64,000 nt of DNA, from positions 2,294,001 through 2,358,000 of the forward strand of contig NZ_CP047156.1 in NCBI RefSeq assembly GCF_009834025.1. The letters run 5' to 3'. The position numbers and the translations under genes are program-made. The DNA is from Epidermidibacterium keratini (lineage in GTDB: Bacteria; Actinomycetota; Actinomycetes; Mycobacteriales; Antricoccaceae). This document shows, in pieces, positions 1-64,000 of the stretch; position 1 is the stretch's first letter, and each line of letters opens with the position of its first letter. The notes beneath the pieces were generated by a model. That model did not search any database, was not told where the DNA came from, and saw only the letters and a program-made list of their open reading frames with translations.

Positions 1-484
1 TCGCTTGCCCGCACCCGGTGTTGGTGCCCTGCGTGTAGAGCTGGGTGACCGCTGGACGGTACTCGATCGACTGCGGCGTGTTTTCTGGCAGGTAACCCGA
101 CCAGAACGCCTGGGCGCTGTTGACCACCAGCGCGAGCCGGCAGTCGTCGCGCTCGACAGCGTTGGGATCGGTCGCGCACGAGGCAATGTTGTCACCGGAG
201 TCGCCAGCGTCGACGTTGGAGGTGTCGATGCCGCCGCTACCCTGCGAGCTACCGCCGCCGTCACCCGAGCCTCCCAGGTTGACGAACTGCAGGACCAGGA
301 AGATGACGAGGCCGACGATGCCGAGGCAGCCCATATTGCCGCCGGCGCCCCGAGGCAACGGGATCGGCATGCCGCCGCCGCGCCCGCCAAAGCCGCCGCC
401 GAATCCGCCACCGCCGCCACCACGCGACCCGCGGACGTCTCGGATCTGCGAGGTGTCAATCTTGGCGTCTCTGTTGAACTCCAT
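1..484 (-). CDS. Neutral zinc metallopeptidase (YpfJ/KPN_02809-like), N-terminal part
   Basis: The gene runs off the left edge, so only the first ~161 residues are visible. It starts MEFNRDAKIDTSQIRDVRGS, followed by a long Gly/Arg-rich stretch, one membrane segment (GCLGIVGLVIFLVLQF), a Gly/Ser linker, and the start of an extracytoplasmic domain with CATDPNAVERDDCRLA and FWSGYLPENTPQSIEYRPA. This layout is typical of the membrane-anchored putative neutral zinc metallopeptidase family. The HExxH motif of that family would lie outside the window, so catalysis cannot be checked. The start is the ATG at 484. The substrate of this family is poorly known. Confidence 0.85.
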   Translation of the reverse strand, partial: MEFNRDAKIDTSQIRDVRGSRGGGGGGFGGGFGGRGGGMPIPLPRGAGGNMGCLGIVGLVIFLVLQFVNLGGSGDGGGSSQGSGGIDTSNVDAGDSGDNIASCATDPNAVERDDCRLALVVNSAQAFWSGYLPENTPQSIEYRPAVTQLYTQGTNTGCGQA

Positions 485-525
485 GCCGCCTCACTCGTTC
501 GGTAGGGCTCGCCGGCCGAGCCTCG

Positions 526-1509
526 CTAGAAGACTAGTGCAGTGAGCACATCGGATTCATCGGAAACCGGTCCCGAAATCAGGTAGCCGCCTCGAGCGCC
601 GATCCCGATGAGCCGTTCGCGAGCATCCGGCTCGCGCAGGTCGACGTGCGTCGTACGCCGATATGCCTCGCGCGCGGCCTCCCACTCGGTGCGGTGCTGG
701 TGTCCGCGTTCGGTCAAGGTGCGCGACTCGCTGCCCTTGAGCGCGACCGCGGCCTGCTCGAGCTGATCGAGAAACGACTCCAGCGCCTCGACCACCATGG
801 CCCGGTTACCGAGCAACATCGCATCGACCAGCTCCGGGCGCGTCGCCGCAACCCGCGTGGCGTCGCGGAAGGAGCCCGCCGCCAGCGCTGCCGGCAGGCT
901 CTGCGGAGCGACGTTGCTGGCCAGCAGCTCGGCGAGCACGTGGGGCAGATGGCTGATCCACGCCACTGAATGGTCATGCCATTCGCTGTCGGCCGGCACA
1001 ACCTTGCCGCCGGAGTCGAGTGCTAGCGCGGCGACCTGGCGCCAGCGCTGCAGGTCGGTGCCGCCATCGAGGGTGACCACCCAGGTCGCGTCGTCGAGCA
1101 GCTCGGCGTACGCCGCGGCGAACCCGGACTCGGCGGTGCCGGCCATCGGATGGGCTCCGACGTAACGGTGCGCGGCGCCGGCGTCTCGTGCCGCCTGCAG
1201 CAGTGGTGACTTGGTTGAGACCACATCGGTGATCGTGACCGAGTCCGGTGTCGTGGCGGCAATCTTTGGGAGGAGCTCGAGCGCGGCGGGCAGCGGAGTG
1301 GCGAGTACGACCACCGCGTCGCTGGGCAGTTTGCTCAGCATCGTGTCGAGGTCGGCGTACGCCGTGATGCCGGCGTCGGTCGCGTCGCGAACTGTCTGGG
1401 GGTCGCGCGCGTGGCCACGAACGTCGTAACCGCGCTCGTTCAAGCGCAGAGCGAGCGAGCCCCCAATGAGGCCGAGGCCGACTATGGCGACGCTCGGGCG
1501 AGAAGGCAT
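526..1509 (-). CDS. tyrA: Prephenate dehydrogenase
   Basis: 327 residues. It opens with a Rossmann dinucleotide motif (VAIVGLGLIGGSLA, residues ~7-20). It then carries TDVVSTKSPLL and the catalytic-region motif YVGAHPMAGTAESGF, typical of TyrA, followed by the all-alpha dimerisation domain (HDHSVAWISHLPHVLAELL). It is expected to convert prephenate to 4-hydroxyphenylpyruvate with NAD(P)+ in tyrosine synthesis. The length fits the monofunctional enzyme. No full ACT domain is obvious at the C-terminus. The hypothetical membrane protein at 1514-2026 lies just upstream on the same strand (stop 4 nt before the tyrA ATG), so they are probably co-transcribed. Confidence 0.93.
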   Translation of the reverse strand: MPSRPSVAIVGLGLIGGSLALRLNERGYDVRGHARDPQTVRDATDAGITAYADLDTMLSKLPSDAVVVLATPLPAALELLPKIAATTPDSVTITDVVSTKSPLLQAARDAGAAHRYVGAHPMAGTAESGFAAAYAELLDDATWVVTLDGGTDLQRWRQVAALALDSGGKVVPADSEWHDHSVAWISHLPHVLAELLASNVAPQSLPAALAAGSFRDATRVAATRPELVDAMLLGNRAMVVEALESFLDQLEQAAVALKGSESRTLTERGHQHRTEWEAAREAYRRTTHVDLREPDARERLIGIGARGGYLISGPVSDESDVLTALVF

Positions 1510-1513
1510 GCGC

Positions 1514-2026
1514 TCAGGGTAGCGGCCGAGGCGGGTGGTCCACCGGTGGCCGGCCGGGCGGGTGCTGCGTCACGTTGGGTGGTGGGGATTGGTAGCCCGG
1601 CAGGGGAGGTCCCCAGGTGGACGGGATCCCGCCCGGGCTTGGCTGGGTGCGGGCGACGTGCTGGAGGTGCCCGATGAGCGCGCCGAGACCACCGAGCGCG
1701 CCGATGACGAGCGATCCGATCACCACCGGTAGCGGGTCGCTGCGGCCAACCGACGCGAGCAGCCCGCACGCGGCCAGACCGCAGACGAGCACGATCACCG
1801 CTCCGACGACCCGGTCCCAGATCGCCACCACCGCTCCGATCGCGGCACCGGCGAGAAAACCAAGCGCGATAAGCAACTGCGGTGGTGTCGGTTCGTCGTA
1901 CATCGCCCACCACCCGGCCAGCAAGAACGTGTAGCCACCGACCGGCAGCAGACCTAACAGCGTGAGCCCGCCGGTCGCGATCAGCGCGTTGGACGGCAAC
2001 CGCCGCAGCTCCGGATCGTCGTACAT
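1514..2026 (-). CDS. Hypothetical membrane protein with proline-rich tail
   Basis: 170 residues, not recognised as a named family. Four hydrophobic segments are visible (ALIATGGLTLLGLLPVGGYTFLLAGWW, LLIALGFLAGAAIGAVVAIW, VVGAVIVLVCGLAACGLLASV, VVIGSLVIGALGGLGALIG). They are followed by a cytoplasmic-looking tail rich in Pro (PGYQSPPPNVTQHPPGRPP). Start is the ATG at 2026. It ends 4 nt before tyrA, which suggests one transcript, but nothing in it points to tyrosine synthesis. Codon use matches the neighbours. Confidence 0.7.
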   Translation of the reverse strand: MYDDPELRRLPSNALIATGGLTLLGLLPVGGYTFLLAGWWAMYDEPTPPQLLIALGFLAGAAIGAVVAIWDRVVGAVIVLVCGLAACGLLASVGRSDPLPVVIGSLVIGALGGLGALIGHLQHVARTQPSPGGIPSTWGPPLPGYQSPPPNVTQHPPGRPPVDHPPRPLP

Positions 2027-2081
2027 GCCGGCCTCCCTGGGCTTTGACCGAGACTAACGGCCAGGGGCGCGACGACCAGGA

Positions 2082-2093
2082 GTTATCCACAGG
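2082..2093 (+). promoter_or_regulatory. DnaA-box-like site upstream of tadA
   Basis: The 12-mer GTTATCCACAGG lies 18 nt before the tadA start codon and contains the consensus DnaA box TTATCCACA. The identical 12-mer recurs at 28364-28375 and 63891-63902, and the first 10 bases recur on the minus strand at 57185-57194. Confidence 0.4.
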
Positions 2094-2110
2094 CCCCGTA
2101 GGCTGGGCGC

Positions 2111-2587
2111 GTGACTGGACCCGGTGCGGCGTACGACGGCGCGATGCGCGAGGCGATCGCTGCCGCGAGGCAGGCGCCGGCGCACGGGGATGTGCCGATC
2201 GGCGCCGTACTGCTCGATGCGTCCGGTGTTGTGGTCGGCGCCGGGCATAACACCGTCGAGCGCGACGGCGATGCGACCGCGCACGCGGAGCTGCACGCGC
2301 TGCGGCAGGCATCGGCGACGCTGGGGGACAAGTTCGTCGGCGGAACCCTCGTCGTCACGATCGAGCCCTGCACGATGTGCGCCGGGGCGGCGGTGCTGGC
2401 GCGGGTCGACCGGATCGTCTTCGGCGCCGCCGAGCCCAAGACCGGCGCTGTCGTGTCGTTGTGGGACGTGGTGCGCGATCCGCGGCTCAACCACCGCATC
2501 GAGGTGCTCGGGCCGTGGGACCTGTCTGATCAGGTCGCTGCCGAGTGCGGCGAGCTGATGCGCACCTTCTTCCGCACTCTGCGCTGA
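2111..2587 (+). CDS. tadA: tRNA-specific adenosine deaminase
   Basis: 158 residues of the CDA/deaminase fold. It has DVPIGAV, the zinc/proton-shuttle motif HAELHAL (His and Glu) and the second zinc motif PCTMCAGA. It is expected to deaminate A34 to inosine in tRNA-Arg(ACG). The chosen start is the GTG at 2111; the first internal ATG (residue 12) would still leave the domain intact. A strong hairpin follows at 2621-2674. The gene lies next to a tRNA-Ser gene. A general nucleoside deaminase cannot be excluded, but length and motifs favour TadA. Confidence 0.9.
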   Translation: MTGPGAAYDGAMREAIAAARQAPAHGDVPIGAVLLDASGVVVGAGHNTVERDGDATAHAELHALRQASATLGDKFVGGTLVVTIEPCTMCAGAAVLARVDRIVFGAAEPKTGAVVSLWDVVRDPRLNHRIEVLGPWDLSDQVAAECGELMRTFFRTLR

Positions 2588-2620
2588 GCGCCGGCGCAGG
2601 TCGACGAATCTGCACTATCG

Positions 2621-2674
2621 AAAATGACTGTTCCCAGGCACTCGCTTGCGCTCGCACCTGGGAACAGTCATTTT
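2621..2674. terminator. Bidirectional hairpin terminator between tadA and tRNA-Ser
   Basis: There is an 18-bp perfect inverted repeat: AAAATGACTGTTCCCAGG at 2621-2638 pairs with its complement at 2657-2674. The outer A/T runs give a U-tract on both strands. It can end tadA on the plus strand and tRNA-Ser on the minus strand. Its last base overlaps the encoded CCA of the tRNA. Confidence 0.85.
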
Positions 2675-2760
2675 GGCGGTGGCGGTGGGATTTGAACCCA
2701 CGGAGGGGTTGCCTCACACGATTTCGAGTCGTGCTCCTTCGGCCGCTCGGACACGCCACC
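2674..2760 (-). tRNA. tRNA-Ser (anticodon CGA)
   Basis: An 87-nt tRNA with a long variable arm, as in class II serine tRNAs. The acceptor stem GGTGGCG pairs with CGCCACC. The anticodon stem CACGA/TCGTG carries loop CTCGAAA, so the anticodon is CGA and it reads UCG. The T-arm is GTGGG-TTCAAAT-CCCAC. Discriminator G and an encoded CCA end at 2674. I see no gene in the region 2761-2943 that follows on the plus strand. Confidence 0.95.
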
Positions 2761-2943
2761 GTCGACCAGAGTACCGTGCGGCGCTCCTCGCATCGCAGGC
2801 GGATGCGCGGTGAACGCGCGCGGAAGGCGGTTCACAGCGACGGCACAGTGCCCGCAGTTGCGCCACACGGCTCCGCGAGGCAACGTGCAGGTCGTGGGCA
2901 CGTCACGGGAATCGCACCCAGCACCGGAAGCGTTGTAGGCGCC

Positions 2944-3567
2944 ATGCGGTCGTTCCTGATGCAGTCGTGGCGGTTCATCGTCGTCGGGACGGCCGGCACA
3001 GTCCTCTATCTGGCGATGTACGTCGTACTTGCCGAAGTCCTCGACACCCTCCTGGCCAACGTCGCCGCGTGGACCGTCTCGACCGTGCTCACGAACGAGG
3101 CGCACCGCCGCATCACCTTCCGGGCGCACGATCGCGCGCGGTTCGACTCCACCGCCGGGATGCTCACGAGCCTTCTCGGCCTCGGCCTCAGCAGCATCGC
3201 TGTCGCGCTGGCCGAAGCGCAGTCGACGACGGTGCAGCTGGTCGCGTTGCTCGCCGGTACGGCGACTGCCGGGACGGTCCGGTTTGTGCTGCTGCACCTC
3301 TGGTACGGCGATCGCGCATTCGAGGAGATCGACGACGGCGGCCGCCGACCTAAGACGAATCCGATCGCCGCGACCGACACCACGAGGGTCAGTGACGACG
3401 GCGTCGGCTTCGACACCCAGCGAGCACACCCCGGCATCGGCCTGCGCGAGATCGTGGTGGGGCAGCTGCATCGGGTCGGCATCGACGTGCACCTCGACTC
3501 CGAGCCGGCCGACGGGACGATGGTGACCATGCGCGGACAGCATGCCGCACGTGAGGAGTTCGCGTGA
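2944..3567 (+). CDS. GtrA-like membrane protein fused to a histidine-kinase ATPase remnant
   Basis: 207 residues from the ATG at 2944. The first ~120 residues have the four-helix GtrA look (RFIVVGTAGTVLYLAMYVVL, NVAAWTVSTVLTNEAHRRITF, then two more helices). The last ~60 residues are unlike GtrA: DDGVGFD and GIGLREIV match the N/G1 and G2 boxes of a NarL-type kinase ATPase domain, ending DSEPADGTMVTMRG. The dimerisation/His region and the first half of the ATPase fold are absent. The GTGA overlap with the following response regulator is typical of a kinase-regulator operon. This may be a deletion product joining a GtrA gene to a kinase tail, or a natural fusion. It is unlikely to be an active kinase. 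Confidence 0.65.
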   Translation: MRSFLMQSWRFIVVGTAGTVLYLAMYVVLAEVLDTLLANVAAWTVSTVLTNEAHRRITFRAHDRARFDSTAGMLTSLLGLGLSSIAVALAEAQSTTVQLVALLAGTATAGTVRFVLLHLWYGDRAFEEIDDGGRRPKTNPIAATDTTRVSDDGVGFDTQRAHPGIGLREIVVGQLHRVGIDVHLDSEPADGTMVTMRGQHAAREEFA

Positions 3568-4109
3568 GCGCCTCGCAGCACCGCGACCGGTATCGCGTGG
3601 CGACCGTCGATGACGCGTCGGTGATTCGCGAGTCGCTGCCGGTGCTGATGCGACGCCTGGAGTTCATCGAGGCCTTCCCGACCGTGGAGGCGCTGATCGC
3701 GCGGCGCCCGGAGGTCGATCTCGTCGTACTCGACCTGCACCTGACTAACGCGTCGCAACCCGATGTGCGCCAGGGAATCGCCGCGATCCGCGCGTTGGTG
3801 CGGCGCGGCTATCGGGTGTGCGTCTACAGCCAGGAAGAGCGGCGGTTCGTGCTCGCAGCGTGCATTGCCGCTGGGGCTAAAGGGATCGCGGCCAAGTCGC
3901 TGCCCACCGCCAAGGCTGAAGACGTCTTCATCGAGGTCGCTGGGGGTATCGCGATCCCGGCGTCGGTGATCGGTGTGGTGGAGGTGCTGGTCCGTCGTGA
4001 CTGCATCACCGTGCTCAGCGAGCGGCAGCGGCAGGTGTTGGCCGGACGAGCCCGCGGGATGCCCTATGCGAAGCTCGCCAACGAGCTCTACACGGCCGAG
4101 CGCGGTTAG
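3564..4109 (+). CDS. NarL-type response regulator with truncated HTH
   Basis: 181 residues. The receiver domain is recognisable: the acidic pair in VATVDDAS, the phospho-acceptor in VVLDLHL, and a conserved Lys region (GAKGIAAKS). A LuxR-type HTH begins (LSERQRQVLAGRARGMPYAKLANELYTAERG) but stops after about 30 of the usual ~60 residues, before the recognition helix. The stop at 4107-4109 overlaps the stop of the convergent marR gene. The start is GTG 3564, overlapping the upstream gene by 4 nt. It would probably not bind DNA as a normal LuxR protein. Together with the upstream fusion this looks like a decaying two-component pair. Confidence 0.65.
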   Translation: MSASQHRDRYRVATVDDASVIRESLPVLMRRLEFIEAFPTVEALIARRPEVDLVVLDLHLTNASQPDVRQGIAAIRALVRRGYRVCVYSQEERRFVLAACIAAGAKGIAAKSLPTAKAEDVFIEVAGGIAIPASVIGVVEVLVRRDCITVLSERQRQVLAGRARGMPYAKLANELYTAERG

Positions 4110-4573
4110 GGGGCGGCCTGCGGGTTGGCGATATCTCGAACCTTCCGCAGCTGTCTCTCAAAGGATGCGCGACTGGACCCAAGTGGCTCGACGATCAGCC
4201 GCCGGATGACCGGGAGTACGGCGGACATGTCGTGCTCGACGGCCTCGCGACCTGAGTCGGTGAGCTGGGCCCGGAAGCTGCGCCGGTCGTCCGGGTCGGT
4301 GTTGCGGACGACGAGACCACGCTTTTGCAGGCGGTCGATCAAGGCGGTCGCGCCGCTGGTCGACGTCAGGGTCTGCCGTGCCAGCTCGGTCATCCGTAGT
4401 TCGTTTTCTGGCGACTGATACAGCCGCAGGAGCGCGTCAAACTCGCGCCCGAGCAGCCCCTGCTGAGCGTGGATCTCGCCCAGCTCGCGGCGCAGCCCGC
4501 TAGCGGCCTCGAGCAGCAGCCCGGCGAGCACCATGTCAGCGGTGCGGTCCGAAGGTGTCGACGAGCCTGGCAT
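4106..4573 (-). CDS. MarR-family transcriptional regulator
   Basis: 155 residues with a winged-helix core: ELRMTELARQTLTSTSGATALIDRLQKRGLVVRNTDPDDRRSFRAQLTDSG. The DxRS/R wing is characteristic of MarR. It is divergent from the WrbA-like flavoprotein gene at 4665, with a 91-bp shared promoter region holding short palindromes. It is probably the local repressor of that gene and of itself. The ligand is unknown; quinones or oxidants are reasonable guesses given the target. Confidence 0.85.
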   Translation of the reverse strand: MPGSSTPSDRTADMVLAGLLLEAASGLRRELGEIHAQQGLLGREFDALLRLYQSPENELRMTELARQTLTSTSGATALIDRLQKRGLVVRNTDPDDRRSFRAQLTDSGREAVEHDMSAVLPVIRRLIVEPLGSSRASFERQLRKVRDIANPQAAP

Positions 4574-4586
4574 GCGGTCACTGTAC

Positions 4587-4650
4587 GGGAAATGTTCCCT
4601 TGACGGATTATCCGAACGAGTGCACAGTTAGTTCGTCAGCGGAATATCCC
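4587..4650. promoter_or_regulatory. Candidate MarR operator region
   Basis: Three short dyads lie between the divergent genes. GGGAAATGTTCCC (4587-4599) has arms GGGAA/TTCCC. CGGATTATCCG (4604-4614) is a perfect dyad. GCGGAATATCCC (4639-4650) resembles the second. A TTGACG sequence at 4600-4605 could be the -35 element for the flavoprotein gene. Placement fits repression of both directions by the adjacent MarR protein. Confidence 0.5.
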
Positions 4651-4664
4651 ATCAAGGAGTAAAT

Positions 4665-5288
4665 ATGACCAACCTGGCCGTCATCTACTACAGCGCGACC
4701 GGATCGGTGCACGCGCTTGCCCAGGCACTCGCCGACGGTGCCTCGGGCGAAGGGGCGACGGTGCGTCTGCGCCGGGTGCCCGAGCTCGCCCCCGCGGCCG
4801 CGATCGATGCCAACCCGGCCTGGCGTGACTACGTCGACAACGTCGCGCCCGGCGTACCCGAGGCAACTCTCGAGGACCTGGAATGGGCCGACGGCTACGC
4901 GTTTGGTACGCCGAGCCGGTTCGGTACGCCGGCGGCGCAGCTCAAGCAGTTCATCGACACCACAGGCGGTCTGTGGCAGCAGGGCACCCTCGCCGGCAAG
5001 CCAGTGACCACGTTCGTGTCCGCGATCAACCGGCACGGTGGCGCGGAGGCCACGATCCTCTCGTTGAACAACGTCTTCTACCACTGGGGATCGATCCTGG
5101 TGCCGCCCGGCTACACCGACAGCGCGGTGTACGGCGCGGGCGGAAACCCTTATGGCACCGCACATACCACCGGAATGCCCGCCGAGCCGGCGACTGAGCA
5201 GGCGCTCGTCGCCGCGCGCTACCAGGGCGCTCGGTTGGCCCGCATCGCCGCCGCGCTCAGTGCCGACACGCTCGTGGCGGCGGGGTAG
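4665..5288 (+). CDS. WrbA-like NAD(P)H:quinone oxidoreductase (flavodoxin fold)
   Basis: 207 residues. It begins with a flavodoxin FMN phosphate loop (YYSATGSVHALAQAL). It continues with the WrbA-type segments GTPSRFGTPAAQLKQFIDTTGGLW and the C-terminal GGNPYGTAHTTG. It is expected to perform two-electron reduction of quinones with NAD(P)H, limiting redox cycling. A clear ribosome site (AAGGAG) precedes the ATG at 4665. It is divergent from a MarR regulator. A weak hairpin (CAGGCGC/GCGCCTG, 5292-5313) follows. Confidence 0.85.
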   Translation: MTNLAVIYYSATGSVHALAQALADGASGEGATVRLRRVPELAPAAAIDANPAWRDYVDNVAPGVPEATLEDLEWADGYAFGTPSRFGTPAAQLKQFIDTTGGLWQQGTLAGKPVTTFVSAINRHGGAEATILSLNNVFYHWGSILVPPGYTDSAVYGAGGNPYGTAHTTGMPAEPATEQALVAARYQGARLARIAAALSADTLVAAG

Positions 5289-5324
5289 GCGCAGGCGCCG
5301 TCCTGAGCGCCTGAGCCGGAGGTC

Positions 5325-6092
5325 TTATCGAGCGGGTGCGAGCAACGCCCGCTCGAGAGCGCGGTGGGTCTGTGCGGCATACCCCTCGCCAAACAGCGCG
5401 ACATGGGCGAGCAGTGGGTAGATCTGGTGCAGCGCGATGCGTTCGCGCCAGCCGTCGGCAAGCGGCCGCACGGCGGCGTACCCCTCGATGATCGCGTCCA
5501 GGTGCGGCGCTCCGAAGAGATGCAGCATCGCCAGGTCGCTCTCGTGGTGGCCGCCGTGTGCGGCTGGGTCGATGAGTACGCCGCCGCGGTCGGTCCACAT
5601 GAGGTTGCCGCTCCAGAGGTCACCGTGCACCCGCGCCGGATCGCCTGCGGTGTCGTCGAAGTCGCCGCCGCGCAACCGGTCGCTGACTTTGCGTACTCCG
5701 CTCCGGAAGGCGGCGGGGTTGGGGCAGTGGTCGAGCATCTGCTCGATCCGGGCGGCATAGAACTCGCCGTACGACGGCCATGCCTGCAGCGTCATCTCCA
5801 GCGGCCGCTCGAGAGGCCCAAAGAACCCCGGCCCTGTGTAGTCGTCCGGGCCGACGCCGAACGCCGACGCGCCGGCATTGTGGGTGCGGGCAAGCCCTGC
5901 GCCGAACTCGCGAGCTGAGGCCGACGTGGGGCGGGCGCTGTCCAGTCGCTGCAAAGTCAGTGAGTCGTCAGAGACGTCGAGTACGCCGACCACCGGGGCG
6001 CCGTGCGCGTCGGCGAGCCAGCGCAGACCCGCTGCCTCCCAAGCAAAGTAGCCAGCGGGGGCGGTGGAGGAGCGCTTGACGAACTCGCGCAT
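5325..6092 (-). CDS. Fructosamine/ketosamine-3-kinase family protein
   Basis: 255 residues with the aminoglycoside-phosphotransferase fold of fructosamine kinases. There is an N-terminal Lys region (REFVKRSS), then GFFGPLERP, the catalytic loop HGDLWSGNLMW (Asp, Asn) and the metal-binding DPAAHGGHHESDLAM. Members phosphorylate the sugar of glycated amines so that it falls off, a protein-repair role. The start is ATG 6092, which overlaps the TGA of the upstream membrane protein (TGATG), so the two genes are translationally coupled. Confidence 0.88.
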   Translation of the reverse strand: MREFVKRSSTAPAGYFAWEAAGLRWLADAHGAPVVGVLDVSDDSLTLQRLDSARPTSASAREFGAGLARTHNAGASAFGVGPDDYTGPGFFGPLERPLEMTLQAWPSYGEFYAARIEQMLDHCPNPAAFRSGVRKVSDRLRGGDFDDTAGDPARVHGDLWSGNLMWTDRGGVLIDPAAHGGHHESDLAMLHLFGAPHLDAIIEGYAAVRPLADGWRERIALHQIYPLLAHVALFGEGYAAQTHRALERALLAPAR

Positions 6093-6664
6093 CACTTCGC
6101 GCGCGGCTCGGTGCCTTCGGGGAGATCGACCACGGTGACATCTTGCGCCGCCGGCAGGATCAGTGCACGGCCGGTCGAGGTGCGAAGGCTCACAGTCTCC
6201 TGCGGCTCGCGCGTCTCGGCGAGCGGGTCAGGGATCGACTCCGGCGCGACCTCGACCCGCATGGCGCGGTTGGTGCCGTCGTCCTGCGTCATCATCCAGT
6301 CGCCGACCTGCAGATCGCGTGCCTCGACGGTGCGCGGGTTGGTCGCCGGGACCTCGCGCTTGATGCGCGACCAGACGAGCCCGAAGACGACGTGGGCGAG
6401 CGCGGCGCCGATGATCGAGGTGATCGCGATGCCGAGCAGGATCTGCCAGAACGCGAGGTCCCAGCCGATGGAGAGCATGATCGGGGCGCCGATCATCGCG
6501 CCGAGCAGCCAGCCGATCTGGCGTCCGATGCCGGGAGCGTCGCCCATGTGCACCTGGCGCGATCCGCTCCACGTGGGGTGCACCCGCACGTAGCCGTCGC
6601 GGCCTACCGCCTGCGACCGCAGCTGCTGGCGGTTGGTGGCTTGAGGCTTCTCCGAGGTCATCAT
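6092..6664 (-). CDS. Hypothetical membrane protein with C-terminal beta-rich domain
   Basis: 190 residues. Two hydrophobic segments (QIGWLLGAMIGAPIMLSIGW and FWQILLGIAITSIIGAALAHVVFGLVW) follow a soluble N-terminus of ~45 residues. After them comes a soluble part (VEARDLQVGDWMMTQDDGTNRAMRVEV ... VSLRTSTGRALILPAAQDVTVVDLP) that looks beta-rich. No family is recognised. It is coupled to the downstream kinase gene. A -10-like TAAAAT lies 6 nt upstream of the ATG, so the transcript may be nearly leaderless. Confidence 0.6.
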   Translation of the reverse strand: MMTSEKPQATNRQQLRSQAVGRDGYVRVHPTWSGSRQVHMGDAPGIGRQIGWLLGAMIGAPIMLSIGWDLAFWQILLGIAITSIIGAALAHVVFGLVWSRIKREVPATNPRTVEARDLQVGDWMMTQDDGTNRAMRVEVAPESIPDPLAETREPQETVSLRTSTGRALILPAAQDVTVVDLPEGTEPRAK

Positions 6665-6670
6665 GTTCCT

Positions 6671-6706
6671 ATTTTAAGCCCATTTCGCGTATTTGGACGG
6701 TGTCCA
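6671..6706 (-). promoter_or_regulatory. Possible leaderless promoter and dyad
   Basis: On the minus strand TAAAAT (6671-6676) lies 6 nt before the ATG at 6664. A dyad TGGACggtGTCCA (6694-6706) sits where a -35 or operator would lie. This gap up to the tRNA terminator otherwise shows no gene. Confidence 0.35.
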
Positions 6707-6772
6707 TTTACACCGATCTGAGCGGGTTTAAACGGTGGGGCCGATCAATGTGAAAAGCACCGCGCGTCGAGC

Positions 6773-6800
6773 AAAATGGCCGGACTCGACGAGTCCGGCC
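6773..6800 (-). terminator. Terminator of tRNA-Ser(GGA)
   Basis: A perfect 10-bp stem (6778-6787 with 6791-6800, GGCCGGACTC/GAGTCCGGCC) with a 3-nt loop is followed on the minus strand by ATTTT. It begins 10 nt past the tRNA 3' end. Confidence 0.85.
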
Positions 6801-6810
6801 AGTTCGGGAG

Positions 6811-6895
6811 CGGAGGATACGAGATTCGAACTCGTGAGGGCGTGAACCCAACCCGCTTTCCAAGCGAGCGCCATAGGCCTCTAGGCGAATCCTCC
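6811..6895 (-). tRNA. tRNA-Ser (anticodon GGA)
   Basis: An 85-nt class II tRNA with a long variable arm. The acceptor GGAGGAT pairs with ATCCTCC, with discriminator G. The anticodon stem CTCGC/GCGGG carries loop TTGGAAA, anticodon GGA, reading UCC/UCU. The T-arm ACGAG-TTCGAAT-CTCGT is intact. CCA is not encoded, unlike the tRNA-Ser(CGA) 4 kb away. Confidence 0.95.
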
Positions 6896-6988
6896 AGGCG
6901 ACACACCAGGGTACCCGACCGGCGTACTCGGTCTGCGAGTACGCCGGGAGATGCTGAGCACTTCTAACGATCTGGGGCGCAGTGCGAT

Positions 6989-8173
6989 ATGAATGCAGGC
7001 ATGGCAATCACTCCGGATGCGGCGATCGTCGGGCTCGGCATGACCGAGATGGGCAAGGTCTACGGCAGATCGGCGCCGCAGTTTGCGGTCGAGGCGATCT
7101 CCAACGCGGCGCAGGACGCCGGGCTGCAGGTCGCCGACCTCGACGGGCTGCTGATCAACTCCGGCCTGGGCGGTCAGGTCGGGCTTCCGCTCGCCCTCGA
7201 CCTCGGGATGCGCAACCCGTCGCTGCTGGCAGAGGTGCAGGCGTATGGCTCGTCGGCAGGCGTCATGGTGCTGCAGGCGGCAGCCGCCATCGCGGCCGGC
7301 CAGGCCACCGCAGTTGCCTGCGTCTTCGCCGACGTGCCGCTGACCCAGGGCAAGAGCACCGGCGCGATGTACGCCGATCCAGCTCTGCGCCTCAAGCCCG
7401 GCTTCCTCGGCCTTCCGGCGGCAGGCGGGTTACTCGGCCCTAACGTCGGCTACGCGCTCGCGGCGCGCCGGCACATGGACACCTACGGCACGACCAGTGA
7501 GCAGCTCGGCGCGATCGCCGTCAGCACGAGGAAGTGGGCGCAGCTCAACCCGCTCGCAACGATGCGCGATGAGATGACGCTCGACGACCATCAAAACTCC
7601 AGATATATCGTCGAACCGCTGCACCTGCTGGACTGCTGCCTCGTCTCCAACGGGGCGATCGCCGTCATCGTGACGTCTGCTGATCGCGCCCGCGACCTTG
7701 CACAACCGCCGGTCTATCTGCACGGCGGTGCGCAGTGTTCGCCGGGGTACGTCGATGGCCGTGGCAGCGAGTTCGGACTCGTCACCGGGGCGAAGATCGC
7801 CGGCCAGCGGGCGATGTCGATGGCCGGCGTGCGTCCGGAGCAGATCGGCGTACGCGAGATCTACGACTGCTACACCTACACAACCCTTGTCACGCTTGAG
7901 GACTACGGCTTCTGCGAGAAGGGTGAGGGTGGCGCGCTCGCGGAATCCGGCGCCCTCGCGCCCGGCGGGTCGCTGCCGACCAACACCGGCGGCGGGCAGC
8001 TGTCTGGCTACTACATGTGGGGGATGACACCGCTGTCTGAGGCGGTCATCCAGGCTCGCGGGGCCGGTGGCGACCGTCAGGTCGAGGACAACGACTACGT
8101 GCTCGTCTCCGGCAATGGCGGAATCCTGGCCTTCCACTCCACGCTCGTGCTCAGCCCCCACCCGAAGGGATGA
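6989..8173 (+). CDS. Thiolase-fold protein of the lipid-transfer (Ltp2/SCPx) type, lacking the thiolase Cys
   Basis: 394 residues (a second ATG at 7001 is possible). It has the thiolase fold of the acetyl-CoA acetyltransferase/lipid-transfer family: AIVGLGMTEMGK, IYDCYTYTTLVTLEDYGFCEKGEGG and NTGGGQLSGYYMWGMTPLSEAV. The segment that usually holds the nucleophilic Cys reads AYGSSAGVMVLQAAAAI, with no Cys. A Tyr-containing GGQLSGYY replaces the usual GHP His motif. These substitutions are known in Ltp2-type aldolases, which work with a DUF35 partner, and a DUF35 gene follows with an ATGA overlap. A CoA-linked retro-aldol role is inferred; the substrate is unknown. Confidence 0.8.
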   Translation: MNAGMAITPDAAIVGLGMTEMGKVYGRSAPQFAVEAISNAAQDAGLQVADLDGLLINSGLGGQVGLPLALDLGMRNPSLLAEVQAYGSSAGVMVLQAAAAIAAGQATAVACVFADVPLTQGKSTGAMYADPALRLKPGFLGLPAAGGLLGPNVGYALAARRHMDTYGTTSEQLGAIAVSTRKWAQLNPLATMRDEMTLDDHQNSRYIVEPLHLLDCCLVSNGAIAVIVTSADRARDLAQPPVYLHGGAQCSPGYVDGRGSEFGLVTGAKIAGQRAMSMAGVRPEQIGVREIYDCYTYTTLVTLEDYGFCEKGEGGALAESGALAPGGSLPTNTGGGQLSGYYMWGMTPLSEAVIQARGAGGDRQVEDNDYVLVSGNGGILAFHSTLVLSPHPKG

Positions 8174-8574
8174 CGATGACGGCCTCCAACATGTTTGCGC
8201 TGCGCCGCGACGATGCCTCGGCCGCGTTCTTTGACGCAGCGGCAGACGGCGTACTTGTGCTGCGGCGCTGCGAATCCGGACATTGGAACGCGCCGCCCGC
8301 GATGACCTGCAGCACCTGCGGCTCGCGCAATCTCGAGTGGGCTCCGGCCTCCGGCGACGGGGCGATCGTGTCGTACGCCGTCGTCCATCGGCGCGGCGCT
8401 GACACGCTGCCGGTCGCGATCGTCGAGCTGGCCGAGGGGCCGTGGCTGCGCGGCCAGCTGCAAGACATAGCGCCTGACGAGCTGGTCGAGGGGCTGGTGG
8501 TGCAGGTGAGGTTCGCGACGCCCGAGGGCGGCGAGCCAATCCCGTACTTCGTCCCCACAGCCGGCAAGGAGTAG
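8170..8574 (+). CDS. Zn-ribbon/OB-fold protein (DUF35), partner of the thiolase-like protein
   Basis: 134 residues. The N-terminal helix region (DDASAAFFDAAADGVLVLRRCESGHWNAPPAMTCSTCGS) contains a rubredoxin-like zinc ribbon. Only one complete CxxC (CSTC) is present; the first pair reads C-E-S-G-H. It is followed by an OB fold (GAIVSYAVVHR ... VAIVELAEGPWLRGQLQD). Family members form complexes with thiolase-fold enzymes. It overlaps the upstream thiolase-like gene (ATGA) and ends 3 nt before the dehydrogenase, so all three form an operon. Confidence 0.85.
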   Translation: MTMTASNMFALRRDDASAAFFDAAADGVLVLRRCESGHWNAPPAMTCSTCGSRNLEWAPASGDGAIVSYAVVHRRGADTLPVAIVELAEGPWLRGQLQDIAPDELVEGLVVQVRFATPEGGEPIPYFVPTAGKE

Positions 8575-8577
8575 GGC

Positions 8578-9573
8578 ATGGCAGAGCAGCAGACCATGCG
8601 CGCGGCGATCTTTCGCAGCAACGAAGGAATCGGCGTCTTCGACGCACCGGTGCCCGAACCCGGTCCGGGGCAGCTGCTCGTGCGCATGTGGTGGGCATCG
8701 GTGTGCGGCTCGGACGTCCACATGATCTTCGACGGGCTGCACGATCCCGCGATGGAAGGCAAGCCGGGCTTCCCAGGTCACGAGGGCGTGGGGGAGGTCG
8801 TCGCCGGCGACATCGCTGCCGCGCTGCCGGGAGTCGACGTGGGCAGCGCCGTACTCACCGCTCCGGTCGGCTCGGCCGGCGCCTGCTTTGCCGACTATCA
8901 GGTGATCGACGCCAGCCAGGTCGTCCCGATCCCCGATGGGCTGGACCCGAAGCTCGCGATGATGGCCCAGCAGCTCGGCACGACAGTGTTTGCGCTGCAC
9001 AAGTTCTGGCCGCACTCGGTGCCGCCGCGCGTCGCGGTCGTGCAGGGATCCGGCAGCGCCGGGACGTTCTTCGAGCAGCAGCTGCTCGCTCAGGGTGTCG
9101 GCACGGTGATCGTCTCCGAGCCGCTGGAGCACCGCCGCGCCCTTGCGCTCGATCTCGGTGCGACCGCCGCCGTCACGCCCGAGGACCTTGGCACCGCCGT
9201 GCTCGACCTCAGTGACGGACTCGGCGCCGACCTCGTCATCGAGGCGGCCGGGTTCGACGTCGCGCGCGCCCAGGCGGTCGAGGTCGTGAAGTACGCCGGG
9301 ACCATCGGCTGTTTCGGCTTCCCCGAACGCGGCGGACTCTCACCGTTTCCGGTCTACGACTGCTTCCGCAAGGCGATCGACGTCCGGTGGAGTGTCGGCG
9401 CGCAGATAGAGCCGGGAATCCCGGCCTTCCGCGAGGCGATGCGGCTGATCGAGCGCGGCGTCGTCCGCGTCGACTACTGCATCGGCGAGATCTACCCGCT
9501 CGAGCAGGTCGCCGACGCGCTTGCCGCGGCGCGCGCGTACACCGGGGTGAAGTCGACCGTCACGCTGCGCTGA
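8578..9573 (+). CDS. Zinc-type medium-chain alcohol dehydrogenase family protein
   Basis: 331 residues. The catalytic-zinc Cys lies in SVCGSDVH and the second ligand in FPGHEGVGEV. A Rossmann fold carries VVQGSGSAGTFFEQQLLAQ. The four-Cys structural-zinc lobe of classical ADHs is not visible. It is the last gene of the thiolase-like/DUF35 operon, which suggests oxidation or reduction of the hydroxyacyl or aldehyde made or used there. It ends 7 nt before the convergent dioxygenase gene. Confidence 0.85.
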   Translation: MAEQQTMRAAIFRSNEGIGVFDAPVPEPGPGQLLVRMWWASVCGSDVHMIFDGLHDPAMEGKPGFPGHEGVGEVVAGDIAAALPGVDVGSAVLTAPVGSAGACFADYQVIDASQVVPIPDGLDPKLAMMAQQLGTTVFALHKFWPHSVPPRVAVVQGSGSAGTFFEQQLLAQGVGTVIVSEPLEHRRALALDLGATAAVTPEDLGTAVLDLSDGLGADLVIEAAGFDVARAQAVEVVKYAGTIGCFGFPERGGLSPFPVYDCFRKAIDVRWSVGAQIEPGIPAFREAMRLIERGVVRVDYCIGEIYPLEQVADALAAARAYTGVKSTVTLR

Positions 9574-9580
9574 GTATGGG

Positions 9581-10480
9581 CTAGGACTCGGCTGGGGGCA
9601 GGATGATGTCGAAGTCGGCCTTCGTCCAGGTGCCTTCGACCTCGCGGCCGTCGGGAGTCGGCGTACCGGCGTCCTGGGTCACGAAGTCCTTCACCAGTGA
9701 GTCCTTCACGCCAAACACGGTGTCGCTGTCGAGGTAGTCACCGCCGGCGACGAAGATGTGCGTGACCAGGGTGCGATAGCCATCGGCCGTCACCATGAAA
9801 TGCAGATGCGGCGCGCGCATCGGCGAGCGCCCCGCGTTGCGCAACATGTCGCCAGCCGGACCATCGGCCGGGATCGAGTAGGGCACCGGCGTGAGTGCCC
9901 AGAACTGGTAGTGCCCCTCGTCGTCGGAGTAGATGTGCGCGCGGGCCGACATGCGGTCGTCGTCGTACTGCACGTCGTACATGCCGTCGTCGTCGGCTTC
10001 CCAGACCTCAATCTTGGCGCCAGGGATGGGATTTCCGTCGGTGCCGCGCACGTAGCCCTCGACCCAGGACGGCTCGCCGACCGCGCCAAACGAGATGTCG
10101 CCGCCCTGCTGAATCTCCGGCGAACCCTCGACGAAGAACGGCCCGAAAACGGTCGCCTCGGTCGCGTTTCCGACGGCCTGGTTGTTGATGGTGATCGTCT
10201 GCATCGACAGCCCGAGCGTGTCTGAGAGCAGGATGAACTCCTGGCGCTTCTCGTCAGTACGCCGGCCGACCTCGGCGAGGAACTCCATGCCGGCGGTCCA
10301 CTCGTCTTCGGTCAGCCGTACTTCGCGCGCGAACTCGTGAATGTGCCGAGTCAGCGACTGCAGGATCTCCTTCAGCCGCGGGTTCGGCGCATCGCTGAAC
10401 GACGCCAGGACCTCGTCGGTGAGCGCAGCCTCCCGGTCGAGCTGCTCCTGGGATGTGGCCTGCTGCGGTTCGCTACTCAT
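9581..10480 (-). CDS. Intradiol ring-cleavage dioxygenase, probably hydroxyquinol 1,2-dioxygenase
   Basis: 299 residues, the length of catechol/hydroxyquinol 1,2-dioxygenases. The helical N-terminal dimer domain (residues ~1-105) precedes [15 protein letters not shown] and the catalytic beta-sandwich. Candidate Fe(III) ligands are Tyr residues in [16 protein letters not shown] and His in RAPHLHFMV. Hydroxyquinol rather than catechol is inferred from the maleylacetate reductase gene, whose stop codon overlaps this gene's start. The product, maleylacetate, would be that enzyme's substrate. Confidence 0.85.
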
Positions 10481-11571
10481 GCGTCCTCCTCGATGGTGGG
10501 TGCGTCGCCGCGGATTGCCGCGCGCAAGAGTGCGTCGATTCGCTCGGGGGTCACCGGCACGGGGTTCGACGGCGGGATCGCCGCGACGATCCGGTCGAGT
10601 ACGGCGGGGATGTCGTCATCACTCATCCCGTAGTCGCGCAGCGCTTTCGGCGCATCGACGTCGGCTCGCAGCTGGTTGAGCGCAGCGAGGGCATCGGCCG
10701 GTGCGGGATCTGGGCCGGCGCTGAGCGCCTCGGCCAGCCGCGTGGTCTGATCGGGAGCGCCGGGAGTGTTGTAGGCGAGCACATAGGGCAGTACGACGGA
10801 ATGGGTCTCGGCGTGCGGCATGTTGAGCGTCCCGCCGAGCACGTGACAGATCTTGTGGTGCATGCCCGAACCGGCCGAGGCAAACCCGACGGAGGCAAGA
10901 TACGTGCCATAGAGGCATTCATCGCGCGCGTCGAGGTCGGACGGATCGCGGACGATGCCGCGCAGACCTTTGCTCAGCGCCCGGGCGCCGTCGAGCGCCG
11001 TGCGGGAGTTGATCGGGTCGGCATTCGGCGCCCACAGTCCGTCGACGGCGTGCGCGAGCGCGTTGAGGCCGGAGGCGACACTGAGCTCAAGCGGCAGCGT
11101 CGTACTCAGCGTGCTGTCGTAGATCACCGCCCGCGGCAGCACCGCGTGGTCAGTGCCGGTCTCCTTAGCGCCGTCGGCGGTCTCTCCCCACACCCAGGTC
11201 GCCTCGGAGCCGGCGTACGTCGTGGGGACGGCGACGATCGGCAGTCCGCTGGTGCGCGCGATCGCCTTGGCGAGCCCGACCGTCGACCCACCGCCGACAC
11301 TGACGAGCACGTCGATGTCTGCCTCGGTGGCGCCCTTGCGGGCTCGGTCGGCGAGTTCGCGCGGGACGTGCTGGGTGACCTCGTCCCAACGCAGCGCAAC
11401 CGGGATCGCCGCTTCGAGCGTGCCCGCGAGCGCGGCGTCCCGGTCACTGGCGATCAACATGACCCGCTGCCCGCCAAGGCGGCGTACTTCGTCGGCGAGC
11501 AGCTCGGCCGCGCGCCCGGACCCGAACGCGACCCGCTGGGCCATCGACTCGTGCACGAAATTCAGTGTCAC
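10477..11571 (-). CDS. Maleylacetate reductase (iron-type alcohol dehydrogenase family)
   Basis: 364 residues from the GTG at 11571 (reading VTLNFVHE, the usual family N-terminus). The open frame continues to a TTG at 11622, but no good ribosome site supports that. Motifs are [34 protein letters not shown], and the metal-binding helix [13 protein letters not shown] ... [14 protein letters not shown] with three His. It reduces maleylacetate to 3-oxoadipate with NAD(P)H. It overlaps the dioxygenase gene by 4 nt. The oxoadipate produced could join the product of the pca genes 20 kb away. Confidence 0.9.
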
Positions 11572-11644
11572 GAAACTGATCTTGCACCACTTCACCGGCC
11601 TGATCCATCGGTCGGCGGGCAAAGTGGCTAGTTCCAGAACCTCG

Positions 11645-11968
11645 CTAGATCACCACGATCGCGCAGAGTCCGACCACCATGATCAGGCCGGTGAGCGCCA
11701 GGATGGGGACGACCGGAGGCTCGTTGCGCTCCTGCAGGATCGCGCGTACGGCGCGCACGCGCATCCGCGAGCGACCGGCGAAGATTGCCGCGCCGCCGAG
11801 CATCGCCAGCCCGAGCGGAATGACGGCCGGCCACCCGTCGATCGGGATCCACCGCACAAACAGCATCGCGCAGACGACGAGGGCGAGCAGGGTGCGCACC
11901 CAGGCCAAGATGGTGCGCTCGGGCTGCAGGCCGGGATCTTCGTGCGCGATCCGGTACGGCGTACTCAT
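11645..11968 (-). CDS. DUF202 family membrane protein
   Basis: 107 residues. It carries the DUF202 opening GLQPERTILAWVRTLLALV, then further hydrophobic segments (WPAVIPLGLAMLGGAAIFAG, VPILALTGLIMVVGLCAIVVI). The biochemical function of the family is unknown. It follows a second DUF202 gene by 10 nt, and the pair appears co-transcribed. Confidence 0.8.
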   Translation of the reverse strand: MSTPYRIAHEDPGLQPERTILAWVRTLLALVVCAMLFVRWIPIDGWPAVIPLGLAMLGGAAIFAGRSRMRVRAVRAILQERNEPPVVPILALTGLIMVVGLCAIVVI

Positions 11969-11978
11969 CTGGACATCC

Positions 11979-12383
11979 CTAGATGCCCCGGGTCAGAAAC
12001 ACAATCCCAATGACGAGGGCAATGATCGCCGTACCCGCGGCAAGCACAAGCGAGAGCCCGTTGAGCGGCAGCGGCTTGCTCTGGCGCATCGCACGCTCGA
12101 GGCGGACCCACCTAAAGCAGGACGTCGCGGCGAGCGCCATCGCCAGCGCAATCAGCGCGATGGCCAGCCACTTGCGCACGCCGGCGGGAAAGACCGCGGG
12201 GGCGAACGCCTCCAGCCCGACGCCGCCGGCCAGCAGCGCGAGGCTGGTGCGGATCCACGCCAGAAACGTGCGCTCGTTGGCCAGGCTGAACCGGGGGTCG
12301 GGCTCGCGGCCGCCACCGAGCACCCGAGAGGCAAGACGCCCGCGCTGCGGATCGTCTTCGGGTGCTTCGGTAGCGGTCGACAT
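11979..12383 (-). CDS. DUF202/YidH family membrane protein
   Basis: 134 residues. It has a soluble N-terminus, then DPRFSLANERTFLAWIRTSLALLAGGVGLEAF, the signature of YidH/DUF202, and two more hydrophobic segments (WLAIALIALAMALAATSCF, SLVLAAGTAIIALVIGIVFL). It is paired with the smaller DUF202 gene downstream and lies 14 nt after glutaryl-CoA dehydrogenase on the same strand. The function is unknown. Confidence 0.82.
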   Translation of the reverse strand: MSTATEAPEDDPQRGRLASRVLGGGREPDPRFSLANERTFLAWIRTSLALLAGGVGLEAFAPAVFPAGVRKWLAIALIALAMALAATSCFRWVRLERAMRQSKPLPLNGLSLVLAAGTAIIALVIGIVFLTRGI

Positions 12384-12397
12384 GGCGCGCTTTCTGG

Positions 12398-13588
12398 CTA
12401 CTTGAACGCGGCCTGGCCGGTCAGCAGCTGACCGAGGATGAGCGTGTGCACTTCCTCGGTGCCCTCGTAGGTCAGCACCGACTCGAGGTTGGCCGCGTGG
12501 CGCATGATCGGGTACTCGTGGCTGATGCCGTTGCCGCCGAGGATCGTGCGCGCCGTACGCGCCGCGTCGATCGCGACCCGCACGTTGTTGAGCTTGCCGA
12601 AGCTGACCTGCTCGGGAGCCAGGCCGGTGTCGCTGTCCTTGAGGCGGCCGAGGTGCTGGGCGAGCAGCTCGCCCTTAGCCAGGTCCATCGCCATCTGCAC
12701 GAGCTTCTGCTGGGTGAGCTGGAAGCCGCCGATCGGCTGTCCGAACTGCACGCGCGACTTGGAGTAGTCCAGCGCCGTCTCAAAGCACGAGCGGCCGGCG
12801 CCGATCGCGCCAAACAGGATGCCGAAGCGCGCCTCGGACAGGCACGACAGCGGGCCCTTCAGGCCGCGGACGTTAGGCAGTACGGCGTCCTGCGGCAGGC
12901 GCATGTTGTCGAAGACCAGCTCGCCGGTCTTGCTCATGCGCAGCGAGGCCTTGTGCTTGATCTCGTTGGCGGTGAAGCCGGGCGTGTCGGTGGGTACGAC
13001 GAACCCGAGCACGCCCTCTTCATCGGTGTTGGCCCACACGATGGCGACGTCGGCGATCGGGCCGTTGGTGATCCACATCTTGGCGCCGTTGATGACCCAG
13101 TCGCTGCCGTCGCGCTTGGCGCGCGTGGACATGTTGGCCGGATCCGAGCCGTGGTCGGGCTCGGTCAGCCCGAAGCAGCCAACCGCCTTGCCGGCGGCCA
13201 TGTCTGGCAGCCAGCGCTCCTTCTGCTCCTCGCTGCCGTACTTCCAGATCGGAAACATCGCCAGCGAACCCTGCACCGACACGAACGAGCGCAGGCCCGA
13301 GTCGCCGGCTTCCAGCTCCAGGCAGGCGAGGCCGTAGGAGGTGGCGTTGGTCCCGGCGCAGCCGTAGCCGTCCAGGTGCATGCCCAGCAGGCCCATCTCG
13401 CCGAGCTCGGGGATGATGTCTTCGGGGAAGACGCCCTCCTCGAACCAGTCGCCGGCGTTCGGGGTGATGCGGTCTTCGACGTACTTGCGGACGGCGTCAC
13501 GGATCGCCGTCTCCTCCTCGTCAAACCGCGCACGCAGTCCGAGAAGGTCAGTGGGAAGGGGCGCGGTGGCGCGCGATGAGCTGCTCAC
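12398..13588 (-). CDS. gcdH: Glutaryl-CoA dehydrogenase-type acyl-CoA dehydrogenase
   Basis: 396 residues with full acyl-CoA dehydrogenase architecture. Diagnostic features are GYGCAGTNATSYGLACLELE, CFGLTEPDHGSDP, WITNGPIADVAIVWA, ILGGNGISHEYPIMRHAANLESVLTYEGTEEVHTLILG, and a tail LTGQAAF. YEGT supplies the catalytic Glu, and the last segments match glutaryl-CoA dehydrogenases. It is expected to convert glutaryl-CoA to crotonyl-CoA in lysine, tryptophan or aromatic catabolism. The upstream dyad at 13688-13708 may be its operator. Confidence 0.87.
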   Translation of the reverse strand: MSSSSRATAPLPTDLLGLRARFDEEETAIRDAVRKYVEDRITPNAGDWFEEGVFPEDIIPELGEMGLLGMHLDGYGCAGTNATSYGLACLELEAGDSGLRSFVSVQGSLAMFPIWKYGSEEQKERWLPDMAAGKAVGCFGLTEPDHGSDPANMSTRAKRDGSDWVINGAKMWITNGPIADVAIVWANTDEEGVLGFVVPTDTPGFTANEIKHKASLRMSKTGELVFDNMRLPQDAVLPNVRGLKGPLSCLSEARFGILFGAIGAGRSCFETALDYSKSRVQFGQPIGGFQLTQQKLVQMAMDLAKGELLAQHLGRLKDSDTGLAPEQVSFGKLNNVRVAIDAARTARTILGGNGISHEYPIMRHAANLESVLTYEGTEEVHTLILGQLLTGQAAFK

Positions 13589-13687
13589 GATCTACTCCAG
13601 CGATGGGACGTCTTGGTAAGGGCTACCGGACATCTTTTCACCCGCGCTCGCGTTCGTGGAACGTGAGGCGTGAGGGAATTGCTCACA

Positions 13688-13708
13688 GTCCTTAGCGGTG
13701 TTAAGGAC
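13688..13708. promoter_or_regulatory. Dyad between gcdH and the SRP RNA gene
   Basis: GTCCTTA (13688-13694) and TAAGGAC (13702-13708) form a 7-bp perfect inverted repeat about 100 bp upstream of gcdH. It could be an operator. No regulator gene is adjacent. Confidence 0.35.
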
Positions 13709-13773
13709 CTGGGGCGAGGGTACGGCGTACCAGCCGCCCGGACGCGAGGGCGCTCTCTCGCGTAGGATTGCAG

Positions 13774-13870
13774 GTCGACCCCTCGTGTGGCGTCACCCTG
13801 TGAACCTCCCCAGGGCCGGAAGGCAGCAAGGATAAACGGGCTCTGGCGGGTACGCGAGGGGTCCCTTTTT
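13774..13870 (+). ncRNA. ffs: Small signal recognition particle RNA (4.5S type) with its terminator
   Basis: The region contains the conserved SRP domain IV: GGCCGGAAGGCAGCAAGG (13814-13831), with the symmetric and asymmetric loops expected for Ffh binding. The ends pair over nine bases (GACCCCTCG 13777-13785 with CGAGGGGTC 13855-13863). A TTTTT run at 13866-13870 ends transcription. A TAGGAT -10-like sequence lies at 13763-13768. The RNA partners with Ffh for co-translational membrane targeting. Placement just upstream of dnaX is common in actinobacteria. The region 13589-14108 holds no protein gene that I can support. Confidence 0.95.
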
Positions 13871-13871
13871 C

Positions 13872-13917
13872 GGTGGTCGAGCAGGCGCGAGGTACGAGCG
13901 CCGGTTGTCGAGACCCC
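13872..13917. repeat. REP-like palindromic element
   Basis: The sequence begins GGTGGTCGAGCAGG and ends GTTGTCGAGACCCC. This resembles dispersed palindromes common in intergenic DNA of many actinobacteria, and the related elements at 27887-27950 and 28387-28440 of this window. It directly follows the SRP RNA terminator. Confidence 0.6.
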
Positions 13918-13946
13918 CTTAAGCCGATCTGCGGTGCAATCTGTAG

Positions 13947-13965
13947 CGCTATTTGCGAAATAGCG
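13947..13965. promoter_or_regulatory. Perfect dyad upstream of dnaX
   Basis: CGCTATTTGCGAAATAGCG is a perfect 19-base dyad (8-bp arms, GCG centre), about 145 bp before dnaX. There is no U-tract, so an operator or RNA hairpin is as likely as a terminator. Confidence 0.4.
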
Positions 13966-14108
13966 TGAGAGGTTCCACCGCAGGTGGGTTCGTGGGTACG
14001 GCGGGGCTGTGAATAAGTGCCCGGACCGACGCTGACGCCGGGCGCCGCACGTCGGCGTACTCGACTAGGCTCGGTGCCGTTCTCGGCGAGTGATCTTGAG
14101 GTGAGGCA

Positions 14109-16547
14109 ATGGCGCTGGCGCTGTACCGCAAATACCGTCCGGCGACCTTCGCCGAGGTGGTCGGTCAGGACCACGTCACCGGGCCGCTGATGACCGCCGT
14201 CGACTCCGGACGGATCAACCATGCCTACCTCTTCTCCGGCCCGCGTGGCTGCGGCAAGACGTCGTCGGCGCGCATCCTGGCCCGTTCGCTGAACTGCGTC
14301 GAGGGTCCGACGAGTACGCCGTGCGGCGTCTGCCAGTCGTGCATCGACCTCGCGCCGGACGGCCCGGGCAACATCGACGTGATCGAGATCGACGCGGCCA
14401 GTCACGGCGGCGTCGATGACGCCCGTGATCTGCGCGAGCGCGCGTTCCAGCTGCCGGTCGACTCGCGCTACAAGATCTACATCATCGACGAGGCCCACAT
14501 GGTCTCCAACCAGGGCTTCAACGCGCTGCTGAAGGTCGTCGAAGAGCCGCCGGAGTCGGTCGTCTTCGTCTTCGCGACGACCGAGCCCGACAAGGTGCTG
14601 CCGACGATCCGCTCGCGCACCCACCACTACCCGTTCCGGCTGGTGCCGCCGGCGCAGATGCGACAGCTGCTGCAGCGCAACTGCGAGTCCGAGGGAATCA
14701 CCGTCGGCGAGGCCGTGCTGCCGCTCGTCGTCCGCGCTGGCGGAGGGTCGGTTCGCGACTCGCAGTCGCTGCTCGACCAGCTGATCGCCGGCGCCGGGCC
14801 CGAGGGCATCACCTACGAATCGGCACTTGCGCTGCTCGGTGTCACCGATGCGTCGCTGCTGGATGACATGGTCGAGGCGATCGGCGTCGAAGACGGTGCG
14901 ACTGTCTTCGGAACCGTCGATCGGCTGATCGATGCCGGGCACGACCCGCGCCGCTTCGCCACCGATCTGCTCGACCGGCTACGCGACCTGATCCTGCTCG
15001 CCGCCGTGCCGGACGCCGGCGAAAAGGGGCTCATTGACGCACCCGACGACCACCTGCGACGGCTCGCCGACCAGGCTGGCCGCCTCGGGCTGTCGACCGC
15101 TTCGCGGCTTGCCGACATCGTGCACGAAGGACTGACGGAGATGCGGGGTACGACGGCACCCCGGCTTGGCCTTGAGCTCATTTGCGCGCGGATGCTGCTG
15201 CCCAAGTCCGGGCACGACGCGGCCGCGCTCACCCAGCGGCTCGAAAGGCTGGAGCGCCGACTGGAGATCGGTGGCCCTGCTGAGCGGTCGACCGAGCGTG
15301 GCGGCGGCCGGCCGGCTCCGCGCGAGGCCGTGCCCTCAGCCGCGAGCTCGACCCCGACCGGCGCGGGAGCGCCTGGCCGGTCCGCCGGTGCCGAGGCCGC
15401 GCGTGCTGCGGCCCGGTCGGCACCCCGACCGGTCGCGGTTGATGCTCCGACGGAGTCCGCGCCAGCACCAGAACCCGCGCCAGCACCAGAGCCGGCGCCA
15501 GCACCGGAGCCCGCGTCAGCACCGGACCCCAATCCCGAGCCCGCACCAACGCCAGAACCCACCCCGGAACCGGCGCCAGCACCGGAACGTATCCCGGAGC
15601 CGGCACCCACTCCAGAGCCGCGTGCGTCCGGAGACGACGCTCAACGGACCGCGCGCACCGAGTCGCCTGCGCAGAGTGACGGCGTACCAGACGATTCCGA
15701 GCTGACGGCACCGCAGCTGGCCGAGGCAGAGACGGCGCGGCAACATCAGGCGCAGCGTCCTGTCCCGGACGACGACGCCCCGGTCGACCCGCGGGCCGAA
15801 GATCCGCGAGCGGAGCCCGAGGCCGACCCACACCCGGCGGCCGCGAGCGCGCCGGACGCGCCCGAGCGTGATGACGCCGGGTGGCCCGAGGTAGCGGCTC
15901 CTGGCAGCGGTCGCCGTACCCCCGGGAACGCAGCGCCCAAGGCCGCAGCGCCGAAGACTGCAGCACCTGAGCCGAAAGCTCCGCAGGAGCCAGCTCCGCA
16001 AGCGCCGCGCGAGTCGGTGCCGACGCCGGAGCCGACAGACAGCGCCGCCGAGAGGGCGGCGCGCCCGCCTGCTGCTGCGCAGCGACCGCGCGACGAGGCC
16101 GCTGCAACGTCGTCGACAAGCTCATCGAGCTCTTTCGATATTGCCGAGGTGCGCCGTCAGTGGCCGTCGGTCGTCGATGCGATCAAGAAGCACAGCCGCG
16201 CCGGTGCGGCGCTCGTCGAAGCGACGACGCCGGTGAAGGTCGAAGGTTCGACCTTGATGCTCGCCGTTCCTGGTGGGCTGGTACGACGGCTGTCGGACCC
16301 GGGTCAGCAGCGCCCGCTGCAGGTCGCGCTCGATGAGGTGCTCGGGGTCAAGTGGCAGATCTCGGTCGGTGAACAGGGAGCAGCCGCGCCGGCGGGCGCC
16401 CCGCGCGAACCCGACGATGAGCCCGACCCCTACGACCCCGAGGACGAGACCGTCGACGACAGCCGGGGGAGCCTGGATCCCGGCGAGGCGGCGATGAACC
16501 TGCTGCGCGACGAGCTCGGGGCGCAACCGCTCGACGAGCAGCCGTAG
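14109..16547 (+). CDS. dnaX: DNA polymerase III subunit gamma/tau
   Basis: 812 residues. The AAA+ clamp-loader domain has Walker A (GPRGCGKTSS, ~45-54), a zinc module (C-x8-C-x2-C-x2-C in NCVEGPTSTPCGVCQSC), Walker B (IYIIDEAHM) and sensor regions. Domain III ends near residue 380. A long low-complexity linker rich in Pro, Ala and Glu (residues ~380-670) follows, with a PAPEPAPAPE-type repeat at ~449-497. Then comes a C-terminal domain (FDIAEVRRQWPSVVDAIKKHSRAGAALVEATTPVKVEGSTL) typical of actinobacterial DnaX. It is part of the replicase clamp loader. A classical frameshift for gamma was not identified. Confidence 0.95.
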   Translation: MALALYRKYRPATFAEVVGQDHVTGPLMTAVDSGRINHAYLFSGPRGCGKTSSARILARSLNCVEGPTSTPCGVCQSCIDLAPDGPGNIDVIEIDAASHGGVDDARDLRERAFQLPVDSRYKIYIIDEAHMVSNQGFNALLKVVEEPPESVVFVFATTEPDKVLPTIRSRTHHYPFRLVPPAQMRQLLQRNCESEGITVGEAVLPLVVRAGGGSVRDSQSLLDQLIAGAGPEGITYESALALLGVTDASLLDDMVEAIGVEDGATVFGTVDRLIDAGHDPRRFATDLLDRLRDLILLAAVPDAGEKGLIDAPDDHLRRLADQAGRLGLSTASRLADIVHEGLTEMRGTTAPRLGLELICARMLLPKSGHDAAALTQRLERLERRLEIGGPAERSTERGGGRPAPREAVPSAASSTPTGAGAPGRSAGAEAARAAARSAPRPVAVDAPTESAPAPEPAPAPEPAPAPEPASAPDPNPEPAPTPEPTPEPAPAPERIPEPAPTPEPRASGDDAQRTARTESPAQSDGVPDDSELTAPQLAEAETARQHQAQRPVPDDDAPVDPRAEDPRAEPEADPHPAAASAPDAPERDDAGWPEVAAPGSGRRTPGNAAPKAAAPKTAAPEPKAPQEPAPQAPRESVPTPEPTDSAAERAARPPAAAQRPRDEAAATSSTSSSSSFDIAEVRRQWPSVVDAIKKHSRAGAALVEATTPVKVEGSTLMLAVPGGLVRRLSDPGQQRPLQVALDEVLGVKWQISVGEQGAAAPAGAPREPDDEPDPYDPEDETVDDSRGSLDPGEAAMNLLRDELGAQPLDEQP

Positions 16548-16572
16548 CCGAAATAGCGACCGATCTTGGACA

Positions 16573-16590
16573 TTCGGCGTGCACGCCGAA
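16573..16590. promoter_or_regulatory. Perfect 18-bp palindrome between dnaX and the acyl-CoA dehydrogenase pair
   Basis: TTCGGCGTGCACGCCGAA is a perfect palindrome flanked by GATCTT (left) and GATC (right), about 90 bp before the dehydrogenase operon. It may be a TetR-type operator or a dnaX terminator without a U-tract. Confidence 0.4.
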
Positions 16591-16677
16591 GATCCGGCCA
16601 CGAAACTTGCCCAGGTCATAAGCGTGATCGCACCGCCGAGTTGACTCACGTGTCAGGTTGTGTGCGAGACTCGCAGC

Positions 16678-17775
16678 ATGGTCGACGCGAGTATGTCCGC
16701 AGCCGAGCTTGACGAGTACGCCGCCGCGGTCGGCGACTTCGCGAGACGGCGCTTGCCCGAGGTCACCGCGGCGCGCCCCGGCGTACCCCGCGACCCCGCA
16801 CCGGCTCGCGAGCACTGGCGCGGTCTCGCGGTCGACCTCGGCGCTGGCGGCCTGCTGGTTCCCGGCGAGTACGGCGGCGAAGGGGCGAGCCTGATCGAGG
16901 CCGGACGGGTCGCCGAGGCGCTTGGCGCCGAGCTGGCCAGCCTGCCGTTTCTGGCGAGCGGCGTACTCGCACCGACGCTGTTGCGGGAACTGGAGACCGA
17001 GCCAGCGCGCGAACTGCTCGGCCGGATCGCCGAAGGTGAGATCGTCACCGTCGCGTGGGCCGGGGACGACCCGGGTGCCGCCTCCGGCGAGCTGCGTCTC
17101 AGCGGCGACGCAGCGACCGGGCGGTTTCACTACGCGATCGACGCCGACCTCGCCGACGTCGTACTTCTCGTCGGCTCTGACGTCGTGGCTGCGGCGCCTG
17201 CCGACCAGCTGCAGATCACCGCCCGGCCGAGCTTCGACCTCACCCGCGCCCTCTGCGACGTGACCGCAGACAGCTCGTCGGTCACCGTCGTGGCCGAGGG
17301 ATCCCAAGTGCCGCAGGCATTCTCGCGCATGCTGGAGGCTGGCCGGCTCATGCTTGCCGCCGACTGTGCGGGCGGTGCGCAGGCGGCCCTCGCCCTCGCC
17401 GTCGCCTACTCCAAGGAGCGCATCCAGTTTGGCCGGGAGATCGGCAGCTTCCAGGCGATCAAGCACCTGCTCGCGGATTCCTACGTCGCTGCCGAGTCCG
17501 CGATCTCGGTCGCTCGCGCCGCAATCGTCGCCCACGAGACCGGGGAGCCAGACGCGGCCGAGCTGGTCGCGCTCGCCGCCTTCTACCCGGCCGAGCGATA
17601 CGTCGATGTCGCCGCGACCGGGATCCAGGTGCACGGCGGGATCGGCTTCACCGTCGAGCGCGCCGCCCACCTCTTCCGTCGCCGAGCCGAGTCGGCGCGG
17701 CACCTGCTCGGCGGTCCCGCGCAGCTTAAGGCGGCGTACGTCGCAACCCTCGCTGCTGAAGGAGATGTCGCATGA
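16678..17775 (+). CDS. Acyl-CoA dehydrogenase, probable non-catalytic subunit
   Basis: 365 residues from ATG 16678 (a GTG at 16660 and an ATG at 16693 are alternatives). The acyl-CoA dehydrogenase fold is clear: LLVPGEYGGEGASLIEAGRVAEALG, RIQFGREIGSFQAIKHLLADSYV (with an extra E before R), VHGGIGFTVERAAHLFRRRA. The region that normally holds the catalytic Glu reads ESARHLLGGPAQLKAAY, without the GEGT-type motif. It overlaps a second dehydrogenase gene by 4 nt. Such pairs in actinobacteria form alpha2beta2 enzymes for CoA-linked steroid or other bulky side chains. The substrate here is unknown. Confidence 0.82.
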   Translation: MVDASMSAAELDEYAAAVGDFARRRLPEVTAARPGVPRDPAPAREHWRGLAVDLGAGGLLVPGEYGGEGASLIEAGRVAEALGAELASLPFLASGVLAPTLLRELETEPARELLGRIAEGEIVTVAWAGDDPGAASGELRLSGDAATGRFHYAIDADLADVVLLVGSDVVAAAPADQLQITARPSFDLTRALCDVTADSSSVTVVAEGSQVPQAFSRMLEAGRLMLAADCAGGAQAALALAVAYSKERIQFGREIGSFQAIKHLLADSYVAAESAISVARAAIVAHETGEPDAAELVALAAFYPAERYVDVAATGIQVHGGIGFTVERAAHLFRRRAESARHLLGGPAQLKAAYVATLAAEGDVA

Positions 17776-18923
17776 GCATCCGCGATGAGGTGCGGGAGTG
17801 GCTGGCCGGCAACTGGAATCCTGGGATGGACCGCAGCGAGTTCCGGCAGCAGGCGCTTGGGTCCGGCTGGCTCGTGCCGACCTGGAGCGAGCGATGGTTC
17901 GGCAAGGACCTCAACGCGGCCGATGCCGAGGTCGTGGGCGAGGAGTTCGAGCGGGTCGGCGCGCCGGCTCGCGCTGACCGAAACCACCTGCACGCCAGGG
18001 TGATCTATGAGCTTGGATCCGACGAGCTGCGCGAGCAGTACCTCCGTGACCTGCTCACCGACCGCGTCGAGGGCTGCCTGCTCTATAGCGAGCCGGGTGC
18101 CGGATCAGACCTCGCCAGCGCGCGCACCTCCGCCGTGCGCGAGGGCGACCAGTGGCGGGTCAACGGCCAGAAGGTGTGGACCTCGCACGCGCGCGAGGCC
18201 GACTACGGGCTGCTCGTGGCGCGCACCAACGCAGACAAGCCCAAGCACACCGGCATCACGTTTTTCGTGCTGCCGATGAAACAGCCCGGTGTCGAGGTCC
18301 GCCCGATCACCCAGATCACCGGCGACCAGCACTTCAACGAGGTCTTCCTGACCGACGCGCTCGTCGACGACGCCAACCGGCTTGGTGACGTCGATGCCGG
18401 GTGGCAGACGCTGATGATCGCGCTCGGCTACGAGCGGCTCGTGATGGGGGCGCGCGGCGTCGGCTCTCGCGCCTCCGATCCCACCTACGTCGGCACCGGC
18501 GACGACCTGATCGCACTCGCCCGCGAGCACGGCGTACTCGACGACTCGGCGACCGCGCAGTCGCTCGCCGACATCTACGCGGCACGTACGGCGGCCCGGC
18601 TCAACGCCGCGCGGTACGCCGACGAGGGGCGTGGCCTCGACCCGGCAGCGATGTCGCTTGGCAAGCTGTCGATGTCGGCGATCCTGCACGGCACAGCGCG
18701 AGTACGCCGCGACATCATCGGTGCCGCAACGCTTCTTGATGAGCGCAGTGACCCGCCGGGCGAGGCAGAGATCGCCAACTTCTTCACCCTCGATGCCTAC
18801 TTCACCTCGATCGGTGGCGGGACCGACCAGATCCAGCGCAACATCCTTGCCGAGCGGGTCCTGGGCCTGCCGAAGGAAGCCGATCCATCGAAGTCGATCC
18901 CCTTCCGCGAGGTCCCCCAGTAG
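17772..18923 (+). CDS. Acyl-CoA dehydrogenase, partner subunit
   Basis: 383 residues. It has the family core: YSEPGAGSDLASARTSAVREGDQWRVNGQKVWTSHA, a beta domain (FFVLPMKQPGVEVRPITQITG), and a C-terminal helix domain ending IGGGTDQIQRNILAERVLGLPKE. The GGGTDQIQRN signature is that of FadE-type dehydrogenases, whose catalytic base lies elsewhere than in GEGT enzymes. It is coupled to the preceding subunit gene (ATGA) and ends 70 bp before ybaB. The pair sits between dnaX and ybaB-recR, which are usually close neighbours. Confidence 0.87.
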   Translation: MSIRDEVREWLAGNWNPGMDRSEFRQQALGSGWLVPTWSERWFGKDLNAADAEVVGEEFERVGAPARADRNHLHARVIYELGSDELREQYLRDLLTDRVEGCLLYSEPGAGSDLASARTSAVREGDQWRVNGQKVWTSHAREADYGLLVARTNADKPKHTGITFFVLPMKQPGVEVRPITQITGDQHFNEVFLTDALVDDANRLGDVDAGWQTLMIALGYERLVMGARGVGSRASDPTYVGTGDDLIALAREHGVLDDSATAQSLADIYAARTAARLNAARYADEGRGLDPAAMSLGKLSMSAILHGTARVRRDIIGAATLLDERSDPPGEAEIANFFTLDAYFTSIGGGTDQIQRNILAERVLGLPKEADPSKSIPFREVPQ

Positions 18924-18993
18924 CGTCACGGCACGGGCGGTGCGAGCCGACTAGGCTTGGACCGGCACGACGTACCCACCCAAGGAGTAACTG

Positions 18994-19356
18994 ATGGAGC
19001 CGACCAGCGGCAACCTGCCCGAGATGCCTGGCCAGATGCCCGATATGTCTGCGATCTTGGAGCAGGCACAGAAGATGCAAGAGGACCTGGCGAAGGCTCA
19101 GCAGGAGCTGGCCGAGGCGCAGGTCGAAGGCAGCGCCGGCGGCGAGCTGGTCAAGGTCACGATGACCGGCACCGGCGAGGTGACCGCGGTCAACCTCGAC
19201 GCCAAGGCGGTCGACCCGGAGGATGTCGAGTCGCTGCAGGACCTCATCGTCGCGGCGTTCCGCGATGCCGCGCGCAAGTCCAACGAGCTGACGCAGCAGA
19301 AGATGGGCGGCGTGACCGGCGGTCTCGGTGGGCTCGGTGGCGGGCTTGGCCTCTAG
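18994..19356 (+). CDS. YbaB/EbfC family nucleoid-associated protein
   Basis: 120 residues. The helical N-terminus ([33 protein letters not shown]) and the core [54 protein letters not shown] are diagnostic. There is a Gly/Leu-rich tail. Family members bind DNA as dimers and are genetically linked to recR. AAGGAG precedes the ATG at 18994. It is followed by recR after 41 nt. Confidence 0.93.
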
Positions 19357-19397
19357 CAACACCACCCCGTCGGCGTACTCGGCGCGGAGGCGCTGAG

Positions 19398-19997
19398 ATG
19401 GCCTTCGAGGGCGCTGTTCAGGACCTCATCGACGAGCTCGCTCGGTTGCCCGGAGTCGGTCCCAAGGGCGCGCAGCGCATCGCCTTCCACCTACTCGGCG
19501 TTGATGGCGAGCAGATCAGCGAGCTCATCGACGCGCTGCGACGAGTCAAGGACGAGGTGCGCTTTTGCGTCACCTGCGGCAATGTCAGCGAAGAAGATGT
19601 CTGCCGCATCTGCCGCGACCCGCGCCGCAGCGATGACGTGATCTGTGTCGTCGAGGAGTCGAAGGACGTGGCGGCGATCGAGCGCACTCGGGAGTTCCGC
19701 GGGCGCTATCACGTGCTCGGCGGCGCACTCGACCCCGTCAACGGCGTGGGCCCTGAGCACCTGCGGATCACCGAGCTGATGAACCGGCTCAGCAACCCCG
19801 GCGTCGGTGAGGTCATCATCGCCACCGATCCCAACCTCGCCGGAGAGGCGACAGCGACCTACCTCATCCGGATGCTCTCTACGCTCGGCATCACGGTCAC
19901 CCGCCTCGCGAGCGGCCTGCCGGTCGGCGGCGATCTGGAGTACGCCGACGAGGTGACACTGGGCCGCGCGTTCGCCGGACGCCGCGCTGTGAGCTAG
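19398..19997 (+). CDS. recR: Recombination mediator protein RecR
   Basis: 199 residues, the usual RecR length. It has the N-terminal helix-hairpin-helix ([24 protein letters not shown]), a C4 zinc finger ([18 protein letters not shown]), and a Toprim domain ([33 protein letters not shown]). It is part of the RecFOR gap-repair pathway. Start is ATG 19398; longer in-frame readings overlap ybaB and are not credible. Confidence 0.96.
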
Positions 19998-20045
19998 TAC
20001 GCCGCCCGCGCAGCCAGGCGCGACCCGATCGAGAGGACCGACGAG

Positions 20046-21317
20046 ATGCAGACCCCCGTCCCCGGTTACCTTGCCGAGCTACTAGAAAGCTGTGACGGCG
20101 ACTCGTCCGGTGAGCCGGCGGCATACATCCCCGAGCTGGCTCGCGCTGACGTCTCGTTGTTTGGCGTGGCGGTCGCCGCGCCCGACGGTGTGGTCTATGC
20201 CGCGGGCGATGCCGACGTACCCTTCACGATCCAGTCGATCTCCAAGCCCTTTGCCTACGCACTTGCCCTGCAGGACAGGGGATGCGACTTCATCTTGAGC
20301 AAGGTCGGCACCGAGCCGTCAGGCGACGCGTTCAACATGATCTCGCTCGAGTCGGGCACCGGCCGCCCCCGCAACCCGATGATCAACATCGGCGCGATCA
20401 CCACGCATGCGCTGACGGGAGATCCGTCGATGGACCCGCAACAGCGCTTTGAGCGGGTACGCGATGGGCTGTCGGCCTTCGCCGGTCGCCGTCTGGAGGT
20501 CGACGAGGCGGTCTTCGACTCCGAGATGTCGACCGCCGACCGCAACCGATCGCTGGCGTTCATGGTGCGCAGCTACGGAATCATCGACAGCGATCCGATC
20601 GAAGCAGTGCACGGCTACACCAGGCAGTGCTCGCTGTTGGTGACCGCGAAGGATCTCGCGGTCATGGGCGCGACCCTTGCCAATGCTGGCGTTAACCCGC
20701 TTACCGGTGAGCGGGTCGTCGACCAGGCGGTGGTCCGGCAGGTGCTGAGCGTGATGCTCACGTGCGGGATGTATGACGCTGCAGGCGACTGGGTGACGAC
20801 GGTCGGCATTCCGGCCAAGAGCGGCGTCGCGGGCGGGATCCTCGGTGCGCTGCCTGGGCAGGTCGGCATCGGAGCCTTCTCGCCCCCGCTCGATGAGTTC
20901 GGCAACAGCGTGCGCGGAGTGCAGGTGTGCCAGCGGCTTTCTGGCGACATGGGGCTGCACCTGATGGGCGCGGCGACGGGTGGCCCGGTCACGGTGCGCG
21001 AGGTCGTCGAGGCGACGGTCGACGGCGACCCGATCACCGTCGTACGGCTGCAGGGCGACGTGCACTACACGCAGGCCGAGCGGTCGCTGCGGGTGTTCAG
21101 CGAGATTGAGCCGGGCGATTCCCCGGTCGCAATCGACGTCAGCCGCACGGCCGAGTTCAACGACGTGGGACGTCGGATGATCCTCGAAGGCATCCGACGG
21201 CTCGGGCTCGACGGCCACCCGGTGACGCTCGTCGACCCGGACGGCGTACTGCCCGACCCGCACGTGGGCGATGGCCCGCAGCCGACGGTCGTGCAACGGC
21301 TCGCCCTCGACTCGTAG
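20046..21317 (+). CDS. glsA: Glutaminase with C-terminal STAS-like domain
   Basis: 423 residues, versus ~310 for the minimal enzyme. The glutaminase domain has the serine-dependent motif FTIQSISKPFAYALAL (Ser-x-x-Lys), NPMINIGAI, ESEM-like DSEMSTADRNRSLAF, and SGVAGGILGALPGQVGIGAFSPPLDEFGNSVRG. From about residue 325 a STAS-type domain follows (VRLQGDVHYTQAERSLRVFSEI ... VAIDVSRTAEFNDVGRRMILEGIRRLGLDGHPVTLVDP). It hydrolyses glutamine to glutamate and ammonia. The STAS tail suggests protein-protein regulation. The gene converges with mrpG, with 2 bp between stops. Confidence 0.92.
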   Translation: MQTPVPGYLAELLESCDGDSSGEPAAYIPELARADVSLFGVAVAAPDGVVYAAGDADVPFTIQSISKPFAYALALQDRGCDFILSKVGTEPSGDAFNMISLESGTGRPRNPMINIGAITTHALTGDPSMDPQQRFERVRDGLSAFAGRRLEVDEAVFDSEMSTADRNRSLAFMVRSYGIIDSDPIEAVHGYTRQCSLLVTAKDLAVMGATLANAGVNPLTGERVVDQAVVRQVLSVMLTCGMYDAAGDWVTTVGIPAKSGVAGGILGALPGQVGIGAFSPPLDEFGNSVRGVQVCQRLSGDMGLHLMGAATGGPVTVREVVEATVDGDPITVVRLQGDVHYTQAERSLRVFSEIEPGDSPVAIDVSRTAEFNDVGRRMILEGIRRLGLDGHPVTLVDPDGVLPDPHVGDGPQPTVVQRLALDS

Positions 21318-21319
21318 AG

Positions 21320-21673
21320 CTATCGGTCGGCCTTCTTCAGAGCTTCGTCGAGCTCGTCGATCTCCTGCGACTCCGGCGTGACGACGTGCGCGCGGTACGC
21401 CGAGCGGCTGACCATATGCGCCGCGACTGGTGCGGTCAGCGCCTGCGAGATCCCCACGATCAACAGCGTTCCGAACGCTGCCCACGACCGAAGCGACAAC
21501 GCGAGCCCGACCAGAATCAGCAGCAGCCCGAGGGTCTGCGGCTTGGCTGCGGCATGCATCCGCACGAAGAGGTTGGAGAAGCGCACCGTGCCCAGCGCGC
21601 CGAAGAACGACTGCAGTGCGCCAAGCAGCAGCGCCACGGCTCCCGCGACATCGAACACCGTTGACCAGTTCAT
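21320..21673 (-). CDS. mrpG: Mrp Na+/H+ antiporter subunit G
   Basis: 117 residues. The family pattern is present: LLLGALQSFFGALGTVRFSNLFVRMHAAAKPQTLGLLLILVGLAL, then a third hydrophobic segment and a charged tail. Start is ATG 21673, 2 nt after the mrpF stop. It is the last gene of the mrpACDEFG operon. It is required for assembly of the multisubunit antiporter in characterised systems. Confidence 0.92.
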   Translation of the reverse strand: MNWSTVFDVAGAVALLLGALQSFFGALGTVRFSNLFVRMHAAAKPQTLGLLLILVGLALSLRSWAAFGTLLIVGISQALTAPVAAHMVSRSAYRAHVVTPESQEIDELDEALKKADR

Positions 21674-21675
21674 GA

Positions 21676-21939
21676 CTACCGCCGTCCCCGGGTCGCCATA
21701 AAGCGCGCGACCGCGAGTGAGCCGACGAAGCCGACCAGCGAGAGCACCAGCAGGATCGGCAGCGCGCCCTGACCGTCGGTGTAGACGATCGTGACGGCGA
21801 CGCCGCCGATCACCACCGAGACGAGTACGTCGTTGGCGCCGACCCGGTCGAGGTTGGTGGGGCCGATCGACATCCGGTAGAGCGCCATCGCCGCCGCGGC
21901 GACGAGCAGCCCGATCGCGATCAGGTAGACGACGTTCAT
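21676..21939 (-). CDS. mrpF: Mrp Na+/H+ antiporter subunit F
   Basis: 87 residues with three hydrophobic segments. It has the family motif MYRMSIGPTNLDRVGANDVLVSVV (here ALYRMSIGPTNLDRVGAND). The start overlaps mrpE by 4 nt. It is a small membrane subunit of the Mrp complex. Confidence 0.92.
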   Translation of the reverse strand: MNVVYLIAIGLLVAAAAMALYRMSIGPTNLDRVGANDVLVSVVIGGVAVTIVYTDGQGALPILLVLSLVGFVGSLAVARFMATRGRR

Positions 21940-22517
21940 GACTTCTCACGCTCCCGTGTGCCCTCGCCGTCCACCATGGCGATCTCCTCCTTGGAGCCGA
22001 TTGCACGCACGAGGCGACGCTCGACGGCGAGTACGTCGGCGCGGGCCTGGTCGGCCTGCTCGCGGGTGTGCACGCCGAGCTCGTGCACGTAGAGCACTCC
22101 GGCGGTACGCCGCGCCTCCACGACCGTCGATCCCGGCACCAGCGAGATCATCACGGCCAACAACGTCAGATATAGGTCCGAATGCACCCGCATCTTGACC
22201 TCGATGATCGACCCGGTCTCGGCGACCTTCGGGCGCACCGCCAGCCAGCTGAGCTGGAAGGACGCGACGACGAGGTCGCGGAAGAACAGCACAAGCAACG
22301 CGAGGAACCGCAGCGGATGGATCCGCCCGTCGTAGGGGACGGACGGCAGCGGCAGCACCGTGGTGATGACCAGCCCGATCAAGAGGCCGTTGACGACGTT
22401 GCCCCAGGTGATGCTGTCCCACAGCACCGTCCACAGCAGGGCGACCGCGATGATCGCGCGCGGCTGGAAGCCGCCGCGCTGCAACCTGGTGCGGGTGATC
22501 GCGCCGCGCCCGATCAC
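21936..22517 (-). CDS. mrpE: Mrp Na+/H+ antiporter subunit E
   Basis: 193 residues from GTG 22517, which overlaps the mrpD TGA (GTGA). It has two to three hydrophobic segments (RAIIAVALLWTVLWDSITWGNVVNGLLIGLVI; LRFLALLVLFFRDLVVASFQLSWL), then SIIEVKMRVHSDLYLTLLAVMISLVPGSTVVE, the hallmark of MrpE. A charged C-terminal tail (~45 residues) is longer than in short homologues. Confidence 0.92.
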   Translation of the reverse strand: MIGRGAITRTRLQRGGFQPRAIIAVALLWTVLWDSITWGNVVNGLLIGLVITTVLPLPSVPYDGRIHPLRFLALLVLFFRDLVVASFQLSWLAVRPKVAETGSIIEVKMRVHSDLYLTLLAVMISLVPGSTVVEARRTAGVLYVHELGVHTREQADQARADVLAVERRLVRAIGSKEEIAMVDGEGTREREKS

Positions 22518-24148
22518 GGCGTACTCCCGGGAAGCACGGACTCGATGTATGGCGTGCGTAGCAGCATGTCTTGTGCAGCGCGGTCGGTGAACTCGTAGAG
22601 AGGGCCGGCGAAGACGGTGATCGCGAGGCTCACGAGGATGACCGCGGCGGTAGCGGCCACCATGGTGAACGGCAGCGCCTTGTCGCCGGTGCTCTCGGTG
22701 TCCTGCTCCACATCGTCTGGGGCGAGGACGCGCACGCTGGACTCGCGATCGGCCACACCGTCGTCGACCCCGAGCATCCGGTCGGTGTCGAGATCTGGCG
22801 CGCGGGTGACCGACGCCAGCATCGCCTCGTTCGGCGTACGCCAGAACGCCTGGCTCCACGCCTTGGACACCGCGTAGAGGGTGAGCAGCGACGTGGCGAG
22901 TGCGCCGGCAACGAGCAGGTAGGCCAGCCATCCGCCGTACGCCATGCCGGCCTGGAGCAGTCCGGTCTTGGCCATGAAGCCCGATAACGGTGGGATGCCA
23001 CCGAGGTTCATCGCCGGGAGGAAGAAGAGGACGCCGAGCACGGGTGAGACGAGCGCCAGCCCGCCGAGCCGATCGAGCGAGGTCGAACCGCCGACGCGTT
23101 CGATGAGTCCGGTGACCAAGAAGAGCGCGGTCTGGATGGTGATGTGGTGGACGACGTAGAACGTGGCACCGGACAGACCTGCCTCGGTCGCGAGCGCGAC
23201 CCCGAAGATCATGTAGCCGATATGGCTGATCAGCGTGAAGGACAGCATGCGCTTGATGCCTGACTGCGCGACGGCGCCGAGGATCCCGACCACCATGGTC
23301 AGCAGCGCGACCCACATCAGCAGCCCATAGAGCTGCGAGTCGCCAAAGAGCAGGGTCTGGGTGCGGATGATCGCGTAGACGCCGACCTTGGTGAGCAGGC
23401 CGGCGAAGACGGCGGTGACCGGCGCGGGCGCGGTCGGATAGCTGTTGGGCAGCCAGGCCGACATGGGGAAGACCGCCGCCTTGATCCCGAACGCGGTGAG
23501 CAGCAGCAGCTGGATCGTCAGCGATGCGCCCGGGCTGATGTCACCCAACCGCTGCGCCAGCTGGGCGAAGTTGACCGTCCCCGTGGCGCCGTACGCCGCG
23601 GCGATGCCGACGAGGAACAGCAGCGATGAGACCAGACTGACGACGATGTAGCTCGTGCCCGCCTGGATGCGTGCGGCAGTGCCGCCGAGCGTGAGCAGCA
23701 CGTAGGAGGCAAAGAGCAGGATCTCGAACCCGACGAAGAGGTTAAACAGATCGCCTGCCAGGAAGGCGTTTGCGACACCGGCCGACAGCACCAGGAAGGT
23801 GGGGAAGTAGATGCTCAGCGGGGTGTTGCGGTCGGAGTCGGCGATGCCCTGGCCGATCGAGAAGATCAGCACGAGCAGCGTCACGATCGAGGACACCAGC
23901 AGCATCAACGCCGACAGCCGGTCGGCGACGAGTGCGATCCCGAGCCCGTCCCAGCTTCCGAGCCAGATCGTCTGGGGGCCGTGCTGGTCGGTGATCGCGA
24001 CGAGTACGGCGTTCACGGCGGTCGAGGCAGACAGCGCCCCGATGCTGATGATGCGCTGCGCGGGCACAGATCGGCGTACGACGAGAGTCAGTGCGGCGCC
24101 GATGAGCGGGAGCAGCACCGGCAGGGGGATCAGCCAGGTTGCGTTCAC
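22514..24148 (-). CDS. mrpD: Mrp Na+/H+ antiporter subunit D
   Basis: 544 residues, the size of a Complex-I-like antiporter subunit. It has about 14 hydrophobic segments. Conserved elements include FLAGDLFNLFVGFEILLFASYVLLTLGG (with the key Glu), LLLTAFGIKAAVFPMSAWLPNSYPTAPAPVTAVFAGLLTKVGVYAIIR (with the key Lys residues) and SHIGYMIFG. A loop of ~60 residues near the C-terminus (TRAPDLDTDRMLGVDDGVADRE) is lineage-specific. It overlaps mrpC and mrpE by 4 nt each. Confidence 0.94.
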   Translation of the reverse strand: MNATWLIPLPVLLPLIGAALTLVVRRSVPAQRIISIGALSASTAVNAVLVAITDQHGPQTIWLGSWDGLGIALVADRLSALMLLVSSIVTLLVLIFSIGQGIADSDRNTPLSIYFPTFLVLSAGVANAFLAGDLFNLFVGFEILLFASYVLLTLGGTAARIQAGTSYIVVSLVSSLLFLVGIAAAYGATGTVNFAQLAQRLGDISPGASLTIQLLLLTAFGIKAAVFPMSAWLPNSYPTAPAPVTAVFAGLLTKVGVYAIIRTQTLLFGDSQLYGLLMWVALLTMVVGILGAVAQSGIKRMLSFTLISHIGYMIFGVALATEAGLSGATFYVVHHITIQTALFLVTGLIERVGGSTSLDRLGGLALVSPVLGVLFFLPAMNLGGIPPLSGFMAKTGLLQAGMAYGGWLAYLLVAGALATSLLTLYAVSKAWSQAFWRTPNEAMLASVTRAPDLDTDRMLGVDDGVADRESSVRVLAPDDVEQDTESTGDKALPFTMVAATAAVILVSLAITVFAGPLYEFTDRAAQDMLLRTPYIESVLPGSTP

Positions 24149-24699
24149 GGCTTACCCCCTGGTGCGTCGTCGTTGCGGTGGACCCCTTCGGCGCTCACCG
24201 GCTGCACGTCGACGAGGTCCTCGTCGCTGACCTCGTCGGGATCTTCCTCGGCCTCGGTCGTCGAGGCGGTGTCGGCGTCATAGGTCGACGACGTCTCGTC
24301 GCGTTCGGCGCGGCGCTGGATGATGGCGTCCTCGACGTCGTCCGGTGCATCGTCGCGACCGGTCAGCTGCCACTGCCGGTAGGCCAGGGCGAGCACGTAG
24401 GAGACGGTCGCCAACGCGATCACGATCGCGGTGAGCACCATCGCCTGCGGCAGGGGATCGGACATCTCCTCCGGCGGGCGCTCACCGACGAGTGGTGATC
24501 CACCGGCGCGGCCGCTCGCGACCATGAACAGCAGCCCCACGCCGTTGCTGGCGAGTACGACGCCCAGCAGGATGCGGACCAGCTGGCGATCCAGCAGAAG
24601 GTAGGTGCCGCTCGCGGCAAGCACGGCGGCGACGATGATCAGAGTGATGTTAGGAGCGGAGTCCTCGGCCACGGTGATCCAGCGGGCGTAGGTCGTCAT
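24145..24699 (-). CDS. mrpC: Mrp Na+/H+ antiporter subunit C
   Basis: 184 residues from ATG 24699 (ATGA overlap with mrpA). The NuoK-like core has three membrane segments: ITLIIVAAVLAASGTYLLLDRQLVRILLGVVLASNGVGLLFMVA, then PLPQAMVLTAIVIALATVSYVLALAYR. The C-terminal ~65 residues are very acidic (DDAPDDVEDAIIQRR, EEDPDEVSDEDLVDV) and look like a cytoplasmic tail, making this longer than the typical ~115-residue MrpC. Confidence 0.92.
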   Translation of the reverse strand: MTTYARWITVAEDSAPNITLIIVAAVLAASGTYLLLDRQLVRILLGVVLASNGVGLLFMVASGRAGGSPLVGERPPEEMSDPLPQAMVLTAIVIALATVSYVLALAYRQWQLTGRDDAPDDVEDAIIQRRAERDETSSTYDADTASTTEAEEDPDEVSDEDLVDVQPVSAEGVHRNDDAPGGKP

Positions 24700-27515
24700 C
24701 GGGCTCCCTCCGTCGCTTCCTCGATCTGGCGGTCGATGCCGGAGCCGAGGCTGCGGCCGATGTCGAGCATGAGTCCGACGACGATCAGATAGACGCCGAT
24801 GTCGAAGAACAGCGTGGTGACGAGCTTGACGTCGCCCCAGATCGGCATCCAGAACTCGAAGACGTAGGACTGGAATACGTCGCCGCCGAAGAACGCCGGC
24901 GCGATCGCCGTGGCTGCAGCGATGAAGAGCCCGAGCCCGAGCACGAGCCCGGCGTCGACCGGCGCGGCCGCGTCGAGCTCGTAGCGGCCTCCGGCCAGAT
25001 ATCGCACCAGCAAGGCGATCCCGGCGACCAGACCGCCGGCGAACCCGCCGCCGGGCAGGTTGTGTCCGACGAAGAGCAGATAGAGCGAGAGCGCGATCAT
25101 CGCGTGGAAGACCAGCCGCGTGACGACCTCGAAGATCACCGAGCGGCGCTCGGGGCGCAGGTTGCGTACGCCGACCAGCCAGGCTCGCGACGTCTCGTCG
25201 GACGCGGGGCCACGCTCGATTCGGGTCAGGTCGGTGTTGCGGGTTCGCACGAAGATGAGGCTGGCGATGCCGGTGGCCGCGACGACCAGTACCGCGACTT
25301 CGCCGAAGGTGTCCCACGCGCGGACGTCGACGAGGATGACGTTGACGACGTTCTTGCCGTAGCCGAAGTCGTATGCCGCATCGGGGATGCCGGTCGAGAC
25401 CGGTTCGGCGACGCGAGCCGAGGTGGTGACCAAGGAGATGGCGACGACCGCGACGCCGACCGCCACGGCGACTGCCAGGCGCACGTAGCGGCCCACCGCG
25501 AGCCGCTGGGGCCGGAAGCGCGACGGCAGCTGGCGCAGCACGAGGACGAAGATCACCAGCGAGACGGTCTCGACGACGATCTGGGTGAGGGCAAGATCCG
25601 GCGCCCCGTGGATCAAAAAGAGCAGAGCGGTGCCGAGTCCGGTCGCGCCCACCAGGATGACCGCCTGCAGCCGGTTCAGCGAGCGAACCGCGACGAAGGC
25701 GGCCACGATGACGAGGAGGCCGATCGCGGCCTGCACCGGAGAGTCCCACAGCCGCACCGAGACCCCGGCGACCTCCGAAAGCGCGACGGCGCCGGGGAAG
25801 GCGACGACGACGATCATGATGGTTGCGACGTAGATCGGCAGCGATCCTCGTTGCGTCAGCGCCGTCGCCTCGACGGCAGCGCGGTCGAGGCCGCGCATGA
25901 AGAGGTTGTAGGTGCGTTCGCCGTCGACCAGCGCGGGCACGCGGCCCTGGACGCGGGCGACGCGCGAACGCGCGAAAAACAGCGCGAACCCCGTAGCGAT
26001 GGCGATCGCTGAGAGGCCAAGTCCCAGGGTGAAGCCGTGCCACAGCCCGAGCGTCGGTGGCGTCTCTCCCGGCATGGTGGCGGCGTACGGCGTGATGAGC
26101 GTGGTGAGCCAGCTGCCGGCGAACCCGGCGACGAGCGACGCGGTCGCCAGGATGAGCGGGGAGGCGACGAAGGCTGCGCGGGGGCGGGTCAGCTCGACCT
26201 CGGGAACGCCGGGCTTGCTGGCGAACGCGCCCCACACGAAGCGGGCCGAGTAGGCAACGGTCAACGCTGAACCGACGACAATCACTGCCAGCAAAGCGAT
26301 CTGGCCGCCCTGGCCGAGTACGCCGGACTCCTCGACGCCGGTCAGCGATGCCTCCTTGGCGACGAATCCGACGAGTGGTGGGAGTCCGGCCATCGACGCG
26401 GCCGCGAGGGTGGCACCGACGCACAGCACCGGCATCCGGCGGGCGAGACCGGTCAGCTTGGTGAGGTCGCGCGTGCCGGTCTGACGGTCGATGACGCCGA
26501 CGCTGAGAAACAGTGCGGACTTAAACAGCGCGTGCGAGACGACGAGCGTGACTGCCGCCAAGCCGGCGGCGTACGTGCCGATCCCGGCGATCGCGGTGAG
26601 GAAGCCGAGTTGGCTCACCGTGCCGTAGGCGAGCAGCAGCTTGATGTCTTTTTGGCGCAGCGCTCGCCAGCCGCCGACCAGCATCGTCAGGCCGCCGAGC
26701 CCGATGGTGATCCATCGCCATCCGGGAACGTCGGCGAAGATCGGCGCGAGGAGGGCGACGAGGTAGATGCCGGCCTTGACCATCGCCGCCGCGTGGAGGT
26801 AGGCGCTGACCGGGGTCGGCGCGGCCATGGCGCCAGGAAGCCAGAAATGGAAGGGAATCTGGGCGGACTTGGTGAGTGCGCCGACGAGCATGAGGATGAC
26901 GCCGGCCGTGGTGAGCATCGAGGCGGGCGGCGGATCGGCGAGCAGTTCGCTTATCCGGTAGGAGCTTTGCTGACCGATCGCGACGATCCCGGCGAGCATT
27001 GCCAGTCCACCGAACGTGGTGACCAGCAGCGCCTGCATGGCGGCGCGACGGTTGGCCGAACGGACCGGGTTGTGGCCGACCAGCAGGTAGGAGAAGACCG
27101 TCGTCAGCTCCCAGAACACGTACATCAGCAGCAGATTGTCGCTGAGGACGAGCCCGAGCATCGCGCCGGCGAACATGGTGAAGACGGCCGAAAAGCGCCA
27201 CAGCGATTTGTCGTCGCGCTTGAAGTAGCTGGCGCAGTAGATGAGGACCAGTGTCCCGACACCGGTCACCAGCAGCGCGAGAATCCATTGCAGGCTGGTG
27301 ATGCGGAAGTCCAGCGAGAGCCCGATCGAGGGGACCCACTCGTAGGTCTCGCTCACCGCGCGGCCGTCGATGACTTTGCTGCCCTGAGCGATCAGCCAGG
27401 CGAAGGAGATGCCCGGCACTGCGGCCAGACCCCAGAAGACGTTGCGCCCCATCGCCCGGCACAGCAGGGGCGAAACCACTGCTGCCGCGAAATGCAGCAG
27501 CAGCAACCAGAGCAC
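24696..27515 (-). CDS. mrpA: Mrp Na+/H+ antiporter subunit A (with fused MrpB-like domain)
   Basis: 939 residues from GTG 27515. The NuoL-like part (~1-600) includes LLLMYVFWELTTVFSYLLVGHNP (key Glu), LTKSAQIPFHFWLPGAMAAPTPVSAYLHAAAMVKAGIYLV (key Lys and His) and SHALFKSALFLSVGVIDRQTGTRDL. The C-terminal part includes MrpB-like helices (RRSVIFEVVTRLVFHAMIALSLYLLFVGHNLPGGGFAGGLVAG). No separate mrpB gene is present, which matches the fused actinobacterial form. It is the first gene of six. The operon is expected to mediate Na+/H+ exchange for pH and sodium tolerance. Confidence 0.94.
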   Translation of the reverse strand: MLWLLLLHFAAAVVSPLLCRAMGRNVFWGLAAVPGISFAWLIAQGSKVIDGRAVSETYEWVPSIGLSLDFRITSLQWILALLVTGVGTLVLIYCASYFKRDDKSLWRFSAVFTMFAGAMLGLVLSDNLLLMYVFWELTTVFSYLLVGHNPVRSANRRAAMQALLVTTFGGLAMLAGIVAIGQQSSYRISELLADPPPASMLTTAGVILMLVGALTKSAQIPFHFWLPGAMAAPTPVSAYLHAAAMVKAGIYLVALLAPIFADVPGWRWITIGLGGLTMLVGGWRALRQKDIKLLLAYGTVSQLGFLTAIAGIGTYAAGLAAVTLVVSHALFKSALFLSVGVIDRQTGTRDLTKLTGLARRMPVLCVGATLAAASMAGLPPLVGFVAKEASLTGVEESGVLGQGGQIALLAVIVVGSALTVAYSARFVWGAFASKPGVPEVELTRPRAAFVASPLILATASLVAGFAGSWLTTLITPYAATMPGETPPTLGLWHGFTLGLGLSAIAIATGFALFFARSRVARVQGRVPALVDGERTYNLFMRGLDRAAVEATALTQRGSLPIYVATIMIVVVAFPGAVALSEVAGVSVRLWDSPVQAAIGLLVIVAAFVAVRSLNRLQAVILVGATGLGTALLFLIHGAPDLALTQIVVETVSLVIFVLVLRQLPSRFRPQRLAVGRYVRLAVAVAVGVAVVAISLVTTSARVAEPVSTGIPDAAYDFGYGKNVVNVILVDVRAWDTFGEVAVLVVAATGIASLIFVRTRNTDLTRIERGPASDETSRAWLVGVRNLRPERRSVIFEVVTRLVFHAMIALSLYLLFVGHNLPGGGFAGGLVAGIALLVRYLAGGRYELDAAAPVDAGLVLGLGLFIAAATAIAPAFFGGDVFQSYVFEFWMPIWGDVKLVTTLFFDIGVYLIVVGLMLDIGRSLGSGIDRQIEEATEGAR

Positions 27516-27608
27516 AGGTTTTCCTCACCTCGCGGGGACAGTCGGGATCGCCGGCCAGTTTACCGGCCCCTTACACATCCCGCCGCCGTCACGGCAGTTG
27601 AGCAACGA

Positions 27609-27886
27609 GCGAGTGCCCCACCTCGGTGGCCCCGCAACGAGCGAGCGTTAGCGAGCGAGTGTCCGTCGAAACCACGTCCGCCAGCCAACTACGGATCCGG
27701 TCGACTTCGTCGCCGGGCCGCGGCGGGCAGGTCGTCGTACCGTCCCTCGATCAGCGCTCGGCGCTTGACGCGACCCCAGCCCTGGACTTGCTTCTCTCGT
27801 CCGAAGGCCGAGCCGATGTCGGCGTACTCCTCGAAGTAGGCGAGCGTCACCGGCAGTCGATGCTTGGTGTACGCCGCGCCGAACCC
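27609..27886. repeat. Direct duplication, copy A (second copy at 27951-28229)
   Basis: About 278 bp are repeated nearly identically 342-343 bp downstream. Differences visible are one inserted T at 27962 and a few substitutions. The repeat includes the 3' two-thirds of the GIY-YIG gene and the stretch GCAACGAGCGAGCGTTAGCG beyond its stop. The region 27516-28031 between mrpA and the intact GIY-YIG gene holds this duplication and REP-like DNA only. Confidence 0.9.
27689..27886 (-). pseudogene. Truncated GIY-YIG duplicate
   Basis: On the minus strand this copies the C-terminal ~66 residues of the intact GIY-YIG protein (GFGAAYTKHRLPVTLAYFEE through RRRSRPDP), but the GIY and YIG segments are missing. 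Upstream, the frame runs into a REP-like element (27887-27950) and then non-homologous residues. The reading frame stays open, so a chimeric product is conceivable, but catalytic residues would be lost. Confidence 0.8.
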
Positions 27887-27950
27887 GCGGAGGTGGTTTC
27901 GACGGACGCCGCTCGCCCTAGCGGGCTCGCGGCTGCTCAACCACCGAGTT
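27887..27950. repeat. REP-like element between the duplicated GIY-YIG copies
   Basis: It contains GGTGGTTTCGACGGACGCC, then GCTCGCCCTAGCGGGCTCGC and GGCTGCTCAACCACCGAG. The same ~50 bp occurs at 28387-28440 and, as the core of a tandem array, at 28474 and 28544. The ends (GGTGG...CCACC) are complementary. Confidence 0.75.
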
Positions 27951-28031
27951 GCGAGTGCCCCTACCTCGGTGGCCCCGCAACGAGCGAGCGTTAGCGAGCG
28001 AGTGTCCGTCGAAACCACGTCCGCCAGCCAA

Positions 28032-28325
28032 CTACGGATCCGGTCGACTTCGTCGCCGGGCCGCGGCGGGCAGGTCGTCGTACCGTCCCTCGATCAGCGC
28101 TCGGCGCTTGACGCGACCCCAGCCCTGGACTTGCTTCTCTCGTCCGAAGGCCGACCCGATGTCGGCATACTCCTCGAAGTAGGCGAGCGTCACCGGCAGT
28201 CGATGCTTGGTGTACGCCGCACCGAACCCATTGTTGTGCTCCCACACGCGCTTCTCAAGGGAGCGAGTGCTGCCGACGTACGTCGAACCGTCGGCGCACG
28301 CGAGGATGTACATGTAGCCGGTCAT
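28032..28325 (-). CDS. GIY-YIG nuclease family protein (UPF0213-like)
   Basis: 97 residues: MTGYMYILACADGSTYVGST has the Y-x-Y-I-L / T-Y-V-G version of the GIY-YIG motif, followed by the conserved Arg region (LEKRVWEHNN) and Glu-containing CFxEEYxD-like YFEEYADIGSAFGREKQVQGWGRVKR. Single-domain members are abundant in bacteria; a few are structure-specific nucleases, but most are uncharacterised. A truncated duplicate lies downstream, and REP-like DNA lies on both sides. A DnaA-box-like site is at 28364-28375. Confidence 0.85.
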   Translation of the reverse strand: MTGYMYILACADGSTYVGSTRSLEKRVWEHNNGFGAAYTKHRLPVTLAYFEEYADIGSAFGREKQVQGWGRVKRRALIEGRYDDLPAAARRRSRPDP

Positions 28326-28363
28326 CGATACAGCCTGCGCTTCGGCGCCCGACCCGCGCTTGC

Positions 28364-28375
28364 GTTATCCACAGG
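28364..28375 (+). promoter_or_regulatory. DnaA-box-like site upstream of the GIY-YIG gene
   Basis: GTTATCCACAGG, identical over 12 bases to sites at 2082 and 63891. It lies 39 nt upstream of the GIY-YIG start codon. Confidence 0.4.
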
Positions 28376-28386
28376 CGCGGCGGTGG

Positions 28387-28588
28387 TGGTTTCGACGGAC
28401 GCCGCTCGCCCTAGCGGGCTCGCGGCTGCTCAACCACCGAGATGCGAAGGGGGCGAGCACCGTTCGTCGAAGGGCTCGCCCTAGCGGGCTCGCGGCTGCT
28501 CAACCACCGAGATGCGAAGGGGACGAGCACCGCTCGTCGAAGGGCTCGCCCTAGCGGGCTCGCGGCTGCTCAACCGCCGAGATGCGAA
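28387..28588. repeat. Tandem array of a 70-bp REP-containing unit
   Basis: Three copies with a 70-bp period start at GCTCGCCCTAGCGGGCTCGC: positions 28404, 28474 and 28544. Each unit continues GGCTGCTCAACCRCCGAGATGCGAA. Spacers between copies are GGGGGCGAGCACCGTTCGTC and a near-identical second version. The array lies between the GIY-YIG gene and pobA. Spacers are not unique, so this is not a CRISPR. Confidence 0.88.
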
Positions 28589-28608
28589 ACCCGTGACGGT
28601 TCAAAGGG

Positions 28609-29808
28609 TTAGCGGAAGTAGTCGAGGGGGAGGCCGACGTAGTTCTCGGCGAGTGAGCGCATCGCCGCCTCCGAGGTCGTGACATAGCGCAGCTGCGACA
28701 GCTGCATCTGCAGCCCAAAATCGTCTCCCTCGGGATGATCCGGCGGGAAGCGGTGCAGCATCGAGGTCATCCACCACGAGAAGTGCTCGCAGCGCCACAC
28801 CCGACGCAGCACGACATCGGAGTACGAGTCGAGTCCGCTCTCATCACCGGACTGCAGGGCGCGGGTGATGCCTTCGGCGAGTACGACGACATCGGCGACG
28901 GCAAGATTCATCCCCTTGGCCCCGGTCGGCGGAACGATATGCGCGGCATCGCCAGCGAGCAGCAATCGCTCGTAACGCATCGGCGTGATCACCCAGGAGC
29001 GCATCGTGCTGACGAGCTTCTCGGTGATCTCGCCGCGGTTGATCGCAAACGTCCCGTCGGCAGTCGCCATCCGCCGGTCGAACTCGTCCCAGATCTGCTC
29101 GTCGCTCATCGTCGCCGGGTCGAAGCCGGGCGAGACCTGCAGGTAGTTGCGCACGACGTGGTCCGAGCGCAGCGAGTGCAGCGCGAATCCGTGCGGCGAG
29201 TGGGTGTAGATGAGCTCCTTGGACGACGGGCGTGCGTTGGCCAGGATCCCGAACCAGGCAAACGGGTAGGTCCGGTCGTACGCCGTCAGGTGCCCGTCCG
29301 GGATGAAGCTGCGCGAGACGCCGTGGAAGCCGTCGCAGCCGGCGATGTAGTCACATTCCAGTGACTGCGGCGATCCGTCGGCGTCGGTGTAGGTGATTCG
29401 CGGCGTCGTTCCAGCCAGATCGTGCAGCTCGACCTCGCTCACGCTGAAGTGCAGCGGCAGGTCGTCGGCGATCCGCTGAGCGATGAGATCTTTGACGACT
29501 TCCTGCTGGCCGTAGACCATCACCTTGCGGCCGGTCAGCTCCTGGAAGTCGATGTGGTGGGTCTCGCCGTCGAAGCGCAGCTGGGTGCCGGCGTGCTCGA
29601 TGCCCTCGCGGTTCATCCGCTCGCCCACGCCGATTTCGCGCAGTACGTCGACCGTGCCCTGCTCGAGGATGCCTGCGCGCACCCGCTTCTCGACGTACTC
29701 GCGGCCCCGGTTTTCCAGTACGACGGAGTCGATCCCGGCCAGCTGGAGAAGCCGGGCGAGAAACAGGCCGGCCGGACCGGCGCCGATGATGCCAACTTGG
29801 GTGCGCAT
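28609..29808 (-). CDS. pobA: 4-hydroxybenzoate 3-monooxygenase
   Basis: 399 residues, the standard length. It has an N-terminal FAD motif (VGIIGAGPAGLFLARLLQLAGID), the DG motif in IAGCDGFHGVSR, and the second FAD motif (LLLAGDAAHIVPPTGAKGMNLAVADV). YGQQEVVKDL and the C-terminal FSWWMTSMLH region match PobA. It hydroxylates 4-hydroxybenzoate to protocatechuate with NAD(P)H and O2. It lies on the strand opposite the pcaHGBC genes, with an IclR regulator in between. Confidence 0.95.
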   Translation of the reverse strand: MRTQVGIIGAGPAGLFLARLLQLAGIDSVVLENRGREYVEKRVRAGILEQGTVDVLREIGVGERMNREGIEHAGTQLRFDGETHHIDFQELTGRKVMVYGQQEVVKDLIAQRIADDLPLHFSVSEVELHDLAGTTPRITYTDADGSPQSLECDYIAGCDGFHGVSRSFIPDGHLTAYDRTYPFAWFGILANARPSSKELIYTHSPHGFALHSLRSDHVVRNYLQVSPGFDPATMSDEQIWDEFDRRMATADGTFAINRGEITEKLVSTMRSWVITPMRYERLLLAGDAAHIVPPTGAKGMNLAVADVVVLAEGITRALQSGDESGLDSYSDVVLRRVWRCEHFSWWMTSMLHRFPPDHPEGDDFGLQMQLSQLRYVTTSEAAMRSLAENYVGLPLDYFR

Positions 29809-29832
29809 GCTCCGAGCCTGCCTGGCAGCCTC

Positions 29833-30420
29833 CTAATCGCGCCTAGTGGACTTCCGCTCAGCAGAATCCGGGAGAACCCCCGCGGCGATCGCGACCTCGC
29901 CAAAAGCGGCGGCCAAGGTGTCAACGGTCGCGTGCGCGTTGAGCCCGCTCGGGTTGCCGGTGACGAAAAGTGCGGTGCCCGGCCACGGCGAGTCCTGCCA
30001 GCCCTCGGTCGCTTTGGGCCGAGCGAAGGCGGTGCGAAACGACGTGATGCCGAGTACGGCGACCACCTTGGGGGAGCGCTCGGTCACCAGCCGGGTGAGG
30101 CGTTCTTCGCCGCCGCGGACCTCCTCGCGTGTCAGCTCGTCGGCGCGCGCGGTCGCGTGAGGCACGAGGTTGCTGATCCCGATTCCGCGCTCGGTCAGTT
30201 CCCGGCGGTCAGCAGCGGAGTAGCCGGACGAGGCGTCGATCGGGTACGACGTGAGTCCGGCGCGATAGAGGGCTGGGTAGAACCGGTTGCCGCGCCTTGC
30301 GAAGTGCGCCTGCGTCTTGGCCGTCCACAAGCCCGGGTTGATCCCGACGAAGAGCAGCCGCAGCGGGCCATCGGGCAGCAGGTCGGGCACGGTCACGCCG
30401 TAGTACTCGCTGAGGTCCAC
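29833..30420 (-). CDS. Mug-type G/T(U)-mismatch DNA glycosylase family protein
   Basis: 195 residues from the GTG at 30420 (VDLSEYYGVTVPDLL). Motifs are LLFVGINPGLWTAKTQAHFARRGNRFYPALYRAGL (the active-site GINPG) and FVTGNPSGLNAH. It removes uracil or thymine from mismatches in characterised members. An upstream in-frame ATG at 30492 exists, but the first 18 residues would be a translation of the REP-like repeat at 30439-30494, so I reject it. The gene lies between the IclR gene and pobA on the same strand; no functional link is evident. Confidence 0.85.
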   Translation of the reverse strand: MDLSEYYGVTVPDLLPDGPLRLLFVGINPGLWTAKTQAHFARRGNRFYPALYRAGLTSYPIDASSGYSAADRRELTERGIGISNLVPHATARADELTREEVRGGEERLTRLVTERSPKVVAVLGITSFRTAFARPKATEGWQDSPWPGTALFVTGNPSGLNAHATVDTLAAAFGEVAIAAGVLPDSAERKSTRRD

Positions 30421-30438
30421 GGCTTTGATTCTGGTGCA

Positions 30439-30494
30439 GGTGGTGATCTCGACAACCGCTCGGTCGCTAACGCTCCCTCGTTGCTCGATCACCG
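30439..30494. repeat. Dispersed REP-like element overlapping the IclR gene end
   Basis: It starts GGTGGTGATCTCGACAACCG and ends TTGCTCGATCACC. The first ~45 bases recur almost exactly at 56245-56290. The ends are imperfectly complementary (GGTGATC...GATCACC). It supplies the last ~9 codons and the stop of the IclR gene. Confidence 0.8.
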
Positions 30495-31249
30495 ACGGGG
30501 GCGAGGGTGGCGTCGATGAGATCGATGGTGCGCCGCAGCCGATCCGCGGTCGCTGCTGGCGTCCGCGAAATCCGGCGTACCGTCACGCCCACCGCTAACG
30601 GCGCGCCGTCGTCGGTCGCGCGCAGCGTCATCGCCACCGAAAAAGCGCCCAGCGACATCTCCTCGCGGGTGAAGGCGTAGCCGCGCTCGCGGATCGCCCG
30701 CACCTCACGCATGAGCGCGCCCGGCGCCGTGATCGTGTGCGAGGTGAAGCGTTGCAGCGGACGCGACAGCACGCGGCGCACGTGCTCGTCGGGCAGTGTT
30801 GCCAGCATCGCCTTGCCGACCCCGGTGCAGTGCAGCGGCAGCCGGGTCCCGGGAAACGACACAAGCGGCACCGACCGCCGCCCGACGAGCCGCTCGAGAT
30901 AGAGCACCTCGTCGTGGTCGAGTACGCCGAGCTGCACGTTTTCACCGGTCTCAAAGGAAAGTTCGCTCAGGAACGGAAGTGCGAGGCGGCGTACCTCGCC
31001 GTACGCCGGAGTGTGTACGCCGAGCTCGAAGAGGGCATGCCCGATCCGATAGGTGCCGTCTGGCGAGCGGCACAGCCAACTCGACTCGCACAGCTCACCC
31101 ACGACCCGGTGGCAGGTGGAGAGGGCGAGGCCGGACCGCTCACTGAGCTCGGTCAGGGTGAGCTGCCGATGGTCCTCGTCGAACGCCGACAGCAGGGCGC
31201 GGGCGCGAGACATTACCGATCGGCCGGGTTCGCGGGCGTTACCCGACAT
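30467..31249 (-). CDS. IclR-family regulator, likely of the pca/pob genes
   Basis: 260 residues. The N-terminal winged HTH is LTLTELSERSGLALSTCHRVVGELCESSWLCRSPDGTYRIG. The IclR effector domain has VQLGVLDHDEVLYLERLVGRRSVPLVSFPGTRLPLHCTGVGKAMLA and the C-terminal SVAMTLRATDDG. It is divergent from pcaH with 96 bp between starts, so it probably controls pcaHGBC and itself; effectors of related PcaR/PobR proteins are aromatic acids or 3-oxoadipate. Its C-terminus (~9 residues) comes from a REP-like repeat. Confidence 0.88.
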   Translation of the reverse strand: MSGNAREPGRSVMSRARALLSAFDEDHRQLTLTELSERSGLALSTCHRVVGELCESSWLCRSPDGTYRIGHALFELGVHTPAYGEVRRLALPFLSELSFETGENVQLGVLDHDEVLYLERLVGRRSVPLVSFPGTRLPLHCTGVGKAMLATLPDEHVRRVLSRPLQRFTSHTITAPGALMREVRAIRERGYAFTREEMSLGAFSVAMTLRATDDGAPLAVGVTVRRISRTPAATADRLRRTIDLIDATLAPVGDRATRER

Positions 31250-31345
31250 ATCGCTCTTTCCGCTGGGTGGAATCGACGGTCCTGCGCTCAGGATAGCGGC
31301 CGGATACGTTCAAGGGCACAGTCGGCTGCGTACGAAGGGATTTTC

Positions 31346-32065
31346 ATGACGCTCCCGCACTTCCCCTCCGATGCAGGCGAGCAGCCCTCGCTGGACTTCG
31401 CGGACTATCGCAGTACGGCGCTGCGTCATCCGAGCCAGCCGTTGATCGTGCTGCCTCAGCGGCTGACCGAGGTCACCGGTCCTTTGCTTGGCGAGGGCCG
31501 GGTCAAGGACAGCGACAGTGACCTGACCCGCCAGCACGACGGCGAAGCGCTCGGCCAGCGCATCATCGTCACGGGCCGGGTGCTCGATGCCAACCGCAAG
31601 CCGGTGCCCAACACGCTCGTCGAGATCTGGCAGGCCAACGCGGCCGGGCGTTACCGGCACACCGGCGACAACTGGCCGGCGCCGCTGGATCCGAACTTCG
31701 ACGGTGTCGGCCGGGCGATGACCGACGCCGAGGGGCGCTACACGTTCCTGACCGTCAAACCGGGTGCCTACCCATGGAAGAACCACGACAATGCCTGGCG
31801 CCCAGCACACATCCACTTCTCGCTGTTTGGCCGCTCGTTTACCCAGCGGCTGGTCACGCAGATGTACTTCCCCGACGATCCGCTCTTCTTCCAGGACCCG
31901 ATCTTCAACGCGGTGCGTGACGAGCAGGTGCGCAACCGGATGATCGCGACCTACAACCACGGCCTGACGAGCGCGGAGTGGGCGCTCGGCTTCGAGTGGG
32001 ACATCGTGCTGCGCGGCGCCGACCGGTCGTACTTCGAGGAAGAGGAGGACGACGATGACGTCTGA
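31346..32065 (+). CDS. pcaH: Protocatechuate 3,4-dioxygenase beta subunit
   Basis: 239 residues from ATG 31346 (ribosome site GAAGGGA). Features are LRHPSQPLIVLPQRLTEVTGP, GRVLDANRKPVPNTLVEIWQANAAGRYRH, TFLTVKPGAYPWKNHDNAWRPAHIHFSLFG (Tyr and His Fe ligands), and NHGLTSAEWALGFEWDIVL. With PcaG it opens protocatechuate to 3-carboxy-cis,cis-muconate. It is the first gene of pcaHGBC. The C-terminus is very acidic (EEEEDDDDV). It overlaps pcaG by 11 nt. Confidence 0.95.
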   Translation: MTLPHFPSDAGEQPSLDFADYRSTALRHPSQPLIVLPQRLTEVTGPLLGEGRVKDSDSDLTRQHDGEALGQRIIVTGRVLDANRKPVPNTLVEIWQANAAGRYRHTGDNWPAPLDPNFDGVGRAMTDAEGRYTFLTVKPGAYPWKNHDNAWRPAHIHFSLFGRSFTQRLVTQMYFPDDPLFFQDPIFNAVRDEQVRNRMIATYNHGLTSAEWALGFEWDIVLRGADRSYFEEEEDDDDV

Positions 32066-32657
32066 GTTCACCTATCCGATCGACCCAAGCTATCCCCGCA
32101 CTTTCGGGGTCACGCCGTCGCAGACCGTCGGACCGTTCCTGCACATCGGCCTGCCGTGGGAGGACGGCCCGGACGTCGTACCGCCCGATACCCCGGGCAT
32201 CGTGCGCATCGTCGGCGCCGTGTACGACGGTCAGGGAGAGGCGATCCGTGACGCGCTCGTCGAGACGTGGCAGGCCGACCCCGACGGCCGCTTCGCCCAC
32301 CCGCTCGACGGTGGCGGCGGGATCCCTTCTGTGGCAGGCTTTCGCGGCTTCGGCCGTAGCGATACCCGGACTGGCGAGTTCGAGATCCGAACCCTCAAGC
32401 CAGGCCCGCTCCCGGCCGAGGACGGACAGACCGAAGCCCCGCACATCGACGTGTCGGTGTTTGCCCGAGGGATGCTCAACCGGGTCGTCACCCGCATCTA
32501 CTTTCCTGACGAGGCAACGGCAAACGACGGCGATCCGGTCCTGCAGAGCGTGCCGCCGGACCGGCGGGCAAGCCTGGTGGCGATCGCGGAGGGAGACGCG
32601 CTACGTTTCGACGTACACCTGCAAGGCGATCAAGAGACGGTGTTCTTTGACCTCTGA
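32055..32657 (+). CDS. pcaG: Protocatechuate 3,4-dioxygenase alpha subunit
   Basis: 200 residues. The alpha-subunit signatures are TPSQTVGPFLHIGLPW, DALVETWQADPDGRFAHP, GFGRSDTRTGEFEIRTLKPGP and APHIDVSVFARGMLNRVVTRIYFPDE. It shares the intradiol dioxygenase fold with PcaH but contributes only part of the active site. It overlaps both pcaH and pcaB, consistent with tight translational coupling. Confidence 0.95.
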   Translation: MTSEFTYPIDPSYPRTFGVTPSQTVGPFLHIGLPWEDGPDVVPPDTPGIVRIVGAVYDGQGEAIRDALVETWQADPDGRFAHPLDGGGGIPSVAGFRGFGRSDTRTGEFEIRTLKPGPLPAEDGQTEAPHIDVSVFARGMLNRVVTRIYFPDEATANDGDPVLQSVPPDRRASLVAIAEGDALRFDVHLQGDQETVFFDL

Positions 32658-33870
32658 CTCGCACGATCCCGACGCTGACCCGCACGGCGACGACACGCCG
32701 CTACCTGAGCACGTCGAGCTGCACCCGTGGACCAGCGTGTTTGATGCGCCGGGATGGCCGCAGGTCGACAAGGAGATCGGTGACCTGGCCTTCCTGCTGA
32801 GCGTCCGCGACGTCGAGATGGTCGTCGCCTACATGCAGGCCGAGCTCGGGATCATCCCGCCTGACCCGGGGATGCGGGTCGCCGACGCGCTGCATCACTC
32901 CGGCGTCGCGCCGCAGGCCGCCGTCACCTCGATGCACGCGTCGGTCACCCCGATTCCGGGGATCGTCGAGGCGCTGCGCGAGGAGGTCGGCCCCGAGCTC
33001 GCGCCGTGGGTGCACTACGGGCTGACCAGCCAGGACTGCATCGACACGGCCATCTCCCTCATGCAGGGCGAAGCGCTCGATATCTGCCTCGCCGCACTCA
33101 GCGAGATCGTCGGCAAGCTCGCTGCCTTCGCCCGAGAGACCAAGCAGATGCCGATCCTGGCGCGCACCGTCGCAACCCCGGCCGCGCCGACGACCCTCGG
33201 CTACCGGGCAATCGGCTGGCTGCAGGGCGCGGAGGCGGCGTACGCCGCGCTGCTGCAGACCCGCGGCGAGCTCGCCGTGCAGCTTGGCGGCGCGGTCGGA
33301 GACCTCGGCAAGCAGGGCGACCACGCGGTCCAGCTCGTCGGCATGGTCGCCGAGCAGCTGCAGCTTGCCGCGCCGCGGACCCCCTGGCACACCGAGCGTT
33401 CTCGGATCCTGCGTGCCGCGACGTCATACGTGCAGGCGATCAACGCCTGCGCGAAGTTCGCCGGTGACCTGATGCTGATGGTGGAGTTCGGCGAGGCGCG
33501 GCTCGGCGGCGATCCGCAGCAGCAGCACCGCGGCCGATCGTCGGCGATGAAGGACAAGCGCAACCCGGCGGCTGCGGTGCTGATCTCGATCGCCGCCCGC
33601 CAGGCGCCGGGGCTGCTCGCGACGGTTGCGGCGTCCGGGGTGCAGGAGATGGAGCGCGCGGCGGGGGCGTGGCAGGCCGAGTGGCGCCCGCTTCGTGAGC
33701 TGGTGCGCCTGTTGGGCGGGGCGCTGCGCGAGACCCTGCTGTTGCTCAATGACATGGGTATCGACCAGCAGCGGATGCGCGACAACCTGCTTGCCGCTGA
33801 GGTCGGCGACGACGTGAGTGCGGCGGTCCGCCGCACCGATGAGTACCTCGCCAGGTTCGAGGAAGACTAA
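32647..33870 (+). CDS. pcaB: 3-carboxy-cis,cis-muconate cycloisomerase-like protein (fumarase/aspartase superfamily)
   Basis: 407 residues from TTG 32647 (LTSDSHDP...), the only start that fits directly after pcaG; it overlaps pcaG by 11 nt. The superfamily motifs are VHYGLTSQDCIDTAI and the Ser loop GRSSAMKDKRNPAA. The usual signature is GGSSxMPxKRNP, so MP-H/Q is replaced by MKD here. In the pathway it converts 3-carboxymuconate to 4-carboxymuconolactone. Assignment rests on operon position and fold. Confidence 0.87.
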   Translation: MTSDSHDPDADPHGDDTPLPEHVELHPWTSVFDAPGWPQVDKEIGDLAFLLSVRDVEMVVAYMQAELGIIPPDPGMRVADALHHSGVAPQAAVTSMHASVTPIPGIVEALREEVGPELAPWVHYGLTSQDCIDTAISLMQGEALDICLAALSEIVGKLAAFARETKQMPILARTVATPAAPTTLGYRAIGWLQGAEAAYAALLQTRGELAVQLGGAVGDLGKQGDHAVQLVGMVAEQLQLAAPRTPWHTERSRILRAATSYVQAINACAKFAGDLMLMVEFGEARLGGDPQQQHRGRSSAMKDKRNPAAAVLISIAARQAPGLLATVAASGVQEMERAAGAWQAEWRPLRELVRLLGGALRETLLLLNDMGIDQQRMRDNLLAAEVGDDVSAAVRRTDEYLARFEED

Positions 33871-33878
33871 GGAGTTTC

Positions 33879-34256
33879 GTGGACGACCAGCAACGACGCG
33901 ACGAGGGCATGCGGATCCGGCGCGAGGTCCTCGGCGACGCGCACGTCGACCGGGCCAATGACGCCGTCACCGACGAGACCCGAGACTTTCAGGACTTCAT
34001 CACCCGCGTGGCCTGGGGCGACGTCTGGACCCGCGAGGCGCTGAGCCGGCGCGAGCGCTCGATGATCACGCTCGGCGTACTCGCCGCGCTCGGTCGCGAC
34101 GGCGAGCTCGCGCTGCACATCAAGGCCGCGCAGCGCATCGGGCTGAGCCGCGAGGAGATCGCCGAAGTCTTCTTGCATACCGCGGTGTACGCCGGGGTCC
34201 CCGCCGCCAACCACGCGCTGGGCATGCTGCAGCGCGACCCGGGTCCCGACGCCTGA
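33879..34256 (+). CDS. pcaC: 4-carboxymuconolactone decarboxylase
   Basis: 125 residues from GTG 33879 (GGAGTTTC upstream). It is an all-helical CMD-family protein: RREVLGDAHVDRA, DFQDFITRVAWGDVWTREALSRRERSMITLGVLAALGR, ELALHIKAAQRIGLSREEIAEVFLHTAVYAGVPAANHAL. It decarboxylates 4-carboxymuconolactone to the 3-oxoadipate enol-lactone. It is not fused to PcaD as in some actinobacteria; no pcaD, pcaIJ or pcaF is evident nearby. Confidence 0.93.
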   Translation: MDDQQRRDEGMRIRREVLGDAHVDRANDAVTDETRDFQDFITRVAWGDVWTREALSRRERSMITLGVLAALGRDGELALHIKAAQRIGLSREEIAEVFLHTAVYAGVPAANHALGMLQRDPGPDA

Positions 34257-34270
34257 GCCTGCGCCGGCGG

Positions 34271-34333
34271 GGTGGTTTCGAGGCCACCGAGCGGCGGCCC
34301 GTCGCTGACCTGGCGTTATGCGGGGTGCACCCC
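34271..34333. repeat. Short REP-like fragment and 12-bp palindrome after pcaC
   Basis: GGTGGTTTCGAGGCCACCGA (34271-34290) resembles the ends of the dispersed repeats. GGGGTGCACCCC (34322-34333) is a perfect palindrome. Either could act as a terminator of the pca operon, though no U-tract follows. Confidence 0.35.
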
Positions 34334-34368
34334 AGTGTTAGCCCTCCAGGGTTGGCCCGGGTAAATGG

Positions 34369-34403
34369 TTAGGCTAGCCTAACGGGGTTTAGCCTTACCT
34401 AAC
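34369..34403 (+). promoter_or_regulatory. IdeR/DtxR-type iron box(es)
   Basis: TTAGGCTAGCCTAA (34369-34382) is a perfect 14-base palindrome matching the core of iron boxes. A second related sequence, TTTAGCCTTACCTAAC (34388-34403), follows directly. They lie 34-68 nt before the adenylation-domain gene, so iron-replete IdeR/DtxR would be expected to repress the whole operon. Confidence 0.8.
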
Positions 34404-34436
34404 TTCTCATCGGGTCTCGCGGAGGGAGCGCGCCAC

Positions 34437-36992
34437 ATGCTGACCCACGCGCGCACTCCCGTGCTGCCGTTTCCCCTCCCGCAGACCGACGCCCCGGCGC
34501 TGATCGACGGCGACGAGCGCTGGAGCTACGCAGACCTGCGGCTCGCCGTCGACCGGGTCGCGAGCTCGCTGCCGGATGCGACCGAGCGGCGCCGCATCTG
34601 CGTCGTGCCCCTCGCGGCCACCCCGGATGCCATCGCTGCCTACCTCGGCGTACTCGCCGCCGGGCACGTCGCCGCGATCGTTGAGCCCGGCCGCGAAGGC
34701 ACGTGTGATGCGATTGCTCCCGATCTCGCCTGGCAAGGTGGCCGTTTTGTTGCTCTGGTCGGCGCCGATGACGCGCCCGAGCCGCATCCAGAGCTCGCTG
34801 TGTTGATGAGTACGTCGGGCTCGACCGGCAGCCCGAAGCTGGTGCGGTTGTCGCACGACAACCTGCGGGCCAACGCCGAGGCGATCGCGCAGTCGCTCGC
34901 GCTGAGTCGCGAAGACCGCGCGATCACGTCACTGCCGCTGCACTACTGCTACGGGCTCTCGGTGCTGCACAGCCACCTCGCTGCCGGCGCCTCACTGGTG
35001 CTCAGCGACGACGCCGTCAGCGAGCGCGAGTTCTGGAACACGGCGGAGCGCCAGGCCGTGACCACGATCGCGGCGGTCCCGCACAGCATGCGGATGATGC
35101 GGTGTGCCGGCCTGGACGCGCGCGCACTGCCCAGCCTGCGGAGGATCACGGTCGCGGGCGGCCGGATGGCGCCGGCCGACGTCGTGGAGGTTCACGCGCT
35201 CGGTCGACGCGCCGGCTGGGACCTCGTCGTGATGTACGGCCAGACCGAAGCGACCGCCCGGATGTGCGTGCTCGACCCGCACGACGCGGCGGCACATCCC
35301 GATTCGGTCGGGCGAGCGGTCCCGGGAGGCTGGTTCAGCGTCGAGCAGTCCGTTGCCGAAGACGGTGACATTGCACCTATTGCTGGCGATCGAGCTATCG
35401 GCGAGCTGGTCTACCACGGTCCCAACGTGATGCTCGGCTATGCGACCACCCGCGACGACCTCGCCGCTGGCCGCGCCATCGACGCCCTGCGCACCGGCGA
35501 TCTCGGCTATCTCGATGACGACGGTCGGGTGCGGATTGTGGGCCGCCGCAGTGGCTTCCTGAAGATTCTCGGCAAGCGCATCGATGTGCAAAACGTCGAG
35601 GATCTGCTTGCCAGAGACGGCATCCGTGCCTGCGTCACCGGCAATGACGACCGGCTTCAGATCGCCGTCGAGACCGACGACCCGGTCAGCGAGAGCGGGC
35701 TGCGCTCCCGCGCCGCGACGCTCGCGGGGCTGCCGTGCTCGGCGGTCCGCGTCATCGGGTTCAGCAGTCTGCCACTACTTTCTTCGGGGAAGCTCGACCG
35801 CGAAACCATTCGGCGGGAGTTCGCTGAATCCACCTCCGCGGCTCCGAGCGGCGCACCTGGCGTCACCGAGGGTGGCGGTGAGAAGTCAGATATAGATGAG
35901 ATCCGCCAGATCTTCGCACACTGTCTCGATCGCGGCGCCGTCGGCGACGACGACTCGTTTGTCTCGCTTCGTGGCGACTCGTTGAGCTACGTCGAGCTCT
36001 CTGTGCGTCTGGAGGCGGTGCTCGGCGACCTGCCCGATGACTGGCAGGAGCGCACCATCCGCGAGCTCGCCGCGACAAGCCAATCGCCCTCCCGATGGGC
36101 GTCGGTGGAGTCGAGCATCGTGCTGCGGGTCCTTGCGACCGTAACCGTGCTCGGCACGCACGTCGGACTGTTTACCTTCCTCGGCGGGGCGCACGCGCTG
36201 CTCGCTCTCGTCGGATACAACCTCGCACGATTCAGTATGGCCGCGCCGAACCGCAAGGAGCGCACTCGGCGACTGGGCGGCGTACTCGCCACCATCGGCA
36301 TTCCGACGTTCATCCTCGTGGCCGTCGCGCACCTGGTCAACGAGCAATACACGCTTGCCAACCTGCTGCAGGTGAGGTGGATCTTCGGGCCGTTCAACTG
36401 GGGTCCGCACGCGCAGCTGTGGTTTATCGAGGCGGCGCTGTGGAGCGTGATCGTCCTCATCGGGCTGCTGGCGATCCCCGCGGTCTCGCGCTGGTACGAC
36501 GCGCATCCCTTCTGGGTGGCGCTCGCGGCGCTGCCGGTTGCGCTGATCCCGCGCTACTTCTTCCTCGAGCAGATCACCTCACCGGTGCGTGGGCTGCTCC
36601 CGTGGGTGTTTTGGCTGGTCCTCATCGGCATCGCCGTCGCCCACGCCAACACCATCCCCAAGCGGCTGCTGATCAACGCCATCGCGATCGCCACTATTGC
36701 TGGATTCTTTGGGAGCCCGCTGCGTGAGGCCTACGTCGCCGGCGCGGTCCTCGCGTTGATCTGGATCCCGCGCATCCGCCTTCCGCGGTTCCTCGCACTG
36801 GCCGCCGCACCGATCGCCGGCGCATCGCTCTACATCTACCTCGTGCAGTGGCAGGTCTTCGGCCACTTCGAGTCCGCCGTACTCGGCTTCATCGCCAGCA
36901 TCGCCGCCGGACTGGCGGTCTGGGCCCTGGTCCGACGAGTACGCCGCCCGCTGTTGCGCATCACTACACCGATAGGAACGAACGCTCGATGA
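34437..36992 (+). CDS. Adenylation domain - carrier protein - multi-pass membrane (acyltransferase-3-like) fusion
   Basis: 851 residues from ATG 34437 (GGAGGGA upstream). Residues ~1-470 form an ANL adenylation domain: MSTSGSTGSPKLVRLSHDN (P-loop), VMYGQTEATARM, GELVYHGPNVMLGY, LRTGDLGYLDDDGRVRIVGRRSGFLK, LLSSGKLDR (catalytic Lys). Residues ~485-555 are a PCP with the phosphopantetheine Ser in LRGDSLS. The last ~290 residues hold about 10 membrane helices, with GAHALLALVGYNLARF and SLYIYLVQWQVF, resembling integral membrane acyltransferases. An activated acyl group may pass from the carrier to a membrane acceptor. It is coupled to fbpA (ATGA) behind an iron box. The substrate is unknown. Confidence 0.85.
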   Translation: MLTHARTPVLPFPLPQTDAPALIDGDERWSYADLRLAVDRVASSLPDATERRRICVVPLAATPDAIAAYLGVLAAGHVAAIVEPGREGTCDAIAPDLAWQGGRFVALVGADDAPEPHPELAVLMSTSGSTGSPKLVRLSHDNLRANAEAIAQSLALSREDRAITSLPLHYCYGLSVLHSHLAAGASLVLSDDAVSEREFWNTAERQAVTTIAAVPHSMRMMRCAGLDARALPSLRRITVAGGRMAPADVVEVHALGRRAGWDLVVMYGQTEATARMCVLDPHDAAAHPDSVGRAVPGGWFSVEQSVAEDGDIAPIAGDRAIGELVYHGPNVMLGYATTRDDLAAGRAIDALRTGDLGYLDDDGRVRIVGRRSGFLKILGKRIDVQNVEDLLARDGIRACVTGNDDRLQIAVETDDPVSESGLRSRAATLAGLPCSAVRVIGFSSLPLLSSGKLDRETIRREFAESTSAAPSGAPGVTEGGGEKSDIDEIRQIFAHCLDRGAVGDDDSFVSLRGDSLSYVELSVRLEAVLGDLPDDWQERTIRELAATSQSPSRWASVESSIVLRVLATVTVLGTHVGLFTFLGGAHALLALVGYNLARFSMAAPNRKERTRRLGGVLATIGIPTFILVAVAHLVNEQYTLANLLQVRWIFGPFNWGPHAQLWFIEAALWSVIVLIGLLAIPAVSRWYDAHPFWVALAALPVALIPRYFFLEQITSPVRGLLPWVFWLVLIGIAVAHANTIPKRLLINAIAIATIAGFFGSPLREAYVAGAVLALIWIPRIRLPRFLALAAAPIAGASLYIYLVQWQVFGHFESAVLGFIASIAAGLAVWALVRRVRRPLLRITTPIGTNAR

Positions 36993-38005
36993 AGAAGCTC
37001 GCCATTGCCCTCGCCAGCGCCCTGACGCTCGTGGCCGCTGGCTGCTCGGCCGCCGCAACCGGCGACGGCCTGGACCCGGACAAGCTCACGGTGTATTCGG
37101 CGCAGCACGAAAACGTCACCAAGGCCTGGGCCGAGGGTTTCACCGAGAAGACCGGCATCGAGGTCCAGATCCGCAACGGCAAAGACATCTCGATGGGCAA
37201 CCAGATCGTCGAGGAGGGTGACGCGTCACCGGCCGATGTCTTCCTCACCGAGAACTCCCCGGCGATGACGACCGTGCAGGAAGCTGACATGCTCGCCCCG
37301 GTCGACGACACCACGAAGGCCCAGATCCCTGAGGGCCGCGCACCGTCGAACGGGCTCTGGATCGGGATCGCCGCACGCTCCACCGTCCTGGTCTACAACC
37401 CCTCGATGATCACCGAGGCCGAGTTGCCCACGTCGATGATGGATCTCGCCGACCCGAAGTGGAAGGACCAGTGGGGCGCGGGCGCGAGCGGCGCGGACTT
37501 CCAGGCGATCGTCGCCGGCATGCTGTCGCTGAAGGGCGAAGAGGCCACCAAGGCGTGGCTGGCCGGTCTGAAGGACAACGCAAAGATCTACCAGAACAAC
37601 ATCGCCACGATGAAGGCCGTCAACGCCGGCGAGGTGCCCATGGGGATCATGTACCACTACTACTGGTACCGCGATCAGGCTGGCACCAAAGAAGGCAGCG
37701 CCAACACGCAGCTGTACTACTTCAAGAACCAGGATCCCGGCGCGTTCGTGAGCCTGTCGGCGGGCGGCGTACTCAAGTCGAGCAAAAAGTCCAAGGAAGC
37801 GCAGGAGTTCTTGGCCTACGTAACCTCACCAGAGGGGCAGGCGGTGCTCACTGAGGCCAAGACCATGGAGTACGCCGTCGCCAACAACTCGACGTCCGAT
37901 CCGGCGCTGCCGCCGCTGGAGTCGCTCGACCCGCCGGTGATCGACCCGTTCTCCCTCGACGCGGCCAAGGTCGCAGAGCTGATGACCGACGCCGGTGTCC
38001 TCTAG
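36989..38005 (+). CDS. fbpA: Ferric iron ABC transporter substrate-binding lipoprotein
   Basis: 338 residues from ATG 36989. There is a lipoprotein signal (LALA-type hydrophobic stretch, cleavage at VAAG-C). The mature protein has the FbpA/type II periplasmic-binding fold: LTVYSAQHENVTKAWAEGF, GDASPADVFLTENSPAM, and MYHYYWYRDQAG, whose adjacent Tyr residues match the Fe3+ ligands of FbpA. FFKN-like YYFKNQDPGAFVSLSAGGVLKSSKKSKEAQEFL completes the fold. It captures ferric iron or a ferric chelate outside the membrane. It is translationally coupled to the upstream fusion gene. Confidence 0.93.
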   Translation: MKKLAIALASALTLVAAGCSAAATGDGLDPDKLTVYSAQHENVTKAWAEGFTEKTGIEVQIRNGKDISMGNQIVEEGDASPADVFLTENSPAMTTVQEADMLAPVDDTTKAQIPEGRAPSNGLWIGIAARSTVLVYNPSMITEAELPTSMMDLADPKWKDQWGAGASGADFQAIVAGMLSLKGEEATKAWLAGLKDNAKIYQNNIATMKAVNAGEVPMGIMYHYYWYRDQAGTKEGSANTQLYYFKNQDPGAFVSLSAGGVLKSSKKSKEAQEFLAYVTSPEGQAVLTEAKTMEYAVANNSTSDPALPPLESLDPPVIDPFSLDAAKVAELMTDAGVL

Positions 38006-39614
38006 CTCTCTGCTTCCCGCGCTTGCGCCGGAACTTCCACCCGACGACCAGCCTCCTGGTCGCCGGGCGGAAGCCCGAGCGCCGAAGGCGACCCTCTCCG
38101 GTCGTTACGCGCTCCCGTCGTGGCTGGTCGTGCTCGCCGCGGCCAGCGTGGCGGGGCTCGTCATCCTGCCGGTCGCGGTCATCCTCGGCCGCGGCGCGTC
38201 GCTGGGTGCGGACGCCGCGGTCGATGCCCTCATCCGGCCGCGCGTGGGCGACCTGCTGCTCAACTCGCTGAGCCTGATGGCGCTGACCGTGAGTGCCTGC
38301 GTCGTACTCGGGGTCGGTGCTGCCTGGCTTGTCGAGCGCACGACACTGCCCGGTCGCAACGTGTGGCGGGTGCTGCTGGTCGCGCCGCTTGCCGTCCCGG
38401 CGTTCGTGACCGCCTTTGGCTGGATCACCGTCAGCCCAGGCATGAACGGCCTCTGGGGCGCCGCGCTCGTCACCTCGCTGGCCTACTTCCCCTTCGTTTT
38501 CCTGCCCGTCGCCGCGGTGCTGCGCGGACTCGACCAGGCCGCGGAAGACACCGCGCGAGCGCTGGGGTTGTCGCCGTGGGCGACGTTCCGCCGCGTCGTA
38601 CTGCCGCAGTGCCGGGCGGCGATCAGCGGGGGAGCGCTGCTGGTCGGGCTGCACGTGCTCGCTGAGTACGGCGTCCTCGAGATGATGCGCTTCCCGACGT
38701 TCACCACCGCGATCCTCGAGCAGGTCGCGATCGGGCGGAGTACGACGACCGGCGCGCTGCTGGCCGGCGTACTCGTCGTCCTCTGCATCCTCGTGCTCGC
38801 GCTCGAGCGCCTGGCACGCGGCCACGCCGTCGTCGCGCGACACGGTCGCGGAACGCATCGCCAGGTCACCATGCACCGCATCGGCCCCTGGGCCACGCCG
38901 TCGATGCTCGCCCTGGCGGCGGTCATCATCGGCGCCGTCGGAGTGCCGGTCGCAGCGATCGTCAGGTGGCTGGCGCCCAACGCCAACCCGTTTAGCGCCG
39001 AGCTCGGGATGGCGCTGCTCAGCACGATCGAGCTGTCGGCGTACGCCGCGATCGGTGCGGTCCTTGCTGCCCTACCCGTTGCGTGGCTCGCGGTGCGGGC
39101 ACGCCGCGGGCCGCTGGTGATGTTCGAGCGGGCGACCTACCTCGCCAGCGCGCTGCCCGGAGTGGTCGTGGCGCTCGCGTTCGTGACGCTGTCCGTGCGC
39201 TACCTGCCGGCGATCTACCAGACCGGGCTGCTGCTGATCGTGGCGTACGTTGTGCTCTTCCTGCCGCGCGCCGTCGTCGCCGTCCGCGCCGGTCTCGAGC
39301 ACGCCCCGCCGGCGCTCGTCGATACCGCGAAATCCCTTGGTACGTCGGGATTCGGCGCGATGCGCCGCGTCGTACTCCCGCTCGTAGCGCGACCCATCGC
39401 CGCCGGCGCCGCACTGGTCTTTCTGGCCGCGAGCACCGAGCTGACGGCGACCTTGATCCTCGCGCCGACCGGGGTCAACACGCTCGCCACCGGTTTCTGG
39501 GCCCCCAGCGACGAGCTCGACTACGTCACTGCGGCGCCGTACGCGCTCGCGCTCGTCGTGCTGTCGCTACCGTTGACCTTCATGCTCACCAGAGCGGCAT
39601 CGAAGGAGAGTTGA
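37995..39614 (+). CDS. fbpB: Ferric iron ABC transporter permease (duplicated FbpB type)
   Basis: 539 residues from GTG 37995, overlapping fbpA. It has two permease halves, each with an EAA-like loop: EDTARALGLSPWATFRRVVLPQ in the first half and VDTAKSLGTSGFGAMRRVVLPL in the second. About 12 membrane segments are visible. The duplicated single-chain permease is typical of Fe3+ transporters. The N-terminal ~40 residues are a soluble Pro-rich extension. Confidence 0.93.
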   Translation: MSSSSLLPALAPELPPDDQPPGRRAEARAPKATLSGRYALPSWLVVLAAASVAGLVILPVAVILGRGASLGADAAVDALIRPRVGDLLLNSLSLMALTVSACVVLGVGAAWLVERTTLPGRNVWRVLLVAPLAVPAFVTAFGWITVSPGMNGLWGAALVTSLAYFPFVFLPVAAVLRGLDQAAEDTARALGLSPWATFRRVVLPQCRAAISGGALLVGLHVLAEYGVLEMMRFPTFTTAILEQVAIGRSTTTGALLAGVLVVLCILVLALERLARGHAVVARHGRGTHRQVTMHRIGPWATPSMLALAAVIIGAVGVPVAAIVRWLAPNANPFSAELGMALLSTIELSAYAAIGAVLAALPVAWLAVRARRGPLVMFERATYLASALPGVVVALAFVTLSVRYLPAIYQTGLLLIVAYVVLFLPRAVVAVRAGLEHAPPALVDTAKSLGTSGFGAMRRVVLPLVARPIAAGAALVFLAASTELTATLILAPTGVNTLATGFWAPSDELDYVTAAPYALALVVLSLPLTFMLTRAASKES

Positions 39615-40639
39615 TGGTCGACCTGCACGTCGAGGAGCTGACCGTCGCGTATGGGCGCTCGCGGATCCTCGACCGGGTCAGCCTGCACGTGCCCAGCGCC
39701 ACGACTACGGCGATCCTCGGGCCGTCCGGCTGCGGCAAGACCACCTTGCTGCGCGCGATTGCCGGCTTCATCCGTCCCGACGGCGGGAGCGTCCGGCTCG
39801 GCGAGCGCGACGTTGCCGGGCCGCGCGCGTGGGTCGCGCCCGAGCGACGCCAGATCGGCTACGTCTCCCAAGACGGCAACCTGTTTCCGCACCTGAGCGT
39901 CGGCGCCAACGTCACCTTCGGCCTGCCGCGTCGGCAGCGCCGTGCTGGGACCCGCGTGCCCGAGCTGCTGGAGCTCGTCGGGCTGGACCCGTCGCTGGCG
40001 ACACGCTCACCCGCGCGCCTATCCGGAGGTCAGCAGCAGCGCGTCGCGCTCGCGCGGGCCCTTGCCCGCGACCCCGAGGTCGTCCTGCTCGATGAGCCGT
40101 TTTCGTCGCTGGATGTGGCGCTGCGCGCCAGCACTCGACAGGCCGTCGCCGATGCGCTGCGCGCGAGCGGCTCCACCGTCGTACTCGTCACGCACGACCA
40201 GAGCGAGGCGCTGTCGTTTGCCAGCCAGGTCGCGGTCATGTCTGCGGGCGTGTTCAGCCACGTCGGCGGACCGGCCGACGTCTACCAGCGGCCGGCCGAC
40301 CTCGCGACCGCGACGTTCGTCGGTGACGGCGTCGTGCTGGACGGCGTACTCAACGGGCCACGCGTCACCACGGCCCTCGGAGCTCTGGAGCACGACGGCG
40401 CGGTAGCCGACGGACCGGTGAGCGTGTTGATCCGACCCGAACAGGTCATCCTGTCGGCTTCGGGCGTCGGTGGCGTCGTCGAGCAGGTCAGCTTCCTAGG
40501 CGCGGACATGCTGGTGGTGGTCCGGCTGCCCGATGACATCGTCGTGCGGGCCCGCGTCGCCGGCACCGAGGTCGTCGCGGTTGGCGACGCGGTCCGGCTT
40601 CAGGTCACCGGACGGGCGCGAATCTTTGCGCCTGACTAG
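39614..40639 (+). CDS. fbpC: Ferric iron ABC transporter ATP-binding protein
   Basis: 341 residues from ATG 39614 (TGATG overlap with fbpB; GGAGAG upstream). Walker A is LGPSGCGKTTLL, Q-loop YVSQDGNLFPHLSV, signature RLSGGQQQRVALARALA, Walker B VVLLDEPFSSLD and H-loop VTHDQSEAL. A C-terminal regulatory TOBE-like domain (~230-341) follows. It drives uptake with FbpA and FbpB. Confidence 0.94.
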   Translation: MVDLHVEELTVAYGRSRILDRVSLHVPSATTTAILGPSGCGKTTLLRAIAGFIRPDGGSVRLGERDVAGPRAWVAPERRQIGYVSQDGNLFPHLSVGANVTFGLPRRQRRAGTRVPELLELVGLDPSLATRSPARLSGGQQQRVALARALARDPEVVLLDEPFSSLDVALRASTRQAVADALRASGSTVVLVTHDQSEALSFASQVAVMSAGVFSHVGGPADVYQRPADLATATFVGDGVVLDGVLNGPRVTTALGALEHDGAVADGPVSVLIRPEQVILSASGVGGVVEQVSFLGADMLVVVRLPDDIVVRARVAGTEVVAVGDAVRLQVTGRARIFAPD

Positions 40640-40660
40640 CGCGCGCCTTCTGGGGTACGA

Positions 40661-40709
40661 GCGGTGTGACACCGCGTAATATATATAAACCGGCCTGTGC
40701 GGGCCGGTT
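40661..40709. promoter_or_regulatory. Palindrome, AT-rich element and hairpin before the hydrolase gene
   Basis: GCGGTGTGACACCGC (40661-40675) is a perfect dyad. It is followed by TAATATATATAAAC (40677-40690), the most AT-rich stretch nearby. A hairpin AACCGGCC/GGCCGGTT (40688-40695 with 40702-40709) then leads into TTCTT. The hairpin may end the Fbp operon; the dyad and AT-rich block may be operator and promoter for the hydrolase. Confidence 0.5.
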
Positions 40710-40728
40710 CTTCTTGGGAGGCCGCCAC

Positions 40729-41583
40729 ATGACGGGCATCTTCAACCACACTCCGCTGACCGCGGAACGGATGGACGGCGAGGTCATCCGGGTGGGCGAC
40801 GTGCATGTGCGCGTCAAGGTGACCGGCGAGGGGCCCCCGCTGCTGCTGGTGCACGGCCTCGGCGCCAGCCTCGAGCTGTGGCAGCCACTGATTGACCAGC
40901 TCTCCGGATACGAGGTCATCACGCTGGATAACCCCGGCGCGGGGGCCTCGACCGTGCCGTCTCCGCCGTGGCGAATGCCGAAGTACGCCCAAGTAGTCGA
41001 CCTCTTGCTCGAGGAGCTTGGCTACGAGCAGGTCGACGTACTCGGTCTCTCCTTCGGCGGCATGATCTGTCAGGAGCTCGCACTGCGCTATCCGCACCGG
41101 ATTCGCAAGCTCATCCTGGCTGGTACGTCGGCCGGGTGGGGCAGCATGCTCGGCTCGCCGCTGGCCCTGTCGATCCTCGCGACGCCGCTGCGCTACTACT
41201 CGCCGGCGTACATGGCCGCGGTCGCGCCGTTCCTCTACGGCGGCGAGGCCGACGGCGGCAGCGAGCTGGTCAAGGAACAGACCGAGGCGCGGATGAAGGC
41301 GCCGCCGTCGATCCCCGGCTACTTCGCCCAGATGACCACCGCGATGACGTGGACGTCCGTGCCGTTCTTGCCGGCGGTGAAGGTCCCGACGCTGGTGCTG
41401 GCCGGGGCGTCTGACCCGATCACCCCGCCGTACACCTGCTACCAGATCGCCTCGCTCATCCCGGGCGCCGAGTACGCCGAGATCAAGCGCGGCGGGCACC
41501 TGTTCCTGATCGAGAAGCCGGCGACATCGGCCGCGGTCATCACCGAGTTCCTGCAGCGTGAAACGGCGACCGGAGCCGCGTAA
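40729..41583 (+). CDS. Alpha/beta hydrolase resembling intracellular poly(3-hydroxyalkanoate) depolymerase
   Basis: 284 residues from ATG 40729 (GGGAGG upstream). Alpha/beta hydrolase features are LLLVHGLGASLELWQPLI (oxyanion region), nucleophile elbow GLSFGGMICQELALRYPHRIRKLILAGTSAGWG, Asp in VLAGASDPITPP and His in KRGGHLFLIEKP. LDNPGAGAS and the AGTSAGWGSMLGSP segment resemble medium-chain PHA depolymerases. A 3-oxoadipate enol-lactonase role, missing from the pca operon, cannot be excluded but the similarity looks weaker. GNAT gene follows after 10 nt. Confidence 0.75.
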   Translation: MTGIFNHTPLTAERMDGEVIRVGDVHVRVKVTGEGPPLLLVHGLGASLELWQPLIDQLSGYEVITLDNPGAGASTVPSPPWRMPKYAQVVDLLLEELGYEQVDVLGLSFGGMICQELALRYPHRIRKLILAGTSAGWGSMLGSPLALSILATPLRYYSPAYMAAVAPFLYGGEADGGSELVKEQTEARMKAPPSIPGYFAQMTTAMTWTSVPFLPAVKVPTLVLAGASDPITPPYTCYQIASLIPGAEYAEIKRGGHLFLIEKPATSAAVITEFLQRETATGAA

Positions 41584-41593
41584 AGTCACGGGC

Positions 41594-42124
41594 GTGAACA
41601 TCGAGGTGTTTGGCCCACAGCACGTCGACGGCCTTGGCGCATTTGCCGCCGAGATGGGTCCGGGCGAGCTCGCCGTGATCAAGGAAGACATCGGCGATCC
41701 CGACGCGCGGGCCAAGTGGGCTGCTGATGGCCGGCACTGCCGCTGGGTCGCGCTCGACCGCGGCGAGGTCGTCGGCTTCGGCGCCTTGATCCCGCTCGCC
41801 GGATGGTCCTCACACGTAGGCGAGATCCGGGTGGTCACCCGGCCTTCACACCGCCGTCGTGGTCTCGGAACGGCGATGGCCGGACACCTGCTGGGACGCG
41901 CGATCGTCGGTGGGCTCGCGAAGGTGACCGTCGAGGTCGTGGCCGGCGATGCCGGAACCCTCGGGCTGTTTGAGCAGATGGGCTTCCGCCCCGAAGCGCA
42001 ACTGGCCGATCACATCCGCGACCGCAACGGTCGCAGCCGCGACCTGGTGCTGCTGGCGCACGACGTCGAGCAGGTGCGGGCGTCGCTGGACTCCACCAGC
42101 GCCGCCGACTCGCTCTACCACTGA
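41594..42124 (+). CDS. GNAT family N-acetyltransferase
   Basis: 176 residues from GTG 41594. The acetyl-CoA binding loop is present: GEIRVVTRPSHRRRGLGTAMAGHLLGRAI (R/Q-x-x-G-x-A/G pattern). It is followed by KVTVEVVAGDAGTLGLFEQMGFRPEAQLADHIRDRNGRSRDLVLLAHDV. The acceptor substrate cannot be told. It is the last gene before a palindromic repeat element at 42211. Confidence 0.82.
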   Translation: MNIEVFGPQHVDGLGAFAAEMGPGELAVIKEDIGDPDARAKWAADGRHCRWVALDRGEVVGFGALIPLAGWSSHVGEIRVVTRPSHRRRGLGTAMAGHLLGRAIVGGLAKVTVEVVAGDAGTLGLFEQMGFRPEAQLADHIRDRNGRSRDLVLLAHDVEQVRASLDSTSAADSLYH

Positions 42125-42210
42125 CGCGCCTCGCGAGCTCCGCCGGACCCCGCGACCGCCGCAGCCAAACCCGACCCCGGACCCAACCATGCGTTTCGTC
42201 CGCGCGTCGT

Positions 42211-42283
42211 GCCAAAAATGGACGAGAGCGGTGGGGTCACGTCATATACGAACGTGACCCCCGCGCTGTCGTCCATTTTTGGC
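42211..42283. repeat. 73-bp palindromic element, copy 1
   Basis: The left arm begins GCCAAAAATGGACGA and the right arm ends TCGTCCATTTTTGGC. About 32 bp pair with only three mismatches, around the loop CATATACGA flanked by ACGT on the right (GTCACGT...ACGTGAC). A second copy at 43271-43342 has the same orientation. Together they bracket the DUF559-like gene. The gap 42125-42373 holds nothing else that I can identify. Confidence 0.88.
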
Positions 42284-42373
42284 GGACACGGTGTGTCCAC
42301 AGGTCCGCGTGTCGTCCACATCGAGCTGAGTCACCCGCGCGCGACCTGTCCGGTTTCGTTGATGCTCGCGAGC

Positions 42374-43234
42374 ATGAATGCCGTCGAACGCCTGATGGGC
42401 GAGCAATTCGGGGTCGTCCGTGCCGCCGCGCTCCTTCGCTACCTGGACCGATCTACGTTGCGTGCGCTTGTGAGAACCGGCCAGGCCCGTCAGGTCATTC
42501 ATGGTTGGTACGCCAACGCCGACGCAGACATGCGGGCGATCACCGCGGTCCGGGCCGGTGGTGCCCTGACGTGTCTTGATGCCCTCGAACTGCATGGCAT
42601 CTGGGTTCCGCATGGTGAACGGGCGGTTCGCCATGTGCGACCGGGATCGGGTGCGCGGCAGCCCCGACTTTCGATTAGCGGCGTGCGTTATTGCGAGCCG
42701 GTCGGGTGCCGGCCCCCGACGGCGCGCGCCGTTGACTCACCGATCGTCGCGATGCTGTCGGCAACCGAGTGTTGCTCGGCCGAAGAGTTTGTCGCGATCT
42801 GCGACTCGATGTTGCACCAAGGATTCGTCGAGCGCGATGAACTCGACCAACTGCTTTCGGCGTATCCTGCGCGGATACGCAGCCTCGTGAATTGGTGCGA
42901 CGGACGCGCCGAGTCAGGTACCGAGTCTCTGGTCCGCTTCCGGCTCGCCCGGGCGGGGGTCAAGTTGCGCCCCCAGGTAACAGTCGTTGGAATCGGCAAG
43001 GTCGATTTGCTCATCGGAAGGCGGCTGATTATCGAGGTCGACAGCCGCGAGTACCACGGCGGTCAGGAGCCATATCAACGCGACCGACGTCGCGACCGAC
43101 GATCGGCGGGCCGCAGCTACATCGTGGTCCGGCTGACCTACGCGGACGTCATGTTCCACTGGGACGAGGCGTTGGAGGACATCATGCAGATCATCCGCCG
43201 CCGCGAACACCTACGGCCACTGCCTGCGCGCTGA
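42374..43234 (+). CDS. AbiEi-like HTH plus Vsr/DUF559-type endonuclease-fold protein
   Basis: 286 residues from ATG 42374 (ATG 42362 is an alternative). The N-terminal ~60 residues (EQFGVVRAAALLRYLDRSTLRALVRTGQARQVIHGWY) look like the winged-helix of AbiEi-type proteins. The middle resembles the same family. The C-terminal ~100 residues carry an endonuclease-like core: GTESLVRFRLARAGVKLRPQVTVVGIGKVDLLIGRRLIIEVDSREYHGG, with D and E-x-D in PD-(D/E)xK-like positions. Such proteins are common in actinobacteria and mostly uncharacterised. Palindromic repeats flank it on both sides. Confidence 0.75.
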   Translation: MNAVERLMGEQFGVVRAAALLRYLDRSTLRALVRTGQARQVIHGWYANADADMRAITAVRAGGALTCLDALELHGIWVPHGERAVRHVRPGSGARQPRLSISGVRYCEPVGCRPPTARAVDSPIVAMLSATECCSAEEFVAICDSMLHQGFVERDELDQLLSAYPARIRSLVNWCDGRAESGTESLVRFRLARAGVKLRPQVTVVGIGKVDLLIGRRLIIEVDSREYHGGQEPYQRDRRRDRRSAGRSYIVVRLTYADVMFHWDEALEDIMQIIRRREHLRPLPAR

Positions 43235-43270
43235 CCGCAAGCCCGGACCCCGCGCCGCCGCGCGCATCCT

Positions 43271-43342
43271 GCCCGAAATGGACGAGAGCGAGGGGGTCAC
43301 GCAATATACGAACGTCGCCCCCGCGCTCTCGTCCATTTTGGC
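43271..43342. repeat. 72-bp palindromic element, copy 2
   Basis: The left arm begins GCCCGAAATGGACGAGAGCG and the right arm ends CGCTCTCGTCCATTTTGGC. The loop region ATATACGAACG is the same as in copy 1. The copies differ at about ten positions, some inside the stem. It follows the DUF559-like gene by 36 bp. Confidence 0.88.
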
Positions 43343-43403
43343 GCGATGAACTAGCTCGACCTGCGCGGATATCTGCCCGTACGCCGCCGATCCGCGAGTC
43401 CGG

Positions 43404-44072
43404 CTAGGCCGTGCGGCGCGAGCGAAGCTGGTCGGCACCGGGTCCGTGCAGCTGGTCGGCTGAGTCGTTGCGTCCGGCGAGCACCATGAGCAGGTCGATC
43501 GCGCGCCCGCGCACTGCCGGGCCCGAACCCAGCGCCGCGTCGAAGTCATCCGGACAGACACTCAGCCCGTCCACCCGCTCCTTCGCCCCGCCGATCGAGC
43601 CCTTGGTGCGGGCCTGGTATTCGATCGCGGATAGTACGGCGGTCATCGGGTAGTCGCGCGCGATTCCCAACGGGCGGCGGATGTCCTCGCCATGCACGAT
43701 CTCCTCCACGATCCGGCTCGGCAGCGCCGCCATCCAGGTCGGCGGCCCGTCAGTGCGCGACTGCACGCCCCGCAGCCGCTGCAGCGTCTCGGCGTACGAC
43801 GCACCTCGCGCTTTAGCGTTGGCGGTCTCGTTCATCCGGTGGAAGTCGAACCGGGCCTCGAGCATGGCCGGCAGGATGTCGCGTCCGCGGGTCGTCGCGT
43901 TGCTGATCAGGTGCGCCGCGACGTCGTGCACGCTCCAGCCGGCGCACAGCGACGCCACCTCCCACTGCTCACCGGAGAGCCCCGCGAGATCGTCGATCAG
44001 CGCGACTCGTTCGGCGTGCACGAACTGCCAGATCTGCCGGTCGGTGAGCGGAGAGAGCGCGTCGGTAGCCAC
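43404..44072 (-). CDS. Maleylpyruvate isomerase/mycothiol-dependent enzyme family protein (DinB-like)
   Basis: 222 residues. The N-terminal four-helix DinB-like domain has the family signature WEVASLCAGWSVHDVAAHLI. A His-containing EEIVHGEDIRRPLG segment supplies candidate metal ligands. The C-terminus is short and charged. Characterised relatives use mycothiol, which supports an actinobacterial origin. The reaction is unknown. It ends 61 bp past copy 2 of the palindromic element. Confidence 0.8.
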   Translation of the reverse strand: MATDALSPLTDRQIWQFVHAERVALIDDLAGLSGEQWEVASLCAGWSVHDVAAHLISNATTRGRDILPAMLEARFDFHRMNETANAKARGASYAETLQRLRGVQSRTDGPPTWMAALPSRIVEEIVHGEDIRRPLGIARDYPMTAVLSAIEYQARTKGSIGGAKERVDGLSVCPDDFDAALGSGPAVRGRAIDLLMVLAGRNDSADQLHGPGADQLRSRRTA

Positions 44073-44115
44073 GCGGCCAGTATGGCGAACGCCCGCGACA
44101 TCGCTCGTACGCCGG

Positions 44116-45921
<1,806 letters not shown>

Positions 45922-45979
45922 CTAAGGGATTCTTAGACAGTGTCTAGATCGCTGGATCGACCGGCGCGAATGCCAAACT

Positions 45980-46019
45980 CCGCGACGAGAGTGCCGACCT
46001 TTAGAGGGTCTCGTCGCGG
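45980..46019 (-). promoter_or_regulatory. Hairpin in the leuA leader
   Basis: CCGCGACGAGA (45980-45990) and TCTCGTCGCGG (46009-46019) form an 11-bp perfect stem. On the leuA strand the upstream arm overlaps the last sense codons of the leader peptide. Ribosome position on the Leu run would therefore control this fold. No strong U-tract follows, so the mechanism may be translational or Rho-linked rather than a classical intrinsic terminator. Confidence 0.7.
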
Positions 46020-46054
46020 CGGCTAAGGAGAAGAAGTGCGCCGTACATCGTCAT
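46001..46054 (-). CDS. leuA leader peptide
   Basis: A 17-codon reading frame on the leuA strand: MTMYGALLLLSRRDETL. It has four consecutive Leu codons (CTT CTT CTC CTT) and a fifth at the end, about 145 nt before leuA. A second ATG at 46048 gives MYGALLLL.... A TACTGT -10-like sequence (46057-46062) and TTGACT (46078-46083) lie just upstream, so transcription would begin within a few bases of the start codons, making the transcript leaderless or nearly so. Leu-rich leaders are known for leu genes in several bacteria. Expression level is unknown. Confidence 0.75.
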   Translation of the reverse strand: MTMYGALLLLSRRDETL

Positions 46055-46056
46055 CG

Positions 46057-46083
46057 ACAGTACCCCACCGATGAGGGAGTCAA
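46057..46083 (-). promoter_or_regulatory. Candidate leuA promoter
   Basis: On the minus strand TTGACT (46078-46083) and TACTGT (46057-46062) are separated by 15 nt. The spacing is short but both hexamers are good matches. A start site would fall at about 46048-46051. Confidence 0.45.
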
Positions 46084-46106
46084 AACCAGAGGGCCGATTT
46101 TGCTAG

Positions 46107-46125
46107 TTAGGTAAGCCTAAACTAG
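46107..46125 (+). promoter_or_regulatory. IdeR/DtxR-type iron box of the siderophore-uptake operon
   Basis: TTAGGTAAGCCTAAACTAG matches the 19-base iron-box consensus at about 15 positions. It lies about 105 nt before the binding-protein gene and 24 nt from the leuA -35 candidate on the other strand. It is the second iron box in the window. Confidence 0.8.
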
Positions 46126-46228
46126 GGTGGCGAGGCGGCCGATTACCCATCCGCCCCTCGACTCGCCGTGAAGCGACCTGCGGCTTGTCGGGCAGCTCAC
46201 CGCCGTACCGCCCGAAAGGATAGGCCGC

Positions 46229-47185
46229 ATGTCTCGTCGGATTGCCGCCATAGTTGCGATGTTTGCGACAGCGACGGTCATCGCTGGTTGCAGCTCCACC
46301 CCGGCCAGCGAAGGTGATGGCGACGTCGCACCCGGCTACCCGATCACGATCGAGACCGCGAAAGGTGAGATCACGATCCCGGACAAGCCGAAGCGCGTGG
46401 TGGTCACCAACGGCATCCCGCTGGATCCGTTGCTGGCGCTGGGCATCGAGCCGGTCGCGGTTGATGTCGCGGGAGGAGTCGAGGCTTTTCCTTGGCTGGC
46501 AGACGATCTCGATCCGTCATTGATCGACGATGCGCTCGTCGGCGATGACTTCAAGGCCAACCCTGAGGCAATCGCTACCTATGAACCTGACTTGATCGTT
46601 GCGATCGAGAATGAGGTCAAGGACAAGGCGATCTACGACCAGCTCGCGTCGATCGCGCCCGTCGTCACCGGGCTCGATGCCAATGATTCTTGGGATGTGC
46701 GACTGGCAATGATGGGCGAGGCCGTCGGAGAGAGCGAGAAGGCCGCTGAGCTTGATAAGCAGATCCGCAACGACGCCGCGACGCTCGTCGAGCAGGCTCC
46801 TGGGCTCACAGACGCGACGTACCAGTGGGTTCGCTATGAGGCCGACGGAAATCTGATCATGGGCAACGGCTCCGTCCTTGAGCTGTTCGGCCTGGCGCCA
46901 GGTGACGGGCAGGACAACACAATGAACTCCGGAGCCTCGATCTCCCAGGAGAACCTCGACCAGCTGAACGCCGACGTGGTGGGCATCTGGTGCCGCGCCG
47001 AGTGCGCTCCGTTGACCGCCGATCCACGGTTCGCTTCGCTGCCGGCGGTGCAGAGCGATCTGCTGATCTGGCCCGACCTCCCGTTGGCGACCGCGATGAA
47101 CAGCCCCGGCCCGCTGGCCATCCCTTACGTGATGGAGCAGATCGGTCCGCAGCTCACCGCTGGCGCTGCGCAGCTGACCGGCTAG
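46229..47185 (+). CDS. Siderophore-type ABC transporter substrate-binding lipoprotein
   Basis: 318 residues. The lipoprotein signal ends VIAG-C. The mature protein has the type III periplasmic-binding (FecB/FhuD) pattern: ITIPDKPKRVVVTNGIPLDPLLALGIEPVAVD, NPEAIATYEPDLIVAIENEV, LASIAPVVTG, then a long backbone helix and C-terminal lobe (NGSVLELFGLAPGDGQDNT, ISQENLDQLNADVVGIW). It is expected to capture a ferric siderophore. It is the first gene of a six-gene iron-box operon. Confidence 0.9.
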   Translation: MSRRIAAIVAMFATATVIAGCSSTPASEGDGDVAPGYPITIETAKGEITIPDKPKRVVVTNGIPLDPLLALGIEPVAVDVAGGVEAFPWLADDLDPSLIDDALVGDDFKANPEAIATYEPDLIVAIENEVKDKAIYDQLASIAPVVTGLDANDSWDVRLAMMGEAVGESEKAAELDKQIRNDAATLVEQAPGLTDATYQWVRYEADGNLIMGNGSVLELFGLAPGDGQDNTMNSGASISQENLDQLNADVVGIWCRAECAPLTADPRFASLPAVQSDLLIWPDLPLATAMNSPGPLAIPYVMEQIGPQLTAGAAQLTG

Positions 47186-47193
47186 CCCCCGCC

Positions 47194-48258
47194 GTGTCTG
47201 TCACCGTGACGCGGCGATCCACGCCGACCTCGTCGAGTACGTCGTCGCACACGCGCCGGCGGCTCATCCTTGGGCGCACCGCCGGGGTGGTGTTGGGCCT
47301 GGTCGCGCTCGCACTCGCCGTGCTGGTCAGCGTCGCGGTCGGTTCGAAGCAGATCCCGCTCGACCAGGTGTGGCAGGCACTCACCGGTGCCGGCCTGGCA
47401 GAGGACCGCACCGTGATCTTTGAGCTGCGCCTGCCACGGACCTTGATCGCCATCGCGGTCGGCGCGGCGCTCGGTGTGGCCGGGATGCTCATGCAGGCGC
47501 TGACTCGCAATCCGCTCGCCGATCCGGGCATCCTCGGCGTCAACTCCGGCGCGATGTTTGCTGTCGCGTTAGGCGTGGGATTCTTCGGCGCGAGCAGCAT
47601 GAACGCGATCGTGTGGTGCGCGCTGATCGGTGCCTTCCTGGCAGCTGTCGCGGTGTACGCCGTAGGCTCTGCCGGACGCAGTGAGCAGGGCAATGAGCGG
47701 CTGACGCTCGCCGGCGTCGCGCTCGGCGCCGTACTCGCTGGAGTGACCTCGGCGCTGATCCTCAGTGACGCGACGACCTTCGACCAGCTCCGCGTCTGGC
47801 AAGCGGGATCGGTCGCGGGCCGGCTGCTGAGCGATCTCACCGTGGTGGTGCCGTTTTTGCTCGTCGGCGCCGCACTCGCCCTCGTCGCGAGCGGGCCCCT
47901 GAACGCGATTGCGCTTGGCGACGACGTTGCGCGCGGGCTCGGCACCCGGGTGGGTCTTGTACGAGTCATCGTCGTACTCGCCGTGACGCTGCTGGCCGGC
48001 GGTGCGACCGCGATTGCCGGGCCCGTCGCGTTTATCGGGTTGATGACGCCGCACATTGCGCGCTGGATCGTCGGCGTCGACCAACGCTGGATCCTCGTGA
48101 TGAGCATGATCTGCGCGGCACTGTTGATGGTCGCCTCCGACGTCGTGGGCCGGGTCATCGCTCGTCCGCAGGAGATCCCGGTCGGCATCGTGACCGCGTT
48201 TGTCGGGGCACCGGTGCTGATGGTGCTGGTACGGCGCCGTAGGGCGAGTGCATCGTGA
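47194..48258 (+). CDS. FecCD-family iron-siderophore permease 1
   Basis: 354 residues from GTG 47194 (GTG 47206 also possible). BtuC/FecCD motifs are LRLPRTLIAIAVGAALGVAGMLMQALTRNPLADPGILGVNSGA, ALGDDVARGLGTRVGLVRVI and GPVAFIGLMTPHIARWIVG. About nine to ten hydrophobic segments are visible. It likely forms a heterodimer with the next gene product, which it overlaps by 4 nt (GTGA). Confidence 0.93.
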   Translation: MSVTVTRRSTPTSSSTSSHTRRRLILGRTAGVVLGLVALALAVLVSVAVGSKQIPLDQVWQALTGAGLAEDRTVIFELRLPRTLIAIAVGAALGVAGMLMQALTRNPLADPGILGVNSGAMFAVALGVGFFGASSMNAIVWCALIGAFLAAVAVYAVGSAGRSEQGNERLTLAGVALGAVLAGVTSALILSDATTFDQLRVWQAGSVAGRLLSDLTVVVPFLLVGAALALVASGPLNAIALGDDVARGLGTRVGLVRVIVVLAVTLLAGGATAIAGPVAFIGLMTPHIARWIVGVDQRWILVMSMICAALLMVASDVVGRVIARPQEIPVGIVTAFVGAPVLMVLVRRRRASAS

Positions 48259-49337
48259 GTACGACGACCCGGGTGACACCGGCGACGACAGAGAGTACGG
48301 CGCCGCGTCCGTCATGGGAGCTCCACCGCTTCGGGCTCGACGTGCGCGTGTCGATCCGAAGCGTGGTGGTGTGCGGCGTACTCGTCGCGGCGGCCGTGCT
48401 GGCCGCAATGCTCGCGCTGCGAATCGGGGACTACCCGCTCACGCTTGCCCAGGTCGCCGGAAGCCTGCTCGGCCAGGAGGATGGGTTCGCGGCCACGGTC
48501 GTCGTCGAGTGGCGGCTGCCGCGGGCGTTCGGGGCGTTGATTTTCGGTGCGGCGCTTGGGGTTTCCGGCGCGATGTTCCAAAGCCTGACCCGTAATCCCC
48601 TTGGCTCGCCGGACATCATCGGCTTCACCACGGGCTCCTACACCGGCGCACTCATCGTGATCATCTTCGCCGGCGGCGGCTTCTACGCGATCGCCACCGG
48701 ATCACTGGTCGGGGGACTGCTCACTGCCGTTGCCGTCTACGCCTTCGCCTACCGGCGCGGCGTGACCAGCTTCCGGCTGATCATCGTCGGCATCGGCATG
48801 ACCGCGATGCTCAACGCGTTCAACACCTACCTGCTGATGCGCGCTGAACGGGAGGTCGCGCTCGCCGGAGCGACGTGGGGCGCCGGCTCGGTCAGCGGAC
48901 TCGCCTGGTCGCAGGTCGCGCCGGTGAGTGCCCTGCTGCTCGCCGCGTTTGCCCTGGCCGCACTGGTGTCTCGGCCCATGCGCGCCAGCGAGCTCGGCGA
49001 TGATGCCGCGAGTGCGCTCGGTGTCAACGTCGAACGCACTCGGCTCGCCGTCGTGGTCGTCGCGGTCGCGCTGACCGCGCTCGTGACTGCCGTCGCGGGA
49101 CCGATCGCGTTCGTCGCGCTGGCTGCACCGCAACTTGCCCGCCGGTTGACCGGGTCGGCGGGGGTGACGCTGGCTGCCTCGGCGGCGATGGGCGCGCTGC
49201 TGCTGTCGGTCTCAGATCTCATCGCGCAGAACCTCCTCGCCAACCTGCCCGTCGGGGTCGTCACCGTTTCGGTGGGTGGGCTGTATCTGGTGTGGCTGCT
49301 CGTCATGGAGACTCGTCGGCGGTCAGTACGCCGATGA
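48255..49337 (+). CDS. FecCD-family iron-siderophore permease 2
   Basis: 360 residues from GTG 48255. It has WRLPRAFGALIFGAALGVSGAMFQSLTRNPLGSPDIIGFTTGSYTGA, ELGDDAASALGVNVERTRLAV and GPIAFVALAAPQLARRLTG. The second permease of FecCD heterodimers usually reads SPDIIGF as here. It is coupled upstream and downstream by 4-nt overlaps. Confidence 0.93.
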   Translation: MSTTTRVTPATTESTAPRPSWELHRFGLDVRVSIRSVVVCGVLVAAAVLAAMLALRIGDYPLTLAQVAGSLLGQEDGFAATVVVEWRLPRAFGALIFGAALGVSGAMFQSLTRNPLGSPDIIGFTTGSYTGALIVIIFAGGGFYAIATGSLVGGLLTAVAVYAFAYRRGVTSFRLIIVGIGMTAMLNAFNTYLLMRAEREVALAGATWGAGSVSGLAWSQVAPVSALLLAAFALAALVSRPMRASELGDDAASALGVNVERTRLAVVVVAVALTALVTAVAGPIAFVALAAPQLARRLTGSAGVTLAASAAMGALLLSVSDLIAQNLLANLPVGVVTVSVGGLYLVWLLVMETRRRSVRR

Positions 49338-50182
49338 CGCGAACGGGAGCGCACCACGTGGACGACGAGATGGGTACGGCGCCGCTGCAGGCCGTCGACG
49401 CCACGATTGGCTACGACCAGCGGGTGATCAGCGAGGGTTTGTCGCTGGATATCCCGGCCGGCTCGTTCACGGTGATCGTCGGCCCGAACGCGTGCGGCAA
49501 GTCGACCCTGCTGCGTGCCCTCGCTCGGCTGCTTCGCCCAAGTGCGGGGACGGTGCTGCTGGATGGCAAGTCGATTGCGGCGTACCGCTCCAAGGAGGTG
49601 GCGCGCCGCCTCGGGTTGCTGCCGCAGACGGCTCAGGCACCAGAAGGCATCCGGGTTGGCGAGCTCGTGGCGCGCGGACGCTACCCGCACCAACGTCTGG
49701 TGCGGCAGTGGAGCCACGACGACGAAGAGGCGGTCGAAGCGGCCATGGCCGCGACCGGGGTCAGCGACCTCTCGGCGCGTCCCGTGGAGGAACTCTCCGG
49801 TGGGCAGCGGCAACGGGTCTGGGTCGCGATGGCGCTGGCCCAGCAGACGGATCTGCTGCTGCTCGACGAGCCCACGACCTTCCTGGACATTGCTCACCAG
49901 CTTGAGCTGATGGAGCTGTTTGCCCGTCTGCATCGTCGCGGTCACACGTTGGTCGCCGTACTGCACGACCTTGGGCACGCTGCCCGCTACGCCACGCACG
50001 TCGTCGCCATGCGTGACGGGGCGGTGGTCGCGGCAGGCCCTCCGCAGGAGGTCATCACGGCCGATCTCATCGAGCAGGTATTCGGGCTGCGCGCGCTCGT
50101 CGTGCCCGATCCGGTGACCCGTACGCCGATGGTCGTGCCGCTCCGCCCCGAAGGCGTGGCCGATGAGCCGGACCCGCGGTGA
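49334..50182 (+). CDS. Iron-siderophore ABC transporter ATP-binding protein
   Basis: 282 residues from ATG 49334 (ATGA overlap); GTG 49358 and ATG 49370 are alternatives that keep the domain. All motifs are intact: Walker A VGPNACGKSTLL, Q-loop LLPQTAQAPEGI, signature ELSGGQRQRVWVAMALAQ, Walker B LLLLDEPTTFLD and H-loop VLHDLGHAARYA. It belongs to the FepC/FecE class and energises the FecCD permeases. Confidence 0.94.
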   Translation: MTRTGAHHVDDEMGTAPLQAVDATIGYDQRVISEGLSLDIPAGSFTVIVGPNACGKSTLLRALARLLRPSAGTVLLDGKSIAAYRSKEVARRLGLLPQTAQAPEGIRVGELVARGRYPHQRLVRQWSHDDEEAVEAAMAATGVSDLSARPVEELSGGQRQRVWVAMALAQQTDLLLLDEPTTFLDIAHQLELMELFARLHRRGHTLVAVLHDLGHAARYATHVVAMRDGAVVAAGPPQEVITADLIEQVFGLRALVVPDPVTRTPMVVPLRPEGVADEPDPR

Positions 50183-51882
50183 GCGTGCTTACTCGCCTAC
50201 GCGGACCGTGGTTTGCACCGCCCGATACGCCGTACTCGATCCGCGAGATCGCGGTCGATGACGACACCACCGCTCGCTCACTCACGGTGCGCAGCATTCT
50301 GGCGCCGCGACGCTTCGCGGTCGGCGGCGCGATCTTGTCGATGCTGCATCAGGTCGGCGAGGCGCTCGTCCCGGTGCTCGCGGGATTGACGATCGACAAC
50401 GCGATCCGCGCCGGTGACGGCGGGCAGCTCGCGCTCTGGCTGGTGCTGCTTGCGCTCGACTTCGCGTTGCTGTCGTATGCCTACCGATTCGGATCGCGCT
50501 TGGCCCAGAGCGCAATGGAGGCGGTGCGCCAGCAGCTTCGGGTGCGGGTCGCCGCTCGACTGCTCGACTCGCGCGGCAGCACCGGCGGCGACCGACTGCC
50601 CGGAGTGGCGCTGTCGATCACGAACTCCGATGTCGACCGACTCAGCATCGCGGTCGCGCTCGGGGTCTACCCGCCCGGACAGATCGCGGCGATTGTCGTC
50701 GGCGGCGCGATTCTGCTCAGCATCTCCTGGCCGTTAGGGCTTTTTGTGCTGATCGGCGTACCTCTGCTAGTGATCGCGCTGGACCGCTCCGGTGAGCCGT
50801 TGCGACGGCGCAGTGACGCCGAGCAGGAGCTGGCGGCGACCGCAGCCGGGCAGGCCGCGGACTTGATGAGCGGCTACCGCATCGTCAAAGGCATGCGCGG
50901 CGAGCGCGCAGCCGAGGGTCGCTACGGCCAGGTCAGCCAACAGGCACTCGGCGCGGCCGAGCAGGCGCGTGGTGCGTACGGCGGCTACCTCGGACTGGCC
51001 TCGATCGCCACCGGGCTTTTCCTGGCCGTCGTCGGGACGACTGCGGGGCTGTTGACCGTGAACGGCTCGATGACGATTGCCGAGCTGGTCACGGTCGCTG
51101 GCCTCACCCAGTTTCTGATGAGCCCGGTCGGGTCCTTGGCGACGTACGTCGGGATGCTGTGGTCACGTGGGCTCGCCTCGGCCGGACGCATCCTGACGGT
51201 GCTGCAGGAGCCGCCGCGCCACGCCGGTTCGGGCCAGCCGCGAGACAGCGACGAGCCAGGAGTCCTTGAGCTGTCCGGCGTACTCGGTGATGGCCGGTCA
51301 GGTCTGTCGTTGCGCGTGGAGCCGGGGGAGTTCGTGGTCGTGCGCGGGGACTCCGCCGCCGCGGCCGAGCTCTTCGGGGTGCTCGCCGCACGCCGCTCGC
51401 GCGATGCGCAGGTGGAGTACGACGGCGTCGGCTACGCCGAGCTGGATCCGCAGTGGCGACGGGGTCACGTGCTGGCTGCGGCGCACGAGGCCGGCCTCTT
51501 TCCCGGCAGCATTCTGGACAACGTTGACCTTGGCCGGGCCTCACGTGAGCGCGCGCTCGCGGCGCTGGACGCGGCCGGTTGCCGCGAGCTGATCGACGGC
51601 CTGCCTGACGGCGTCGCGACTGCGATCGGCGAGGACGGCATCGGGCTGTCGGGCGGCCAGCGGCAGAGGGTGGCTCTGGCACGGGCGATCGCCGCTGACC
51701 CTCCCGTGCTCGTGTTGCACGATCCGACCACGGCGGTCGACTCGGTCACCGAGGCTCAGATTGCCTTGCAGCTCAAGGAAGTTCGGCGTGGGCGCACGAC
51801 CGTTGTCATCACCGACGCGCCGGCGTTTCGCGCCGTGGCCGACCGCGTGGTCGAGCTTGCGATGAGCGAGGTAGGCCGATGA
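50179..51882 (+). CDS. ABC half-transporter with degenerate Walker A/B (partner 1)
   Basis: 567 residues: an exporter-type six-helix membrane domain (~45-330) fused to an ATPase domain (~350-560). In the Walker A position it reads VVRGDSAAAAELFGVLA (~385-400), with no GKS/T. The Q-loop reads AAHEAGLFPGS (Gln lost). Walker B reads LVLHDPTTAVD (catalytic Glu replaced by Pro). The switch His is Asp (VITDAPA). The signature GLSGGQRQRVALARAIA (~490) and D-loop AVD are intact. It cannot hydrolyse ATP alone but offers a good signature to its partner. It is coupled by 4-nt overlaps to the ATPase gene before and the partner gene after. Confidence 0.9.
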   Translation: MSVLTRLRGPWFAPPDTPYSIREIAVDDDTTARSLTVRSILAPRRFAVGGAILSMLHQVGEALVPVLAGLTIDNAIRAGDGGQLALWLVLLALDFALLSYAYRFGSRLAQSAMEAVRQQLRVRVAARLLDSRGSTGGDRLPGVALSITNSDVDRLSIAVALGVYPPGQIAAIVVGGAILLSISWPLGLFVLIGVPLLVIALDRSGEPLRRRSDAEQELAATAAGQAADLMSGYRIVKGMRGERAAEGRYGQVSQQALGAAEQARGAYGGYLGLASIATGLFLAVVGTTAGLLTVNGSMTIAELVTVAGLTQFLMSPVGSLATYVGMLWSRGLASAGRILTVLQEPPRHAGSGQPRDSDEPGVLELSGVLGDGRSGLSLRVEPGEFVVVRGDSAAAAELFGVLAARRSRDAQVEYDGVGYAELDPQWRRGHVLAAAHEAGLFPGSILDNVDLGRASRERALAALDAAGCRELIDGLPDGVATAIGEDGIGLSGGQRQRVALARAIAADPPVLVLHDPTTAVDSVTEAQIALQLKEVRRGRTTVVITDAPAFRAVADRVVELAMSEVGR

Positions 51883-53591
51883 CCGACGGCGGTACGGCGC
51901 GGCTGCCGATCGCCACCGCGGCGCAGGTGCGGGCCGAGGTCGGTGCGGTCATGCGGGGCCGCCGGAGGGTGCTCGCGCTGGCGATCGTCGTGCTCGTGCT
52001 GTCGGCGGCTGCCGGTCTGATCGCCCCGGCGGCGCTGGGAGGGATGGTCGACGCGGTCGGAGCCGCCGATGCCACGGGCCGGGTGATCGGCCTTGGCGTG
52101 CTGATGGTGGTCGGCGCTCTCGCAGAAGGGCTGCTGCTCGGGCTCGGCGTCGTACTCGCCAGCCGGTTGGCCGAGCGGTTGCTGGCTGCGGTAAGAGAGC
52201 GCATGGTGGCGCGCGCCCTGCGGCTGCCGCAGGGGATGGTCGAGCGGGCTGGAGCGGGCGATCTGATCAGCCGCGCAACCGACGACGTCGCGATGATCTC
52301 CGAGGTGGCGCCGCGCGCGGTGCCGGCGATCGGGGGTGCCGCGTTCACGATCGTGACCACCCTGGGCGGGATGGCGGTGCTGGACTGGCGTTTTGCGCTC
52401 GCGATGCTGCTGATCCTGCCGGTGCATGTGCTTGCGGTGCGGTGGTATCTGCACAACGCGCCGCAGATCTATCGCGCCGAGCGCGCCGCCAACGCCGACA
52501 AGGCGGCGCGCCTGCTTGCTGCGCTGCGCGGTGTCGAGACCGTGCGGGCGTTCAACCTCGAGGAGCGTGAACGCACCGCTATCGGTGCCGCATCGTGGCG
52601 CGTCGCGCAGTGGTCGCTGCGCACCCGGATCGTGCAAAACGGCTTCTTCGGGCGGCTCAACCTTGCGGAGTTCATCGGGCTGGCCGCGATCTTGGTGACG
52701 GCGTTCTGGTTGGTGCGCGCCGACGCGGTGACCGTCGGTATGGCGACGACCGCGGCGCTGTTTTTTATGCGGTTGTTTGACCCGATCAACGAGCTGTTGT
52801 TCGTCATCGACGACCTGCAGTCGGCGCTCGCCTCGCTGAGCCGCATCGTCGGTGTCGATGTCGCGACCGACGACCGAGCTGTCGACGCGCCGCAACCCTC
52901 CGGCGGCATCGCGCTGCGCGGCGTCGACTTCGGCTATGTCCCAGGGCATCTCGTCGTACGCGACGTGTCGCTGGACGTGGACCCTGGCGAGTACGTCGCA
53001 CTGGTGGGTGCCTCAGGTGCCGGCAAGTCCACGGTCGGCGCGCTGCTAGCTGGCTTGCGCGACCCGCAGCGGGGCTCACGAACTCTCGCTGCCGATGCGT
53101 TCGTGATCACCCAGGATGTGCACGTGTTTGCCGGGACGATCCGCGACAACCTACTGCTCGCTGAGCCGGAGGCCAGCGACGAGCAACTGTGTGAGGCCAT
53201 GGCGGCAGTCGGCTCCGATGGGCTGCTCACCTCGCTGGCCGACGGGCTCGACACCGAGGTGGGGCACGGTGGCCTTGAGCTGCCCGCCGCGGCGGCGCAG
53301 AGCCTCGCGCTCGCGCGCGTCGTACTCGCCGACCCGAGCGTGGTGATCCTGGACGAGCCCAGCGCCGAGGCCGGCAGCGCGCAGGCGGCGGTGCTCGACG
53401 CAGCGGTCGAGCGGGCGATCGCCGGTCGTGCGGCGCTCGTCATCGTGCACCGGCTGAGCCAGGCTGCGGCAGCATCGCGGATCGTGGTGATGTCGGCGGG
53501 GCGGATCATCGAGCAGGGCACCCACGACGAGCTGCTCACGGCTGGCGGTGAGTACGCCGCGCTCTGGGCCGCCTGGTCCCGCGGCCGCTAA
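51879..53591 (+). CDS. ABC half-transporter with degenerate signature motif (partner 2)
   Basis: 570 residues: a membrane domain (~35-310) plus an ATPase domain. Walker A is intact (VGASGAGKSTVGALLAG, ~375-390), as are the Q-loop (VITQDVHVFAGTIRDN), Walker B (VVILDEPSAE) and switch His (VIVHRLSQ). The signature region reads LELPAAAAQSLALARVVLADP, without LSGGQ, and the D-loop reads EAGS. These losses are the mirror image of partner 1, so the heterodimer would keep exactly one complete ATP site. With the FecCD genes it resembles IrtAB-like siderophore systems, though import or export is not known. Confidence 0.9.
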   Translation: MTDGGTARLPIATAAQVRAEVGAVMRGRRRVLALAIVVLVLSAAAGLIAPAALGGMVDAVGAADATGRVIGLGVLMVVGALAEGLLLGLGVVLASRLAERLLAAVRERMVARALRLPQGMVERAGAGDLISRATDDVAMISEVAPRAVPAIGGAAFTIVTTLGGMAVLDWRFALAMLLILPVHVLAVRWYLHNAPQIYRAERAANADKAARLLAALRGVETVRAFNLEERERTAIGAASWRVAQWSLRTRIVQNGFFGRLNLAEFIGLAAILVTAFWLVRADAVTVGMATTAALFFMRLFDPINELLFVIDDLQSALASLSRIVGVDVATDDRAVDAPQPSGGIALRGVDFGYVPGHLVVRDVSLDVDPGEYVALVGASGAGKSTVGALLAGLRDPQRGSRTLAADAFVITQDVHVFAGTIRDNLLLAEPEASDEQLCEAMAAVGSDGLLTSLADGLDTEVGHGGLELPAAAAQSLALARVVLADPSVVILDEPSAEAGSAQAAVLDAAVERAIAGRAALVIVHRLSQAAAASRIVVMSAGRIIEQGTHDELLTAGGEYAALWAAWSRGR

Positions 53592-53594
53592 CCG

Positions 53595-53647
53595 CGATCC
53601 GAGCGTTAATTCCGCCGATCCGAGCGTTAATCCCGCCGATCCGAGCG
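53595..53647. repeat. 21-bp tandem repeat between the ABC pair and lysC
   Basis: CGATCCGAGCGTTAATTCCGC (one base over two units differs) occurs at 53595-53615 and 53616-53636. A partial third unit (CGATCCGAGCG) ends at 53647. The gap 53592-53835 otherwise holds only the hairpin upstream of lysC. Confidence 0.8.
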
Positions 53648-53791
53648 AAAACGACGGCCACGGCGTCGCGGAGTGCGCGCCGCGTGGTGGACCTGCTCAT
53701 ATTCCGATGCTCTCGAGGGGGCGCGCAGCGTAGACTTGGGCACCGGCGCATCGATGTGGATCGCGCCGGGTAGGTTCTCAGATTTTTCGTG

Positions 53792-53812
53792 CGGCCCGCT
53801 CTTGCCGGGCCG
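53792..53812 (+). promoter_or_regulatory. Hairpin in the lysC leader
   Basis: CGGCCCG (53792-53798) pairs with CGGGCCG (53806-53812), followed by TTTCGTG. It lies 23 nt before the lysC start. It may be a weak terminator or attenuator. No Lys-rich leader peptide or lysine riboswitch was seen. Confidence 0.45.
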
Positions 53813-53835
53813 TTTCGTGTGTATGGAGGTGTGCG

Positions 53836-56138
<2,303 letters not shown>

Positions 56139-56147
56139 GCAAACATC

Positions 56148-56201
56148 GCGCGGCCCTGAACGCGGTGCAGATCGCCGAGCTGGTCGCTGCCGCGCGCTAA
56201 G
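56148..56201 (+). repeat. Duplicated 3' end of asd
   Basis: A 54-bp exact copy of 56086-56139 (the last ~17 codons of asd plus its stop TAA and one base), 62 bp downstream and in the same orientation, separated by CAAACATC. It has no start of its own and is a remnant of a tandem slip or unequal exchange. Confidence 0.93.
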
Positions 56202-56244
56202 TGGCGCGAGGCGAGTGTGGCGTTCGTCGGCAGGTTGGCCGGCG

Positions 56245-56355
56245 GTGGTGATCTCGACAACCGCTCGGTCGCTAGCGCTCCCTCACTGCTCGATCACCGA
56301 TAGTTGGCGGTCGTTGCTCGATCACCGATAGTTGCTCACTGCTCGATCACCGGGT
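56245..56355. repeat. REP-like element with short tandem extensions
   Basis: It begins GGTGGTGATCTCGACAACCG, nearly identical to 30439-30494 for ~45 bases. After that TGCTCGATCACCGATAGTTG is repeated, with the TGCTCGATCACCG core at about 56288, 56314 and 56339. It lies between asd and the WXG100 pair. Confidence 0.78.
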
Positions 56356-56364
56356 CGGGTGAAT

Positions 56365-56427
56365 CGGCGCCGGGTAGGCCGGCAGGCCTGCCCGGCGCCG
56401 AGTGCTATCGGATCCCGCCCCGATAGC
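56365..56427. terminator. Two strong hairpins between asd and the WXG100 pair
   Basis: CGGCGCCGGG (56365-56374) pairs with CCCGGCGCCG (56391-56400). GCTATCGG (56404-56411) pairs with CCGATAGC (56420-56427). They lie between convergent transcripts and probably stop them, although no long U-tract is present. Confidence 0.55.
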
Positions 56428-56484
56428 GGCGTCGCCGCCCCCACGACGACGCGTCCCGCCCAGCATCCGCGGCCGGGCAAGCCA

Positions 56485-56778
56485 TCAGCCGGTCAAGGTT
56501 TTGACCATCGCAACGTTGGTCTGCTCGGCGATCGCGGCGACCTGCGAGGTTGCTGGGGCGCGCGACATCAGCTGCTGCGCATACAAAGACGTCTTCTGGT
56601 TGTAGCGCGCCGAGCGCTCCTCGAGGCTCATCCCGGTCGCGGCGTCGAGCGCGTCGCTGACGACGCCAGACAGCTTGGTCTTCACGTCCTGCCAGATCGC
56701 GTCCCACTCGCCCTGGTGGGCGAGGGTGGCGCTGGCGATCGCCGAGATCTGCTCGGTGTCGAACTTGATCAAAGTCAT
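56485..56778 (-). CDS. WXG100-like small helical protein 1
   Basis: 97 residues, the size of ESAT-6/CFP-10 proteins. Two long helices are predicted around a turn at GEWDAIWQD, which stands for the W-x-G turn. The N-terminal segment MTLIKFDTEQISAIASATLAHQG and the C-terminal helix (SLYAQQLMSRAPATSQVAAIAEQTNVAM) fit the family. No signal peptide is seen. It is paired with a second small helical protein 10 nt upstream. No ESX secretion genes are in the window. Confidence 0.7.
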   Translation of the reverse strand: MTLIKFDTEQISAIASATLAHQGEWDAIWQDVKTKLSGVVSDALDAATGMSLEERSARYNQKTSLYAQQLMSRAPATSQVAAIAEQTNVAMVKTLTG

Positions 56779-56788
56779 CGCGTGCTCC

Positions 56789-57109
56789 CTAGATTGCGCC
56801 GGATACGGCGGCCGAGGTGGCCGACTTCGCGGCCGCTGTCGCCTCGTCCGAACCGGACTGCGCGACGGTGATCAAGCTCCCGAGGTCGTCGCGCAGTACG
56901 GCGAGCTCCTCAGACAACGCCTTGCCGCCGCCGCCGAGCTCGGTGAAGGCCGCCGCCGTCACCTGTCCCGCCGGAGCCGTGATCGCGGCCGTCGTCGCAT
57001 CGGCCTCCGCGAGGATCTTGTTGGTCACCGTGTTCATCGAGGCGGTTGCCTCGTCGACCACGCCGATCGCGGCGTTGACCTGGTCGATGTCGATCTTTGG
57101 CCCGCTCAT
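56789..57109 (-). CDS. WXG100-like small helical protein 2
   Basis: 106 residues, all-helical and Ala-rich: PKIDIDQVNAAIGVVDEATASMNTVTNKILAEADATTAAI, then GQVTAAAFTELGGGGKALSEELAVLRDDLGSLI. The F-x-x-L-G-G turn replaces a W-x-G. The C-terminus is Ala/Ser-rich. Its arrangement directly before another ~100-residue helical protein is that of Esx heterodimers. The Trp is absent, so family assignment is tentative. Confidence 0.6.
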   Translation of the reverse strand: MSGPKIDIDQVNAAIGVVDEATASMNTVTNKILAEADATTAAITAPAGQVTAAAFTELGGGGKALSEELAVLRDDLGSLITVAQSGSDEATAAAKSATSAAVSGAI

Positions 57110-57184
57110 CGCGGCTCCCTCCGTCGGTTGATGTCGTCATCCGATCACGTCGCGGCGCCTGCGCGCTCGGTCGCGAGCCCGCGA

Positions 57185-57194
57185 TGTGGATAAC
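57185..57194 (-). promoter_or_regulatory. DnaA-box-like site between WXG100 pair and GH3 gene
   Basis: GTTATCCACA on the minus strand, sharing ten bases with the three 12-mers at 2082, 28364 and 63891. It lies between divergent genes. Confidence 0.35.
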
Positions 57195-57281
57195 TCAGCA
57201 GTCTGGGGATGAACCGGGCCGGCGAGCGGCTCGACTACCCTTGATGACTGCGCTCATTTGCCGTCGTACTGAGGAGATCTG

Positions 57282-58523
57282 TTGCGTCACCGCGCGTCCG
57301 CCCCGGTAGTGACCGCGCTCGCCACGGCATTGCTCGCCGCCGGCTGCACCACCGGGCAGCCGACGACGAGCGCGGGCTCGTCGTCGACCAGTCAGAGCAG
57401 CCAAAGCAGCGCGTCGTCGACCCCCTCGGCCGCACCAACGACGACCGGCGGGCAGACGGCCCAGACGATCCCGGCGGCCTCGTGCGTCGACACGACGTTG
57501 GCCTCGTTGAGTCCGCAGCAGAAGGCGGCGCAGCTGATCATGGTCGCGCAGCAGCCGAACACCGGCGACGCGGTCACGTCGGCGATCAGCGACGGTGACG
57601 CCGGAGCGGTGATCTTGCTCGGCAAGTGGCAGGGCAACGACGCTGTTTCCGCTGCGGTCAAAGACATCGACGCACTTTCGTCAGCGACCGCTGGCATCGG
57701 GATCTGGGTGGCCACCGACCAGGAGGGCGGCCAGGTCCAGAAGCTGAAGGGCTCTGGCTTCAGCACGATGCCGAGCGCGCTTGAGCAGGCCGCGATGAGT
57801 CCCGATGAGCTCACGGCCGAGGCGACCACCTGGGCAAAAGAGCTTGCCGCTGCTGGAGTCGACGTCAACCTTGCACCCGTCGCCGACGTCGTACCGACCT
57901 CCATCGGGACCGCCAACGCGCCCATCGGGCAGTACGACCGGCAGTACGGCGCTACGGCAGCCGCGGTCAGCCCTCCGATGCTCGCGTTTGCGGCCGGGAT
58001 GACGGCAGGCGGCGTACTGCCCACCGCTAAGCACTTCCCAGGTATAGGCCGGATCACCGGCAACACCGACGAGACAGCGGTCGGGATCGACGATCCTGCG
58101 ATGACCGCGTCGGACCCCGACCTTGCGCCGTTTGCCGACGCGATCGCCGCGCAGATTCCGCTGGTGATGATCAGCTCTGCGCGCTATCCGCAGCTGGACC
58201 CTAACGCCGCTGCTCTCTTTTCCGAGCCGATCATCACCGGCCTGTTGCGCCAGCAGATGGGCTTCGGCGGCATCGTGATCTCCGACGACGTCGGCAGTGC
58301 CGCCGCTGTCGCAGACGTGCCGGTCCCCGAGCGCGCGACGCGGTTTGTCGCCGCCGGCGGTGACATCGTGCTCACTGCCGAGCCGTCGCAAGCCCCGCAG
58401 ATGAACGATGCGCTCGTGGCCGCCGCGAGCGCCGACGCGGCGTTCGCTGCAAAGCTCGACGCCGCGGTCGGGCGGGTGCTCACCCAGAAGGATGCGGGGG
58501 GCCTGCTGCCCTGCAGCGGCTGA
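57282..58523 (+). CDS. GH3-family beta-N-acetylglucosaminidase-like lipoprotein
   Basis: 413 residues from TTG 57282 (GAGGAG upstream). The lipoprotein signal ends LLAAG-C, followed by a Ser/Thr-rich linker to ~residue 60. The GH3 barrel has WVATDQEGGQVQKLKG, VNLAPVADV, TAKHFPGIGRITGNTDETAVGIDD (NagZ-type KHFPG and substrate loop) and GGIVISDDVGSAAA (candidate nucleophile Asp). Relatives such as LpqI trim cell-wall muropeptides. The sequence lacks the GH3 C-terminal sandwich domain. Confidence 0.9.
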   Translation: MRHRASAPVVTALATALLAAGCTTGQPTTSAGSSSTSQSSQSSASSTPSAAPTTTGGQTAQTIPAASCVDTTLASLSPQQKAAQLIMVAQQPNTGDAVTSAISDGDAGAVILLGKWQGNDAVSAAVKDIDALSSATAGIGIWVATDQEGGQVQKLKGSGFSTMPSALEQAAMSPDELTAEATTWAKELAAAGVDVNLAPVADVVPTSIGTANAPIGQYDRQYGATAAAVSPPMLAFAAGMTAGGVLPTAKHFPGIGRITGNTDETAVGIDDPAMTASDPDLAPFADAIAAQIPLVMISSARYPQLDPNAAALFSEPIITGLLRQQMGFGGIVISDDVGSAAAVADVPVPERATRFVAAGGDIVLTAEPSQAPQMNDALVAAASADAAFAAKLDAAVGRVLTQKDAGGLLPCSG

Positions 58524-58561
58524 GGAATTTAGCGTGCGTCACCCTCGGTTGCCGCGCCTCT

Positions 58562-58583
58562 GGTGAATTCTATAGAATTCACC
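58562..58583. promoter_or_regulatory. Perfect 22-bp palindrome before the acyl-CoA dehydrogenase operon
   Basis: The left half GGTGAATTCTA is followed by its exact complement, giving a perfect 22-bp palindrome. It ends 28 nt before the start codon. The TATAGA centre may also act as the -10. It resembles 62221-62242 upstream of the GntR gene (same GGTGA start and CTATAGA centre), suggesting one regulator for both. Confidence 0.7.
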
Positions 58584-58611
58584 GATAGGGTTCGTCGGAG
58601 AGGGGTTTTCC

Positions 58612-59766
58612 ATGCTGCAGCTGGATCCAGAGGAGCAGGCCATCGTCGACGCGGTTGCCGCGTTCGTCGACAAAGAGGTCAAGCCGAAGGTTCAGGAGAT
58701 CGAGCACGCCAACGAGTACCCCACCGAGTTCATCGAGCAGATGAAGCAGATGGGGATCTTCGGGCTTGCGATCCCCGAGCCGTACGGCGATGTGAAGGTC
58801 TCGACTCCCTGCTACTCGCGGGTCACCGAAGAGCTGGCACGCGGCTGGATGAGCCTGGCTGGCGCCATGGGCGGGCACACGGTCGTCTCGAAGCTGCTCG
58901 TCGACTACGGCACCGAGGAGCAGAAGGAGAAGTACCTGCCGCGCATGGCGACCGGCGAGCTGCGCACCACGATGGCGCTCACCGAGCCCGGTGGCGGCTC
59001 TGACCTGCAGGCGATGCGCACGGTCGCGAAGAGGGACGACGACGAATACGTCATCAACGGCTCGAAGACGTGGATCACCAACGCCCGCAAGGCCGGGATG
59101 ATCGCCCTGCTGTGCAAGACAGATCCGGACGCGCAGCCGGCCCACAAGGGCATCAGCATCCTGCTGGTCGAGAAGGTTCCCGGCTTCGAGGTCTCCAAGG
59201 ACCTGCCCAAGCTCGGCTACAAGGGCGTCGAGAGTTGCGAGCTGAGCTTCACCGACGCCCGCGTCCCTGCCGACGCGCTGCTGGGCGGCAAGGAAGGCGT
59301 CGGCTTCAGCCAGATGATGCGCGGGCTGGAGATCGGGCGCATCCAGGTGGCTTCGCGTGCGACCGGGGTCGCACGGGCGGCGTTTGACGACGCGCTGCGC
59401 TATGCCCAGGAGCGCGAGAGCATGGGCAAACCGATCTGGCAGCACCAGGCCGTGGGAAACCTGCTGGCCATGATGGGCACCAAGCTCACCGCCGGCCGCA
59501 CGTTGCTGTGGAACGCGGCCGAGGCGTACGACGGCGGCGGTCGCTCAGACATGGAAGCCGGAATGGCCAAGCTGTTTTGCTCGGAGATGGCGATGGAGGT
59601 TGCCCTCGACGCCATCCGCGTGCACGGTGGTTACGGATACTCGACCGAGTTCGATGTCGAGCGCTACTTCCGGGATGCGCCGCTGATGATCGTCGGCGAG
59701 GGGACCAACGAGATCCAGCAAAACGTCATCGTCCGGCAGCTGGTCCAGCGAGGAGGGCTCGAATGA
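58612..59766 (+). CDS. Acyl-CoA dehydrogenase
   Basis: 384 residues. It has EEQAIVDAVAAFVDKEVKPKVQEIE, MALTEPGGGSDLQAMRTVAKRDDDEYVINGSKTWITNARKAG, QERESMGKPIWQHQAVGNLLAMMGTKL and DAIRVHGGYGYSTEFDVERYFRDAPLMIVGEGTNEIQQNVIV; GEGTNEIQ contains the expected catalytic Glu. It oxidises an acyl-CoA to the 2-enoyl-CoA. It overlaps the enoyl-CoA hydratase gene by 4 nt, and both sit behind a perfect palindrome. The chain preference is not deducible. Confidence 0.9.
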   Translation: MLQLDPEEQAIVDAVAAFVDKEVKPKVQEIEHANEYPTEFIEQMKQMGIFGLAIPEPYGDVKVSTPCYSRVTEELARGWMSLAGAMGGHTVVSKLLVDYGTEEQKEKYLPRMATGELRTTMALTEPGGGSDLQAMRTVAKRDDDEYVINGSKTWITNARKAGMIALLCKTDPDAQPAHKGISILLVEKVPGFEVSKDLPKLGYKGVESCELSFTDARVPADALLGGKEGVGFSQMMRGLEIGRIQVASRATGVARAAFDDALRYAQERESMGKPIWQHQAVGNLLAMMGTKLTAGRTLLWNAAEAYDGGGRSDMEAGMAKLFCSEMAMEVALDAIRVHGGYGYSTEFDVERYFRDAPLMIVGEGTNEIQQNVIVRQLVQRGGLE

Positions 59767-60545
59767 GCGAACGACGCACGGTACGTCTGGAGACCGACGG
59801 GCCGGTGGCGCACGTCGTACTCGACGACCCTGACAACGGCAACATTCTCACCCTCGCGATGGCCGAGCAGCTGCGCGATGCGGTGCGTGAGATCGCTGGT
59901 ATGTCCGGGATCCGGTGCGTCGTTTTGCGCTCAGAGGGCAAGCGGTTCTGCGTCGGCGGTGACATCGGCGCGTTCGAGAACGCGAAGGCGGGCGATCGGA
60001 TCAATGAGGTCGTCGCGTTGCCGCTGCACGAGGCGATCGAGACCCTGTCGCGCATGGACCCGATCGTGATCAGCGTCGTGCAAGGTGCCGCCGGCGGTGG
60101 CGGGTGCGGGCTCGCGCTCGCCGGGGATCTCGTGGTCGCCAGCGAGTCGGCGTTCTTCCGGCTCGGCTACGCACTCATCGGGCTCAGCCCGGACTGCGGA
60201 GTCAGCTGGCGTTTTGCCCGGGCCCTCGGCCCGGCGCGCGCGATGGAGCTCTATATCTCCAACGACACCTTCAATGCCGAGCAGGCGTACGACGCCGGGC
60301 TCGTGAGCCGGCTCGCGCGGCCCGAGCATCTGGACGCGGCGGTCTCGGAGACCGTCGACAAGGTCCTCGCGAAGTCGCCTGAGGCGCTCGCCGCGACCAA
60401 GCGGCTGATGCGCGAGGCAGGCCAGCGCGGTCTCGCTGAACAGCTCGCCGACGAGGCGAAGACCATCGGCGACGTAGGCGATCTGCCTAACGCGCGCGAA
60501 GGTTTTGCCGCGTTCCTGGCCAAGCGGCGCCCCGAGTTTCGCTGA
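59763..60545 (+). CDS. Enoyl-CoA hydratase/isomerase family protein
   Basis: 260 residues from ATG 59763 (ATGA). Crotonase features are HVVLDDPDNGNILTLAMAEQLRDAV, VVLRSEGKRFCVGGDIGAFENA (oxyanion region), VVQGAAGGGGCGLALAGDLVVASESAFFRLGYALIGLSPDCGVSWRFARALGPARAMELYIS. The second Glu of true hydratases (near GLSP.. GG) is replaced by SPDCG, so isomerase or hydrolase activity is possible. It follows the acyl-CoA dehydrogenase in the pathway and operon. Confidence 0.88.
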   Translation: MSERRTVRLETDGPVAHVVLDDPDNGNILTLAMAEQLRDAVREIAGMSGIRCVVLRSEGKRFCVGGDIGAFENAKAGDRINEVVALPLHEAIETLSRMDPIVISVVQGAAGGGGCGLALAGDLVVASESAFFRLGYALIGLSPDCGVSWRFARALGPARAMELYISNDTFNAEQAYDAGLVSRLARPEHLDAAVSETVDKVLAKSPEALAATKRLMREAGQRGLAEQLADEAKTIGDVGDLPNAREGFAAFLAKRRPEFR

Positions 60546-60550
60546 CCGAG

Positions 60551-60997
60551 CTAGCCGGCTTTGGGGCCGAGATTACCTGCGGTGTCGGGGTTTCGCGCCG
60601 TGAGCCAAGCCAGTAGTCGGTGCCGCGCCGTGTTCTGGAACGCCGCGACCTCCCATCGGTCGTCGCGACGCGTGAGCACCTGGGTCTGTGCTTTGCGGAG
60701 CCGACGGGGTGGATCTCCCTTGTAGGTATCGCCGCGGCTGATGGCCACGACGACGTCGGGGCCAATCTGCCTGCGATCCACGATCTGCTGGGCCAGCCGC
60801 ACACCTTTGAGGTGAGTGGCAAACAGCTGGCGATGCGCTCGGGTGATCGCATCCCTTCCCTGGTAGGCGATTCCGAGATAAGTCACGTACGTCGCATCGG
60901 GTGCAAATAGCGCTCCGAAGCGCTCGGCATCACCGGCGTTCCATGCCTCGACAAGGTCATCGAGGACGGTGTCGACGGCTGAATCGGTGAGAGACAT
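60551..60997 (-). CDS. SnoaL/NTF2-like protein (SgcJ/EcaC type)
   Basis: 148 residues. A cone-shaped NTF2 fold is suggested by VLDDLVEAWNAGDAERFGALFAPDATYVTYLGIAYQGRDAITRAHRQLFATHLKGVRL and the C-terminal strands AQTQVLTRRDDRWEVAAFQNT. Members are often small hydrolases or cyclases, or have no known role. It is divergent from a MarR gene and is the likely target of that regulator. Confidence 0.8.
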   Translation of the reverse strand: MSLTDSAVDTVLDDLVEAWNAGDAERFGALFAPDATYVTYLGIAYQGRDAITRAHRQLFATHLKGVRLAQQIVDRRQIGPDVVVAISRGDTYKGDPPRRLRKAQTQVLTRRDDRWEVAAFQNTARHRLLAWLTARNPDTAGNLGPKAG

Positions 60998-61019
60998 CGT
61001 AATTACCTTCCGTCATGCA

Positions 61020-61042
61020 GTTACTTCCTAGGTGAAGATAAC
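61020..61042. promoter_or_regulatory. Candidate operator between the NTF2-like gene and marR
   Basis: Imperfect dyad in the 59-bp divergent promoter: GTTACTTC (61020-61027) with GAAGATAAC (61034-61042), around CTAGGT. It is the only strong symmetry in this short interval. Confidence 0.45.
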
Positions 61043-61056
61043 CGTAGAATGGCGGC

Positions 61057-61530
61057 ATGTCTAGACGCGAGGTGTTTCGGGCCTTCATCGATGCCGTCGG
61101 CCTGCATGGGGAGGCGGCAGCCTCAGCCGCGGGAGTCTCGGGAACCGACTGGTTTGTGCTCAGCCTGCTGGAGCAACGCGGTCCGCTGCTACCCAGCGAG
61201 CTTGGGCGCCTTGCCGGGCTCACCAGCGGTGCCACCACGCGGCTGATCGACCGGCTTGAGCATGCCGGTCGGGTACGGCGCACCCGATCCGAGGACGATC
61301 GGCGCAAGGTGATCGTCTCGCGCACCGAAGAGGCCTTTGCTGACGGGGAGATCGCGGGGATCGTCGACCCAGCGCGCGATGCAGTGGGCGCCGTACTCGA
61401 CGGCTTCACGGCCAAGGAGCAAGACGTGCTCTATCGGTTCTTTGCCGAGGCGGCACCGGCGTTCCACCAGGCCACCGAACAGATCAGACAGACGACAAAG
61501 AACGCTAGGAGCGCTCGCGCTGCGCCGTGA
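61057..61530 (+). CDS. MarR-family transcriptional regulator
   Basis: 157 residues. It has the winged-helix core SGTDWFVLSLLEQRGPLLPSELGRLAGLTSGATTRLIDRLEHAGRVRRTRSEDDRRKVIVSRTEE, with the DDRR wing. It is divergent from the SnoaL-like gene and probably controls it. The 3' end overlaps the convergent GntR gene by 26 bp. Confidence 0.87.
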   Translation: MSRREVFRAFIDAVGLHGEAAASAAGVSGTDWFVLSLLEQRGPLLPSELGRLAGLTSGATTRLIDRLEHAGRVRRTRSEDDRRKVIVSRTEEAFADGEIAGIVDPARDAVGAVLDGFTAKEQDVLYRFFAEAAPAFHQATEQIRQTTKNARSARAAP

Positions 61531-62194
61531 GGTAGTCGATCAGCTGCTCGCCGACGTGCACGATGTGCTGGTACATCGCATCTTTTGCCGCCTCACGGTC
61601 GCGTGCCGTGACGGCGGCGAGGATCGGAGCGTGGTCCTCAACCGAGGCCTGAGACCAGCCGGGAATCTCGTCGTACGACGAGAGCGGCACGTGGCTGACT
61701 GTGTTGCGCAGCAGGCTCGCCAGGCGCGTCGAGTGGGCGCCACGGTTGATCTTGCGATGGAACTGATGGTTGAGCGCGACGACCTCGCCGACTTGGTCGG
61801 CCTCGTAGGCCGCGTCGATGCGCGCCTGGATCCCCGTCAGATCGGCGATGTCGTCGTCGGTGAAGTTGTCGACTGCCCGCGCGGCGAGCTCGCCGGCGGC
61901 GTATGCCTGCACGTCAAACAGGTCGCGAATGTCCTGCGAGGTGACGGCGACGACCCGGAAGCCGCGACGCGGCTCCCACTTGACCGACCCTTCAGAGGAG
62001 AGCGCCATCAGCGCTTCGCGGACCGGGGTCGGGCTCACGCCGAGCTCAGCGGCGAGCTTCTCGGTGCGGATGTAGTCCGGCGAGGTCAGCTCGCCGAGCA
62101 TGATCGCCTCGCGGACCCGATTGGCGACCCGCTCGCTTAGCTGTGTGCCGTGCCCCGGTCGCTCGCGTAGTGGACGCAGGGATTTGCTAGGCAT
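61505..62194 (-). CDS. GntR-family (FCD) transcriptional regulator
   Basis: 229 residues. The N-terminal winged HTH is LSERVANRVREAIMLGELTSPDYIRTEKLAAELGVSPTPVREALMALSSEGSVKWEPRRGFRV. The FCD effector domain has DLFDVQAYAAGELAARAVDN, EVVALNHQFHRKINRGAHSTRLASLL and VEDHAPILAAVTARDREAAKDAMYQHI, with His/Asp residues of the usual metal site. It probably binds the palindrome at 62221-62242 in its own promoter, and by similarity the one at 58562-58583. Confidence 0.9.
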   Translation of the reverse strand: MPSKSLRPLRERPGHGTQLSERVANRVREAIMLGELTSPDYIRTEKLAAELGVSPTPVREALMALSSEGSVKWEPRRGFRVVAVTSQDIRDLFDVQAYAAGELAARAVDNFTDDDIADLTGIQARIDAAYEADQVGEVVALNHQFHRKINRGAHSTRLASLLRNTVSHVPLSSYDEIPGWSQASVEDHAPILAAVTARDREAAKDAMYQHIVHVGEQLIDYLTAQRERS

Positions 62195-62220
62195 CAGCGC
62201 TCACCTGGTTGTTTCGCACC

Positions 62221-62242
62221 ACCTGACTCTATAGGGATCACC
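62221..62242. promoter_or_regulatory. GntR operator candidate
   Basis: Read on the minus strand this is GGTGATCCCTATAGAGTCAG plus two bases. It shares GGTGA and CTATAGA with the perfect palindrome at 58562-58583, matching at 14 of 22 positions. It lies 26 nt upstream of the GntR start and 49 nt before the CobC-like gene on the other strand. Confidence 0.6.
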
Positions 62243-62290
62243 TGCGTGAGACGATCAGCCCTCCAAGTGTCCGACCGAGCGGAGCGCGCG

Positions 62291-63331
62291 ATGCCCGATC
62301 CCGACCTGCGGCATCACGGCGATGCCGAGCTCGGTGAGGGGCTGGTCGACTTCGCGGTCAATGTGCGGCGTACGGCGCCCCCGACCTGGCTTGTCGATCG
62401 GCTGCGTGGCCGCCTTGACGATCTCGCTGCCTATCCGAACCCGTCGGTTGCGCGACGCAAGATCGCGCTCGCTCATGGGATTTCGGCCGAATGCGCCCTC
62501 CCCACCTCGGGCGGAGCCGAGGCGTTCACGTTGGTGGCCCGGGGCGTCGCGGCGCGTCACCCGGTCGTCGTGCACCCACAGTTCACCGAGCCCGAGCACG
62601 CCCTGCGGGTAGCCGGCTACGACGTCGATCGCGTGGTGCTCAGCGCGGACAGTGGGTTTGCGCTTGACCCGCGAAGCGTGCCCGAGTCGGCCGACCTGGT
62701 CATCGTCGGCAACCCGACGAACCCGACCGGCGTACTGCATCGCGCACAGACGTTGCGTGAGCTCTCCCGCCCCGGCCGCACCCTTGTGGTCGACGAGGCC
62801 TTCATGGACGCGCTGCCAGACGAGGCAGAATCGCTGGCATACGGTGAAAGTTCCGGCATCGTGGTGATCCGATCGTTGACCAAGACCTGGGGGATCGCCG
62901 GCCTGCGTGCCGGATATGTCGTCGGTGACCGGGAGATCATCGCCAGACTTGAGGCGGTGCAGCCGCACTGGTCGGTCTCCGCACTCGCACTGGAAGCGAT
63001 CGACGCGTGCCTGGACGACACTGCCCGCGCCGCCGCGGCTGCCGATGCGGTGACGATCATCGACGACCGCCGCTTCCTCGCCGATTCCCTGCAGCGCAGG
63101 GGATTGCGGGTGGTCGAGAGCCATGCGCCGTTCGTACTGGTCGATACCTTCTCGCAGGTCCACAGCGAAGATCCACTATATGTATGGAATGCACTGCGTT
63201 TGCGTGGCTACGCCGTACGCCGGTGCGATACCTTTCCCGGCCTGGGCGGGCGATGGGTGCGGGTCGCGGTGCGTGATCGCGAGACCGTCGAGGGGCTGCT
63301 GCGGGCCTGGGATGCGGTGACCGGTGGCTGA
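62291..63331 (+). CDS. CobC/histidinol-phosphate aminotransferase-like PLP enzyme
   Basis: 346 residues from ATG 62291; a GTG at 62246 would add 15 residues but has a weaker site. Class I/II aminotransferase motifs are VDFAVNVRRTAPPTWLVDRLRGRLDDLAAYPNP, ALPTSGGAEAFTLVARGV, VIVGNPTNPTGVLHR, LVVDEAFMDALP and RSLTKTWGIAGLRAGYVVGD (PLP Lys). The N-PTNPTG and VDEAF patterns match CobC L-threonine-phosphate decarboxylases. No other cobalamin genes are seen. The adjacent histidine phosphatase is a typical partner. Confidence 0.85.
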   Translation: MPDPDLRHHGDAELGEGLVDFAVNVRRTAPPTWLVDRLRGRLDDLAAYPNPSVARRKIALAHGISAECALPTSGGAEAFTLVARGVAARHPVVVHPQFTEPEHALRVAGYDVDRVVLSADSGFALDPRSVPESADLVIVGNPTNPTGVLHRAQTLRELSRPGRTLVVDEAFMDALPDEAESLAYGESSGIVVIRSLTKTWGIAGLRAGYVVGDREIIARLEAVQPHWSVSALALEAIDACLDDTARAAAAADAVTIIDDRRFLADSLQRRGLRVVESHAPFVLVDTFSQVHSEDPLYVWNALRLRGYAVRRCDTFPGLGGRWVRVAVRDRETVEGLLRAWDAVTGG

Positions 63332-63932
63332 GCTCATCTTCGTGCGACACGGACAGTCGACGTGGAATCTCGAACGTCGGGTTCAGGGTCAAAGCCACGA
63401 GCCGCCGCTGACGGACCTCGGCCGGCGCCAGGCAAGCGCAGCAGCCGATTTCGTGAGAACCCTTGGTGCGCAGGCGATCTTCTCCTCCGACCAGGTCCGT
63501 GCCGCGCAGACCGCCGAGATCATCGGTGAGCGCTGCCAGGTCGCGGTGCGTCACGACCAACGGCTGCGCGAGCACGACCACGGCGAGCTCACCGGAATGT
63601 TGAGCAGTGCGGCGATGGCGGCCTGGAGCGCGGATCCACATGCGGCAAGCGATCCCGACGCGCCCTACGACCCCGACCTTGTGCATGGCCGGACGGGGGA
63701 GTCGCCGCGGCAGGTCGCAGACCGGTTTGCCCGGTTTGCCGCCGACGTACGCGGCCACGATGGGCGGATCGTTGTCGTCAGCCACGGCACCCTCATCCAG
63801 ACGGCGCTCGCGGTCATCGCCGGCGAAGACCTCGCGCGCATGACGTGGCACGCGATCGCCAACGGAGACGTGATCAATGCCGCGGGCGAGGTTATCCACA
63901 GGTCCGAAGCGGATGTCGCCGTACGTCGGTAG
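63324..63932 (+). CDS. Histidine phosphatase family protein
   Basis: 202 residues from GTG 63324, overlapping the CobC-like gene by 8 nt. The phosphoglycerate-mutase-type catalytic motif is LIFVRHGQSTWNLERRVQGQ, the second Arg region IFSSDQVRAAQTAEII, the acid LREHDHGELTG and the second His VVVSHGTLIQTAL. Depending on substrate, such proteins dephosphorylate alpha-ribazole phosphate or sugar phosphates. Context next to the CobC-like gene permits the cobalamin role, but this is not proven. Confidence 0.88.
   Translation: MAELIFVRHGQSTWNLERRVQGQSHEPPLTDLGRRQASAAADFVRTLGAQAIFSSDQVRAAQTAEIIGERCQVAVRHDQRLREHDHGELTGMLSSAAMAAWSADPHAASDPDAPYDPDLVHGRTGESPRQVADRFARFAADVRGHDGRIVVVSHGTLIQTALAVIAGEDLARMTWHAIANGDVINAAGEVIHRSEADVAVRR
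63891..63902 (+). promoter_or_regulatory. DnaA-box-like site in the 3' end of the phosphatase gene
   Basis: GTTATCCACAGG, the third identical copy of the 12-mer. Here it lies within codons for EVIHR, about 40 nt before the next candidate gene. Confidence 0.35.
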
Positions 63933-63944
63933 CGTGGCGGCGTG

Positions 63945-64000
63945 GTGCAGATCCAAGAAGAGCTCACTGGCGAGTACGCCGATATCGCAGCGCGCACGCT
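63945..64000 (+). CDS. Start of a further gene (cut by the window edge)
   Basis: A frame from GTG 63945 reads VQIQEELTGEYADIAART to the edge. It lies 12 nt after the phosphatase stop on the same strand. Only 18 codons are visible and no family can be named. The start is uncertain. Confidence 0.4.
   Translation, partial: MQIQEELTGEYADIAART

Follow-up and report, generated by a model that had tools for sequence, protein, structure and literature searches.

A LEU element with a probably leaderless leucine-codon leader upstream of leuA in Epidermidibacterium keratini, and its scaffold with other codon runs before other genes

The LEU element at the leuA locus

The window, a stretch of 64,000 nucleotides of the Epidermidibacterium keratini contig NZ_CP047156.1, carries leuA on the minus strand, preceded by a short Leu-rich open reading frame, a hairpin (P1) and two strands able to form a pseudoknot (Table 1). 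The loop of P1 is 18 nt long and holds the last sense codon of the leader together with its UAA, while the 5' arm consists of the leader codons 3' of the Leu run. P1 lies 124 nt from the leuA ATG, and 90 nt separate the pseudoknot 3' strand (45959) from the leuA Shine-Dalgarno (SD) sequence (45868). This element is the LEU element known upstream of actinobacterial leuA. The first-pass annotation had described a Leu-rich leader with four consecutive Leu codons before leuA, an 11-bp perfect hairpin, and a TACTGT hexamer 2 nt from ATG 46054 and 8 nt from ATG 46048, all of which are present, with CTT CTT CTC CTT at 46036-46025, the 5' arm of the hairpin drawn from the codons after the Leu run, and the last sense codon in the loop. 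It overlooked the pseudoknot and the potential of the Leu codons to pair with the leuA SD.

Table 1. Features of the leuA upstream region, in window coordinates
Feature	Position	Strand	Remarks
leuA, 2-isopropylmalate synthase	44116-45855	(-)	HMGL-like, IPMS_D2 and LeuA_dimer domains; ATG at 45855
leuA Shine-Dalgarno GGAGAG	45863-45868	(-)	sequence
Pseudoknot 3' strand GCCGGUC	45959-45965	(-)	7 possible pairs, two G-U; equally long alternative register exists
3' arm of hairpin P1	45980-45990	(-)	11 bp, perfect; covariation
Pseudoknot 5' strand GGUCGGC, in P1 loop	45993-45999	(-)	sequence and clade pairing test
5' arm of hairpin P1	46009-46019	(-)	11 bp, perfect; covariation
Leader ORF, 15 codons MYGALLLLSRRDETL plus UAA, most likely start ATG 46048	46001-46048	(-)	sequence and conserved spacing
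Four Leu codons CTT CTT CTC CTT	46025-46036	(-)	sequence
UUCUCC inside the Leu run, complementary to the leuA SD	46027-46032	(-)	6 contiguous pairs, one G-U
17-codon version of the leader ORF	ATG 46054 to stop ending 46001	(-)	in frame with ATG 46048
-10-like hexamer TACTGT	46057-46062	(-)	8 nt before ATG 46048, 2 nt before ATG 46054

Several other features lie in the window. An operator-like palindrome, TAGACAGTGTCTA, occupies 45934-45946 between the LEU element and leuA, and among 258 loci it is present only in the two copies of this genome's own region. The palindromes TTAGGTAAGCCTAA and TTAGGCTAGCCTAA, at 46107-46120 (+) and 34369-34402, are iron-box-like, of the DtxR/IdeR kind; the iron-box pattern (up to one mismatch, both strands counted) matches 4 times in the window against 0.01 expected. 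The palindrome at 46107-46120 precedes open reading frames at 46229-50182 that, by eye, look like a siderophore-binding lipoprotein, permeases, and an ATPase. An Rfam scan of the whole window at the gathering threshold returned only a small SRP RNA at 13774-13869 (+) and a tRNA at 2677-2760 (-).

By itself, a perfect 11-bp hairpin is not rare enough to exclude chance: the window has 14 overlapping hits, clustered at 7 places, compared with 1-4 for ten order-1 Markov windows. Small open reading frames containing LLLL occur twice in the window, against 0 or 1 times in ten such simulated sequences. The segment 45955-46048 folds better than its shuffles (z -2.3; 5 of 200 shuffles equally good). 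In its minimum-energy fold, with no pseudoknots allowed, P1 forms, and the pseudoknot 3' strand is base-paired to leader sequence immediately 5' of the Leu run.

Upstream regions were collected for 110 leuA loci, comprising 30 that include the window's own and 80 from named contigs, and a hairpin adjoining a CT-rich run was found by pattern match in 104 of them, one visibly misplaced (L075). An alignment (A1) and a model (R1) were built from 81 of these 104 leaders, the window being one of the 81. In A1, 99.4% of P1 cells pair, and both sides vary in 6 of the 11 stem pairs, a count reached in 3 of 500 shuffles. The window site scores 71.4 bits against R1, as one of its training sequences. At E <= 0.01 with strict filters, R1 has matches in nearly all genomes of the window's order (292 of 298) and class (285 of 296). 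In a sample of 396 genomes from the phylum it matches 52, of which 14 lie outside the class; 10 of the 40 phylum-survey places examined are chance-like, with no such leader before a leu gene (L149, L160, L162, L166-L172). The element is not a chance arrangement, since it is conserved across order and class and P1 covaries, where the hairpin by itself would hardly suffice. The first-pass annotation had proposed a comparison with related genomes, and the Leu run and hairpin are indeed kept there; in the same-family relatives L002-L005 the run, the stem and the start are all retained. Three nearly complete genomes of the class, all of family f97 (G685, G705, G720), have no R1 match, and in that lineage the LEU element may have been lost or changed.

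The start of the leader shows an equally recurrent arrangement. With a scan allowing 4-9 nt and about two candidate starts per leader, a TANNNT hexamer stands 6-9 nt before an in-frame start in 93 of the 104 leuA leaders, including the window's (6 nt in 46, 7 in 29, 8 in 8, and 9 in 10), compared with 10 of 574 start-like triplets farther upstream, and an SD-like motif occurs in only 7 of the 93. ATG 46048, and hence MYGALLLLSRRDETL, is taken as the start because its 8-nt spacing falls within this range, whereas ATG 46054, at 2 nt, falls outside it and was rejected. The 17-codon frame originally described thus exists, but the likelier leader has 15 codons. The relatives L002-L005 also have the MY... 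start, and three of them (L002-L004) offer an equally suitable GTG one codon further upstream, at 5 nt from the hexamer. The window leader is most likely leaderless, with a transcript beginning at or beside the leader AUG, as the first-pass annotation had proposed; the spacing from hexamer to start is conserved, and leaderless transcription is reported for the leuA leader of S. lividans (PMC8079986).

Pairing within leuA leaders and the level of control

Pairing was assessed by a swap test, comparing the duplex energy of two segments of each leader with that of exchanged partners in 106 of the 110 leuA loci; misplaced automatic picks (e.g. L075, L074) were left in, and the leuA and LeuA_dimer starts were chosen by script. 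For the pseudoknot, formed between the P1 loop and the sequence after P1, true partners outperform swapped ones (z -7.1; -3.9 with GC-matched swaps), and in the window it may form with 7 pairs, two of them G-U, as in the LEU element. For the Leu run and the leuA SD the values are -4.0 and, GC-matched, -3.4, against controls of 0.0 for the run with the segment upstream of the SD, -0.2 for the run with the start region, and 0.2 for the 5' arm with the SD. The signal of the run falls to z -1.5 (p 0.07) after thinning to 42 of the 106 leaders (<80% identity), and other segments co-vary with the SD as well, namely the part 5' of the run (z -3.75), the P1 3' arm (-2.1), and the P1 loop (-1.8).

Folding ensembles were computed for 103 leuA leaders. 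When the leader is covered up to P1, the unpaired probability of the SD rises from 0.18 to 0.39 (73 up, 13 down), and covering just the part 5' of the run gives no rise (0.15). SD exposure rises on covering in the window's four family relatives L002-L005, and it stays flat in the window's own leader when the run is covered (0.262 to 0.263; 0.244 to 0.240 for another SD segment). The six contiguous pairs between run and SD are possible in the window, yet its fold ensemble does not use them. Sequestration of the SD is therefore a step that the modelling supports for the clade and that is unproven for the window member. This separation of run and SD in the window's own fold would suit a leader whose translation brings ribosomes to leuA, or a relic leader, with no Leu-specific control in this organism and with leuA set by DNA-binding regulators; NdgR is reported to bind weakly near leuA in S. 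coelicolor (PMC4340878). Such a role is very unlikely, since run, stem and start are kept in L002-L005 and Leu specificity is kept across leuA leaders.

No intrinsic terminator was detected in 45840-46240 by a scan of 3-8 nt loops. P1, whose 18-nt loop lies beyond that scan, was inspected visually; the sequence after it, AGTTTGG, has no T run, and P1 was rejected as an intrinsic terminator on that account. Translational attenuation is accordingly the best reading, because no terminator is seen and the Leu run co-varies with the SD. In a transcriptional version, the same leader and pseudoknot would govern premature termination, which would probably be Rho-dependent given that no intrinsic terminator is seen, and a ribosome stalled on the Leu codons would hide a Rho entry or pause site. 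A leader peptide with alternative pairing is the classical layout of such control, 124 nt are available between P1 and leuA, and M. tuberculosis ilvB1 is described as a case of transcription attenuation (PMC13236596). We nevertheless regard this version as unlikely, since the scan revealed no terminator-like site, the S. lividans leuA leader is likewise reported without a typical terminator (PMC8079986), and the co-variation of Leu run and SD points to translation. The first-pass annotation had proposed attenuation without a ribosome-binding site for the leader; the probably leaderless Leu leader stands, whereas control of translation is likelier than classical transcription attenuation, because P1 contributes one half of a pseudoknot and the SD is a possible partner of the Leu run. 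Attenuation lacking a leader ribosome-binding site is not a new idea, as a 2000 paper on C. glutamicum ilvBNC reportedly names it already in its title.

The compact, conserved pseudoknot could also recall a riboswitch, sensing leucine or another small molecule directly, or a T-box. We consider this extremely improbable, as no Rfam family, including T-box and riboswitches, scores above threshold at the element, either in the window or in six related loci, and coding-frame conservation and codon swaps have no place in such a scheme.

Codon runs and the genes downstream

Beyond the main leuA genes, R1 also matches before leuC, leuB, second leuA copies, and a small protein of ~130-170 aa. The leuC matches belong to one family (L142 by NCBIfam, L144 by aconitase family, L151 with the genome's leuC matched there, and L153 by likeness), and the five leuB matches (L148, L159, L265, L266, L273) all have ilvE next, above the NCBIfam cut-off. 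Second, more divergent leuA copies with a LEU element of their own were seen at L143, L147, L157, L178, L260 and L263. Among five examples of the small protein compared with the LeuA_dimer domain of Pfam, two score above the cut-off, one below, and two have no match; with one such protein as query, 87 of the 101 genomes searched in its family gave matches, part of which were the end of an ordinary LeuA. From open frames, 78 stand-alone LeuA_dimer loci were chosen, two with frames >440 aa, and 74 of them (among L154, L155, L158, L161, L163 and L181-L258) carry a LEU-type scaffold with a Val-codon leader, such as MKRVLVVHRRSGV, MTRILVVRRRSGV, and MQRIQVVVHRRSGV; the hairpin finder gave a bonus for Val-like codons, and the remaining four (L249, L256, L257, L258) lack the hairpin. 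Genes for tRNA-Gly/Cys/Val stand beside three of six LeuA_dimer loci scanned (L188, L201, L209). The -10-like spacing recurs in Val-type leaders, with TANNNT correctly placed in 54 of 64, 3 of them having an SD-like motif, against 9 of 350 control triplets.

Detection was also performed blind to codons, requiring a hairpin and a leaderless open reading frame with TANNNT and imposing no codon rule. This yielded 89 leaders from 110 leuA loci (11 lost for want of a hairpin and 10 of a leaderless frame), 7 from 31 leuB loci (20 and 4 lost), and 48 from 78 LeuA_dimer loci (13 and 17 lost). Every leuA leader contains LL (89/89), and any Ile or Val among the four run codons is found in 4/89; the leuB leaders have LL in 0/7 and Ile or Val in 7/7, and the LeuA_dimer leaders have Val in 48/48, with LL also in 8. 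For Ile/Val against leuA, Fisher p is 3e-8 for leuB and 1e-32 for LeuA_dimer, with relatedness still contained in both values. A separate scan with a branched-chain codon rule located the element in 7 of the 30 best-matching leuB and 1 of the 30 best-matching leuC loci, against 4/300 in a shuffled control and with the upstream region misplaced or missing in L280, L283 and L318. An adjoining ilvE does not clearly separate leuB loci with the element (8/8) from those without (16/22), a ninth leuB leader locus (L296 by list place), where ilvE adjoins too, being counted in this comparison as without. The new observation here is the presence of the LEU scaffold before leuB-ilvE, with mixed Ile/Leu/Val codons, and before the stand-alone LeuA_dimer gene, with Val codons.

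The choice of synonymous codons is also distinctive. In the leaders, 282 of 349 Leu codons are CTT or CTC, whereas the leuA genes on the named contigs use these two for 1159 of 3241, and 86 of 172 leader Val codons are GTA, compared with 0 of 123 in 30 LeuA_dimer genes.

Val-type leaders show pairing between the Val run and the spacer that directly follows P1 on its 3' side (z -7.3; -5.3 GC-matched). In an alignment of 51 of the 74 LeuA_dimer leaders (A2), this run:spacer helix pairs in 70% of cells and both sides vary in 5 of 8 pairs, the third base of the second Val codon forming U-A in 16 sequences and A-U in 11 and being unpaired in 21. The pseudoknot is kept as well (92% of A2 cells; z -10.0), and the spacer is the strand that the pseudoknot stretches across P1, so run:spacer pairing and pseudoknot would be expected to exclude each other. 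Pairing of the Val run with the SD is not supported in the Val type (z -1.5). The pseudoknot 3' side and the SD give z -4.3 by duplex energy with non-overlapping segments (-4.3 GC-matched), and by contiguous helix length this pairing is unsupported (z 1.2). In the folding test, where the pseudoknot cannot be modelled, covering the run gives no SD release in 63 leaders (0.257 to 0.243; 7 up, 14 down). A model of the Val type (R2) matches 27 of 118 class genomes and also picks up leuA-type elements; 13 R2 places examined comprise 8 leuA or leuA copies, 2 leuB, and 3 without gene assignment.

These codon runs bear directly on whether the leader codons are read by a ribosome or the RNA shape is bound by a protein, two possibilities that natural codon swaps separate in the manner of natural mutants. 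Control by a regulatory protein able to melt or lock the pseudoknot, with the Leu codons not acting as a sensor, was the preference of the 2005 authors, who had the ML1624 family in mind, and would agree with the strong sequence conservation of P1 and with the reported insensitivity of S. coelicolor to leader-codon mutation (PMC1262725). We find it quite improbable, given that the codon run varies with the downstream gene on a constant scaffold, that the leader frame, the stop in or by the loop, and the leaderless start all recur, and that third-base changes between GTT and GTA are compensated in the Val type. A ribosome sensor is favoured over protein binding because codon-blind detection still gives gene-matched codon runs, and this match likewise argues that the leader codons are read by the ribosome. 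The same scaffold with Val or mixed codons before other genes suggests a stalled ribosome as the sensor. The anatomy, the conservation, the pairing of P1 and of the pseudoknot across the clade, the leaderless spacing and the gene-matched codon content are direct observations.

Proposed mechanism and comparison with known systems

We consider it rather probable that the element is a leaderless Leu-codon LEU element controlling leuA by ribosome-mediated translational attenuation; the stalling, the direction of the response and the placement of control on translation rather than transcription are what we infer. Transcription would start at or next to the leader AUG, and a ribosome would load on the bare 5' end and translate MYGALLLLSRRDETL. 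When charged tRNA-Leu is plentiful, the ribosome would pass the Leu codons and depart, after which the leader would refold: P1 and the loop-to-3' pseudoknot would form and the CU-rich Leu codons would pair with the leuA SD, giving low leuA translation. When Leu is scarce, the ribosome would stall on the Leu codons and cover them, leaving the SD free and leuA translated. Ribosome protection of a leuA uORF is reported in M. abscessus (PMC4974804).

On a broader scale, the balance of our judgement favours a modular family of leaderless branched-chain-amino-acid translational attenuators, in which one scaffold (11-bp hairpin, stop in the loop, loop-to-3' pseudoknot) carries gene-specific codon runs and is re-addressed by codon swaps. 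The run would consist of Leu codons at leuA and leuC, of a mixture of Ile, Leu and Val codons at leuB-ilvE, and mostly of (Ile/Val/Leu)-Leu-Val-Val at the stand-alone LeuA_dimer gene. In the Val type, the Val codons would pair with the spacer needed by the pseudoknot, and a ribosome held on them would allow the pseudoknot to form, releasing the SD.

The mechanism of the LEU element has been unsettled since 1999-2005, with leader codons, a pseudoknot and paradoxical mutants to reconcile, and the codon swaps open it to direct testing. For the leuA leader of S. coelicolor, mutations (Craster 1999) were reported not to fit classical attenuation, as related in PMC1262725. As a proposed explanation, these codon mutants may have looked paradoxical because the Leu codons would be sensor and anti-SD at once, so that changing them would break both.

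Among other leuA leaders, LeuL1 of S. lividans TK24, MRFGLLLLSCRGEGL, is reported as leaderless and without a typical terminator, and its start was mapped by RNA sequencing (PMC8079986), whereas the start in the window is deduced from sequence. The C. glutamicum leuA leader, with four consecutive Leu codons (PMC4046766), and that of C. diphtheriae, MNRANLLLLRRGGSQA, also with four Leu codons (PMC5784534), are both presented as attenuators. The ilvB leader attenuators likewise have a uORF with branched-chain codons and differ, as described, in their terminator/antiterminator stems and in being a different RNA (PMC10272879, PMC13236596). In the cysteine genes of M. smegmatis, as cited in PMC13236596, pairing of a uORF with downstream sequence hides the SD and stalling unmasks it; that system responds to a different amino acid, cysteine, and no LEU-type pseudoknot is mentioned in that account of it.

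The closest relative is the LEU element of Seliverstov et al. 2005 (PMC1262725), which is described with a Leu-run leader open reading frame, a hairpin and a pseudoknot before leuA, as in the window, and with a stem between the run and the SD, for which the window has pairing potential. That paper leaned towards a regulatory protein and gave the element before leuA and in one transposase. No earlier description of codon-swapped LEU-type leaders was found in the open-access literature, most subscription papers lying outside this scope. Beyond the element as given in 2005, the scaffold also stands here before leuB-ilvE, leuC, and the stand-alone LeuA_dimer gene, with the codons changed in two of these settings.
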